DNA of 43,563 nucleotides from Acidobacteriota bacterium (GTDB taxonomy: Bacteria; Acidobacteriota; Blastocatellia; Chloracidobacteriales; Chloracidobacteriaceae). The notes under the pieces are model-generated. The model made no database searches, was not told where the DNA came from, and worked only from the letters and a program-made list of their open reading frames with translations. Within the stretch, counting starts at the first letter, position 1; each line of letters begins with the position of its first letter. Both the position numbers and the translations under genes were made by a program. This document shows positions 1-43,563 of this stretch, in pieces. The stretch lies in the NCBI GenBank assembly GCA_016208495.1, contig JACQXX010000035.1, positions 1-43,563 of the forward strand, in the 5' to 3' direction.

Positions 1-800
1 ATGAGATTGACCATAAAATTGGTTGGGCTACGGTGACGGGAATGCTCGATTTGAGATTGGTTTTTGAGTTGATCATTGACGGATTCAATCACAGCCCGTT
101 TGCGCAACAGAATTTTGTCAAACATCGGCATCAACGCCCGGCATTCTTTCCTGGACTTTTTGACGCGGGTGATAAGTTGTAACCCCCGCTCAAAGAGTTC
201 GACAAACAACGGATGAGACACATACCCCCGATCCCCAAACAATTTCCCGATCAGCCTCTGGGTCAAATCCGGAACTGGAGCTCGATCATCGATATTGCCT
301 GGGGTGATTTTGAGAGCCAGGATCTCACCCGTATCATTGACCACCAGATGGAGTTTGAACCCGTAAAACCAACCCATACTGGTCTTTCCACGTTTGGCCA
401 ACCCGGCGAAGACCTGATTGGAAGCAATCCGTCGGTTATGACACACCGCAATCGCCGTCGAATCAATAAAGGCAATTCCGGTCATCTGTCCTTTGCGGGT
501 ATTGAGAAAACAGGTCAGCGGAACAAAGGCCGACGCCATCAACTCCACAAATCGAGCATAACTCACCAGGTGTGGGAACTCACGCTGGTGATGGGGGACA
601 ACCTGTTTGGTATAAAAATCTTTGAAGGTTCGATACCCGGATTGGTGAAACCGCACGATGATCGTCATGACTTCACTCAAGCTCAAGTTGCTCGCCCGCT
701 GACGTTGTTTCACCCCGTTGGCCAACAACATTTGATTCCACTGCGGTTCAAATTCTTGACAAAAATCATCAATCGCGCAAAAAAGATCTATCAACATCAT
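1..800 (-). CDS. IS982-family transposase, 3' end cut by window edge
   Basis: Reading the minus strand from the ATG at 798-800 gives 266 open codons running off base 1. The protein is a DDE transposase of the IS982 family: FIDSTAI carries D113, KLFGDRGYV carries D190 and AVIESVNDQLK carries E239, with the family-typical YGFKLHLVVND and PGNIDDRAPVPDL segments between them. Full family members are about 290 residues, so only the last 25 or so residues are missing. AGGAG lies 9 bases before the start codon. The element would move by cut-and-paste or copy-out of its own DNA. It appears intact as far as it can be read. Its far end lies outside the window, and the end near lpxB is not defined with certainty. 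Confidence 0.9.
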   Translation of the reverse strand, partial: MMLIDLFCAIDDFCQEFEPQWNQMLLANGVKQRQRASNLSLSEVMTIIVRFHQSGYRTFKDFYTKQVVPHHQREFPHLVSYARFVELMASAFVPLTCFLNTRKGQMTGIAFIDSTAIAVCHNRRIASNQVFAGLAKRGKTSMGWFYGFKLHLVVNDTGEILALKITPGNIDDRAPVPDLTQRLIGKLFGDRGYVSHPLFVELFERGLQLITRVKKSRKECRALMPMFDKILLRKRAVIESVNDQLKNQSQIEHSRHRSPTNFMVNL

Positions 801-875
801 ACCAACACTCTCCTTTTTGGTGTCCACCACCGAATTTTCATTTTGTAAATGATACCAAAAATGAGAGTTGTTGGT
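801..875. repeat. Imperfect inverted repeat upstream of the transposase
   Basis: ACCAACACTCTC at 801-812 is matched in reverse complement at 863-875 with one extra base (GAGAGTTGTTGGT). It lies just 5' of the transposase start and could be the terminal region of the insertion sequence or a hairpin that limits read-in transcription. No target-site duplication can be tested because the other end is outside the window. Confidence 0.45.
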
Positions 876-909
876 TATTTTTTCGTTTTTCTTACGTCGA
901 ACTCACGTT

Positions 910-944
910 ACAAGCCCTCAGCCCTGGTTTTTTCAGCCCTGAAC
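910..944. repeat. Single arm of the CAGCCC/GGGCTGA repeat family at the lpxB 3' end
   Basis: Three CAGCCCT words occur in about 35 bases, the last overlapping the end of lpxB. In the gene's direction the words read CAGGGCTGA, and the lpxB stop codon TGA is the end of one of them. The same words recur at 22.65-22.98, 40.57-40.70 and 41.82-41.92 kb. Confidence 0.6.
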
Positions 945-2108
945 CGTCATTTGCCAGATCGCTTCAGCCGCCCGTCCAGCCGCACCACCATCTCCCAACC
1001 GGTGCCGAATTTCAGTATAGCAGGCCCGCAACCGGGCTTGCTCGGCGCTATCTTCAAGCAAGCGAAGAACCTCCGTAACAATATTTTCCGGTGTCACGGC
1101 TTGCTGAATCAATTCGGTAACGCATTTTTCACCCATCACAAAGTTGACCAATCCATAGTATGGCAAATTGGCCACCCGCCGAAGCCAGAGTTCGGTCAAG
1201 CGTGAAACCCGCCCCAAAATGATCATAGGTGTCCCAATCAGTGCTGTTTCCAGGGTGGCGGTTCCGGAGGCAACCACAGCCGCCTCGGCAATGTGGGTCA
1301 ACTCATAGGACATTCCCTGCCGCCAGGTGAGAGGAACTCGATACCGTTGCAAGTAGGGAACCAGGTCCGCTGGTTGAAGCGAACGGGCCAGTGGCAATAC
1401 AAAATGGAGTTGTGGGTTGTGTTGTGCCAGCCGTTCAGCCGCCACCAGCATCGGTTCTAAATACATTTTCAGTTCCGACCGTCGGCTTCCGGGCAAGAGC
1501 GCCACAACTCGCTGGCCTTCAGTAAGGCCAAGCTCCTGGCGCACTTCAAGTTGTGGATGGGTTATCCGGACTCGATCCACCAACGGATGACCGACAAACG
1601 TGACCTCCATGTCATATTTTCGATAAAACTCAACTTCAAATGGAAAAAGCACAAGCATCCGGTCAACGACGTGCTTAAAGGTATGCACCCGCTGTTCGCG
1701 CCAGGCCCAGAGCTGGGGGCTGATATACCAGACAATGGGAATTCCCCGTTGCTTGATTTTTTTCGCCAGCCGCAGATTGAAATCCGGAAAATCAACCAGC
1801 ACGGCCAGGGTCGGATGTTCCTGGTCCAGTGACCGAACCAGACTTTGAAACGTGGTCCAAATTTGAGGCAAATGGCGAACCACCTCAACCAGGCCAATCA
1901 CGCTCACTGGTTCCATCGGCAATAAGGGTGAAAGGCCAAGCTCACGAAGGGCACCACCGCCCATTCCATAAAAATGAGGCGGGGCCGTTGAGGCACAGGC
2001 TGACAGGTGGTTCAGGTGGTTCACAACATCAGCCGCGTGCATATCACCCGAGGCTTCGCCAGCCACCATGAGAATTTTGGAGTGCGGAGCGTTGCCGAAA
2101 TTACTCAT
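933..2108 (-). CDS. lpxB: Lipid-A-disaccharide synthase
   Basis: LpxB is the glycosyltransferase (GT19) that joins UDP-2,3-diacylglucosamine and lipid X into the lipid A disaccharide at the inner face of the cytoplasmic membrane. Family landmarks are clear: [13 protein letters not shown] at the N-terminus, [32 protein letters not shown] and [11 protein letters not shown] in the donor-binding half. At 391 residues it is of normal length. The start is placed at MSNFG because that ATG overlaps the rfaE2 stop (ATGAGTAA, 8-base overlap), implying translational coupling; an in-frame upstream extension of 18 residues would lie inside rfaE2. The stop codon falls in a repeat word shared with other gaps. 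Confidence 0.95.
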
Positions 2109-2595
2109 GAGCGGCTGTTTTCTGGAGCAATCCAGTGGTTGAATGGTCCTTGGGATCGCCAACTATCGCCACTTGCCCGCCATACCCGCGGACAAATTCG
2201 CGTTCCGGCACGGTTTCAGTCGTGTAATCGGTCCCTTTGGCGTGGATATCAGGCCGTAAGGCTTCCAGGAGCGGGTGGACCGTGAGCGTATCAAAAATCG
2301 TCACGAAATCCACACAGGCCAGGGCAGCCAGGATTTCAGCCCGCTCGATATCCGGCATCACTGGACGCCCGGCGCCTTTGAGTTGACGCACGGCGCTGTC
2401 ACCGTTCACGCCGACCACCAGGATTCCGCCCAGGGCTTTGGCGCCTTGCAAATATCGAATGTGGCCGACGTGAATCAAATCAAAGCATCCATTGGCCAGG
2501 ATAATTTGATGCCCTTGAGCCCGCAGGGCCACAGCCTGGGGAATCAGTTCATCCACGGAAATGAGTTTTTTGATGGGTTGAGAAGTCTCTGACAC
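2101..2595 (-). CDS. rfaE2: D-glycero-beta-D-manno-heptose 1-phosphate adenylyltransferase
   Basis: This is the nucleotidyltransferase half of the ADP-heptose pathway: it adenylates heptose 1-phosphate for the LPS inner core. The [15 protein letters not shown] segment contains the HxGH nucleotide-binding signature, and [13 protein letters not shown] and [14 protein letters not shown] are typical of the family. The length (164 residues) fits a stand-alone RfaE2 rather than the fused HldE of enterics; the kinase partner rfaE1 is at 37981-38973. A GTG start at 2593-2595 is preferred because GGAG sits 7 bases before it; an ATG at 2638-2640 would add 15 residues but has no ribosome-binding site. 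It overlaps lpxB by 8 bases. Confidence 0.9.
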
Positions 2596-2682
2596 TGGGA
2601 ATCTCCAAAAATATGTGGACGGCACGCCCTCACATTCCATATGGTGTAACGTGCAACCGAAACCGGTTATGCCCTGATCTGC

Positions 2683-2711
2683 TTGACACCTGAACGATCA
2701 GGACATATTCA
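2683..2711 (+). promoter_or_regulatory. Candidate sigma-70 promoter for the small secreted protein
   Basis: A perfect TTGACA (2683-2688) is followed after 17 bases by TATTCA (2706-2711). It lies in the divergent gap between rfaE2 and the plus-strand small gene, about 120 bases before that gene's ATG. The -10 box is weak, so this is a suggestion only. Confidence 0.35.
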
Positions 2712-2832
2712 TTTAATACACTGTTTTCTGGTCTTTCTGAAAGCCGGCAGCTCTCATTTACCGTCAAAGGCGCTTTCAGGCACGGGAATTGTATACAAAA
2801 TTGGGAGATCTCGGTTGAACAGTGAGGATGCC

Positions 2833-3135
2833 ATGACACAACGACGAATTTACTTAGCTTTGATCAATATGCTGCTCCTGGGCACTCTGGTGACCCTTCC
2901 CTCTCCCCAGGTTTGGGCCGCTCAACCTCAGGAACAAGTGACCATTTCATTTCAGAACAAGGATAAAGACAAAGACAAAGATAAAAATAACAAACCAGAG
3001 AAAGCGCCAAAACAAAATTTCGACAATCAGGATATGCTAAAACAACCTCGGTTCATCCAAAAAGTCCCGAAACAGAACCCAGAACCAAATCCTCCCCCGA
3101 AGAACGATCCCCCCAAGGATAAGAAAAAAGGGTAG
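2833..3135 (+). CDS. Small secreted Lys/Asp/Pro-rich protein
   Basis: The 100-residue product begins with a Sec signal peptide: MTQRR, a hydrophobic stretch, then VWAAQ as likely cleavage site around residue 29. The mature part is low-complexity: a KDKDKDKDK run, then a charged segment rich in K, Q, N and P ending in PPPKNDPPKDKKKG. No enzymatic motif or known family is recognised. An intrinsically disordered periplasmic or surface peptide is likely. The ATG at 2833 is chosen because it opens the signal peptide; the frame is open upstream to 2683 but that part does not resemble protein. It has its own terminator at 3163-3207. Confidence 0.65.
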   Translation: MTQRRIYLALINMLLLGTLVTLPSPQVWAAQPQEQVTISFQNKDKDKDKDKNNKPEKAPKQNFDNQDMLKQPRFIQKVPKQNPEPNPPPKNDPPKDKKKG

Positions 3136-3162
3136 GACCACACAACCAACCGATTCCCAGCT

Positions 3163-3207
3163 ACCGGGCAACGTCAATTCCAGGCGTTGCCCGGTTTGCT
3201 TTTCGTT
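3163..3207 (+). terminator. Rho-independent terminator
   Basis: ACCGGGCAACG (3163-3173) pairs perfectly with CGTTGCCCGGT (3185-3195) across an 11-base loop and is followed by a T-rich tract (TTTGCTTTTCGTT). It lies 28 bases after the stop codon of the small secreted protein. Confidence 0.85.
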
Positions 3208-3600
3208 GATACACAACCCACTCCCTCACTCGGTGCTCCAGGTGCCCTTTTATGAGCAGCCGCTTGTTTTCTGACCAGTTCCACCATAGCCCCCGAATTG
3301 AATTATGCTTGACAGCATAAAAAGCTTCTTGTACTCTCGGCAGGTCTTTGTGAAGTACCATTTCTTCCAACAGTTTTGTTCGTAAGGTAGTCCCGATTTG
3401 TCCCCCTCCATAAGCACGCAGAAATGAACCGCTTGTTCAGGCAATAAATTTGCTTGAAGAGCGGTCTTTTTGTTTTTTTGCCCTGGAAGATCAGGTCGGG
3501 AATCCACACCTGAGTCGTTTTCAGTTGTATGCAGTTACCTCCCAAGCAATCTGCACTTCGACTGGGCCTGAAACCAACAGGCTGGTGGGAGAACCCTGTC

Positions 3601-3630
3601 TTTACATCGACATATCTTGAAACCTAAAAT
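3601..3630 (+). promoter_or_regulatory. Candidate csp promoter
   Basis: TTTACA (3601-3606) and TAAAAT (3625-3630) are separated by 18 bases, about 38 bases before the csp start codon. The short leader contains AGGAGG at 3650-3655, 12 bases before the ATG. Confidence 0.4.
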
Positions 3631-3667
3631 AATTGATTTACCTACGTTTAGGAGGAAGTGTTACACA

Positions 3668-3871
3668 ATGCGTACCAGAGGAAAAGTGAAATGGTTCAAT
3701 AACAGCAAGGGCTATGGATTCATCGAACAGCCAAGTGGAAGCGACGTGTTCGTCCACTATTCGGCCATTCAAGAAGATGGCTATAAGTCGCTTGTTGAAG
3801 GCCAGATGGTTGAGTTTGAAATCACAGAAGGACCAAAAGGGCCACAGGCTGAAAACGTGATCAAACTCTAA
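3668..3871 (+). CDS. Cold-shock domain protein
   Basis: A 67-residue single-stranded nucleic-acid binding protein (RNA chaperone) of the CspA family. Both RNA-binding motifs are intact: KGYGFIEQ (RNP1) and DVFVHYSAI (RNP2), and the conserved KWFNNSKG opening and [11 protein letters not shown] ending are present. The start at [11 protein letters not shown] is fixed by the AGGAGG at 3650-3655; an upstream in-frame start would add 17 residues not seen in the family. It is a single-gene unit with its own promoter and terminator. Confidence 0.95.
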
Positions 3872-3910
3872 TTTTTCATTTGGTTTGTATACCAATTTTT
3901 TCCTTTTTGC

Positions 3911-3950
3911 GTACCCCTCCAAACCTATTTTGAGGGGTACTTTCATTTTT
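3911..3950 (+). terminator. Rho-independent terminator of the csp gene
   Basis: GTACCCCTC (3911-3919) and GAGGGGTAC (3932-3940) form a perfect 9-bp stem with a 12-base loop, followed by TTTCATTTTT. It separates csp from the convergent acyl-CoA synthetase-like gene. Confidence 0.85.
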
Positions 3951-3991
3951 AGCGAACGATTGTTTTTTTTCTTTAATGTGGCCGATTTTTG

Positions 3992-5656
3992 TTACTTTTC
4001 TTTGAACTGTTCATGTTTGAATTGTTCAAACAGCGGCTTTAACCGGTTGCGCTGGTATTTGCCGGTTGAGGTCACCGGGATTTCAGTTCCCCAGACAACG
4101 ACTTTCGGTGATTTGTGAAACGGCAAGTGCTGGCGCGCTGCGGCCAGCACGGTTGCTTCGTCCAGCGTCACACCCTCTTGAAGCACCACATAGGCACCCA
4201 CCTCTTCACCATACCAGAAATTTTCAAACCCCACAGCCAGCCCACATTTCACGCCGGGGATTTGATTTAACACCTCATCAATTTCAAAGGGAGATAAATT
4301 GATTCCTCCCCGGATGATCAATTCTTTGATGCGTCCAGTGATGAAGAAAAAGACCCGCCCCTGCTCATCAATGGCTGAAAATCCCTCATCCCCACTGCGG
4401 AACCAGCCATGGGTAAAAGCAGCTTCGTTGGCATCCGGGCGGTTGAAATACCCTTCCATCACGGTCGGACCACAAATGACGATTTCACCTCGGGTGCCGT
4501 GGGGGACCAGATTGCCATTTGGATCATGAATTGCCATTTCACACCCTGGCAGTGCCACTCCGATTGAAGGAAACCCGAAATCACGCATCCAGTGCTGATG
4601 TTGTTCAGAAGTCAGTTCGACGGGGAGCATTGACGAATAACAGGTGGTTTCGCTGAGCCCATACCCGTGCAGAATGCGGACTCCAAATGTATCTTCAAAT
4701 GCCTTACCGAGTTCAACCGTGAGCGGTCCAGCACCGCAAATAATGTGTGCCAGTGAACGCACTTTTTCAGGCTTAAAGAATTCTGGCCGTTCCAATAAAA
4801 ACGCCAGCAAGGTGGGCACGACACTCACGACTCGCACCTGCTCTTTGGCAATGCGCTCCCAAAAATGGTCAGTATGAAATCTGGCGTTGAGAACCGTTGA
4901 GCCTCCAAAATACATCGGCGTCAACAACGTGACCACAAATCCATTGACATGGTGAATCGGCAACACACACATGGTCCGGTCTTTGGCTTCGAGTTGATTC
5001 CAGACCGCCAGTGTGTGGACATCAGCCAGCAGGTTGGATTGCAGGAGCACCACGCCTTTCGGGGCACCGGTGGTTCCGCTGGTGTAGACAATCAACGACT
5101 CATCCTGGGCACCTGGGGCTTCAAAATCGCCATCCACTGGCGGTGCAGCCTGCCAGTTCACCACCCCGTCAAACAAGTCGCCGGTCAGTTGAACCACGTG
5201 CTCAATCGCCGGAACTTCCAGGGCCAGACTCAAGGCGAGTTCGGTAAATTGATGCAACGCCAAAATGACCCGGGCCTGGGAGTTTTCAACAATGAATTTT
5301 CGTCGGTCAGCATCTTCGGTCATATTGACCGGCACCAGGCAAGCGCCCAGATAGAGAGCTGAAAAGTACGCCACCACCGTCTCGGCATGGTTGGCGGCAT
5401 AGGTTGCCACCCGGTCACCACGCCGAACCCCCAGACTGGTCAACAGCGCGGCACCAGTTCGGACCCGCTTCCCAAAATCACCATAAGTGAGTTCAATCCG
5501 ATTTCCAGCCGTGTCGTAGCTGATGAGATATACAGCATCTGGAGAATGCGCCACACGATGGTCAAGCATCTTTCGAACGGTTTCAAAATTCACTTCAAGC
5601 GGCGGATTGTGACGAAATTGCTGGGCCAGTCGAATTTTTTCGGTAATTGAAGTCAT
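3992..5656 (-). CDS. AMP-dependent acyl-CoA synthetase/ligase family protein
   Basis: A 554-residue member of the ANL superfamily, which activates a carboxylic acid with ATP to an acyl-adenylate and then usually transfers it to CoA. Core motifs are in order: YTSGTTGAPKGV (P-loop-like A3) near residue 190, GYGLSETT (A5) near 335, RSGDEGF (A7) near 420, GRIKELIIRGG (A8) near 440, and the A10 lysine in TSTGKYQRN near 535. Nothing in the sequence fixes the acid; medium- or long-chain fatty acids are the usual guess. It may be followed in the genome by unrelated genes, since the terminal csp gene is convergent. A GTGAAATA repeat element separates it from the upstream SirB1 gene. Confidence 0.85.
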   Translation of the reverse strand: MTSITEKIRLAQQFRHNPPLEVNFETVRKMLDHRVAHSPDAVYLISYDTAGNRIELTYGDFGKRVRTGAALLTSLGVRRGDRVATYAANHAETVVAYFSALYLGACLVPVNMTEDADRRKFIVENSQARVILALHQFTELALSLALEVPAIEHVVQLTGDLFDGVVNWQAAPPVDGDFEAPGAQDESLIVYTSGTTGAPKGVVLLQSNLLADVHTLAVWNQLEAKDRTMCVLPIHHVNGFVVTLLTPMYFGGSTVLNARFHTDHFWERIAKEQVRVVSVVPTLLAFLLERPEFFKPEKVRSLAHIICGAGPLTVELGKAFEDTFGVRILHGYGLSETTCYSSMLPVELTSEQHQHWMRDFGFPSIGVALPGCEMAIHDPNGNLVPHGTRGEIVICGPTVMEGYFNRPDANEAAFTHGWFRSGDEGFSAIDEQGRVFFFITGRIKELIIRGGINLSPFEIDEVLNQIPGVKCGLAVGFENFWYGEEVGAYVVLQEGVTLDEATVLAAARQHLPFHKSPKVVVWGTEIPVTSTGKYQRNRLKPLFEQFKHEQFKEK

Positions 5657-5657
5657 A

Positions 5658-5769
5658 AGGCGTGAGGGAGTGAAGTGGTGAAATAGTGAAATAGTGAAAT
5701 AGTGTGTTCAAGGTTGGTTTCTATCCCCTAAACTCTTTGTCTTTCTCTACTTCGCTATTTCACTCAATT
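5658..5769. repeat. GTGAAATA inverted tandem-repeat element
   Basis: 3.4 copies of GTGAAATA (5678-5704) are followed after about 50 bases by the reverse complement (CTATTTCAC at 5755-5763, within a longer match to GAGTGAAATAGCGAAGTAG). It fills the gap between two co-directional genes. Confidence 0.75.
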
Positions 5770-5770
5770 A

Positions 5771-6628
5771 TCAATTCCACTGGGCCAGAGCGCGGCGAGC
5801 CTGCCCAATATATTCCTGAAGGACTTTGAAATTCTCATCTTCCGGGCATTTGGCGCAATAGAACGTCAAATCGTCAACAGCTTGCGACCAGTTTTCGAGG
5901 CGCAAATGGATGACACCTCGATCCCGGTATTCGGTCCACCATTCAGGCTGCACGAGCAGAATCATCTCGATCACCTGAAACATCAGTGGCCAGTTTTCAT
6001 CATTGAGATAGATGTTTTTCAGATTGGAAAGCATTCGCCCAAGGAGCTGGTGTTTGGTGACAGCCCGCAAATACTCTGGCTTCATCTGAGCCGATGAGCC
6101 ATAGACCTGCGCCAGTAGTCGCTGACAATCCTCAAAGTGAATGACTTTTCCGTCATGAAATGGATCAAGCAGCACCTGTCCATCCGCCGAGGTATGGCGA
6201 ACCAGAAAATGTCCCGGCATCCCCACCCCCTCCGCATGCAGGCCCAGGCGATGGGCCACGGCGATAAATATCACCGACAGCGAAATCGGTATTCCAAGCC
6301 GCCGCTCCAAGACTTCATTCAAAAAGCTATTCCGGACATCGTAATAATCATTGGTGTTTCCGGTAAAGCCACATTCCACAAACAGATAGCGAGCAACTTC
6401 AACAGCCTGGTCAAGTGTTGAAGGCAGGCTGGACAACCGTGGCCGGAGGGTTTCGGCCAGTTGCTCCAGTTTGAGTAAGGAAGGTGCTGGATCCAGATCA
6501 GGATCGGCAATGCCTGCAATCTGCACTGCCGCTTGAGCCAGATCCAGTTCGGCCTCTGAAACGCTCACCAGTTTTTTAAATGTGGTGAGGTGCCGTTCAA
6601 TTTCTGGGTCAACCAACGACTTTTTCAT
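5771..6628 (-). CDS. SirB1-family transglutaminase-like protein with TPR-like tail
   Basis: 285 residues. The central part matches the SirB1/transglutaminase-like 2 family: SFLNEVLERRLGIPISLSV and the PGHFLVR segment around residues 105-150 are its hallmark. The C-terminal third (about 200-285) has helical repeats resembling tetratricopeptides, with WSQAVDDLTFYCAKCPEDENF. The family's biochemical role is not established; it was named after a Salmonella regulator locus but is unlikely to be a dedicated regulator. It lies 11 bases downstream of the DUF3352 gene and is probably co-transcribed with it. Confidence 0.8.
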   Translation of the reverse strand: MKKSLVDPEIERHLTTFKKLVSVSEAELDLAQAAVQIAGIADPDLDPAPSLLKLEQLAETLRPRLSSLPSTLDQAVEVARYLFVECGFTGNTNDYYDVRNSFLNEVLERRLGIPISLSVIFIAVAHRLGLHAEGVGMPGHFLVRHTSADGQVLLDPFHDGKVIHFEDCQRLLAQVYGSSAQMKPEYLRAVTKHQLLGRMLSNLKNIYLNDENWPLMFQVIEMILLVQPEWWTEYRDRGVIHLRLENWSQAVDDLTFYCAKCPEDENFKVLQEYIGQARRALAQWN

Positions 6629-6639
6629 GGTGTCCCTGG

Positions 6640-8937
6640 CTATTTTGACCCAACGGGCTCACTGTTTTTGTCCGGCAAAACAGTGGCGGATGTCGAATGA
6701 CGAACGACACCTGTTTCATCAAGATAGAAACAATCGTCACCCGTCCGGTTTTGACCTTCCTTCACGGCTGGAAACGCAACCACCAAATAGCGGGTCAGCT
6801 TTCCATCAGCGTCGCGTTCAAGTTTGATTGGACCCAGCAAGTACCCAAACCGAGGGGTTTTTTGCATATTCGCAATGTCACTTGCCAGGAAGCTGGAACC
6901 ATCTTCCCCAGCTTCGCCGAGCACCGCCAGATTGTCCGTATACTCGCCATTTCCCTTGCCTGATTGATACAGGTTCATGGCCCGGTGCAAATCATGCAAC
7001 GCAAATCGAGCCGACATGGTATTGCTCATGCGAGCCGTTGCCAGAACCTGAATGGCCAGCATCGAGGGAATCGCCGCCATCGCCCGATTCATCACATCAG
7101 CCGGGACAGTCGCGTCCATAAACACGCCCTGATCATCATGTTGCAGGTGAATAAACTGGGCCATTGATGGCACTTGACTTAACAATTCCAGGACTCCTGG
7201 AGCGGCTTCTTTTCGAATGCCATCTAACATTGCCTGTTGAAATTTCTCGGAAATGTAGTAACTGAGCATGGTGTTGGCGGGTGCCTTTTGCTTGAGCGCG
7301 GCAAACGCAGGGTTTTTCTCCAGCGTTTGACCTGCGACCCGGCTATCAATCACCCACTTCACATCCTGAGCCCGGCCAATGACCAGCATATCCTCGATAA
7401 AAGAAATCCCAACTTCCTCAATTTGAATGATTTCAATGTCGTTGTAGTTCTCACGGGTTGGCCCAGGTTTTTTCTCAGCCGTGTCACCCTCCTTCTTCTC
7501 TGACGCCGCCAGTTTCAAGAGCTTGTCAACACCTGCTTTCACCATTCCAGGGTTGCTCAATACCATAAAGCCAGCGATTCGGGCATCTTTCGGAAGGTCT
7601 GAGGAACCGGGGTTTTTGATCAACTGGCTGACATCGCCGACATTGATAAAAACACCGTGTTCACCACTGAAACCGGCCAGGAATTCATCCCGAATTTTGA
7701 ATCCGGCCATTGCTTCACTCTGGGCAATCAAAGCATCTGGCGGCGGCTCGTCTTTTTTGCGCGGGAGGGCCCGAACGGCTTCCAGGACTTCGTCATAAAA
7801 CCGCAGATGATTAAATCCAAACGAAACAAAGAGTTGAGCTGAATCTGGCGCCACCGATGCTCCACGCAACGTCAGGTCCGGGGCGTCAGCCAGAACCGGC
7901 AATAAGCCTTTGCCTTTTCGGTCAATTGCGATGTAGAGCCGTTGCCGAAACTCAGTTTCCGTCATGCCGGCAGCCAGTCCGATGCCACCCAGGGACGGCA
8001 ACCCAAGATAATTTCCGATGTTGCTGAGCGCGACCTCCCCAGTGGACGGTTCTTTTTTGACGGGCTTGCTTCCCTTCTTGACGGTGGATGGTGTTTTAAA
8101 TGCCTCGATTCCGGCACTAATGAGTTCACCAATGATTTTGGTGTTCATATAGGCAAACAGTGTTTGAGGCGCTCCAACCCGTTGGCGAATCGTAGCAAAA
8201 TCAGTGCTGGTATTGAGTGCGGCGCCGGTCCGCGGAGCAACCGTCGCGACCACGGATTTCACCATCGGCAACAACCCAAAAGCCAGAACCTTCCCCATCT
8301 GCACATAGCCCACCGGCTGTTTTTCGGTATAGGCCGTGATCTTTGTCTTCCCAACCATGACCGTCGTCGGCTTTGCCATACCTTGCTTTTCAGCAAGTCC
8401 TGTAAATGCCAGCCGGATTTTATCAGCGCCCTCAATGGTCGGAGGTTCTAAAAACACGACCACTTCCGGCTCAGGGCCGGCGGGTGGTTTGGCACCTGGT
8501 TTCGCACCTGTGGGGGCTGGTGGGACAGGCTTTGGAATCCGCACGGCCACGGCAACCCGAGTAGCACGCAGCGTGGCTTTATCAGGCAGACCCAGAACCG
8601 TCAGAAAGGATTCATATTGCTGAAGTGGTGCAAATTCAGGCTTGTCCTTGAGCAAATTGCGAATTTCTTCTGACTTTAATATCGCATCCAGGGTATCAAT
8701 CACACTCTGAAGGTTCGCTAACTCAACAAACACAAACCCATCGGCAGGAACCATCCGCGCCAGAGTGGTTGGGTCGTCAACCGCAGGCGGCAACGTCGCT
8801 GTTAATTTATTGGGGGGAGTTTTGGAACGGCGTGGGGCGTTTTGAGCAAACGCAGGAACAACATTGGCAACCATAATGATCAAAACAAGCCAGGTCATCA
8901 GGCAACCCTGCAACTTTGATTGGCGCAGGTTCAGCAT
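6640..8937 (-). CDS. Exported DUF3352 domain protein
   Basis: A 765-residue protein with an N-terminal signal peptide (hydrophobic LMTWLVLIIMVANVV followed by PAFAQ, cleavage near residue 32). The mature N-terminus (PADGFVFVELANLQSVIDTL) and the long body are typical of DUF3352, a periplasmic family of unknown function common in Acidobacteriota and Planctomycetota. A Pro/Lys linker (KPGAKPPAGPEP) lies near residues 145-160 and a charged low-complexity stretch (SEKKEGDTAEKKPGPTREN) near 480-500. No catalytic motif is evident. It heads a two-gene unit with the SirB1 gene 11 bases downstream. Confidence 0.8.
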   Translation of the reverse strand: MLNLRQSKLQGCLMTWLVLIIMVANVVPAFAQNAPRRSKTPPNKLTATLPPAVDDPTTLARMVPADGFVFVELANLQSVIDTLDAILKSEEIRNLLKDKPEFAPLQQYESFLTVLGLPDKATLRATRVAVAVRIPKPVPPAPTGAKPGAKPPAGPEPEVVVFLEPPTIEGADKIRLAFTGLAEKQGMAKPTTVMVGKTKITAYTEKQPVGYVQMGKVLAFGLLPMVKSVVATVAPRTGAALNTSTDFATIRQRVGAPQTLFAYMNTKIIGELISAGIEAFKTPSTVKKGSKPVKKEPSTGEVALSNIGNYLGLPSLGGIGLAAGMTETEFRQRLYIAIDRKGKGLLPVLADAPDLTLRGASVAPDSAQLFVSFGFNHLRFYDEVLEAVRALPRKKDEPPPDALIAQSEAMAGFKIRDEFLAGFSGEHGVFINVGDVSQLIKNPGSSDLPKDARIAGFMVLSNPGMVKAGVDKLLKLAASEKKEGDTAEKKPGPTRENYNDIEIIQIEEVGISFIEDMLVIGRAQDVKWVIDSRVAGQTLEKNPAFAALKQKAPANTMLSYYISEKFQQAMLDGIRKEAAPGVLELLSQVPSMAQFIHLQHDDQGVFMDATVPADVMNRAMAAIPSMLAIQVLATARMSNTMSARFALHDLHRAMNLYQSGKGNGEYTDNLAVLGEAGEDGSSFLASDIANMQKTPRFGYLLGPIKLERDADGKLTRYLVVAFPAVKEGQNRTGDDCFYLDETGVVRHSTSATVLPDKNSEPVGSK

Positions 8938-9181
8938 AAGCCACCTCAGATTTTTGGTTTTTCAGCACACCAGGGATCAATATGAAGGGAGTTGGTGCCC
9001 AATCAGAGTCCAGCAATTCGCTGGAATTGAGATGGGCATTGAAGGTTCGTGCTGGGTGTTGGCAATTTGTGAATGCACGATGTTGAGGGACGCAACACCT
9101 GGAGCATGATGGCAAAGTGAGTGAACCCATTGAGAGAAAAACAACGCTCTCTCAGGGAGTCGGATGGAAATATCATACCAC
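8938..9181. other. Gap upstream of DUF3352 gene
   Basis: About 240 bases without a convincing gene on either strand, between the DUF3352 start and the repeat element at 9182-9348. It presumably holds the DUF3352 promoter, but no clear -35/-10 pair was found. Confidence 0.4.
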
Positions 9182-9348
9182 CAGGGTTCAGGGTTCAGGG
9201 TTCAGGGCCAGATACTCCACGTTGAGTGGTACCCGCCAGTTCCCCAGTCTTCATCTTGAGTGGGATCAGTCAACTCATCGCCGAAACCCTGAACCCTGCA
9301 CCCTGAACCCGATTTCAGTGGGATTTTATTTTCTTCTGGGTCCCTCAG
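9182..9348 (-). repeat. GGGTTCA element, copy A
   Basis: On the minus strand this begins CTGAGGGACCC, then an A-rich stretch, GGGTTCA words, a core of about 80 bases and reverse-complement CCCTGAA words. It matches 43290-43442 in the opposite orientation almost perfectly: one base substitution and one extra heptamer in each arm. The eda-like stop codon TGA is part of it. A partial third copy is at 27603-27646. Confidence 0.85.
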
Positions 9349-9998
9349 TACCCACCACCTTGTAAGGTGCGGACGATATCGCGGGCACATTCGGCAATCC
9401 CGGCGTAATTTCCATTTGCAATGTGACCGGGCTGAAACAGACTTTCCCGAATCCCAACCACGGTGGCGCCGACAGCAAAGTAATCATTGAGTGTTTCAAC
9501 CGTGATTCCGCCACCGGCCATAAAATTGACGTCGGGGAGCAGTTCGTGCAACTGCTTGACATAGGCGGCGCCGCCCAGCAAACCGACTGGGAAAATATTG
9601 ACCAGTGGGACGCCAAACGAGACTGCCGAAATGATTTCAGTCGGTGTGGCCGCTCCTGGAATCGCAAACACATTATGGGAGCAGCAAAATTCGATCAATG
9701 AGGCGTTCGTATGAGGCGCGGTAATAAATTGGGCATTGGCCTTGATGACTCGATCCGCCATCTCCACGTTGGTGATGGTACCGCCGCCAATCAAAACCCG
9801 CTCGCCAAATTTGCGTCGCAGATCAGCAATCACCCGAATGGCGCCAGGGGCCTGATATGGGACTTCAATAATTTTAATGCCTCCCATAATCGCAGCTTCA
9901 GCCGCTTTGAGCGCCAGATCAGCCGAGGTGGCTTGCAAGATTCCGACCACCCGGTGTTGTCGAAAGAATGCCAGTTGCTGCTCAAATAATGGGTTCAT
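9345..9998 (-). CDS. KDPG/KHG aldolase-family (Eda-like) protein lacking the Schiff-base lysine
   Basis: 217 residues with the TIM-barrel layout of Eda: VVGILQATSADLAL at the N-terminus, IKIIEVPY with the conserved E45, GGGTITN, FAIPGAATPTE and FMAGGGITVETLNDY. In true KDPG aldolases a lysine before FP (K133 in E. coli) forms the Schiff base and R49 binds substrate; here those positions read N134 (PLVNIFPV) and Q49. Aldolase activity by the class I mechanism is therefore doubtful. A related isomerase-like or binding role, or another substrate, is possible. The stop codon lies in the GGGTTCA repeat element. Confidence 0.75.
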   Translation of the reverse strand: MNPLFEQQLAFFRQHRVVGILQATSADLALKAAEAAIMGGIKIIEVPYQAPGAIRVIADLRRKFGERVLIGGGTITNVEMADRVIKANAQFITAPHTNASLIEFCCSHNVFAIPGAATPTEIISAVSFGVPLVNIFPVGLLGGAAYVKQLHELLPDVNFMAGGGITVETLNDYFAVGATVVGIRESLFQPGHIANGNYAGIAECARDIVRTLQGGGY

Positions 9999-10036
9999 AA
10001 CCGGGAGAGGTGAACGGAATTGGGGTTGGTAACCTA

Positions 10037-10196
10037 TGACTGGTGACTGGTGACTGGTGACTGGTGACTGGTTCTTCTTCGAAAGTATTGATTGCTAACC
10101 ACTAACCACCAACCACCAACCACCAACCACTCTTTGGTTCTTGGTTCCCCCGAAGGTATTGGCTCCAAAGTACCAAGCACCAGATACTTTACAAGC
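10037..10196. repeat. Chimeric heptamer element (TGACTGG left arm, CAACCAC right arm)
   Basis: Five copies of TGACTGG (10037-10071) are followed by TTCTTCTTCGAAAGTATTGA and then TAACCAC x2 plus CAACCAC x3 (10096-10130). The spacer is the core seen in the GTGGTTA family, but the left arm belongs to another word. A second, weaker unit (GGTTCTTGG..., CCAAGCACCAG) continues to about 10196. Confidence 0.75.
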
Positions 10197-10200
10197 CAGT

Positions 10201-10821
10201 CTACCCACGCAAAATAACGCGCGCTGGGGCGCCATCGCTATCCTGAATTTTCATTGGGAGACAAATCAGCTCATATTCACCGGCGTCAACTTCGCTTAAA
10301 TTGAGCCCTTCAATAATTACCACGCCGTTTGAGAGCAATTCCAGATGGGTTGGAAACGAGGTGGAGCCAAATTTTTCAATCGAAAGATAATCAATTCCAA
10401 CCAGTTTGATTCCATTCTCAACCAGCTTCCGGGCGGCACCAGGGGTAACGTGAACATATTCCTGGACAAAAGTATTGCGGCTCCAGAGGTAGGAATTTCG
10501 GGTTTTAAAAATCACCCGCACGTGATCATCCAGATCGACTTCCGAGAGGACTTCCTCATCAATCCGAGGCGCCGTGATTTCAACAATCCGGGTGCGACCA
10601 ATCAATAAATTGAGTGGGATTTCACCGACTTTCCGTCCTGAATCCACAAAATGAAACGGTGCATCAATATGAGTGCCGGTATGGGTGCCCATTCCACAAT
10701 ATGAAACGTTGGCTGGATCACCGTTTGCGATTCGTTGACGGGCCTCAAAAACGACTGGAGGATCGCCTGGGTAAACTGGCATGTGAGGAGTGATCGGAAT
10801 AGATATGTCGTAGATTTTCAT
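10201..10821 (-). CDS. Cyclase-family hydrolase, kynurenine formamidase-like
   Basis: 206 residues from MKIYDISIPI. The metal-binding signature HTGTHIDAPFHF near residue 50 defines the cyclase/KynB family of Zn-dependent hydrolases, whose best known member removes formate from N-formylkynurenine. DYLSIEKFGSTSFPTH and EGLNLSEVDAGEYEL are also family-typical. The exact substrate is not settled: no other tryptophan catabolism gene is here, and family members also act on other amides. The ATG at 10819-10821 is chosen by family start; the frame stays open upstream but enters a different small reading frame. Confidence 0.8.
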   Translation of the reverse strand: MKIYDISIPITPHMPVYPGDPPVVFEARQRIANGDPANVSYCGMGTHTGTHIDAPFHFVDSGRKVGEIPLNLLIGRTRIVEITAPRIDEEVLSEVDLDDHVRVIFKTRNSYLWSRNTFVQEYVHVTPGAARKLVENGIKLVGIDYLSIEKFGSTSFPTHLELLSNGVVIIEGLNLSEVDAGEYELICLPMKIQDSDGAPARVILRG

Positions 10822-10843
10822 AGATTTACCAGCATGCGTAGGC

Positions 10844-11030
10844 TCAGCGGAGAGCACGATAGTAACGTTTCGCCTGCAGGTTGTCAAATCCCACCTTGGC
10901 CGCCGGGTTGGAGAACTGAAGGATATTGGGCGGCATGCCACGACCACCCCAGCCCCTCAATTTCTCGTGCCAGATCGGCGTTAGCAACAGGCTGAACGCC
11001 ATCCGGGAACTGGCTTTCGCGTTTTTTCAT
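10844..11030 (-). pseudogene. Possible small frameshifted gene before the cyclase
   Basis: From the ATG at 11028-11030 the frame reads MKKRESQFPDGVQPVANADL, continuing to about GLGW; after a shift near the G-rich GGGGTGGTCGTGG it continues convincingly as PPNILQFSNPAAKVGFDNLQ and ends in RYYRALR with a stop at 10844-10846. The total is 187 bases, one more than 62 codons, so a single inserted base would explain it. The spacing to the cyclase start is 22 bases. No family is recognised; a sequencing error is an alternative. Confidence 0.35.
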
Positions 11031-11146
11031 TTGCAATTTCGACGATTTTGTGGTTTTTGAAGGGTTTCAATTCAGCACCCTCCCTACGTCGGTGCTTCTG
11101 ACTTCGAATCCTTTCGACTTCATTCTTTTTAGGGATTTTCCGTCAT

Positions 11147-12049
11147 ATGTATCCATACCGAAATATCTTATTCTGCACTGATTTTTCCCCACTTTCCCGC
11201 AGCATGCTGAAATATGCGGCTGCCTTTGCCCGGGCCCACAACGCCCGGTTGTACATCCACAACGTCCAGGAAGGGACACTCCCTCCCCAGGCGCTCCGGC
11301 TTTCAGAACGTGCCCTGTCTGAACATGGATATGAATGGCTGATTGCCGTTCGTCATGAACTTGAAGAAATTGGCCAACACGAAGTGGTGAAAGGTCTGGA
11401 TGTCCACCTCCTGTTGACCGAAGGCAACCCGGCAGACGAAATCGCCCGGGTCGCGATAGAACATCAAATTGATCTGGTCACCATTGCCACCCAAAATCGC
11501 AGCACGCTGGGACGCGCCATGGTCGGCTCGACCTGTGTCGCGATTCTGGAAAAGATCAAATGTCCCGTGCTTGTGTCACGACAACCCGCTCACGACTTTG
11601 TCTTTTATCGCGGCTCAGAAACAACGATTGCCCTCAACCGGATTCTCTTTGCCACCGATTTCTCAGACGATGATGCCGCCGCCAAAGCCGTGGCCATCAA
11701 TCTGGCTCGCGAACACCATAGCCGCCTGATCTTTACTCATGCCCTGGGTGTGTTTCTCAACTATGTCCGGGCGGTTACCACGATTGGTACCGAAGACATT
11801 GAGTCCCATGTCCGCAAAGAAGCCACTGGGAAACTGGCTGCACTCCAGGCCGAAGCCGAAGGCATTGAATCCAAAACGGTTCTGGGTGAAGGCCGAACTT
11901 ACTCTGAAGTGTTGCGGATTGCCAAGGAGTCAGACGTTGATCTGATTGTGGTCGGCACTGGAAATCGTCAAACCGGCAACGTGCTCGGGCGCAATACCGA
12001 ACGCATCATGCGTGATGCCAATTGCCCCGTGCTGATCGTGCCAAGCTAA
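11147..12049 (+). CDS. Tandem universal stress protein
   Basis: 300 residues comprising two Usp (UspA-like alpha/beta) domains, about 1-150 and 158-300. Each begins with a typical strand and DFS motif (ILFCTDFSPLSRS, ILFATDFSDDD) and ends with the CPVLV/CPVLIVPS strand. The second domain's nucleotide loop reads VGTGNRQTGNVLGRNTERI, close to but not identical with the G-2X-G-9X-G(S/T) ATP-binding signature; the first keeps LGRAMVGSTC. Usp proteins bind ATP or other ligands and help survive starvation or oxidative stress. AGGGA precedes the ATG by about 10 bases. The divergent neighbour is the cyclase unit. Confidence 0.9.
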   Translation: MYPYRNILFCTDFSPLSRSMLKYAAAFARAHNARLYIHNVQEGTLPPQALRLSERALSEHGYEWLIAVRHELEEIGQHEVVKGLDVHLLLTEGNPADEIARVAIEHQIDLVTIATQNRSTLGRAMVGSTCVAILEKIKCPVLVSRQPAHDFVFYRGSETTIALNRILFATDFSDDDAAAKAVAINLAREHHSRLIFTHALGVFLNYVRAVTTIGTEDIESHVRKEATGKLAALQAEAEGIESKTVLGEGRTYSEVLRIAKESDVDLIVVGTGNRQTGNVLGRNTERIMRDANCPVLIVPS

Positions 12050-12057
12050 GTCCTTCG

Positions 12058-12172
12058 GTAGCGAGTAGCGAGTAGCGAGTAGTCAAACTTATCTGGATTG
12101 CTCTGTTTTTTAATTACTGTCTCCCGTTGAATTGGAAACGACTCGCTACTCACTATTCGCTACTCGTTATTC
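12058..12172. repeat. GTAGCGA inverted heptamer element
   Basis: Three GTAGCGA copies plus GTAGTC (12058-12082) are followed after about 55 bases by the complementary words (ACTCGCTACTCACTATTCGC and on, 12140-12172). The right arm ends 6 bases before the flippase ATG, so it forms most of that gene's leader. Confidence 0.75.
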
Positions 12173-12178
12173 TTTCTC

Positions 12179-13720
12179 ATGAGTACTCCCGCAAAATCTT
12201 CTGTTCACCCCACCCCGGAAGCCACTTTGTCTTCATCCATCAAATCGCCAACTGGTTCCGCTTCTGATACAGCCACTTCGGCTGGACGCGGTGCTATCTA
12301 TATCACGCTGGCCAAGTTCTATTTCATCTTTACCGGATATGCGATCATTTTCACCCTGCCTCGGCTTCTGACCAAGGAGCAGTATGGCGAATATGCCGTT
12401 GTCACGTCGTTTGTCTCAATCATCAATGCCGTCATCATCACCGGCACCCAGCAAGCGGTTTCAAAGTTTGTTTCAGAAAACCCGGCGGCGGCGGAAAGAC
12501 TCAGGTCACGGGCATTAGGGGTTCAGGGAATCCTCGGAACCCTTACCGTCCTGGTGTATGTGCTGCTGACGCCGTATCTGGCGACTCAGTTCTGGAATGA
12601 TGCCTCGCTCATCACGCCGCTGCGAGTTTCAGCACTGATCACCCTGTGTTATGCCTTTTATGCAGTTTACATGGGGTATCTCAATGGAAAGAAAGAGTTT
12701 TTCTGGCAAGCAACGCTTGATACCTCCTACTCGACCTTCAAAATGCTGGCCATTATTGCCTGTGCGCTGATCTTTCGGAGTGTGACTGGTGCCGTGGGGG
12801 GCTTTGCACTGGGGGCCTTTCTCGTTTTGATTTTAGCCATTGGACTGGCTGGCCGTGGGCGATCAACCATTGCACCACATGTCGAACTTGGGACCTACCT
12901 GACATTTCAGTTGCCGTTGCTGGCATTCGTTTTGTGCAACAACCTGTTGCAAAAAGTAGATATTGCCTTCCTGAAAGCCTTTTCCTCAGCCGATCCCACC
13001 ATTGCCAGCGCCAATGCCGGCGATTATGGCGCGCTAATCAACATTGCCAACATCACCTATCAGGCAGTGATTTCAGTCACGTTTGTGGTCTTTCCGCTTA
13101 TTTCCAAAGCTTCATTTGAAAAAGAAACCGGAGAAGTCCAAACCTACATCCGCCAGACCATGCGGGTGGCATTGCTGGTCATGGCACTGCTGGCAACCGT
13201 TTTTTCGTCCAATGCGGCGGATTCGCTTGGGTTGTTATATCCGAAGATTTATCTCAGTGGGGCTGGGGCACTGCAAATCGTGGCGTTTGGAATGTTGAGT
13301 TTCGGCTTGATTTCAGTTCTGACCACGATCATCACAGGGAGTGGACATCCCTGGATTTCACTCCTGATTGGCGCCTTTACGCTCGTGGCCAATGTGGTGC
13401 TGAACTACAAATTGATTCCGGTGTATGGGTTGCGAGGGGCAGCCATCGGAACCACCATTTCCATGACGGTTGGTGCCCTTCTGGCTTGCGGGTACGTTCT
13501 CTTCTCCTTCAAAGCCCTTATCTCCCCTCTGACCCTGGGACGGATTGTGCTGGCATCAGCCGTGATTTATGGACTCCATCTGATTCCACTGACTGGGATT
13601 CTGGTGGTCGTGAAAATGACGATTCAAGGGCTGGTCTACCTGATGATTCTGATTATTACCCGAGAGCTTGGCGCCCAGGAGCTTCGGTTGATTCAAAAAA
13701 TCTTCCACCTGACCAGATGA
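12179..13720 (+). CDS. Polysaccharide/oligosaccharide flippase (Wzx/MATE-like)
   Basis: 513 residues. After a Ser/Thr-rich N-tail of about 38 residues it is a polytopic membrane protein with 12-14 hydrophobic segments. The opening ITLAKFYFIFTGYAIIFTLP and LPRLLTKEQYGEYAVV are typical of the polysaccharide biosynthesis (Wzx-type) MOP transporters that flip lipid-linked oligosaccharides to the periplasm. No glycosyltransferase cluster is adjacent, so its lipid substrate is unknown. There is no Shine-Dalgarno before the ATG: a GTAGCGA repeat arm lies immediately upstream. Alternative starts further in cannot be excluded. Confidence 0.85.
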   Translation: MSTPAKSSVHPTPEATLSSSIKSPTGSASDTATSAGRGAIYITLAKFYFIFTGYAIIFTLPRLLTKEQYGEYAVVTSFVSIINAVIITGTQQAVSKFVSENPAAAERLRSRALGVQGILGTLTVLVYVLLTPYLATQFWNDASLITPLRVSALITLCYAFYAVYMGYLNGKKEFFWQATLDTSYSTFKMLAIIACALIFRSVTGAVGGFALGAFLVLILAIGLAGRGRSTIAPHVELGTYLTFQLPLLAFVLCNNLLQKVDIAFLKAFSSADPTIASANAGDYGALINIANITYQAVISVTFVVFPLISKASFEKETGEVQTYIRQTMRVALLVMALLATVFSSNAADSLGLLYPKIYLSGAGALQIVAFGMLSFGLISVLTTIITGSGHPWISLLIGAFTLVANVVLNYKLIPVYGLRGAAIGTTISMTVGALLACGYVLFSFKALISPLTLGRIVLASAVIYGLHLIPLTGILVVVKMTIQGLVYLMILIITRELGAQELRLIQKIFHLTR

Positions 13721-13724
13721 CATC

Positions 13725-14095
13725 TGACAAGGTGACAAGGTGACAGGGTGACAAAATGACAAGGTGACAAAATGACAAGGTGACAGGATTGAAAATAAAC
13801 AAGTTTGGGGACTGTCCAAATTTTTCTGTAACCAGTTAATTTAACCTGGAAAAACCAGGTGATTAGCTCTTTCTTTAGTCACTAAATATTGAATATAAAC
13901 AGTTTATCTAAACTTAAAAACGAGCTAAAAATTCAGTTTAGCCATTTACACAAAAAACCAAAAAGTCTCCATTTTGTCACCCGGTCACCCTGTCACCCTG
14001 TCACCCTGTCACCCTGTCACCTTGTCACCCTGTCACCCTGTCACCTTATCATTCTGTCATCTGATCACCTTGTCAAATGGTCACTTTGTCATTTG
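13725..14095. repeat. GTGACAAG inverted octamer element with long spacer
   Basis: About eight GTGACAAG-type octamers (13725-13787, with variants GTGACAGG and ATGACAAA) are followed by a spacer of about 185 bases and then about 15 complementary octamers (CCTGTCAC, CTTGTCAC; 13971-14095). The spacer contains small hairpins such as ACCTGG-AAAAA-CCAGGT at 13844-13860. It is the longest element in the window and fills the gap between the flippase and kinase genes. Confidence 0.8.
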
Positions 14096-14112
14096 GGTAA
14101 TTGGTGTATACT
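14086..14112 (+). promoter_or_regulatory. Possible repeat-derived promoter for the histidine kinase
   Basis: TTGTCA (14086-14091), part of the last octamer, is followed after 15 bases by TATACT (14107-14112). The spacing is shorter than ideal, so this is weak, but every CTTGTCAC unit in the tract offers a -35-like word. Confidence 0.25.
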
Positions 14113-14181
14113 GGGCAACAATCCTGGTTACCGATTTCTATCAGCACAAATCATCTCATTCCACATTCTGGATCAGATTCC

Positions 14182-17100
14182 ATGAGGCTTCAGTTCTCCT
14201 CGGATTTCCGAAAAATTTTCGGTGAATATCTCCCTGCCCAGGCAATTGATGTGCAGGTATTGCGCCATGCGCTGGAGACGGTTCGAGTTTGTCGCAATCT
14301 GTGGGGGCTGACCCCACCTTGTTTTTGGGTTGCGTCACCTCCCGAACATTGGGAGAAATGGAATCGAGCCCTGGCTGAATTTGAACTGACTCAGGTGCAT
14401 GAACTACTGTTTACCGCCACTCAAAAAGTACACCCTTTTTGGGTGTATCTTTTTTTGGACGCTCAGTTTTCCTGCTGCATTGCGGCTGAAAGCCTTCCCT
14501 CCTCAGGGCCTGATCAGGCGCCGAGACTGGTGGGAAGTATCAGTTTTGACCCACACATTGTTGAAAAAACAGCTCAGTCGCTCCTGCTGCACCAATCTCA
14601 GAAAATCCAGCGCCTGCTGCGTGAGGCATTGCACAATCCTCACCTTGATAAAATCACTCGCCAGATTCACCGGGCGGAAGCCACTGAGCGTTTTGCATCA
14701 TTGCTCACTCAAACCCAGGTTCAGCAGGTACCAGTTCCGACCAGTATTTCCGCGACGGTTTCTCTATCTTACCTTGAAGAATTAATTGGTATTTTGAGTG
14801 ATTCAGCATCGGGTCAGGCTGGTGCGGCGTTGCTTCATCGAGTGGTCAATGCCATTGCACACCTGACAGATTACCGGCTGGTGCTTGTCTCTTTGTTTAA
14901 AGAAGAGTTTCCCTATCGTGATTTGGTGGGATGTGACGCCATTCCGGCTGAAATTCTGGAGCGTATCCACCAGATTCCATTTCCACAGGATGAATTCCGA
15001 CAATTGCTTCATCTGGGTGAACCAATCCAGGTTGGCATGCTTGGTCAGGCACTCTACTTTCCACCCAGGCTCCATCATGTTTTAGAGCGTGAAAATCTTT
15101 ATAAAAGCCCTGAGTCTTACACCGGAGGCCAGGGGAAGTGGAATAAAAACGATGAACTGTTTGTCCCGATTGTAAGTCAGGATGGTGAATATCTGGGGGT
15201 GATGTCCCTCGATGATCCACGATCCGGTCTGGCCCCGACTGAACAAAGCGTGTTACCAGTGATTGCCTTTGCCCGGCAAATTTCCCTGATTCTGGAGCGC
15301 CACCGGGTCGAACAAGAAATGGAAGGCATGCTGATTCAGCTTTCGGTCAACAACAGTGAGTTGGCTGGATTGAATCTGGTGCTTGAAACCACCAGCCGTT
15401 CCATGGACCGGCACGGGGTGTTGGAGGGGGCGCTCAAAATCCTCGACGTGGTTGACCTCGAAGCCGCCGCCATCTTGACGCTTGATGAAACACGCGAACA
15501 GCTACGACTCGAACATGTCAGCAATGTTCCCGATTCACTCTGCCGCTTGATGTATGACTTTGGGATTGAATGTTTTACAGTGGGATTGAAAACCACTCGT
15601 GGCGAATTGGAAATCCACGACCTTGAAACCATCCATACCTCACTTCCCCATCTCAAGCAAACACTCCACCGGGAACAAATCCAAACCCTGGTCAGTGTTC
15701 CACTTTCGGGCCGAAATGGTGTGCTGGGCGTGATGGTCTTATGGTCGCACGAAAAACGGAGTTTCTCCGCCCCGGATTGCCGCTTATTGGCCAACGTTGG
15801 AAAACAGGTGGGACTGGCCCTTGAAACAACCCAGTTGTTTGAGCATTCGCATCGGTTGGCCACCCAAATGAGTGCGTTGTTTGAAGTTGGCAAAAGCATC
15901 ACTTCACATCTGGCGCTCAAACCGTTGCTGGATTCAGTGACCCAGAATGCCGCCACGCTTTTAAATGCCGATCAGGTCTCGGTGGCGCTCCTTGACGATT
16001 CTCATGCGGTGACGGAGTTAACCAAGTGGATTCGCCCGATCCCGCCAGGGCTGATGGTTATTAATTCCGATACACCTCCGGGCACACCACCGCCAACAGA
16101 TAAAACACCGCCGAATGGAATTCTGCTCAGCCTGCCCATCCGCACCACTCATCCTGAAACGGGTGAGGCACGACAAATTGGTATGTTTCATGTTGGTCGA
16201 AATTCACCCCGCCAGCCATTTTCTCAGATTGAAATTGAAATGCTCAACAACCTCACGACCCACGTCTCAATCGCGGTCGAGAACGCGCGAGCCTTTGAAG
16301 CTGAGCACAAACGCAGCAAACAATTCCGGTTGATCAATACTTTTTTGCGTGAAATCAGTGCCATCCTTGACTCTGAGAAAATGCTGAAACGGGCCGCGCA
16401 AGTTATTTGTGACAATTTCGGGTACGTGCATGTCTCAGTACATCTCTATCATCTGGAAGCGCAACTGGTCATGGTTCGAGCCGTGGTTGGCAACCAGGTG
16501 GCGGTTGGGTGGAATATTGGGGACGTTTTGCCCTGTACCCAGGGCATTCTCCACCGGGCGATCCAAACCAAACAAACCGTCAAAATTGATGACGTGCGGA
16601 AAGTAAAGGATGATCTGGTCAGCATTCCCGAAGCCCGTTCGCGACTGGCAATTCCGATTCTGCGTGGGAATGAAGTCATCGGCGTGTTGCTGCTTGAACA
16701 TTCCGACCCAGGTCATTTTGACCGAAGTGATGTGATTACGGCTGAAATTCTGGCCGATGGAATCGGAGTGGCACTGCGTAAGACCGAACTCTACAACGAG
16801 GTCATGCTGGCCAACACCCAGCTTCAGGAGATGATTCGGGTCAAGGATGATCTGGTTTCGATGGTTGCCCATGATTTCCGCTCGCCGCTTACCACAATCC
16901 AGGCGTATAGCGAGGTCTTGTCCGATCAAACGGAAGACTCCAGCACCAAACGCTATTTGCAGATTATCAACCAGCAGTCACGCCATCTGGCCCGGCTGGC
17001 CAATGACACGCTGACGATGTCGCGACTCGAATCACATAAAATGAACTTTGAGTTTCAACCGGTGTATTTGCGGGAACTCATTGAACTGGTTCTGGATAGC

Positions 17101-17565
17101 CGGTTTGTTGAAACCAACGTCACCTTTGAGACAATGTGGCCGGAAACACCAATCGTGGTGTCGGCGGATTCCGGACGCCTTCAGGAAGTGTTTGATAATT
17201 TGATTGGGAATGCGGTGAAATACTCACCCGCTGGTGGAAAGGTCGTGATCGAAGGGTCGGTTCAGGGAGATATCGCCTGCCTCTCAATTACAGATCAGGG
17301 CATTGGGATTGCCAAAGAAGATCTTCCAAAACTCTTTGAGCGATTTCAACGCATGGGGAACGCCCGAAAACTTCGGATCCCCGGCACCGGGCTGGGACTC
17401 TATATCTGTCGCTCAATTATCGAGGCCCACAACGGGCAAATTGAAGCCGAAAGCGAATTGGGCACAGGCTCGACCTTTCGGGTTTTTATTCCACTCCATC
17501 AACCAGACAAGGCTGAAATCTCTTCAGAAAACGAAAGGCGAACCGAAACCATCGATTCGCCTTAG
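14182..17565 (+). CDS. Soluble four-GAF sensor histidine kinase
   Basis: 1127 residues with no membrane segment. Four GAF-type sensor domains occur in series, roughly at 205-375, 395-550, 565-705 and 718-870 (recognisable GVMSLDD, GVMVLWS and GVLLLEH strands). They are followed by HisKA with the phosphoacceptor H897 in MVAHDFRSPLTT and a complete HATPase: N-box DNLIGNAVKYSP near 1005, DQGIGI, LFERF and GTGLGLYI near 1070. The first 200 residues match nothing I recognise. It would autophosphorylate in response to cytoplasmic small molecules or light/redox signals bound by GAF. No response regulator is adjacent. The ATG at 14182 is preferred to a start 27 codons upstream, which would read through non-protein-like sequence. 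Confidence 0.9.
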   Translation: MRLQFSSDFRKIFGEYLPAQAIDVQVLRHALETVRVCRNLWGLTPPCFWVASPPEHWEKWNRALAEFELTQVHELLFTATQKVHPFWVYLFLDAQFSCCIAAESLPSSGPDQAPRLVGSISFDPHIVEKTAQSLLLHQSQKIQRLLREALHNPHLDKITRQIHRAEATERFASLLTQTQVQQVPVPTSISATVSLSYLEELIGILSDSASGQAGAALLHRVVNAIAHLTDYRLVLVSLFKEEFPYRDLVGCDAIPAEILERIHQIPFPQDEFRQLLHLGEPIQVGMLGQALYFPPRLHHVLERENLYKSPESYTGGQGKWNKNDELFVPIVSQDGEYLGVMSLDDPRSGLAPTEQSVLPVIAFARQISLILERHRVEQEMEGMLIQLSVNNSELAGLNLVLETTSRSMDRHGVLEGALKILDVVDLEAAAILTLDETREQLRLEHVSNVPDSLCRLMYDFGIECFTVGLKTTRGELEIHDLETIHTSLPHLKQTLHREQIQTLVSVPLSGRNGVLGVMVLWSHEKRSFSAPDCRLLANVGKQVGLALETTQLFEHSHRLATQMSALFEVGKSITSHLALKPLLDSVTQNAATLLNADQVSVALLDDSHAVTELTKWIRPIPPGLMVINSDTPPGTPPPTDKTPPNGILLSLPIRTTHPETGEARQIGMFHVGRNSPRQPFSQIEIEMLNNLTTHVSIAVENARAFEAEHKRSKQFRLINTFLREISAILDSEKMLKRAAQVICDNFGYVHVSVHLYHLEAQLVMVRAVVGNQVAVGWNIGDVLPCTQGILHRAIQTKQTVKIDDVRKVKDDLVSIPEARSRLAIPILRGNEVIGVLLLEHSDPGHFDRSDVITAEILADGIGVALRKTELYNEVMLANTQLQEMIRVKDDLVSMVAHDFRSPLTTIQAYSEVLSDQTEDSSTKRYLQIINQQSRHLARLANDTLTMSRLESHKMNFEFQPVYLRELIELVLDSRFVETNVTFETMWPETPIVVSADSGRLQEVFDNLIGNAVKYSPAGGKVVIEGSVQGDIACLSITDQGIGIAKEDLPKLFERFQRMGNARKLRIPGTGLGLYICRSIIEAHNGQIEAESELGTGSTFRVFIPLHQPDKAEISSENERRTETIDSP

Positions 17566-17609
17566 GTTGAGGAGTTTGAGTGGGTTCTGCCAATATCTGG
17601 TGGATTATG

Positions 17610-17635
17610 AACCCTGAAAAAGCCAGGTTGTTTTT
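17610..17635 (+). terminator. Weak terminator-like hairpin after the kinase
   Basis: AACCCTG (17610-17616) pairs with CAGGTT (17624-17629) apart from one bulged C, across a 7-base loop, followed by GTTTTT. It lies 45 bases after the kinase stop, in a convergent gap. Confidence 0.4.
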
Positions 17636-17668
17636 CTGCAACAAGATAGCTTTTTCTTCATTCTTCAT

Positions 17669-19081
17669 TCATTCGACCAGCGCCTGATTGGCATTCAACC
17701 GACCGCCAGTTTTGACTTTCCCTTTGAGAGCTTTCACCGGAACCGCGCTCTCAAGCAACCGCGCTTTTAAATCAGCCGCTTTCAGGTCAGGTGTTTTTGA
17801 GAGTACCAGCGCCGCAGCCCCAGAAACGTAGGGCGTGGCCATTGAAGTACCTGAATAGTAGGCATACTGCCCATGGGGAATCGTGCTATAGACTTCGACG
17901 CCTGGAGCGCCGATGTGAACCGTGTTTTCTCCATAATTTGAAAACACCGCCAGATCATCGTTGTTGTTGAGGGCTGCGACTGAAACCACATTGGGAACGT
18001 TGTAACACGATGGATAATTAGGGTCTTTGTCAGTGTTGGTTTCATCATTGCCAGCCGCCGCCACAAACAAAATCCCCTGCTCATTGGCCCGTTGAATGGC
18101 TTCTTCCAATGCTTTTGAATATCCACCACCGCCCCAGCTATTGGACAGCACGCGCAAATTGACACCTCGGGCCTTCATTTCCAGGCCGTAGTTGATGCAT
18201 TCCAGCGCATCATTGAGCGAACCGCCACCGTGACCTGACAGGAACTTGAGCGCCATAATGCGGACGTTCCAGTTGACGCCGACGATTCCCTCGCCATTGT
18301 CCCCCACCGCCCCAATGATACCGGCACAGTGTGTTCCGTGGTTGTTATCATCCATCGGGTTTCCACTGTTGTTGATCGCGTTGTACCCAAACACGTCATC
18401 AATCACGCCATTTTTATCATCATCAATCCGGTTATCTGGGATTTCGTTTTCATTGACCCACATGTTGGCAGCCAGATCGGGATGCAGGTAATCAACTCCA
18501 CTATCAACCACGCCAACCACAATGTCTTTGCTACCGGTGGAACTATTCCAGGCGGCAATGGCTGAAATATCAGCTCCCGCCTTTCCGCCCGGTCGGCCCT
18601 GGATTGGCTGTCCGGTGTTATGGTGCCCCCATTGCTGCTCGAATCCAGGATCGTTGGGCCAGCTATCTGACGGATAATACACATAGTTTGGCTCAACAAA
18701 CTCAACATTGGGATCAGCCCGGTATATCCGCAACACGTCTTCAACACTGAGCGAAGCCCCAACGGTTTCAAACGAGAGGCCGGGGAGGTATTTGTATTCG
18801 TTGACGTGTTCGCCTTTCAAGCGTGATAACAGCGCCTCAATCGCACTGCGTTTCGTGCCTTCTTTATACTTGACAATATAGCCGCGATACTCCAGCCCAG
18901 CCGTTTTGCGGCACGATTGACCAGCCGGAAAGTCAGACTGTTTCAGGGAAGGAATTCCACTGCAGAGCTGTTTCGGTAAAGCTCGACGTTGAGTTTCCCA
19001 CCGATGAATGGCCCCTGCCCAGTAAGCGGCAATGACCACCATTAACCCGAGTGTGAGATGGAAAAGTGGTGAGCGTTTCAC
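17669..19081 (-). CDS. Exported subtilisin-family (S8) serine protease
   Basis: 470 residues. An N-terminal signal/anchor segment (HLTLGLMVVIAAYWAGA) is followed by an inhibitor I9-like propeptide (about 65-135, YIVKYKEGTKRSAIEALLSRL) and the S8 domain. The catalytic triad is complete: D193 in VVDSGVDYLHPDL, H248 in NNHGTHCAG and S413 in SGTSMATP. A calcium-loop-like DDDKNGVIDD lies near 220. It would be an autoprocessing secreted or periplasmic endopeptidase. There is no C-terminal sorting domain. A small gene 66 bases upstream is co-directional and may be co-transcribed. Confidence 0.92.
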   Translation of the reverse strand: MKRSPLFHLTLGLMVVIAAYWAGAIHRWETQRRALPKQLCSGIPSLKQSDFPAGQSCRKTAGLEYRGYIVKYKEGTKRSAIEALLSRLKGEHVNEYKYLPGLSFETVGASLSVEDVLRIYRADPNVEFVEPNYVYYPSDSWPNDPGFEQQWGHHNTGQPIQGRPGGKAGADISAIAAWNSSTGSKDIVVGVVDSGVDYLHPDLAANMWVNENEIPDNRIDDDKNGVIDDVFGYNAINNSGNPMDDNNHGTHCAGIIGAVGDNGEGIVGVNWNVRIMALKFLSGHGGGSLNDALECINYGLEMKARGVNLRVLSNSWGGGGYSKALEEAIQRANEQGILFVAAAGNDETNTDKDPNYPSCYNVPNVVSVAALNNNDDLAVFSNYGENTVHIGAPGVEVYSTIPHGQYAYYSGTSMATPYVSGAAALVLSKTPDLKAADLKARLLESAVPVKALKGKVKTGGRLNANQALVE

Positions 19082-19147
19082 GGCCTCGTACCTCCTGATG
19101 TCACAACGTTGGGTGACGGCTGGCCAAAATCAGTTTGGCACAAACGG

Positions 19148-19435
19148 TCACGGATAAATCTTATAATGTGAACCCTGATAGCGGAAGAGACGAACTTGTT
19201 GTGGGTTGGCCCGATATTCGGCATCATCTCCGTCGCCTTTGGTCTGAACAATAATGCGCCAGCCATCAGTCATCATCATGGCTGCCATTTCACCGCTGAC
19301 CGGAGCCCCCAATACAGCATTGGCAAATTGGGTTTTCTCGGTGCGTATGACCTTGATATCACTTCGGTTGACACCTCGTCGCTTCGCAAAATCAGCGACA
19401 GCAATTTCCACAGCCTGTTGCTCTGTAATGGCCAT
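19148..19435 (-). CDS. Small conserved-looking protein upstream of the subtilase
   Basis: 95 residues from MAITEQQAVEIAVADFAKRR. The pattern (N-terminal helix with EQAVEIA, then alternating strands and the aromatic end RLFRYQGSHYKIYP) resembles PepSY-type domains, which occur as protease propeptides or inhibitors, but this is only a resemblance. It has no signal peptide. A GTG four codons upstream (19445-19447) is an alternative start: AGGA lies only 3 bases before it and about 15 bases before the ATG, so neither is ideal. It is co-directional with the protease 66 bases downstream. Confidence 0.6.
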   Translation of the reverse strand: MAITEQQAVEIAVADFAKRRGVNRSDIKVIRTEKTQFANAVLGAPVSGEMAAMMMTDGWRIIVQTKGDGDDAEYRANPQQVRLFRYQGSHYKIYP

Positions 19436-19534
19436 CGTTTTCGGCACTCATCCTTTTGAGGAAGTTTCCAGTTTGGAGAAGGGAAATGTCCAACTCTAGC
19501 CCGACTCGGGTGAGAAGACAAGTCAGCAGGTAGA

Positions 19535-20125
19535 TCACTGAATCCCAAGCCGTTCGCGGATGTGTTTTTCAACCTCGGCTTCGATCAATTCGCCGTTTAC
19601 AACCCACGCTTTTTCCGCCAGGACATCGCCTTGTTTGGGAAATGTCGCCGGCTCCAGAAAGACATTGTAGGGCGACCCCCATCGTCGCGTATCACCCGTT
19701 GCCTGACGATACCCGAAATGGGTGGTTTTCTCTCGTTCAGCTCGATCTTCCGATTCAACCACCACCGGAATGGATAATCCTTTGCCGGCGAAGAAGGTCC
19801 GGGCTTCGTCACTGGAACCGTACTCGTTGACCGCAATCACGTCCAAACCTTGAGCATGGTATTTGTCATAGAGTCGGGCAACCACTGGGGCTTCGTTGTG
19901 CCAGTTGCCACACCAGGGCGCATAATACACCACCAGCACCAGTTTTTTCCCGGTTGCCCAGTCACGCAAATTCACGGACGGAGCATCCGCCTTTAAACTC
20001 TTGTAAGTCCAATTCTTATAGGCAATTTTCTGCTCCTGGAGTGGTGCATATTCATGTGATTCCTGGCGTATCACAGGCAACAGCAAACTCAATACGCTGA
20101 GAACTATAAAGGCAAGGGAGTGCAT
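19535..20125 (-). CDS. Exported thioredoxin-fold protein with a single active-site cysteine
   Basis: 196 residues. A signal peptide (MHSLAFIVLSVLSLLLPVI) leads into a TlpA/redoxin-like thioredoxin fold: LVLVVYYAPWCGNWHNEAP, LYDKYHAQGLDVIAVNEYGS, LSIPVVVES and a cis-Pro-like region near YNVFLEP. The usual CxxC is CGNW, so the resolving cysteine is missing. It cannot work as a standard dithiol oxidoreductase; a monothiol, peroxiredoxin-like or binding role is possible. The start is firm: GGAGG lies 8 bases before the ATG. Lon starts a separate gene 47 bases downstream of its own stop, in the reverse order of transcription. Confidence 0.8.
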   Translation of the reverse strand: MHSLAFIVLSVLSLLLPVIRQESHEYAPLQEQKIAYKNWTYKSLKADAPSVNLRDWATGKKLVLVVYYAPWCGNWHNEAPVVARLYDKYHAQGLDVIAVNEYGSSDEARTFFAGKGLSIPVVVESEDRAEREKTTHFGYRQATGDTRRWGSPYNVFLEPATFPKQGDVLAEKAWVVNGELIEAEVEKHIRERLGIQ

Positions 20126-20172
20126 TTCATTTTCCTCCAAAAGACCCACCCGCTGACGCAGGCGGTACTGAC

Positions 20173-22542
<2,370 letters not shown>

Positions 22543-22651
22543 TGGGTATTCTCTCCTCAGCACAATTGTCGGTTTAATGACGGATGTTCAGCATAGCCGT
22601 TCCATCTTCGGTTTCTCAACCAACTGTGTCGGATTCGGTACAAAAGACGTC

Positions 22652-22975
22652 AGGCTGAAGGCTTGGGCTGAGGGCTTGGGGCTGAAGTCTCGCAAGCTCG
22701 GGGCTGAAGTCTTCGGGGTTTAATACCATTTTGAAACCATTACCTCGATTGGCCAGAAAGTCAAACTGTTGAAATAATTGTGCTTCCCTGAACTCCAGTT
22801 GGTTTTAAAACATCAGGTTGAGAGAAAACGAAAACGGGCTGAAGCATTGCAGGATCAAGGGTTAGCCCTCAAATCCATTTGCCTCAGCCCGATTTCTTCA
22901 GCCCGATGTCTTCAGCCCCGAACTTGCGAGTCTTCAGCCCCAAGCCCTCAGCCCGATTTCTTCAGCCCCAAGCTC
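22652..22975. repeat. GGGCTGAAG-family inverted repeat element
   Basis: Left arm 22665-22714 and right arm 22905-22954 are about 50-bp near-perfect inverted copies of each other (GGGCTGAGGGCTTGGGGCTG, then GAAGTCTCGCAAGCTCGGGG on the left; two or three differences). Extra TTCAGCCCG words continue to 22975. The block GAAGACTCGCAAGCTCGGGG recurs at 40619-40638. The spacer of about 190 bases has no gene. Confidence 0.8.
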
Positions 22976-22977
22976 AA

Positions 22978-23679
22978 TTAGCCTTTAATCACCTTGGCTT
23001 TTCCATAATCAACATCAAATTGTTTGTCCGACAGCTTTGGATTAAACACAATGTTGCTCAGCGTCACTTCAGTAAAATCGCGGTTGCGTTCATAAAAAAT
23101 CTGGCGCACCGGTAACCACGTCTTGTTGTCAATCCAGACTTCAATTCTGGTAAAGCCATCTTGTGCTTTGGGTGTGAGGGTTAAATGGGTGGTTTGCATT
23201 CCATTAAATCCTTCGTTCCCAACCAGTTTAATGTCGAATTTTTCTTTGAGTTGAGCCGCTGAATTCAAAATTGACAAGATACCTGATGATCCAGCTTTGC
23301 TTGCCACTTTGCTCACGGTGCTTAAAAAAACTTGATTGACACTTCGCTCAAATAAAAGTCCCTTGTCACCATTGACCGCCACCACTTTTGACTGTGGTTG
23401 GGTGTAATCAATCCGCATTCGACGAACACTCCCTGGTTTATACAGCAGGGTTCCGATTTGCTTGGGGTCTTTAATATTGAGCTGACCATTGGTGCGTTGG
23501 TGCGAAATAGTGGCTTGCAGTCCAGTCATTCGGCGACTGGTGGTTTCGACATTGGCCAGAACCGTATTTAAGGCATCTGCCGGAGCATTGGCCTGAACGG
23601 CTGCGAAATTGCCGGGAATGACCGATATCACAGTGATTCCAATAAACAATATGACCGAAAAAAGTCCTTTTAATTTCAT
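22978..23679 (-). CDS. LolA-like outer-membrane lipoprotein carrier
   Basis: 233 residues with a signal peptide (LFSVILFIGITVISVIPG, cleavage near residue 30 after VQANA). The mature protein follows the LolA plan: an N-terminal helix with METTSRRMTGLQATIS-like sequence, GTLLYKPGSVRRMRIDYTQP (the strand where LolA has its RPGRFRW-type sequence), VVAVNGDKGLLFERSVNQV and FTRIEVWIDNKTWLPVRQIF. LolA chaperones lipoproteins across the periplasm. Here it sits in a run with an ABC ATPase, an FtsX-type permease and a LolB-like lipoprotein, supporting this role. Confidence 0.85.
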   Translation of the reverse strand: MKLKGLFSVILFIGITVISVIPGNFAAVQANAPADALNTVLANVETTSRRMTGLQATISHQRTNGQLNIKDPKQIGTLLYKPGSVRRMRIDYTQPQSKVVAVNGDKGLLFERSVNQVFLSTVSKVASKAGSSGILSILNSAAQLKEKFDIKLVGNEGFNGMQTTHLTLTPKAQDGFTRIEVWIDNKTWLPVRQIFYERNRDFTEVTLSNIVFNPKLSDKQFDVDYGKAKVIKG

Positions 23680-23729
23680 AACTTGTGTTTTTTGACCTCA
23701 AAACTTCTCTGTCCTGGCCAGATGACTGG

Positions 23730-24068
23730 CTAGTTTTGTTGATACCAGACCTGGTATCCAACGATCACCCCATCCTCGTTTGATACCGCCTCAAAATGCT
23801 TGAGCTTGACCCCTTGACCTCCCCGCCGCCGTGATCCGGCTGATTCCAACAACGCTTTGAGCGTTGGCGCCGGGGCCTGGTTTTGCAGTTCACCAGTGCT
23901 GATGTAATCAGGTTTTTTGAGCGAACGTGATTTCCGTTCGTCAAAAAACGAGGTTGGGATGAGAAAAATAAAAGCGAGGATGGCTACGCACAACACATCG
24001 TACTGCCAGGTTCCCCGATCATAATTCCAGAGCACAGTGGCTTTGATCACTTCAAAAATCTTGCGCAT
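23730..24068 (-). CDS. Small single-pass membrane protein in the Lol-like cluster
   Basis: 112 residues from MRKIFEVIKATVLWNYDRGT. A membrane segment (YDVLCVAILAFIFLIPTSFF) spans residues 23-43, followed by a positively charged stretch (DERKSRSLKKPDY) and a soluble C-domain ending VIVGYQVWYQQN. No family is recognised. It lies between the LolD-like ATPase (43 bases upstream) and lolA (50 bases downstream), so a role in the same export machinery is a fair inference. Longer in-frame starts overlap the ATPase gene and are less likely. Confidence 0.7.
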   Translation of the reverse strand: MRKIFEVIKATVLWNYDRGTWQYDVLCVAILAFIFLIPTSFFDERKSRSLKKPDYISTGELQNQAPAPTLKALLESAGSRRRGGQGVKLKHFEAVSNEDGVIVGYQVWYQQN

Positions 24069-24111
24069 AGCGTGGTTCGCGCTCCCTCTCTCACAACAAA
24101 AGGCACTTGCT

Positions 24112-24855
24112 TTATTTGCCCGCCAAAACACCGGGTTCGACGGCAGGTAGTGCTGATTTTTGCACCGGTGCATCGTGCAAAACGCGTCCATCCCGCATCG
24201 TCACCAGTCGGTTTGCGGTCTGAGCCGCTTCCAGGTTATGGGTAATCATCAAAACCGTTTGACCAAGTTCTTTATTGAGCTTGACCAGCATATCGAGCAC
24301 GATCTGTGAGTTTTCGCTGTCCAAATTGCCAGTTGGCTCATCCGCGAGCAAAATCGCCGGGTGGTTGACAATCGCCCGGGCCAGGGCAACCCGTTGCTGT
24401 TCGCCGCCAGAAAGCTCAATTGGCTTGTGATGCAGGCGACTTTCAAGCGAAAGCAACTGCAAAATGTGGCGACGATACTCCTGGGCAGGCGCTTCGTTTT
24501 GCGAGCCTTTCTGGCGAATTCGCTCAGCAAGTTTGAGATTGCCTTCAACCGAGAGGGTTGGAAACAGGTTAAATCGCTGAAAAACAATGCCGATTTTGCG
24601 GCGGCGGATGTCAGTTCGATGGGCATCTGAGGCTTTGGCAAGATCTTCGCCATCCACAAGCACTGTGCCTTTGGTTGGCTTGAGCAGGCCGCCCAAAATA
24701 TGTAAGAGCGTTGATTTGCCAGAACCGGACTGTCCCATCACAGCCACAAATTCGCCTTCTTTCACCTCCAGATTGATTCCGCGCAGGGCTGGCACATCAA
24801 CTTTCCCCGCCCGGTAAATCATAGAGACATCAATGGCTTGCAGAATTGTTTTCAT
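24112..24855 (-). CDS. ABC transporter ATPase, LolD/MacB type
   Basis: 247 residues from [14 protein letters not shown]. Walker [10 protein letters not shown] near residue 40, Q-loop [12 protein letters not shown] near 90, ABC signature [14 protein letters not shown] near 150, Walker [14 protein letters not shown] near 168 and the switch H in LMITHN near 205 are all intact. The [10 protein letters not shown] and DEPTGNLDS context is typical of the LolD/FtsE/MacB subfamily that pairs with FtsX-type permeases, one of which is directly upstream. It would power lipoprotein release from the inner membrane if the Lol reading is right, or a MacB-like efflux. Confidence 0.92.
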
Positions 24856-24922
24856 AAATTTCAATTGGACTTTCTGAACTGAGCAAAGCCTGCTTTCTCA
24901 ATTTTTAGGAGCACAGGATGAG

Positions 24923-26011
24923 CTATTCGTAGCTCAAGGCATCCACTGGATCCTGATTGGCGGCACGCAGTGCCGGGTAAAGCGCCCCGAGCAATCCGCT
25001 ACTCAACCCAATCAATGCGGCATACAGCATCCACCGGGGTTCAAGCTCAACCTGTAACGAAGTGAATTTAGTGATTCCGATTTTCAACAAGAATGAAAAG
25101 AGAAATCCAACCACAACCCCCAGGGCACAAATCAGCAGGGCTTCCTGTTCAATTTCGCGAATGATAAATGCTTTTGAGGCCCCAAGTGATTTGAGGATGC
25201 CGATTTCACGGGTTCGCTCAGTGATGGTGGTATACATGGCCAGTAAGACAACCAGCAAGCTTACAATGATTGCCAGCCCAACCACAACTTTTAGAAATTG
25301 ATTGAAGGCAGGAATTCCATTTTCATAGAGCTGGAGCAGGTCCTCCATCGGCATAATTTTGTTGCCAGGCAGTGCTGTATCAATCTTTTTGGCGAGTGAC
25401 GCCTGACTTTCCGAGCCAGTCCCTTTGACGTAGATCACCGTGCAGCGCTCTGGCGACGAAAGAATTTCCTGCATGCTGGCCAGATTGATTTTGATTCGGG
25501 CGCCGCTTTCCGGCTGGTAGATGCCGCTGACTTTAAACTTACGGTTAAAGAGTTCGATTTCACTGCCAACCGTGACCTTTTTGTGTTTGGCGTAATCCTC
25601 GTCAACAATGACATCCAGCTCATTTTGCAACGGCTGACCGGTCTTCATGGTGATGCCGGACATTTTGGCATAGCTTGGAAAATCAATACCTTCCAGAATC
25701 TCAAACCCAATGCCGTTTTTGCTTTCCTTGAGATACTGGCCAACCGGTGTCGTGACAGTGACTCCGGGAACCTTGTTCAGTTCTGCCTGATATTGGGTTG
25801 GGAGGGACAAGGAAGTGGTGGTCAGGCTGAACTCACGGCAAAACATGATGTGAGCCCCGACGTTTGATTCACGTTGCGCACGACTGTGCTGCATGCCGTT
25901 GACCAATCCAACAAAAATCAAGACCAGCACCACACCAAGCGCCACACCAAGAATGCTCACGGCGGTTCGGGTGGGACGCTGCTGCACATTTGAAACAACT
26001 AAACTGTCCAT
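24923..26011 (-). CDS. FtsX/LolC-type ABC permease
   Basis: 362 residues with the MacB/LolCE topology: one N-terminal membrane helix (AVSILGVALGVVLVLIFVGL), a large periplasmic MacB_PCD domain of about 200 residues, then three helices near the C-terminus (FLKVVVGLAIIVSLLVVLLA, ICALGVVVGFLFSFLL, LYAALIGLSSGLLGALYPAL). The cytosolic coupling segment ERTREIGILKSLGASKAFI is the FtsX-family hallmark, and it ends ALRAANQDPVDALSYE as usual. It pairs with the ATPase 67 bases downstream. Only one permease gene is present, so a homodimer (LolF- or MacB-like) is expected. No clear ribosome-binding site was seen. Confidence 0.9.
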   Translation of the reverse strand: MDSLVVSNVQQRPTRTAVSILGVALGVVLVLIFVGLVNGMQHSRAQRESNVGAHIMFCREFSLTTTSLSLPTQYQAELNKVPGVTVTTPVGQYLKESKNGIGFEILEGIDFPSYAKMSGITMKTGQPLQNELDVIVDEDYAKHKKVTVGSEIELFNRKFKVSGIYQPESGARIKINLASMQEILSSPERCTVIYVKGTGSESQASLAKKIDTALPGNKIMPMEDLLQLYENGIPAFNQFLKVVVGLAIIVSLLVVLLAMYTTITERTREIGILKSLGASKAFIIREIEQEALLICALGVVVGFLFSFLLKIGITKFTSLQVELEPRWMLYAALIGLSSGLLGALYPALRAANQDPVDALSYE

Positions 26012-26040
26012 AATGGTTTAAAGAGAGCGGAAGGTAAAAG

Positions 26041-26263
26041 TCAGTCGTCAGTCGTCAGTCGTCAGTCGTCAGTAGTCAGTAGTCAGTAGTCAGTAGTCAG
26101 TAGTCAGTAGTCAGTAGTCAGTAGTCAGTAGTCGAGTGTTGGGGATTTGATTTGCCTGTCAAGTGTATTTGGTTCTATTTGAATCATTTAGGAACAATTC
26201 TTTTCAAGAATTTGACGAATTCAACGATCCGGGTTTTGTCTACTGACTACTGACTACTGACTA
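26041..26263. repeat. TCAGTAG/CTACTGA inverted heptamer element
   Basis: Thirteen heptamers (four TCAGTCG then nine TCAGTAG, 26041-26131) are followed by a core of about 108 bases and 3.4 copies of CTACTGA (26240-26263). The core, with AATTCTTTTCAAGAATT as a small hairpin and ATCCGGGTTTTGTCTACTGA at its end, is shared with the element at 33339-33562. The stop codon TAG of the LolB-like gene is part of the last unit. Confidence 0.85.
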
Positions 26264-27316
26264 ATTCTCAGATGCTTTGGCGCGAATTGCGCTGTTTGGC
26301 TCGGTATCGAGGTCGAGAACCTGCAGGTTTTCATCATTCTGCAGCATAAAGACATCGGCTGAAAGCGGGTCAGTGTTGATTTCTGGTTCACGGAAGGTAA
26401 TGCGAACGGCGTACCCATCGTGCGGACGTGAAATTTTCACGGTTTGCGGCAACAGTTGCGGACGCCCAGCTTTGTCGGTATAGCCTTCATATTCTGATTG
26501 AGTGCTCAACGTGCCGTCTTCTTCATAAATCTGCAACCGGACCAGCGGCGTGCCCTTTCGCGTTCGATCAAACCAGTAGCTATAGACTGGAGACCACTGC
26601 CCATCAGCCGAACGCCGGGACACATAGAGCACATAATAGGTGCGCATCACGCGCTTGGCTGGAACTTCAAGCGACATTTGACCATCGCGTGAAATAACTT
26701 CAGCTTCATCCTGACGTGATTCAACCACAAAAAAGCTGGTATCCGGTGATGGTTCTGGGAGCGCCGGCACCAACATCGGCAACGCCAGATGTTGGGGTCT
26801 CAGTTTTGAAAAGGTGCTGATGTCTTTGGTATTGGTGGTTGCGCTCAACTGATCAACTTGCTGAGTATATTTGCGCAGGTTTGTGCCTCGGATAAAACTC
26901 CGTTTATCGGTCGGGTAAAACACTGCCACCGTAAATCGTTCCCCATCAGATCCCATATCGGCGATCTTCCCAACCAGCGTGGCGTCAACGGCCAGTCGAA
27001 TTCGTTGTGGCCGCTGCAATACCAGCTTCCCATCGGCGGTTGGATAGATTTTCCCTTTCCCCTGGTCTGATTCCTTATAGTCGGCAAATTGGAGTCCAAC
27101 GGAAGATTTTAATTGCGTGATTTGCTGGAGCGTGGCAATGCGGGAGACCAGTTCGGATGTGGGAACAGTGGGCTGAACCGGAAGTTCACGGGGCAGGGCA
27201 ACGCGGGAGGTAATACAACCGGAGGAAACCAGCCCAATTGAAAAGACCGTGGTAACAACAAACAATCGCAGCCATCTGGGGCTGAAAAGCTGCCGTCTCT
27301 GTGCCTCGAAAGTCAT
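26261..27316 (-). CDS. LolB/LolA-fold-like lipoprotein
   Basis: 351 residues. The N-terminus (LFVVTTVFSIGLVSSGC) looks like a lipoprotein signal with Cys at about residue 34, although S rather than L at -3 is unusual. The mature part has a beta-rich LolB-like pattern: ITQLKSSVGLQFADYK, GKIYPTADGKLVLQRPQRI, RLAVDATLVGKIADMGSDG, FFVVESRQDEAEV. It resembles outer-membrane lipoprotein acceptors but is much longer than E. coli LolB. Position upstream of a permease, an ATPase and a LolA-like gene supports a lipoprotein-sorting role. Certainty about LolB function is modest. Confidence 0.65.
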   Translation of the reverse strand: MTFEAQRRQLFSPRWLRLFVVTTVFSIGLVSSGCITSRVALPRELPVQPTVPTSELVSRIATLQQITQLKSSVGLQFADYKESDQGKGKIYPTADGKLVLQRPQRIRLAVDATLVGKIADMGSDGERFTVAVFYPTDKRSFIRGTNLRKYTQQVDQLSATTNTKDISTFSKLRPQHLALPMLVPALPEPSPDTSFFVVESRQDEAEVISRDGQMSLEVPAKRVMRTYYVLYVSRRSADGQWSPVYSYWFDRTRKGTPLVRLQIYEEDGTLSTQSEYEGYTDKAGRPQLLPQTVKISRPHDGYAVRITFREPEINTDPLSADVFMLQNDENLQVLDLDTEPNSAIRAKASEN

Positions 27317-27602
27317 TCTGATATTAACCTGTCCTGCTTAATCTTAATGCTGATGCTTAGTTATGGGGTGAGGTAGATTTGGACGATCCAAAAGCAAAGC
27401 AGCGAGCCTACCAACGGATGTTCAAATTGTCAATTCAGTTAAAACCTCGCCAGCAGGCTGACAGGTGCCAACTCGGCTGGGAGACCAGTAACTGAGTGAA
27501 TGATTCTGAATCCGAAATCCAGGCTTTCATTTCCAAGGCGTGGCCTGTTGATTGAAAAAATGTGATTTTCGTTGTTCTTGTCATCGAAAAAAATCTGGGT
27601 TA
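27317..27602. other. Gap upstream of the LolB-like gene
   Basis: About 285 bases with no convincing coding frame on either strand; presumably contains the promoter of the Lol-like cluster, but no clear motif was found. Confidence 0.4.
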
Positions 27603-27722
27603 GAGGCCCAGAAGAAAATAAAATCCCAATGAAATCGAGTTCAGGGGTCTTGAAGGGATGAGGGATGAAAGAAAGCTTCTTGTCACCTTGTCACTTTGTC
27701 ACCTTGTCACCCTGTCATCTTT
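27603..27722. repeat. Partial GGGTTCA-element copy C and CTTGTCAC octamers
   Basis: 27603-27646 matches the CCCAGAAGAAAATAAAATCC end of the elements at 9182-9348 and 43290-43442 with about four differences, then diverges. 27676-27718 has five CTTGTCAC-type octamers (single arm, no complementary partner nearby). It looks like the remains of two families side by side. Confidence 0.65.
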
Positions 27723-27735
27723 AACCCTGGTGTCC

Positions 27736-29784
27736 TTAAATTCGCTTAAAGCCGCGCTCGATATCGTGCATATCAAACCGCAGGAGCACGGGACGACCAT
27801 GCGGACAATTGGTTGGATTTTCAGTCCGCATCAATTCGTCAATCAACCAGATCATTTTCTCAAGGGTCAGTGCTTTGTTCACTTTGATTGCCGCCCGACA
27901 GGCAAGACCGGCTGCAATTTCACGCTGGAAATGTTCAAGGGCAACCGAGCGTTGTTCTTCTTCAACCACATCGAGCAACTCAGTCAGCAGCGTTCGGGCT
28001 TCTTCGGGCTCCAGTTCAGCCGGGAGCGCCCGCAGGGCAATGGTTCGTCCTGAAAGTTGCATGACATCAAACCCACACTGGTCCAGGTCAGCCATGGTGT
28101 GTTCAAAGGCTGCGGCCTGAGCCGGTGTCAAATCCAGGGTGTGTGGGATGAGCAGTTTTTGCGAGGCAACTTCACGACTCATCAAGCGCCGCAGGTGCTG
28201 CTCAAACAAAACGCGTTCGTGGGCCACGTGCTGATCAATCAACAACAAACCACGAGCATCAGTCGCAATAATGTAGCTCTCGTGCAACTGGCCCAGTATC
28301 CGAAAATCCTGGCGGGGTAATTCCAACGGGCTGGCGGCAACATAGCTTTCAGGCGTTCGAGTTCGACGCTGGGCACAGAGTGACCGCCCAGCTCGGGAAC
28401 CCTGGCGGGCCAGTTGTGGAAAAAGCTCTAATTCGGGCCTGACCGGAGCCGCTTCCACTGGTTCGACCGTTGGTGAGGACAGAAAAAATGGTGGTGGTTG
28501 AACCGGACGCGATTCCGAGGGAAGTACCTCAGAGATCGGTTCCGTGGCTTCCTGCAGTTCCAATTCTTCACGTCGAGCCGCCAGCTCAGCTTTAAAATTC
28601 CGGTCAAGTACAGGTTGTGACACGGCAGGCCGGGGCAATTCAAGTCGTCGCTCAGGCAGATTTCCTGCCTCAACTGGTTCAGCTGGTGGCGAAAGAAAAG
28701 GTGGTTCTATCAGTTCCTCAGAAGATGGCGGTACAACTGAAGCAAAGGTTTCGGTCTCGCGCAGGTCACCCAAACCCGGAAAATGAGCAAAAGGTTTTTC
28801 AACTCCAAGCGCCAGTTTCAGACCATCACGGACGGTCTCAAGCACGGCCTGGGCGCGTCGAAAGCGAACCTCAGTCTTTTGTGGATGGACGTTGACATCC
28901 ACATCCTCAGGCGAAACCTCGACAAACAACAGCACGGATGGATAAAACCCAGGCGGAATGATATTTCGATACGCATCGGAAACCGCCCGCCCCAAAACCC
29001 GGTCTTTTACATACCGTCCGTTGACAAATACATATTGCCCATCACGGGAGGCCCGCTGCTGCTGAGGCCGTGAGATAAAACCGCTGACCGTGATTTCATT
29101 TTGGGCAAATTCAACCTTGACCAGTTCTTCCAGTAAAGCTTCACCAAACAACTGATACGCCCGGTCACGCAAGCTGGCCGTTGGAGTTACCTGAATGATC
29201 TCACGACCGTTATTTCTCAAAACAAAGGCTTTTTCAGGATTGGCCAGCGCATAATGAGTTACCAGATTGGTGACGTGAAAACTCTCGGTGGTTTCTGTTT
29301 TGAGAAACTTGCGGCGGGCTGGAACATTAAAAAACAGGTCCCGGACCGAAATCTCGGTTCCACCCGGCCAGGACGCATCGCGAACATGACGAATCCGCCC
29401 GCCTTCAATCACCAGTTCGGTCCCGGCCACATCGTCTCGCAATTTTGAAAAAAGCGTAATTCGCGACACAGAGGCAATCGAGGCCAGGGCTTCGCCCCGA
29501 AACCCAAATGTATCAATGGCGTTGAGGTCTTCGACGGTGCGAATTTTGCTCGTGGCATGGCGTTCAAAGGCCAGCAATGTATCATCACGAGTCATGCCTT
29601 CGCCGTCATCGCGGATGCGAATCAGATTCTTGCCGCCCTGTTCGATTTCTACTTCAACCCGTGTGGCACCGGCATCCAGTGCATTTTCGAGTAATTCCTT
29701 CGCTACCGAAGCCGGGCGTTCGACAACCTCACCGGCGGCAATCTGGTTGGCGACAATATCAGGCAGTAATTGAATCTTGGACAT
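27736..29784 (-). CDS. mutL: DNA mismatch repair protein MutL
   Basis: 682 residues. The GHKL ATPase motifs are intact at the N-terminus: IAAGEVVERPASVAKELLEN, LDAGATRVEVEIEQGG, RDDGEGM and GFRGEALASI. A proline- and glutamate-rich linker (about 345-470) leads to the C-terminal dimerisation domain. This carries the metal-dependent endonuclease motif LIDQHVAHERVLFEQ (DQHA variant with V) together with ACRAAIK and CPHGRP, so it is a nicking MutL of the type found in bacteria without MutH. The ATG at 29782-29784 is set by the family start MSKIQLLPD. It is divergent from skp. Confidence 0.95.
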   Translation of the reverse strand: MSKIQLLPDIVANQIAAGEVVERPASVAKELLENALDAGATRVEVEIEQGGKNLIRIRDDGEGMTRDDTLLAFERHATSKIRTVEDLNAIDTFGFRGEALASIASVSRITLFSKLRDDVAGTELVIEGGRIRHVRDASWPGGTEISVRDLFFNVPARRKFLKTETTESFHVTNLVTHYALANPEKAFVLRNNGREIIQVTPTASLRDRAYQLFGEALLEELVKVEFAQNEITVSGFISRPQQQRASRDGQYVFVNGRYVKDRVLGRAVSDAYRNIIPPGFYPSVLLFVEVSPEDVDVNVHPQKTEVRFRRAQAVLETVRDGLKLALGVEKPFAHFPGLGDLRETETFASVVPPSSEELIEPPFLSPPAEPVEAGNLPERRLELPRPAVSQPVLDRNFKAELAARREELELQEATEPISEVLPSESRPVQPPPFFLSSPTVEPVEAAPVRPELELFPQLARQGSRAGRSLCAQRRTRTPESYVAASPLELPRQDFRILGQLHESYIIATDARGLLLIDQHVAHERVLFEQHLRRLMSREVASQKLLIPHTLDLTPAQAAAFEHTMADLDQCGFDVMQLSGRTIALRALPAELEPEEARTLLTELLDVVEEEQRSVALEHFQREIAAGLACRAAIKVNKALTLEKMIWLIDELMRTENPTNCPHGRPVLLRFDMHDIERGFKRI

Positions 29785-30063
29785 GGCTCCCCAGGAAAAA
29801 AAATGACAAAAAATATGACCACTGGACAAAATAAACGGCTGGCTGTAATTGGAATTGAACCTCAGGCATCCTACCTGAAGAGAATCAGGTTTGCGTTTCT
29901 GAGTTCCCTTTGTATAATCAAACCTTGTCACATTCGACAAACTCACCCCTGTAAATCGTCATCGCAGTGCTCAGACAGAAAGTAGCATATTCCTTTCTCC
30001 AGGCATCGTCTTGATTGCTCCTTATCAGGGTTAGAATTCCGCAACACATCGAGGATTTACATA
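29785..30063. other. Divergent promoter region between mutL and skp
   Basis: About 280 bases without a gene and without any of the tandem words that fill other gaps. It must carry both promoters. TTGATT (30011-30016) with TAGAAT (30032-30037) is a poor candidate for skp (15-base spacing). GAGG (30051-30054) is a good ribosome-binding site 9 bases before the skp ATG. Confidence 0.4.
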
Positions 30064-30702
30064 ATGAAGAAGGTTTTATTCTGGCTCGTTGCCCTTGTTA
30101 TTCTTCTCCCCAGCTCGGCTCTGGCCCAGCAGCCGCCGATTTCCAAAACCACAACCACCCCGGGCACCACTCCCACCAAACCATCCACCCCGGCTGTCAT
30201 TCCCACCGGGCGTGTGGCGGTCATTGACACCACCCAGTTCCCCAAGGGAATTCTCGAGTACAAAAAAGAACTCGACAAACTCGAAGCCGAATTTCAGCCC
30301 CGGACCAAAGAGCTGGAAACGCTCAAAACCCGGCTTGATGCGCTGCAGAAAGAGCTGAGCGAAAAAGGGCCAATGATGAAGCCGGAAGTTCAGCAACAGA
30401 AAATGGCTGAGTATGAATCAATCAAAAAAGAAGCCCAGCGCAAATTTGAAGACTATCAGGCAGACGTCGGCAACCGATCCGGTGCGGTCTTGTCGCCGTT
30501 AAACGAGAAGATCACCCGCTTCCTGCAGGGTTATGCGACCTCACGCAATATCGTGGTTGTGTTTGATATGTCCCAAAACGACACAACACGACTCTTTCTG
30601 GCCGTCAACCCTGATTCAAACATCACGGATGATTTCATGAAAGAGTACAACAAATCCAACCCGGTCGCGGCTGCGCCTCCGTCACCAGCCCCCAACAAGT
30701 AA
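30064..30702 (+). CDS. OmpH/Skp-family periplasmic chaperone
   Basis: 212 residues with a signal peptide ([22 protein letters not shown]), then a Thr/Pro-rich linker (about 23-48) and the OmpH domain: [15 protein letters not shown], long charged helices ([19 protein letters not shown] to about 140) that form the tentacle hairpin, and the closing [11 protein letters not shown] strand. A Pro/Ala tail ends it. Skp holds unfolded outer-membrane proteins. It heads the skp-lpxD-fabZ-lpxA operon in the classic order, 31 bases before lpxD. The Thr/Pro linker is longer than in E. coli Skp. Confidence 0.9.
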
Positions 30703-30733
30703 CCTCAGGGCAACAGCCAGCAGCCACTCTCGC

Positions 30734-31783
30734 ATGAGCCTCACATTCAAACAACTTGCGGAATTTCTGGAAGTTGAATGGACTGGCACGCCGGAACTTA
30801 TTCTGGAGCGTGTCAGTCCATTTGAATCTGCCCAGCCAGGAAGCCTCTCTCTCGCTCTTGGGAAACACCGGGAACATCTGGCCGAGTCGCAGGCATCCGC
30901 CTTCATTATTGATGCCAAATCAATCACTGATGCGGACAGGGCCCGGTATTCGCTTCTGCTTTCGCCTTCCCCCAAAGTCACCTTCGCTCAAGCCATCGCC
31001 AAACTCCACGTCAAACCGGCTGAACCACCTGTGATTGCACCTGATTTTATTGTTGGTGAAAACACTGTTGTGGGCATGGGAGTCATCATCCATCCACGGG
31101 TCACAGTTGGGCGAAATAGCTCAATTGGAGATCGAACCGTGGTTCATCCTGGCGTCGTGATTGGCGACCACGTGGTCATCGGCAGTGACTGTATTATCTT
31201 CCCCAATGTCACCATTTATGAACGGGTAACAATTGGCCACCGGGCAATACTCCATAGCGGAACAGTCATCGGGTCAGATGGTTTTGGGTTTGCTCAGGAC
31301 AAACTCGGGCGACATATCAAAATCCCGCAAATCGGTGACGTGATCATTGAAGATGATGTTGAACTGGGCGCCAACTGTACAATTGATCGCGGAACGCTTG
31401 GAACGACCCGCATCCGTCGCGGCACCAAATTTGACAATATGGTCCATATTGCCCACAACTGTGACATTGGCGAAGACACCGTGATTGCAGCCCAGGCAGG
31501 GATTTCTGGGAGCGTTCGCGTTGGAAACCACGTCATGATTGCTGGTCAGGTCGGAACAAATCCACATGTTGAAATTGGTGATGGGGCCATTATTGCCGGG
31601 AAATCTGGGGTTTCAAAATCAGTGGGACCCGGCGAACAAGCGTCTGGAATGCCGATTCTTTCATTGAAACAATGGAAGTTGATGCATATCTTTGCGGCAC
31701 AACTTCCAGAACGGCTTCCCAAACTTGAAAAACGGGTCAAGCAAGTTGAGCAAACCCTGGAGCGAATGAAGAATGAAGAATGA
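30734..31783 (+). CDS. lpxD: UDP-3-O-(3-hydroxyacyl)glucosamine N-acyltransferase
   Basis: 349 residues. An N-terminal uridine-binding domain (about 1-100, [16 protein letters not shown]) precedes a left-handed beta-helix of hexapeptide repeats ([20 protein letters not shown] and on) and a C-terminal helix. The catalytic histidine is H241 in [12 protein letters not shown], and [14 protein letters not shown] and [12 protein letters not shown] are family landmarks. LpxD adds the N-linked acyl chain of lipid A. The last codons (MKNEE and stop) are encoded by GAATGAAGAATGAAGAA, the outer arm of the following repeat element. Confidence 0.96.
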
Positions 31784-31920
31784 TTAAAGTGGTTAGTGGT
31801 TAGTGGTTAGTGGTTAGTGGTTAGTGGTTAGTGGTTAGAAATCAATACTTTCGAAGAAGAACCAAGAACTAAGAACCAAGAACTAACCACTAACCACTTC
31901 TTCATTCTTCATTCCCAATT
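31764..31920. repeat. GTGGTTA nested inverted element (reverse core)
   Basis: From outside in: GAATGAAGAATGAAGAAT (31764-31781), seven GTGGTTA (31789-31837), core GAAATCAATACTTTCGAAGA...CCAAGAAC, two TAACCAC (31884-31897), and TTCTTCATTCTTCATTC (31898-31914). The core is the reverse complement of the core in the other GTGGTTA loci, so the element is inserted in the opposite orientation. It separates lpxD from fabZ. Confidence 0.85.
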
Positions 31921-31965
31921 CCCAATTCCCAATTCCCCCCAACAGCCACTCTTGATGAATACTTT

Positions 31966-32460
31966 ATGGAAATCATTTTTGATACAGCCCAGATTCAAGA
32001 CACACTCCCCCATCGCTACCCATTTCTGCTGGTGGATCGGATCATCGAACTTGATCCAGGAAAGCGCGTCGTTGGCTTGAAAAATGTCACGATCAACGAA
32101 CCCTTTTTCCAGGGTCACTTCCCTGGGCTGCCAGTCATGCCGGGGGTTTTGATTATCGAAGCCATGGCTCAAACCGGCGGAATGCTCATGCTTGGCTCGG
32201 TCAACGATCCACAGTCCAAGATTCTGTTGTTTACCGGCATTGATGAAGCCAAATTCCGACGCCCGGTTGTTCCTGGAGATACACTCAGGATTGAAATGAC
32301 CTTGCTTCGCTTTAAAGGGAAAGTCTGCAAGCTGCAAGGGCGGGTGTTTGTTGAAGATAAACTGGCGGCGGAAGCAGAAATCACATCGGTCCTGGTTGAT
32401 CGGAGCACTCTGCGTAAACAAACACCAGTTCCAGCCAAAGATACGGAAACCCCAGCTTGA
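31966..32460 (+). CDS. fabZ: 3-hydroxyacyl-ACP dehydratase FabZ
   Basis: 164 residues with the hot-dog fold sequence of FabZ: LPHRYPFLLVDRIIEL, VTINEPFFQGHFPGLPVMPG with the catalytic H51, and VLIIEAMAQTGG with E65. It dehydrates 3-hydroxyacyl-ACP, competing with lipid A synthesis for the same substrate, which explains the conserved placement between lpxD and lpxA. No Shine-Dalgarno sequence is evident before the ATG. The last 20 residues (KDTETPA end) are variable. Confidence 0.95.
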   Translation: MEIIFDTAQIQDTLPHRYPFLLVDRIIELDPGKRVVGLKNVTINEPFFQGHFPGLPVMPGVLIIEAMAQTGGMLMLGSVNDPQSKILLFTGIDEAKFRRPVVPGDTLRIEMTLLRFKGKVCKLQGRVFVEDKLAAEAEITSVLVDRSTLRKQTPVPAKDTETPA

Positions 32461-32520
32461 ACTGGTGCTTAGTGCTTCGAAGTACTGGATCCTTAAGCAC
32501 CAGGTACCAAGCACCAGTCA
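32461..32520. repeat. Short GTGCTTA-word inverted repeat between fabZ and lpxA
   Basis: CTGGTGCTTAGTGCTT (32463-32478) faces AAGCACCAGGTACCAAGCACCAG (32495-32517), with a 16-base loop containing TACTGGATCC. It resembles a minimal version of the GTGGTTA elements with a different word, and its right arm recurs near 10180. Confidence 0.6.
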
Positions 32521-32568
32521 CCAATCAACCCTCAACTCATTCATATTTAGAAATTCCAAGGATTTTGC

Positions 32569-33342
32569 ATGGCAATTCATCCAACTGCGATCATCAGTCC
32601 ACGCGCTGAAATCGGCAACGGCGTCTCAATTGGCCCTTTTGCCGTGATTGGTGCTGACGTGGTTATTGCTGATGACGTTGAAATTGGCTCTCACGCGGTC
32701 ATTGAAGGCCCAACCCATATTGGTTGTGGGACTCGCATTTACCCGTTTGCTTCCATTGGCCAGGAGCCGCAGGACTTGAAATATAAGGGCGAACGAACGG
32801 AACTCATCATTGGTGAACGCAATCAAATCCGTGAATTTGCCACACTTCATCGAGGGACAGTTGGGGGGGGGGGAATTACACGTATCGGAAACGATAACCT
32901 GTTGATGGTGCAGTCACATGTGGCCCATGACTGTACCGTGGGCAATCACGTCATTTTTGCCAATGGGGCTTCACTGGCTGGACACGTTACCGTACACGAC
33001 CGGGCGACACTCGGCGCCTATGTCGGAGTTCATCAGTTTTGTCGGGTTGGACAATATGCGTTTCTTGGGGCGTATTCAGTCGTGGTGAAAGATGCGCTTC
33101 CCTTTGCTCGTTCGGCGGGAAATCATGCCAAGTGTTATGGTCCAAACAGTATTGGACTCCGCCGGGCTGGTTTCTCAACCGAAGATTTGCGAACCATTGA
33201 ACGCATTTTCCGTCTGCTGCTCAACTCAAAACTCAATACCACTCAAGCCATTGAAGTGATTGAGCAAGAAATGTCTGACAATGCTATTGCCCGTAGCATG
33301 GTGGAGTTTATCCAGACAGCTCAACGTGGGGTTACAAAGTAG
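32569..33342 (+). CDS. lpxA: UDP-N-acetylglucosamine O-acyltransferase
   Basis: 257 residues, a left-handed beta-helix of hexapeptide repeats (IHPTAIISPRAEIGNGVSIG) plus a C-terminal helical part (LRRAGFSTEDLRTIERIFRL). The catalytic base is H120 in SHVAHDCTVGNH. LpxA carries out the first step of lipid A synthesis, O-acylation of UDP-GlcNAc. AAGGA lies 8 bases before the ATG. Residues 99-102 are encoded by an uninterrupted 11-G run (32863-32873), where homologues commonly have RGTVQGGG; the frame is intact as read here. The TAG stop is the start of a GTAGTCA repeat tract. Confidence 0.96.
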   Translation: MAIHPTAIISPRAEIGNGVSIGPFAVIGADVVIADDVEIGSHAVIEGPTHIGCGTRIYPFASIGQEPQDLKYKGERTELIIGERNQIREFATLHRGTVGGGGITRIGNDNLLMVQSHVAHDCTVGNHVIFANGASLAGHVTVHDRATLGAYVGVHQFCRVGQYAFLGAYSVVVKDALPFARSAGNHAKCYGPNSIGLRRAGFSTEDLRTIERIFRLLLNSKLNTTQAIEVIEQEMSDNAIARSMVEFIQTAQRGVTK

Positions 33343-33562
33343 TCAGTAGTCAGTAGTCAGTAGTCAGTAGTCAGTAGTCAGTAGTCAGTAGTCAGTAGTC
33401 AGTAGTCAGTAGTCAGTAGTCAGTAGTCAGTAGTCAGTAGTCAGTAGTCAGTAGTCAGGTGTCAAGTGTATTTTGTTCGATTTGAGTCATTTAAGAGCAA
33501 TTCTCTTCAAGAAATCCACGGACTCAGCTATCCGGGTTTTATCTACTGACTACTGACTCATC
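33339..33562. repeat. GTAGTCA inverted heptamer element
   Basis: Seventeen perfect GTAGTCA copies (33339-33457) are followed by a core of about 85 bases and two CTACTGA copies (33543-33556), then looser CGACTGACAACTGACGG. The core (GTCAAGTGTATTTTGTTCGA, CAATTCTCTTCAAGAA, ATCCGGGTTTTATCTACTGA) matches that of 26041-26263 at roughly 80%. It lies between the convergent lpxA and protease genes and includes the lpxA stop codon. Confidence 0.85.
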
Positions 33563-33584
33563 AACGACTGACAACTGACGGTTC

Positions 33585-35144
33585 TCATTTCTCAGACTTC
33601 TTGAGAAGCTCCAGGGCGGCGCTGATGGGAACACCTAAGCTAGCCTGGATTCGTTCCTGCTCATCGAGCATCACCTGAGCATTTATCCCAACCACTTTTC
33701 CATAACTATTAAAAATGGGACTTCCTGAACCACCTTCAGTGGTCTGGGCATCATGGACAATTCGTCCAGTAATAAACTGGGTGATATGGCCCTGAGATAC
33801 TTTGGGGTAAATGTATCCGCGGTTTGAGAGTTCGGCAGCCAGATCGCTAAACGTCATTCGCTTGCGCAGTTCGTCTTTTAATCGCTCATCAGGAAGCGCT
33901 TCACGAATTCCTTCCACGCCGGTCGGATACCCTAACAGCACAATTCCTTGACCCGTCATGTTTTTGGTTTCTTCCGAAGTATCGAGTGGCAATTGCGGAA
34001 TTGCGGCATCACCCTGGGTAAAGCTGCATAGCGCCACATCGTTTTCAGATGAGATTTGCAAAACTTTGAGTGGGAACGAAGTTTTAATCCCCGGAAAATA
34101 AGCATTCAATTCCTGGATCTCAGGTTTGCCACCAAGGCTATTAATCAAAATACTGTCAGTTGGATCATTAAACCAGGGTTGAGCAATGTGCCGGTTGGTA
34201 ACAAGTTTGCCCTCGGCAACGACAAATCCGGTGCCGGTAAATTGCTCATAATAAATGTCGCCGGTTCCTTCAAAACTCACTTGCAAACTGCCATCCGCAG
34301 CCAGCGGTGTACTCTGGTTAAAACTATTGTCAATAAAGCGTAACGGCTTGTTGGTCTGGCGATTCGTGAACGAATACGTGCCCTCAATTAAACACACGCC
34401 TGGCCCATAGGATTGAGCAATGTTTTGTCCAGAATTGAGGACGTTTTTGAGCGAGTCAACTTCCTGTCGCAGTGCTTCATTTTTGGTCAGTAAATCTTCC
34501 AGTTGACTCTCCGCCGCCCGGCTCAGATTGGAAAAGCGGTCTAGAATTTCGTAGTACCGCATGACTCCAACAAAGACAATTCCGGTTGAAACCAGAATGC
34601 ACAGTGGAATCACCAGCGACAAAATAATGGCAAAAACCCGCGCCCAGGGCGGGATCTCACCATAGAGCGCCACAATCAACTCCTTGGCAAACCGTGATGC
34701 CGTACGTGGGTGAATTCGCCCGCCCATATCAACTTCGGGAAATTGTAAATGGGCATTGCGAACACCAGTTTTGGTTTCCTCGATTTCTTGAACCACGTGG
34801 ACCAGGAGTTCAGTTGGCAGATGGAGTTCAGATGTTTTTACGGCCTGGAGTGACAGCAAGTCCCCATCCGACAGAGGGATAGGCCCATCATTGGTTGTAG
34901 CGGGTTTTCGATTGACAAGGAGGGAGTAATGCTCTGGGTCACGGAAGAAGAGGTCAAAATTGTGTTTTTGCCGATAGATCTCAGCCACAATCAGACGTCT
35001 CGGGAAGTCCCCATTGTGAGTCGCCGGAATATTTAACGGCAAATCACAACCTTCGTCAGGACCGAGGGTAATTGCTTCTTGGTCAAAAATTAACGTTTTA
35101 CCACGTTCTTCACCGGAGAGGTGAACAACCATCAGGCTCGCCAT
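33585..35144 (-). CDS. FHA-like/membrane/trypsin-like serine protease fusion
   Basis: 519 residues. Residues 1-110 look like a degenerate FHA domain (GKTLIFDQEAITLGPDEGCD, then YSLLVNRKPATTNDGPIPLS and DGDLLSL), without a clear phosphothreonine-binding S-x-x-H. A membrane segment (VFAIILSLVIPLCILVSTGI) lies near 165-190, a coiled coil (RAAESQLEDLLTKNEALRQE) near 210-240, then a chymotrypsin-fold S1C-like domain with VTNRHIAQPW (His), ENDVALCSF (Asp) and TTEGGSGSPIFN (Ser). No PDZ domain follows. This suggests a cytosolic sensor controlling a periplasmic protease. It is convergent with lpxA. Confidence 0.82.
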   Translation of the reverse strand: MASLMVVHLSGEERGKTLIFDQEAITLGPDEGCDLPLNIPATHNGDFPRRLIVAEIYRQKHNFDLFFRDPEHYSLLVNRKPATTNDGPIPLSDGDLLSLQAVKTSELHLPTELLVHVVQEIEETKTGVRNAHLQFPEVDMGGRIHPRTASRFAKELIVALYGEIPPWARVFAIILSLVIPLCILVSTGIVFVGVMRYYEILDRFSNLSRAAESQLEDLLTKNEALRQEVDSLKNVLNSGQNIAQSYGPGVCLIEGTYSFTNRQTNKPLRFIDNSFNQSTPLAADGSLQVSFEGTGDIYYEQFTGTGFVVAEGKLVTNRHIAQPWFNDPTDSILINSLGGKPEIQELNAYFPGIKTSFPLKVLQISSENDVALCSFTQGDAAIPQLPLDTSEETKNMTGQGIVLLGYPTGVEGIREALPDERLKDELRKRMTFSDLAAELSNRGYIYPKVSQGHITQFITGRIVHDAQTTEGGSGSPIFNSYGKVVGINAQVMLDEQERIQASLGVPISAALELLKKSEK

Positions 35145-35287
35145 GACGGAACTTCAAAACCTTGCTCAAAAACAACTTTGAATAACTGCGTGAAAAAAAT
35201 CGAGTGAAAGGAGGTCAGATACCGCAACGACACACTATACTGATTCACTCCAAACATCACAAGGGAAAGATCACCAGGGAATTTTAG

Positions 35288-35328
35288 AATGAAGAATGAA
35301 GAATCTCACCCTGTCACCTTGTCACATT
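35288..35328. repeat. Short GAATGAA and CTGTCACCTTGTCAC words before the UGDH stop
   Basis: GAATGAAGAATGAAGAATC (35288-35306) followed by CACCCTGTCACCTTGTCAC: single-arm fragments of two repeat families found elsewhere in the window. No inverted partner is adjacent. Confidence 0.5.
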
Positions 35329-35331
35329 AAC

Positions 35332-36636
35332 TTAGCGTCTTCCAATCCCTAAATACCGGAAGCCATGCTTTCGAACCAGTCTGGCGTCATACATGTTGCG
35401 CAGATCAGCAATGGCTGGAGTTCGCATCAGGTCTTTCAAGCGACCAAGCTCCAGTTTGCGATAAATGTTCCATTCAGTGGCAAAAATCAAAACATCACAC
35501 CCTTGAGCCGTGTCATAGGGATCTTCAAAAAACTCAGTTTTCGAAAGGCAAGTTTTGGCTTCTTTGTTTGCCACGGGGTCAGTCGCCCGTAATTGAACGC
35601 CCAGTTTGACCAGTTCGGAGGCAACCCACATCGCCGGTGATTCGCGCAAGTCACTGGTCTCGGGCTTAAAGGTCAATCCCAAAATTCCAGCCACTTTTCC
35701 TTCGACCTGCCGGTCAAGCAATTCCACCACTTTGTCCAGTGCAACCTCGTGCTGTCGCTGATTGACTTCAACCACTGATCTTACAATTTTCAAATCATAT
35801 CCAGCCGAATTGGCCAGATGGACCAGTGCCTGCGTATCTTTTGGAAAACAAGAACCACCATATCCTGGCCCAGGATACAAAAATTTGTTCCCAATTCGAC
35901 TATCAAGCCCCATCCCACGCGCAACGTCCTGCACATCGCATCCCAAAACATCGCTCAAATTTGCCATTTCATTGATGAATGAAATTTTGGTGGCCAGAAA
36001 AGCGTTGGAGGCATATTTGATCAATTCGGCGGTTTCGAGTGATGTAATCACCATCGGCACGCCAACCTGGGTTAACGGGCTATAGATGTCTTGCAAGATG
36101 GCAATAGCTTCTGAATCCTGACACCCGATAACAACCCGTTCGGGCCGCAGAAAATCATTGATTGCATCCCCTTCGCGTAAAAACTCCGGATTGGAAGCCA
36201 CACTAAAGCGATGATCACCGCAAGCATGTTCTTCGATCACCCGGCGAATAAATTGACCGGTGCCAGTTGGAACCGTGCTTTTGGTCACAATCACCTTATA
36301 TCCATTGAGCGCTGGTGCAATCTGGAGGGCAACCTGTTCAATTTGAGATAAATCCGGGCTTCCATCTGATTTGGGTGGGGTTCCAACGGCAATAAACACC
36401 ACGAGGGCGCGTTCAACCGCCGCCCGAAGATTGGTGGTAAATTGAATGCGCCCGGCCCGCAAATTTTTTTCAATTAATTCATGAAGCCCCGGTTCATAAA
36501 TCGGTATCTGGCCTTCATTCAAGCCAGCGATTTTCGCCTCATCAATGTCCACACAAGTGACTTTGACACCAAATTCAGCAAAACATGCGCCGGTTACCAA
36601 ACCAACGTAGCCTGTTCCAACAATTGCAATGTTCAT
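35332..36636 (-). CDS. UDP-glucose 6-dehydrogenase
   Basis: 434 residues, full length for the UDP-glucose/GDP-mannose dehydrogenase family. It opens with a Rossmann fold (MNIAIVGTGYVGLVTGACFA), has the PTGTGQF and ASNPEFLREG segments, a central helix with KYASNAFLATKISFINEMA, and the catalytic C263 in PGYGGSCFPKDT. It oxidises UDP-glucose to UDP-glucuronate for exopolysaccharide or lipid A decoration. It is 70 bases downstream of the Hint gene and may be co-transcribed with it. Confidence 0.93.
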   Translation of the reverse strand: MNIAIVGTGYVGLVTGACFAEFGVKVTCVDIDEAKIAGLNEGQIPIYEPGLHELIEKNLRAGRIQFTTNLRAAVERALVVFIAVGTPPKSDGSPDLSQIEQVALQIAPALNGYKVIVTKSTVPTGTGQFIRRVIEEHACGDHRFSVASNPEFLREGDAINDFLRPERVVIGCQDSEAIAILQDIYSPLTQVGVPMVITSLETAELIKYASNAFLATKISFINEMANLSDVLGCDVQDVARGMGLDSRIGNKFLYPGPGYGGSCFPKDTQALVHLANSAGYDLKIVRSVVEVNQRQHEVALDKVVELLDRQVEGKVAGILGLTFKPETSDLRESPAMWVASELVKLGVQLRATDPVANKEAKTCLSKTEFFEDPYDTAQGCDVLIFATEWNIYRKLELGRLKDLMRTPAIADLRNMYDARLVRKHGFRYLGIGRR

Positions 36637-36706
36637 AAATCGCGAAGAAAATTCAAATTTGAAGTGCGGCGGCTTGATGCCGTTTTGATCCTGGACCAGT
36701 CAAGTT

Positions 36707-37270
36707 TTACAGCGGAATACAGTTATGGACATAAATCCCATAAGACGTTGCAAAAGTATGGGTATCATCCACTTCCATCGAATAGACTGTTGTTGAGGCC
36801 GTACAGGTCACCAGCCCCTTGATCGGAATCGTGGCGACAGTTCCCTGCCAGTACAACGGGACACGATCCCCCTCCTTCAGGCTGGCTGCTGGGCGGACAG
36901 CGAGCTGATCACCTTCAAAAACAATCATTGGATGTTGATCGGTCACCGTCACCCGGCGATTGTCATTCGTCACCACATAAATCAACTTCCCCTCATATGG
37001 CCGCCGAAACAAGTACCGCACGGGCTTCCAAACAGCTTGTTGCTCGGCCATATCAATTGCCAAAGCATAGAGATACGGCTTGTAAATGACATCGGTCCGA
37101 CCGCCAGCCTGGAAATGCCGTGTTCGATGCAGGGTCATTTGTTCAGCAAACAACACCGAAAGCGACAACACCCGATGAACACCGGTTTCGGCCTGAACGG
37201 TTACTGTTTCATCGCCAATCAGGCAATGACCGTTGGTCTCAAACTGGTCTGCACACATGTTGTTTTCCAT
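36707..37270 (-). CDS. Free-standing intein-like (Hint) protein
   Basis: 187 residues from MENNM. It has all splicing-domain blocks of an intein: block A beginning C16 (CLIGDETVTVQAETG), block B with a TxxH motif (VTDQHPMIV), and the C-terminal VYSMEVDDTHTFATSYG and GIYVHN ending at N183, followed by C184 and just IPL before the stop. There is no homing endonuclease insert: the Hint part is about 168 residues. The flanks are only 15 and 4 residues, so no host protein is present. It could splice to a 19-residue peptide, cleave, or be inert. The ATG is chosen over a TTG start 19 codons upstream; neither has a good ribosome-binding site. Confidence 0.8.
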   Translation of the reverse strand: MENNMCADQFETNGHCLIGDETVTVQAETGVHRVLSLSVLFAEQMTLHRTRHFQAGGRTDVIYKPYLYALAIDMAEQQAVWKPVRYLFRRPYEGKLIYVVTNDNRRVTVTDQHPMIVFEGDQLAVRPAASLKEGDRVPLYWQGTVATIPIKGLVTCTASTTVYSMEVDDTHTFATSYGIYVHNCIPL

Positions 37271-37451
37271 AGGGGGAGTGATTGATTGTGGAATGGAGGG
37301 TTGGGCACAGAAGGGCGATACTGACAAACCGCGGAAGGGATGTCAACAGAGGATCCAGCGGGAAATGGCTTGAACCCAAAAGCGTTGACTGGTATCTTGG
37401 CGGGTCATTTTCCAACCTCAGTCCATCTCTATTATTTCAGGAATCATACTT

Positions 37452-37871
37452 ATGGCCAATCGCCTTACTTTGGAAATTGTTACTCCCGACCGATTACTGC
37501 TTCATAAAGAAGCCGATGAAATCACCGTTCCCGGCCTGAATGGGGAAATGGGAATCCTTCCCGGCCACACCCCTTTGATCTCACAATTGAGCGTGGCGGG
37601 GCTGGTCAGTTATCGCAATGGAAACGAACAGGGCCTGGCTTTTGTCAGCCAGGGATTTGTGGAAGTGATGCCCGACCGCGTTACGATTTTGGCTGAACGG
37701 GCGCAACTCCCTGAAGAAATTGACCTTGCCAAGGCCAAGACTGCACTTCAGGAGGCCGAACGTGTTCTCAAGAGTGCTGAAAGAGATGCCAGCATTGACA
37801 TCGAAAAAGCACTGGCGGCACTCGACAGCGCCATTGTACAGGTTCAGGTAGCCGAACGCACCAAACGCTAG
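37452..37871 (+). CDS. atpC: F1F0 ATP synthase epsilon subunit
   Basis: 139 residues. The N-terminal beta-sandwich (LTLEIVTPDRLLLHKEADEI, PGLNGEMGILPGHTPLIS) and the C-terminal helical hairpin (EEIDLAKAKTALQEAERVLK) are both complete. Epsilon is the rotating inhibitory subunit of the F1 sector. Usually it follows atpD; here it stands alone with the Hint gene divergent and rfaE1 convergent, so the rest of the complex must be encoded elsewhere. AGGA lies about 9 bases before the ATG. Confidence 0.93.
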   Translation: MANRLTLEIVTPDRLLLHKEADEITVPGLNGEMGILPGHTPLISQLSVAGLVSYRNGNEQGLAFVSQGFVEVMPDRVTILAERAQLPEEIDLAKAKTALQEAERVLKSAERDASIDIEKALAALDSAIVQVQVAERTKR

Positions 37872-37980
37872 CCCTTTGAAAATGTGGTTAGTGGTTAGTG
37901 GCTAGTGATTAGTTCCTGGTTCTTGGGAGGTATTGATTTCTAACCACTAACCACTAACCACTAACCACTAAAAGGGTTCT
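37872..37980. repeat. GTGGTTA inverted element between atpC and rfaE1
   Basis: Four left units (GTGGTTA x2, GTGGCTA, GTGATTA; 37884-37911), core GTTCCTGGTTCTTGGGAGGT ATTGATTTC, then four TAACCAC (37941-37968). CCCTTT outside on the left matches AAAGGG on the right, extending the stem. It is in a convergent gap and could serve as a bidirectional terminator. Confidence 0.8.
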
Positions 37981-38973
37981 TCATTCCCCAAGCTTTTCCA
38001 CCAGTTCTGCCTGACTGATGGTTGCCGTTCCCCGTTTCATCACGACACATCCAGCCGCACAATTCGCTAAATGCATGGCTTCAGGAAACGTAGCTCCTGC
38101 CGCGAGGGCCGTGGTATAGGTGGCAATTACCGTATCCCCAGCCCCAGTAACATCAACTGGATCCTTGCTCCCGATTGCCTCTTCAAAAACCACTGGACGA
38201 CCCGCCTCAACCAAGATCATTCCTTCCGGGCCACGGGTTAATAGTAACGCCTTCAAATTCAAGTCAGCACGTAACCGCTCAACCTGCTCTCGTGCGATTT
38301 CACTGGTGGTAAACCGTTGACCACACAGGTCTTCAGCCTCGGCTTCATTTGGTGTTGCCGAAGTAAAGCCAGTGAACTGATGCAACCGAAACCGTGAATC
38401 CACCACAATTGGAATCCCAGAGTGACGGGTTTGCCAGTCTTGCAAGAGAGCGATGCAATCCGAGTCAATCAATCCATAATTGTAATCAGATAAAATGATG
38501 CCAGTTGCGTGTTTAAGCTGGCTTTCAAGTCGGGAGAGGACCCACTGGCGGGCTCGATCAGGTAGCGGTTCTTGTTCTTCGCGATCAACTCGAATGACTT
38601 GCTGGCGGGGTGCATGCGCCGAACCTGCCAGAATCCGGGTCTTGGTTGGGGTTACCTGACCTGGAAGAGACAGCACACCGCTGGTATTGATTCCCCGGGA
38701 CCGGAGGCTCAGCGTCAACATCCGGCCAGCCCGATCACGCCCTACAACTCCAATTGATGCAGCATTTCCGCCCAATGAGGCAATGTTTGAAGCCGTATTT
38801 CCCGCCCCGCCTGGCATGGTTTCAGTTCGTTCATGACGGAGAATCAACACAGGTGCTTCGCGTGAAACACGCGCAATTTCTCCAAACACAAATTCATCGG
38901 CGATCAAATCTCCAACCACCAGAATGGTTTGCTCTGAAAATCGCTCAATAATCGAAAGCAGGCGGGAAGTCAT
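37981..38973 (-). CDS. rfaE1: D-glycero-beta-D-manno-heptose 7-phosphate kinase
   Basis: 330 residues of the PfkB/ribokinase fold. The opening FSEQTILVVGDLIADEFVFG, PGGAGNTASNIASLGG, the acidic QVIRVDREEQ segment, and the catalytic DVTGAGDTVIATYTTALAAG (Asp base in GAGD) identify RfaE1/HldE N-domain. It phosphorylates heptose 7-phosphate at C1. The adenylyltransferase domain is separate (rfaE2, 2101-2595). It probably belongs with gmhB just upstream. Confidence 0.95.
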   Translation of the reverse strand: MTSRLLSIIERFSEQTILVVGDLIADEFVFGEIARVSREAPVLILRHERTETMPGGAGNTASNIASLGGNAASIGVVGRDRAGRMLTLSLRSRGINTSGVLSLPGQVTPTKTRILAGSAHAPRQQVIRVDREEQEPLPDRARQWVLSRLESQLKHATGIILSDYNYGLIDSDCIALLQDWQTRHSGIPIVVDSRFRLHQFTGFTSATPNEAEAEDLCGQRFTTSEIAREQVERLRADLNLKALLLTRGPEGMILVEAGRPVVFEEAIGSKDPVDVTGAGDTVIATYTTALAAGATFPEAMHLANCAAGCVVMKRGTATISQAELVEKLGE

Positions 38974-38977
38974 AGTT

Positions 38978-39092
38978 GAATGAAGAAACCATTTAGTGGT
39001 TAGTGGTTAGTGGTTGGCTCTTGGTTTTTGGTTCTTTGAAAGTATTGATTTCTAACTGCTAATCACTAGCCACTAATCACATTCTTCATTTC
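38978..39092. repeat. GTGGTTA inverted element between rfaE1 and gmhB
   Basis: GAATGAAGAA outside, three left units (38996-39016), the core GCTCTTGGTTTTTGGTTCTT...AGTATTGATTTC, and four degenerate right units (TAACTGC, TAATCAC, TAGCCAC, TAATCAC; 39053-39080), then ATTCTTCATT. The right arm is more diverged than in other copies. Confidence 0.8.
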
Positions 39093-39761
39093 CTACAGAT
39101 GTGGAAACCCTCGAAACGGTGAGCGTGGCGTGTTGCGGCGGTCAGTGGTGGTGCCAAGCTGAACATTATTGGTTGCCAAAATCCATTCAACGGCTTCAAG
39201 CACGTGTTCAGCAATAAAATCAGGGTCACGCGGCCAGCTTTGGCGCTGATACTCGTACTCACCACGTCCATACCCGGTCAGTACCAAAATTCCTTTTGCT
39301 CCAACACGATGAGCCAATTCAACGTCGCTGTATTTGTCGCCGACGACATACGAGCGACTCAGGTCAACTTTAAAAGTATTGACTGCTTGTTCAAGCATCC
39401 CAGTCTTTGGTTTTCGACAATTGCAGTTCTGACGGTAAGGCGGCTCCCCGGCTGATGGATGATGTGGGCAATAATAAATGGCATCCAGAAAGGCACCATC
39501 TTTGGCCAATTCAGCCCGGAGTGTGGTATGCACTTGCCCAATCAGTGATTCTTCGAAATAACCACGTGCCACGCCAGCTTGATTGGTAACGACAATCGCA
39601 CGCCAGCCAGCATCGTTCAGCTTACGAATTGCCCGTCCCGTGGTCGGCAAGAGTTGAAAACGAGAGATGTGATTGACATAACCGACCTCTTCGCTGAGCG
39701 TACCATCACGGTCAAAGAAAACGGCTCGATTGTGGACGACCGGAGTTACAGGAGACGACAT
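39093..39761 (-). CDS. gmhB: D-glycero-beta-D-manno-heptose 1,7-bisphosphate 7-phosphatase
   Basis: 222 residues, HAD superfamily of the GmhB/HisB-N type. VFFDRDGTLSEEVGYV supplies the nucleophile D17 and acid/base D19; VVTNQAGVARGYF and the Zn-binding loop YYCPHHPSAGEPPYRQNCNC with RKPKTGMLEQA are diagnostic. It removes the 7-phosphate in ADP-heptose synthesis, the step after RfaE1. The C-terminal 30 residues are not conserved-looking. AGAGG lies just before the ATG. Confidence 0.94.
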   Translation of the reverse strand: MSSPVTPVVHNRAVFFDRDGTLSEEVGYVNHISRFQLLPTTGRAIRKLNDAGWRAIVVTNQAGVARGYFEESLIGQVHTTLRAELAKDGAFLDAIYYCPHHPSAGEPPYRQNCNCRKPKTGMLEQAVNTFKVDLSRSYVVGDKYSDVELAHRVGAKGILVLTGYGRGEYEYQRQSWPRDPDFIAEHVLEAVEWILATNNVQLGTTTDRRNTPRSPFRGFPHL

Positions 39762-39772
39762 AAAACCTCTGG

Positions 39773-39935
39773 AATGAAGAATTGAGAATGAAGAACCCTT
39801 TTAGTGATTAGTGGTTAGTGGTTAGTAGTTAGTGGTTAGTGGTTAGTGGTTAGTTCTTGGTTCTTTTTCGAAAATATTGATTTCTAACCACTAATCACTA
39901 ACTACTAACCACTACTTGGTTTCTTCATTCTTCAT
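39773..39935. repeat. GTGGTTA nested inverted element with matching word variants in both arms
   Basis: GAATGAAG outside, seven left units (GTGATTA, GTGGTTA x2, GTAGTTA, GTGGTTA x3; 39804-39852), core GTTCTTGGTTCTTTTTCGAA...ATATTGATTTC, four right units (TAACCAC, TAATCAC, TAACTAC, TAACCAC; 39884-39911), then TTCTTCATTCTTCATTC. The minority words GTGATTA and GTAGTTA appear in both arms. Confidence 0.85.
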
Positions 39936-39936
39936 T

Positions 39937-40521
39937 CTATTTAATGTCTGGTTTACCTGAATCTTCATCGTGCTGATCTTCAAGGAGCGCCAGGATTTCT
40001 TCGAGCAAAATTGTGTGACGTTCTTCAACTTGTTTTAATTCAGCCACATAGGCAGCGTGGAGCGCGTCCACTTTTTCATGGAGACGTGAAATTTCAAATT
40101 CGGATTTCAGGTTGACCTGATAATCCTGCTCGGCCTGCAACCGGTCTTTTGCCGCCTGCCGATTCTGGCTCATCATAATCACGGGTGCCTGTAAGGCCGC
40201 CAGACACGAAAGCGCCAGATTCAGCAAAATGTAAGGAAATGGATCAAACGCATTATCTCTTAAAACAAAGCTGTTAAATGCCATCCAGACTAAAAGCGTG
40301 AAAAAAAACAGAAAAATGAATGGCCAGCTTCCACCAAAGGAGGCAATCTGATCAGCCACTCGCTGCCCAAAGGTCAACTGTTCGTCAAATTGCTGGTTGA
40401 TGTTGGCGCTGATCAGTCTCCGCTCAGCCAAACGGCGAATAAACCGCTTTTCGATTTCGGTTAACTTCCTTCGGTCTTCCGCAAGCAGCCGTGATGCAAC
40501 TTGCTCGATTTGAGGCGTCAC
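39937..40521 (-). CDS. DUF1003 membrane protein
   Basis: 194 residues. Two adjacent membrane helices (FGGSWPFIFLFFFTLLVWMAF and ILLNLALSCLAALQAPVIM) between polar arms are the DUF1003 pattern, as are LTFGQRVADQIA, DPFPYILLN and MMSQNRQAAKDRLQAEQDY. The C-terminal arm is a coiled coil (LHEKVDALHAAYVAELKQVE). Function is unknown. It lies inside a run of LPS genes. The GTG at 40519-40521 is preferred since GGGAG lies 9 bases before it; a TTG seven codons upstream has no ribosome-binding site. Confidence 0.82.
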   Translation of the reverse strand: MTPQIEQVASRLLAEDRRKLTEIEKRFIRRLAERRLISANINQQFDEQLTFGQRVADQIASFGGSWPFIFLFFFTLLVWMAFNSFVLRDNAFDPFPYILLNLALSCLAALQAPVIMMSQNRQAAKDRLQAEQDYQVNLKSEFEISRLHEKVDALHAAYVAELKQVEERHTILLEEILALLEDQHDEDSGKPDIK

Positions 40522-40570
40522 AAGCGGTGTCTCCCTTTGCAAAAGATTGGAACGATGATTGGGGGCTAAA

Positions 40571-40697
40571 AAAACCAGGGCTCAGGACTGAAAAACCAGG
40601 GCTCAGGGCTTGGGGCTGAAGACTCGCAAGCTCGGGGCTGAAGAAAACGGGTTCAATCCCCTGAGCCCGACGTCTTCCGCCCGATGTCTTCCGCCCG
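40571..40697. repeat. GGGCTGAAG-family element overlapping the lpxK 3' end
   Basis: Contains CCAGGGCTCAGG words, GGGCTTGGGGCTGAAGACTC GCAAGCTCGGGGCTGAAG (shared with 22665-22714), the core GAAAACGGGTTCAATCCCCT GAGCCCG (shared with 41822-41923) and two CGTCTTCCGCCCG words. The last part is translated as the C-terminus of LpxK. Confidence 0.8.
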
Positions 40698-41801
40698 TTT
40701 TGTTTTTTGTTTGCGAACAATAGTCCGCAGGAGCAAGGTTTTCAAACTGACTTCATCATCAAATCGGGCTTTGATTTCAAGCACTGACACGGGCATTAGC
40801 CCAAAATGAAACTGCTCTAGCTTGACAGCATCTTTTTCCGTTGTTACCAGTCGTTCGGCTCCAGCCTGTTGCGCCGCAGACACAGTCTCGGCAACATCTT
40901 CTTGGGAGTAAACATGGTGATCGCGGAGCCGTTTCCGATACACGACTCTGGCACCGAGGGTCGCTACATCGTGTTCAAACCGGTCTGGATTCCCAAGCGC
41001 CGAAACAACCCCAACGGCCTTCCCCGCCAGAGAGCGTTGGGCCCGAGGTTTACCATCCTTTAATTCATGAACGCCGGTAACTTCATGAAAAGAAAAGATT
41101 AATGGCACATCTACACCACATTCGCTGAGCACCCAGCGCAGTTCATCTTCATCAAAAGCCTGGTCTGCCCGCGTCACAATGATCGCGTCAGCCCGTTTGA
41201 GCGCATAGAGCGGTTCGCGCAGACGTCCAAACGGCGCCATTTCACCACCGCCAAAAGGGTCAGTGGCATCCAGTACCAGCAGATTTAAATCTCGCTGAAG
41301 CTGCACGTGTTGAAACCCGTCATCCAGAAGATGTACTTCACAACCCTGGTTGGCTTCGAGCCAGGTGCCGTTCGCATACCGGTTTTTACCAACAATCACT
41401 TTGACGCCCTGTAACCTCCGAGCCAGCATCAGCGGTTCATCTCCGGCTTCTGCGAGTGTGGCACAAACCTGAGTTCCATCACTAACAACAACTCGTGACT
41501 GACGGCGATCCTGTCGGGCATACCCGCGGGTCAAAATGGCGACTTCATGGCCTTCACCAGTTAGATAGCGGGCGATAAATTCAACCAGCGGTGTTTTCCC
41601 GGTTCCGCCAAGGGTAATATTTCCAACACTTATCACTGGATTGTTCAGGGCTTTTGGTTTCCAGTAGCCAGTTTCGTAGAGGGCCAACCGGAGTCGGACC
41701 CCAAACTCATAGAGCTTTCCCGGTACATAGAGCCACCACCTTGGGATATTACCCAAATAAGGCACCTGAATTCGGGTTGTATTGGCTTCAGTTTCCGGCA
41801 T
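40653..41801 (-). CDS. lpxK: Tetraacyldisaccharide 4'-kinase
   Basis: 382 residues. LpxK phosphorylates the 4' position of the lipid A disaccharide at the inner membrane. The P-loop VGNITLGGTGKTPLVEF, GHEVAILTRGYAR, LLDDGFQHVQLQRDLNLLVL and LREPLYALKRADAIIVTRAD are diagnostic. The last 14 or so residues (KRAEDIGRKTSGSGD) are not conserved-like: they are read from GGGCGGAAGAC repeat words, with the stop in the repeat core. waaA is directly upstream in the same direction. No strong ribosome-binding site was seen. Confidence 0.95.
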   Translation of the reverse strand: MPETEANTTRIQVPYLGNIPRWWLYVPGKLYEFGVRLRLALYETGYWKPKALNNPVISVGNITLGGTGKTPLVEFIARYLTGEGHEVAILTRGYARQDRRQSRVVVSDGTQVCATLAEAGDEPLMLARRLQGVKVIVGKNRYANGTWLEANQGCEVHLLDDGFQHVQLQRDLNLLVLDATDPFGGGEMAPFGRLREPLYALKRADAIIVTRADQAFDEDELRWVLSECGVDVPLIFSFHEVTGVHELKDGKPRAQRSLAGKAVGVVSALGNPDRFEHDVATLGARVVYRKRLRDHHVYSQEDVAETVSAAQQAGAERLVTTEKDAVKLEQFHFGLMPVSVLEIKARFDDEVSLKTLLLRTIVRKQKTKRAEDIGRKTSGSGD

Positions 41802-41821
41802 AAGCGATCTCTGTGGGGTTT

Positions 41822-41923
41822 CTGCGGCTGAAAATACCAGGGCTCGGGGCTGAAGAAAACGGGTTCAATACCCTGAGCCCGCTTTCTTCAGCCCGCTTTC
41901 TTCAGCCCGCTTTCTTCAGCCCG
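41822..41923. repeat. GGGCTGAAG-family element between lpxK and waaA
   Basis: TACCAGGGCTCGGGGCTGAA, then GAAAACGGGTTCAATACCCT GAGCCCG and three further 14-base CTTTCTTCAGCCCG units, ending directly at the waaA stop codon. The core matches 40631-40669 almost exactly. Confidence 0.8.
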
Positions 41924-43282
41924 CTATTTTTCAGGTTCCAGCAGAGCTTTTATTTCTTCAATTGCACGGGCAGTCGCCCCACTTTGAGCTTCATAGGTCA
42001 GCCGTGCGCGGGTTCCAATGCTTTGACGAGATTCGGCATTGACGAGTAATTCTTCACAAACGGCGACAAACTGCTGAATGAGCCCATCTGGAGTGTCAGG
42101 AGAGAGCTGTTTCACTGCCTGAGCTGCGACAAAAGTTGCCATGATATCGCGAAAATTCTCAGTAAAGGGACCAGTTACCACTGCTCGTCCATCAGCCGCC
42201 GGTTCGAGAATGTTGTGCCCACCTCGTGGAACCAGACTGCCACCGACAAAAACCACGGTTGCAAACCGGTACACTGCTGCCAGTTCCCCAATCGAATCAA
42301 GCATCATCACCGGCGCCAGACGGTCAGAGTCTGAAGGCCGCGACCTTCGGCCAACAGGATATCCAGCCTGTATTAAAATCCGCGCCACGGGTTCAAACCG
42401 TTCGGGATGGCGTGGAACGACCAGCATCCGTAAAGACTCAAGTCCAGGCTGGGAACGCAACTGCTCAAAGGCTTTGACCAGCATGGGTTCTTCACCTTCG
42501 ACCGTGCTGCCTGCCACGAGCAAGGGACTGGGTGATGACGACAGACCAAATTGGGCATCGAGTTCTTTCGCCACCCGATCCCGGCGGGCACATTCGCCGG
42601 CATCCGCTGGCTCATACTTCAAATTGCCGATCATTCGGACACAGTCAGTATCCGCACCAAGTGCCAGAATGCGTTCCGCATCGCCATCTGATTGCATCAA
42701 CATCCGCGCAAAAAGAGCCAGGACTGGCTGCAACCAGCGACGCACCCGGTGATAGCGACCAAAAGACCGATCCGAGAGCCGGCCATTGACCAGCACCACA
42801 GGAATTGACCGTCCAGCGCAAGCCCGCAGGAAATTGGGCCAGATTTCGGTTTCCAAAATGAGAACGAGTGAGGGTTGGATGTGATCAAGCGCCCGGGCGA
42901 CCACTCCAGGCAAATCCAGGGGAAAATAAAAATGCCCGTCGAGCATGGCAAGTTGCTCGCGGGCACGGTGTTGTCCTGTTTCAGTCGTGGTTGAAATCAC
43001 GATCCGGGCTTGTGGAAAGCGAGCCCGCAACGCCATTGCCAGCGGACGCGCCGCCAGAACTTCTCCGACGGAGACAGCATGAATCCAAATCACTGGTTCG
43101 GCTACGGGACAAGGAGGACAGAGCGAAGAGGGTAAATAACCCAGCCGCTCCTTAAAACCCGGTAGATATTTACCGTGGCGGATGGCCCGAAACACGTAGT
43201 AAGGCAACACCAGCGGTAACCCCACCGCCAATGCCAGGTTGTACCAGAAAAAGATCAACGGACGATCACCATCACGGGACAT
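41924..43282 (-). CDS. waaA: 3-deoxy-D-manno-octulosonic acid (Kdo) transferase
   Basis: 452 residues of GT30. An N-terminal membrane anchor (LIFFWYNLALAVGLPLVLPY) is followed by GFKERLGYLPSS, WIHAVSVGEVLAARPLA with the catalytic E, ETEIWPNFLRACAG, VNGRLSDRSF, and the donor-domain VVPRHPERFEP and GGSLVPRGGHNILEPAA. WaaA transfers Kdo from CMP-Kdo to lipid IVA. The ATG at 43280-43282 is chosen because the upstream open frame is translated repeat. No ribosome-binding site is visible: repeat copy B ends 7 bases before the start codon. Confidence 0.95.
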   Translation of the reverse strand: MSRDGDRPLIFFWYNLALAVGLPLVLPYYVFRAIRHGKYLPGFKERLGYLPSSLCPPCPVAEPVIWIHAVSVGEVLAARPLAMALRARFPQARIVISTTTETGQHRAREQLAMLDGHFYFPLDLPGVVARALDHIQPSLVLILETEIWPNFLRACAGRSIPVVLVNGRLSDRSFGRYHRVRRWLQPVLALFARMLMQSDGDAERILALGADTDCVRMIGNLKYEPADAGECARRDRVAKELDAQFGLSSSPSPLLVAGSTVEGEEPMLVKAFEQLRSQPGLESLRMLVVPRHPERFEPVARILIQAGYPVGRRSRPSDSDRLAPVMMLDSIGELAAVYRFATVVFVGGSLVPRGGHNILEPAADGRAVVTGPFTENFRDIMATFVAAQAVKQLSPDTPDGLIQQFVAVCEELLVNAESRQSIGTRARLTYEAQSGATARAIEEIKALLEPEK

Positions 43283-43289
43283 GTGAATG

Positions 43290-43442
43290 CTGAGGGACCC
43301 AGAAGAAAATAAAATCCCACTGAAATCGGGTTCAGGGTTCAGGGTTTCGGCGATGAGTTGACTGATCCCACTCAAGATGAAGACTGGGGAACTGGCGGGT
43401 ACCACGCAACGTGGAGTATCTGGCCCTGAACCCTGAACCCTG
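43290..43442 (+). repeat. GGGTTCA element, copy B
   Basis: CTGAGGGACCC, A-rich stretch, two GGTTCAGG-type units, 80-base core, and reverse-complement CCCTGAA units. It is the near-identical opposite-orientation copy of 9182-9348. Inside the core CCACGCAACGTGG is a perfect 5-bp hairpin that has one mismatch in copy A. Confidence 0.85.
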
Positions 43443-43552
43443 TTGAATATCATTAAATCGTATACAGGAAAGTATCATAAATTGTATACACTTTCGGAAA
43501 CAAAAAAGTGAGCTAAAGTGTCATCCTCTAGTTAAGAAGGAGGAGAAAAACA
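43443..43552. other. Leader of the gene entering at the right edge
   Basis: Two similar stretches, TAAATCGTATACA (43454-43466) and TAAATTGTATACA (43476-43488), contain the palindrome GTATAC about 22 bases apart and could be operator half-sites or part of an insertion-sequence end. A strong AAGGAGGA (43537-43544) sits 8 bases before an ATG. Confidence 0.35.
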
Positions 43553-43563
43553 ATGGCTCACAC
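43553..43563 (+). CDS. Start of an unidentified gene, cut by the window edge
   Basis: Only ATG GCT CAC and two more bases are visible (Met-Ala-His). The AAGGAGGA ribosome-binding site at 43537-43544 supports a real start. Nothing can be said of its function. Confidence 0.5.

Follow-up and report, generated by a model that had tools for sequence, protein, structure and literature searches.

A free-standing mini-intein gene in two genera of Blastocatellia retains its splicing residues and is under purifying selection

Inteins normally survive only within the gene for a host enzyme and are widely seen as parasites kept honest by the protein that they interrupt. In the stretch of DNA analyzed here (the window: 43,563 nucleotides, contig JACQXX010000035.1 of assembly GCA_016208495.1, from a member of the Acidobacteriota class Blastocatellia), we find an intein-derived gene that stands alone, encodes all of its splicing residues, and recurs beside the same neighbor in a second genus of the same family. 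The reading that we favor, and consider probable, is that this gene (the orphan) encodes a class-1-type mini-intein that lost its host, a ‘WecC-type’ nucleotide-sugar dehydrogenase gene, and that it has been kept as a free gene by selection on the Hint domain. We use ‘WecC type’ as shorthand for the GGHCIP dehydrogenases, that is, a type defined by motif rather than by substrate. The features of the locus (with G001 as the second genome) are:

33585..35144 (-), gene whose product is FHA/trypsin-like by eye; follows ugd in either genome (64.7% identity)
35332..36636 (-), UDP-glucose dehydrogenase gene ugd, GGSCFPKD type (TIGR03026, 468 bits; motif; same neighbor in G001)
36707..37270 (-), free-standing mini-intein gene, 187 residues (translation; intein profiles; sister copy in G001)
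36707..36721 (-), C-flank CIPL and stop (matches the C-extein start in relatives)
36722..37225 (-), intein core C16-N183, 168 residues, without endonuclease domain (alignment with 12 relatives; model; fold match; codon constraint)
37226..37270 (-), N-flank, 15 residues, ending in NGH (translation; comparison with the sister copy and host-borne copies)
37283..37334 (-), stretch that aligns with the region immediately preceding the sister orphan (local score 33)
37452..37871 (+), ATP synthase epsilon-like gene (atpC-like, named by eye), divergent upstream neighbor (relative likewise in G001)

The orphan comprises 187 codons and a stop, read on the minus strand from an ATG at 37270 to a TAA at 36707; an in-frame TTG at 37327, 57 bases upstream of the ATG, opens a frame of 206 residues, and either codon may be the true start. 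The residues of the splicing blocks are C16, T110-D-Q-H113 (block B His113), H171 (block F), H182-N183, and C184; the original prediction of an orphan with every splicing residue was correct. That prediction had also called a stand-alone gene next to UDP-glucose dehydrogenase unusual, and we agree: no host protein is recognizable around the orphan, and ugd starts 70 bp downstream of it. In all three frames of the minus strand, read by eye across some 230 bases upstream of the orphan and downstream as far as ugd, we recognized no host reading frame; a frameshifted host gene around the orphan was rejected because these frames show no recognizable extein. The orphan is the only copy in the 8.38-Mb window genome (a draft in 177 contigs), where one further match (E 0.29) has three stops. 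Viral carriage was rejected, as a close-relative scan of viral contigs gave no match.

The orphan exceeds the cut-offs of two intein profiles, TIGR01445 (30.9 bits; cut-off 24.5) and TIGR01443 (25.7 bits; cut-off 15.6), so it is not a chance resemblance to an intein. It falls 2.7 bits short of the cut-off for Pfam Intein_splicing (PF14890; 33.1 vs 35.8), which the sister copy exceeds (37.1), and it matches the Hint-type family PF07591 below cut-off (24.8 vs 27.7); TIGR03026, the NDP-sugar dehydrogenase family, is not among the families that it matches. An AlphaFold2 model calculated from an alignment of 13 sequences has a mean pLDDT of 89.7 and a pTM of 0.82, with values below 50 at residues 1-11 only. 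When this model was compared with solved structures using Foldseek, mini-inteins came out on top; the closest is the RadA mini-intein of Pyrococcus horikoshii (4e2u; E 6.5e-14, TM 0.88 by target length, 21% identity), which likewise has no endonuclease but, unlike the host-less orphan, is borne by RadA, and its splicing responds to single-stranded DNA according to the accessible text of PMC8987985. The catalytic set of the orphan is intact as read from its translation, and its predicted fold is intact as well; because all splicing residues are present and this fold is retained, standard class 1 splicing is expected by default, and we infer that the orphan splices itself.

In the accessible text of Tori and Perler (2011; PMC3196547), class 1 inteins have Cys, Ser, or Thr at intein position 1, a block B His, a C-terminal Asn, and a +1 nucleophile, and class 3 inteins lack the N-terminal nucleophile and have Trp, Cys, and Thr at B:12, F:4, and G:5. 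The orphan has the class 1 residues (C16, H113, H182-N183, and C184) and differs from class 3 in having C16 and, in block B, HPM with Met at the Trp position. Except for the Pfam cut-off, it has the attributes of a splicing domain, that is, a Hint fold with N- and C-terminal splicing motifs. It is not inserted in frame in a host protein (its flanks are 15 and 4 residues long), and, with no insert between blocks B and F, where homing inteins carry a LAGLIDADG endonuclease, it is not a homing intein; PF14528 is present in the relative from G033. Judged by its sequence, the orphan is derived from an intein and should work like one, and it is not an intein in the strict sense, its host being absent.

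The 11 host-borne relatives (G018, G033, G269, G216, G324, G430, G431, G435, G444, G457, and planctomycete contig JACOTG010000118.1) all interrupt a WecC-type nucleotide-sugar dehydrogenase at GGH/C...HN/C, where slashes mark the splice junctions. The N-extein ends in GGH in every copy, the extraction pattern having required G[GAS]H, and the C-extein starts with CIPL in 10 copies and with CIPI in one. These copies reside in open frames of 639-958 residues, e.g., about 915-921 residues in the planctomycete contig and 941 residues in G033, where the ORF contains the complete trio of dehydrogenase domains, NAD-binding, central, and UDP-binding (PF03721, PF00984, and PF03720), and scores 412 bits for TIGR03026. 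The C-extein in G033 starts with CIPLDPHYLSWK, the opening four residues of which are the same as the orphan C-flank CIPL; the final two residues of the orphan N-flank NGH are those of the host-borne N-extein GGH. The dehydrogenase family has an invariant catalytic Cys260, as described in the accessible text of PMC4794789, and the +1 Cys after the splice junction occupies its position. Because the host-borne junctions and the position of Cys260 agree, NGH/C...HN/CIPL in the orphan can be recognized as the remainder of the dehydrogenase active-site motif, and the orphan evidently originates from a dehydrogenase intein. Its core is 39-47% identical to those of ten host-borne copies and 33% identical to that of G324. 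It shares with the host-borne inteins their lineage, the GH/C...HN/CIP context, and the splicing residues; in contrast, they lie within a host and nine of the 11 have endonuclease motifs (identified with motif patterns; absent in G431, 181 aa, and G216, 237 aa), whereas the orphan has neither host nor endonuclease.

This origin settles several points raised by the original prediction. Its own alternative, that homologues would reveal the flanks to be pieces of a longer host gene broken by frameshifts, stands as regards the longer gene and not as regards the frameshifts, since no frameshifted remainder is recognizable here by eye. A CaaX-like nature of the CIPL tail is rejected, because CIPL is the start of the dehydrogenase C-extein, that is, its first four residues in 10 of the 11 copies. 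An affinity to bacterial intein-like (BIL) domains can likewise be dropped: the orphan has the +1 Cys and sits in the lineage of dehydrogenase inteins, and it is best placed with true inteins, not with the BIL type. Among the host-borne copies, the splicing part of the G431 intein (L046 1510-2052) has as its nearest relative the full-length intein of G430, from the same genus (support 99), which points to a probable loss of the endonuclease inside one genus; the endonuclease-less copy of G216 is located at L034 1156-1866. A further dehydrogenase, at 64278-65657 of G018:C46, matches TIGR03026 in two separate stretches within one 511-aa open frame.

A survey of 58 relatives identified a sister orphan in G001 (Blastocatellia bacterium SSF51, contig JAIBAN010000060.1; the record is a MAG), which belongs to a different genus of the same family; the two proteins are 74% identical over 172 residues. 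The sister copy also has no endonuclease, retains every splicing residue, C184 included, and has ugd directly downstream, and the two orphans form one clade in the intein tree (support 100). Their N-flanks are without evident similarity and their C-flanks have only CIP in common; in G001 the codons after CIP belong to a 7-base repeat array that forms the end of the frame. The suggestion that homologues be sought with the same short flanks and genomic context was thus borne out for the context, with one sister at the same locus, and not for the flanks, which have diverged. Facing 7-base repeat arrays (GTTCAGG and CCTGAAC, about 60-75 bp apart) are found twice in the window (9185-9309 and 43329-43439) and once in the 15-kb G001 stretch (L010 7471-7610), directly behind the CIP codons of the orphan; they look like a small dispersed inverted-repeat element.

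No orphans beyond those of the window genome (G000) and G001 were found in overlapping sets of 58, 396, 162, and 294 genomes, with matches in six of the 396 genomes of the phylum, in 10 of the 162 of the class, and in three of the 294 of the planctomycete’s phylum, the last all in long frames (e.g., 927 in G659 and 1144 in G688). The free intein is known only from two genomes, both apparently in draft form. A survey of the 162 class genomes with TIGR01445 listed four other matches with open frames below 250 aa (the G001 orphan is absent from the matches listed). We rejected each short frame as an orphan: those of G503 and G451 are broken by frame changes (by eye), that of G436 runs off a contig end, as do the frames of G442 (294 aa) and G452 (278 aa), and the Hint-like ORF of G446 is of another type. 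The G446 ORF (L061, C17 15772-16005, minus strand) is a 227-codon open frame with CFTGETLV...VHNL, host-less and without a +1 Cys (by eye), and is possibly a free BIL-like protein. The G503 and G451 frames, in dCTP-deaminase-like (L060, G503:C48) and radical-SAM-like (L062, G451:C31) genes, respectively (named by eye), break inside the intein, and either decay or sequencing error may be the reason. Inteins are common in this class of bacteria: TIGR01445 matches with E values of 1e-4 or below occur in 63 of the 162 genomes, with 16 matches in G033 and six in the window genome.

Over 168 core codons the two orphans have a pN of 0.170 and a pS of 0.749, that is, a ratio of 0.23 (bootstrap 0.165-0.300), or 0.222 with a slightly different choice of columns; synonymous sites are saturated, so these ratios are approximate. 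Core divergence at codon positions 1, 2, and 3 is 0.25, 0.11, and 0.60. A selected gene on the antisense strand was rejected, because a divergence of 0.60 at position 3 vs 0.11 at position 2 fits the sense frame and because, compared by eye, the antisense ORFs in one genome seem unrelated to those in the other. Between the same genomes, the whole ugd gene (pN 0.139, pS 0.721) is more constrained than the orphan, and the FHA/trypsin-like neighbor has a pN of 0.232 and a pS of 0.753. The values of dN are 0.191 for the orphan, 0.201 for the WecC-type gene, 0.172 for the lpxA-like gene, 0.162 for the atpC-like gene, and 0.092 for the N-part of ugd.

In 28 pairs of host-borne inteins, pN/pS ranges from 0.145 to 0.607 and is above that of the orphans in all but one; these pairs come from eight of the 11 copies (G018, G033, G269, G430, G431, G435, G444, and G457) with unequal divergence times and saturated synonymous sites, and we read the comparison only as saying that the orphans are not less constrained than inteins obliged to splice. 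The ratio of intein dN to N-extein dN has a median of 1.86 (0.77-3.84) in the same pairs; for the orphan it is 2.09 relative to the N-part of ugd and 0.95 relative to the WecC-type gene. In a neutral simulation at the third-position rate, which treats all base changes as equal and serves as a rough guide, the frame remained open in one of 2000 runs and identity never exceeded 24%. The two orphans agree at 35 of the 37 columns that are near-invariant in host-borne inteins and at 90 of the 131 others (Fisher p = 0.001); each has the host-borne residue at 32 of the 37, and none of the five departures is a listed splicing residue. Taken at the codon level, these comparisons show that both free inteins are under purifying selection.

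The order orphan-ugd-FHA/trypsin is found in both genera, with the lpxA-like gene further on and the atpC-like gene nearby; the latter starts 181 bp upstream of the orphan on the opposite strand, and in G001 two genes intervene. Because the gap between orphan and ugd is short in both genomes (70 bp in the window and about 100 bp in G001) and the strand is the same, the two genes are probably on one transcript. Upstream of the orphans, the alignment score of 33 was reached by seven of 1000 dinucleotide shuffles (best 40), and that of a longer stretch by nine of 1000; downstream, the score was reached by 804 of 1000 shuffles, that is, the downstream DNA of the two orphans does not align.

Dehydrogenases of the TIGR03026-type family occur in all 14 genomes searched of the order. 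In four of four genomes of the order’s other family (f2), a WecC-type gene immediately precedes ugd on the same strand; in the orphan’s own family this arrangement is found in none of 10, of which G002 has no ugd match. The ugd-linked genes of f2 carry no intein: the two that were read have the motif GGHCIPLDP, and all four are full-length open frames of 444-452 aa. Both orphan genomes retain a different WecC-type gene elsewhere, with GGHCIPIDPFYLTWK, which in the extein tree groups with the G002 and G003 genes (support 100), apart from the f2 genes; the CIPL of the orphan agrees with the f2 genes and with 10 of the 11 intein hosts and disagrees with this retained gene. In the same tree, support for a group of the f2 genes and the main intein hosts is only 65, and the hosts in G216 and G324 join the retained gene of the orphan’s family (support 90), not the ugd-linked f2 genes; in the intein tree, the orphans group with the inteins of G216, G324, and the planctomycete (support 66). 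An origin from the ugd-linked type of dehydrogenase is thus not confirmed by the trees. The case for loss in place is one of gene order, because no extein remnant is left beyond GH and CIPL; we infer that the host gene was lost at the ugd-adjacent locus, and a single ancestral orphaning is likely, though not proven. A heptose-kinase-like neighbor (by eye) of the G033 host was rejected as a clue to the locus, being unseen at the other host loci and in the G001 stretch; this check is weak, as the ORF filter hid the G033 kinase itself and the G216 locus gave no output.

We propose that the intein once sat in the gene for a WecC-type nucleotide-sugar dehydrogenase, which most likely adjoined ugd on its upstream side, and that, after another dehydrogenase copy took over, the intein-bearing gene at the position seen in f2 was lost except for the intein; this loss would have occurred in a common ancestor of the two genera, which belong to a single Blastocatellia family. 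At present the gene would be maintained by selection acting on the Hint domain itself. Once folded, the protein would process itself by an N-S shift at C16, branch formation to C184, and cyclization of N183; splicing would yield a 168-residue free Hint protein and a joined stub of 15 + 4 residues, the sequence of which is unconserved. Because the stub is unconserved, the selected function would reside in the Hint protein or in its self-processing, and the free intein presumably has a function in the host cell. More specifically, the orphan may be a domesticated intein, that is, one that lost endonuclease and host, kept its splicing machinery intact, and now serves the cell as free Hint protein or by self-processing, plausibly linked to the ugd operon; we offer this version tentatively. 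A role as modulator of the ugd operon or of its enzyme is a guess that we regard as doubtful.

The closeness of ugd invites another reading, that selection acts only against harm or polarity, a broken or misfolding product of the first gene being toxic or silencing ugd and the protein itself being useless. Only 70 bp separate the orphan from ugd, the strand is the same, the order is common to two genera, and the gap contains no terminator-like site (one scan match lies just inside ugd). However, polarity guards a reading frame and not amino acids, and a pN/pS of 0.22-0.23, with agreement concentrated at intein-critical columns, would not follow from it; the heptamer-repeat arrays between orphan and ugd in G001 also argue against tight coupling. 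We consider this reading unlikely. Quite unlikely, too, are two independent orphanings, in which each genus shed the exteins on its own and only recently and the constraint that we measure is the old constraint of the host-borne state. Host-borne inteins are indeed constrained (pN/pS 0.145-0.607 in the 28 pairs), and only two orphans exist in the data; however, the two are at the same locus, both lack the endonuclease, their upstream DNA is alignable, and both exteins would have to be lost twice.

The original prediction had also allowed for a relic, which is apt for the history of the gene and not for its state, the core being under purifying selection (pN/pS 0.22-0.23). A decaying, functionless relic of the lost dehydrogenase that survives by chance, as Tori and Perler expect of extein-less inteins, would account for the absent host gene and the unconserved flanks, and it has a precedent in Arth_1007, an inactive pseudogene with 66 extein residues in all (PMC3196547, accessible text). 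It would not account for 74% protein identity and an open frame in both genomes despite saturated synonymous sites, when neutral simulation never exceeded 24%, nor for a dN close to the one measured between the WecC-type genes of these two genomes and the retention of all splicing residues; we judge it improbable. A peptide-maturation device, also suggested by the original prediction, in which splicing would serve to make the 19-residue peptide MENNMCADQFETNGH-CIPL, is highly improbable: the splicing residues and short flanks would yield such a peptide, but the N-flank has no evident similarity in the sister copy, the C-flanks have only CIP in common, the C-tail of the sister is translated heptamer repeat, and the common flank residues are explained by descent from the dehydrogenase.

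The preferred reading, a host-less mini-intein kept by selection on its Hint domain, can be compared with known systems. A-type BIL domains reside in variable secreted host proteins. The Hint fold is common to BIL and pretoxin HINT domains and the orphan; A-type BILs are often without a +1 nucleophile (PMC5874633, accessible text), whereas the orphan has C184, which is kept in the sister, and groups with the dehydrogenase inteins. Halobacteria are already known to have an intein, ‘udp’, in their UDP-glucose 6-dehydrogenase (PMC4071816); as far as the accessible text describes it, its host is of the same dehydrogenase superfamily as the orphan’s former host, and it is host-borne and archaeal, whereas the orphan is bacterial and has no host.

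The nearest precedent that we found is Arth_1007 of Arthrobacter FB24, which the accessible text of Tori and Perler (2011; PMC3196547) describes as a class 3 intein with exteins of 52 + 14 residues and no recognizable host; it has lost the block B His, failed to splice, and was judged a pseudogene, and its authors saw no selection left to retain an inactive extein and intein. The orphan is likewise an intein gene with short exteins and no recognizable host; unlike Arth_1007, it retains all of its listed splicing residues and, with a pN/pS of 0.22-0.23 between two genera, is under purifying selection, neither of which fits a pseudogene. Yeast HO and WHO are intein-derived, independently expressed, and extein-less, and HO is domesticated; according to the accessible text of PMC7282813, both retain the endonuclease, have gained a zinc finger, and are devoid of block G, and splicing is absent in HO. 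The orphan differs from them in having lost the endonuclease and retained the splicing residues. Among the best open-access literature matches we found no free-standing intein with intact splicing residues; a report in a subscription journal could be missed.

An intein without an extein is expected to decay, as was argued for Arth_1007 (PMC3196547, accessible text); the orphan instead appears to have outlived its host gene, with a conservation similar to that of a dehydrogenase gene in the same two genomes (dN 0.19 vs 0.20) and below that of ugd. If the orphan is domesticated, its fate would be the reverse of that of HO, which retained the nuclease and lost splicing. As a small bacterial class-1-type mini-intein with minimal exteins, it may be of interest to protein engineers. 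The question of whether an intein can benefit a cell by itself would be directly testable in this 187-residue protein.
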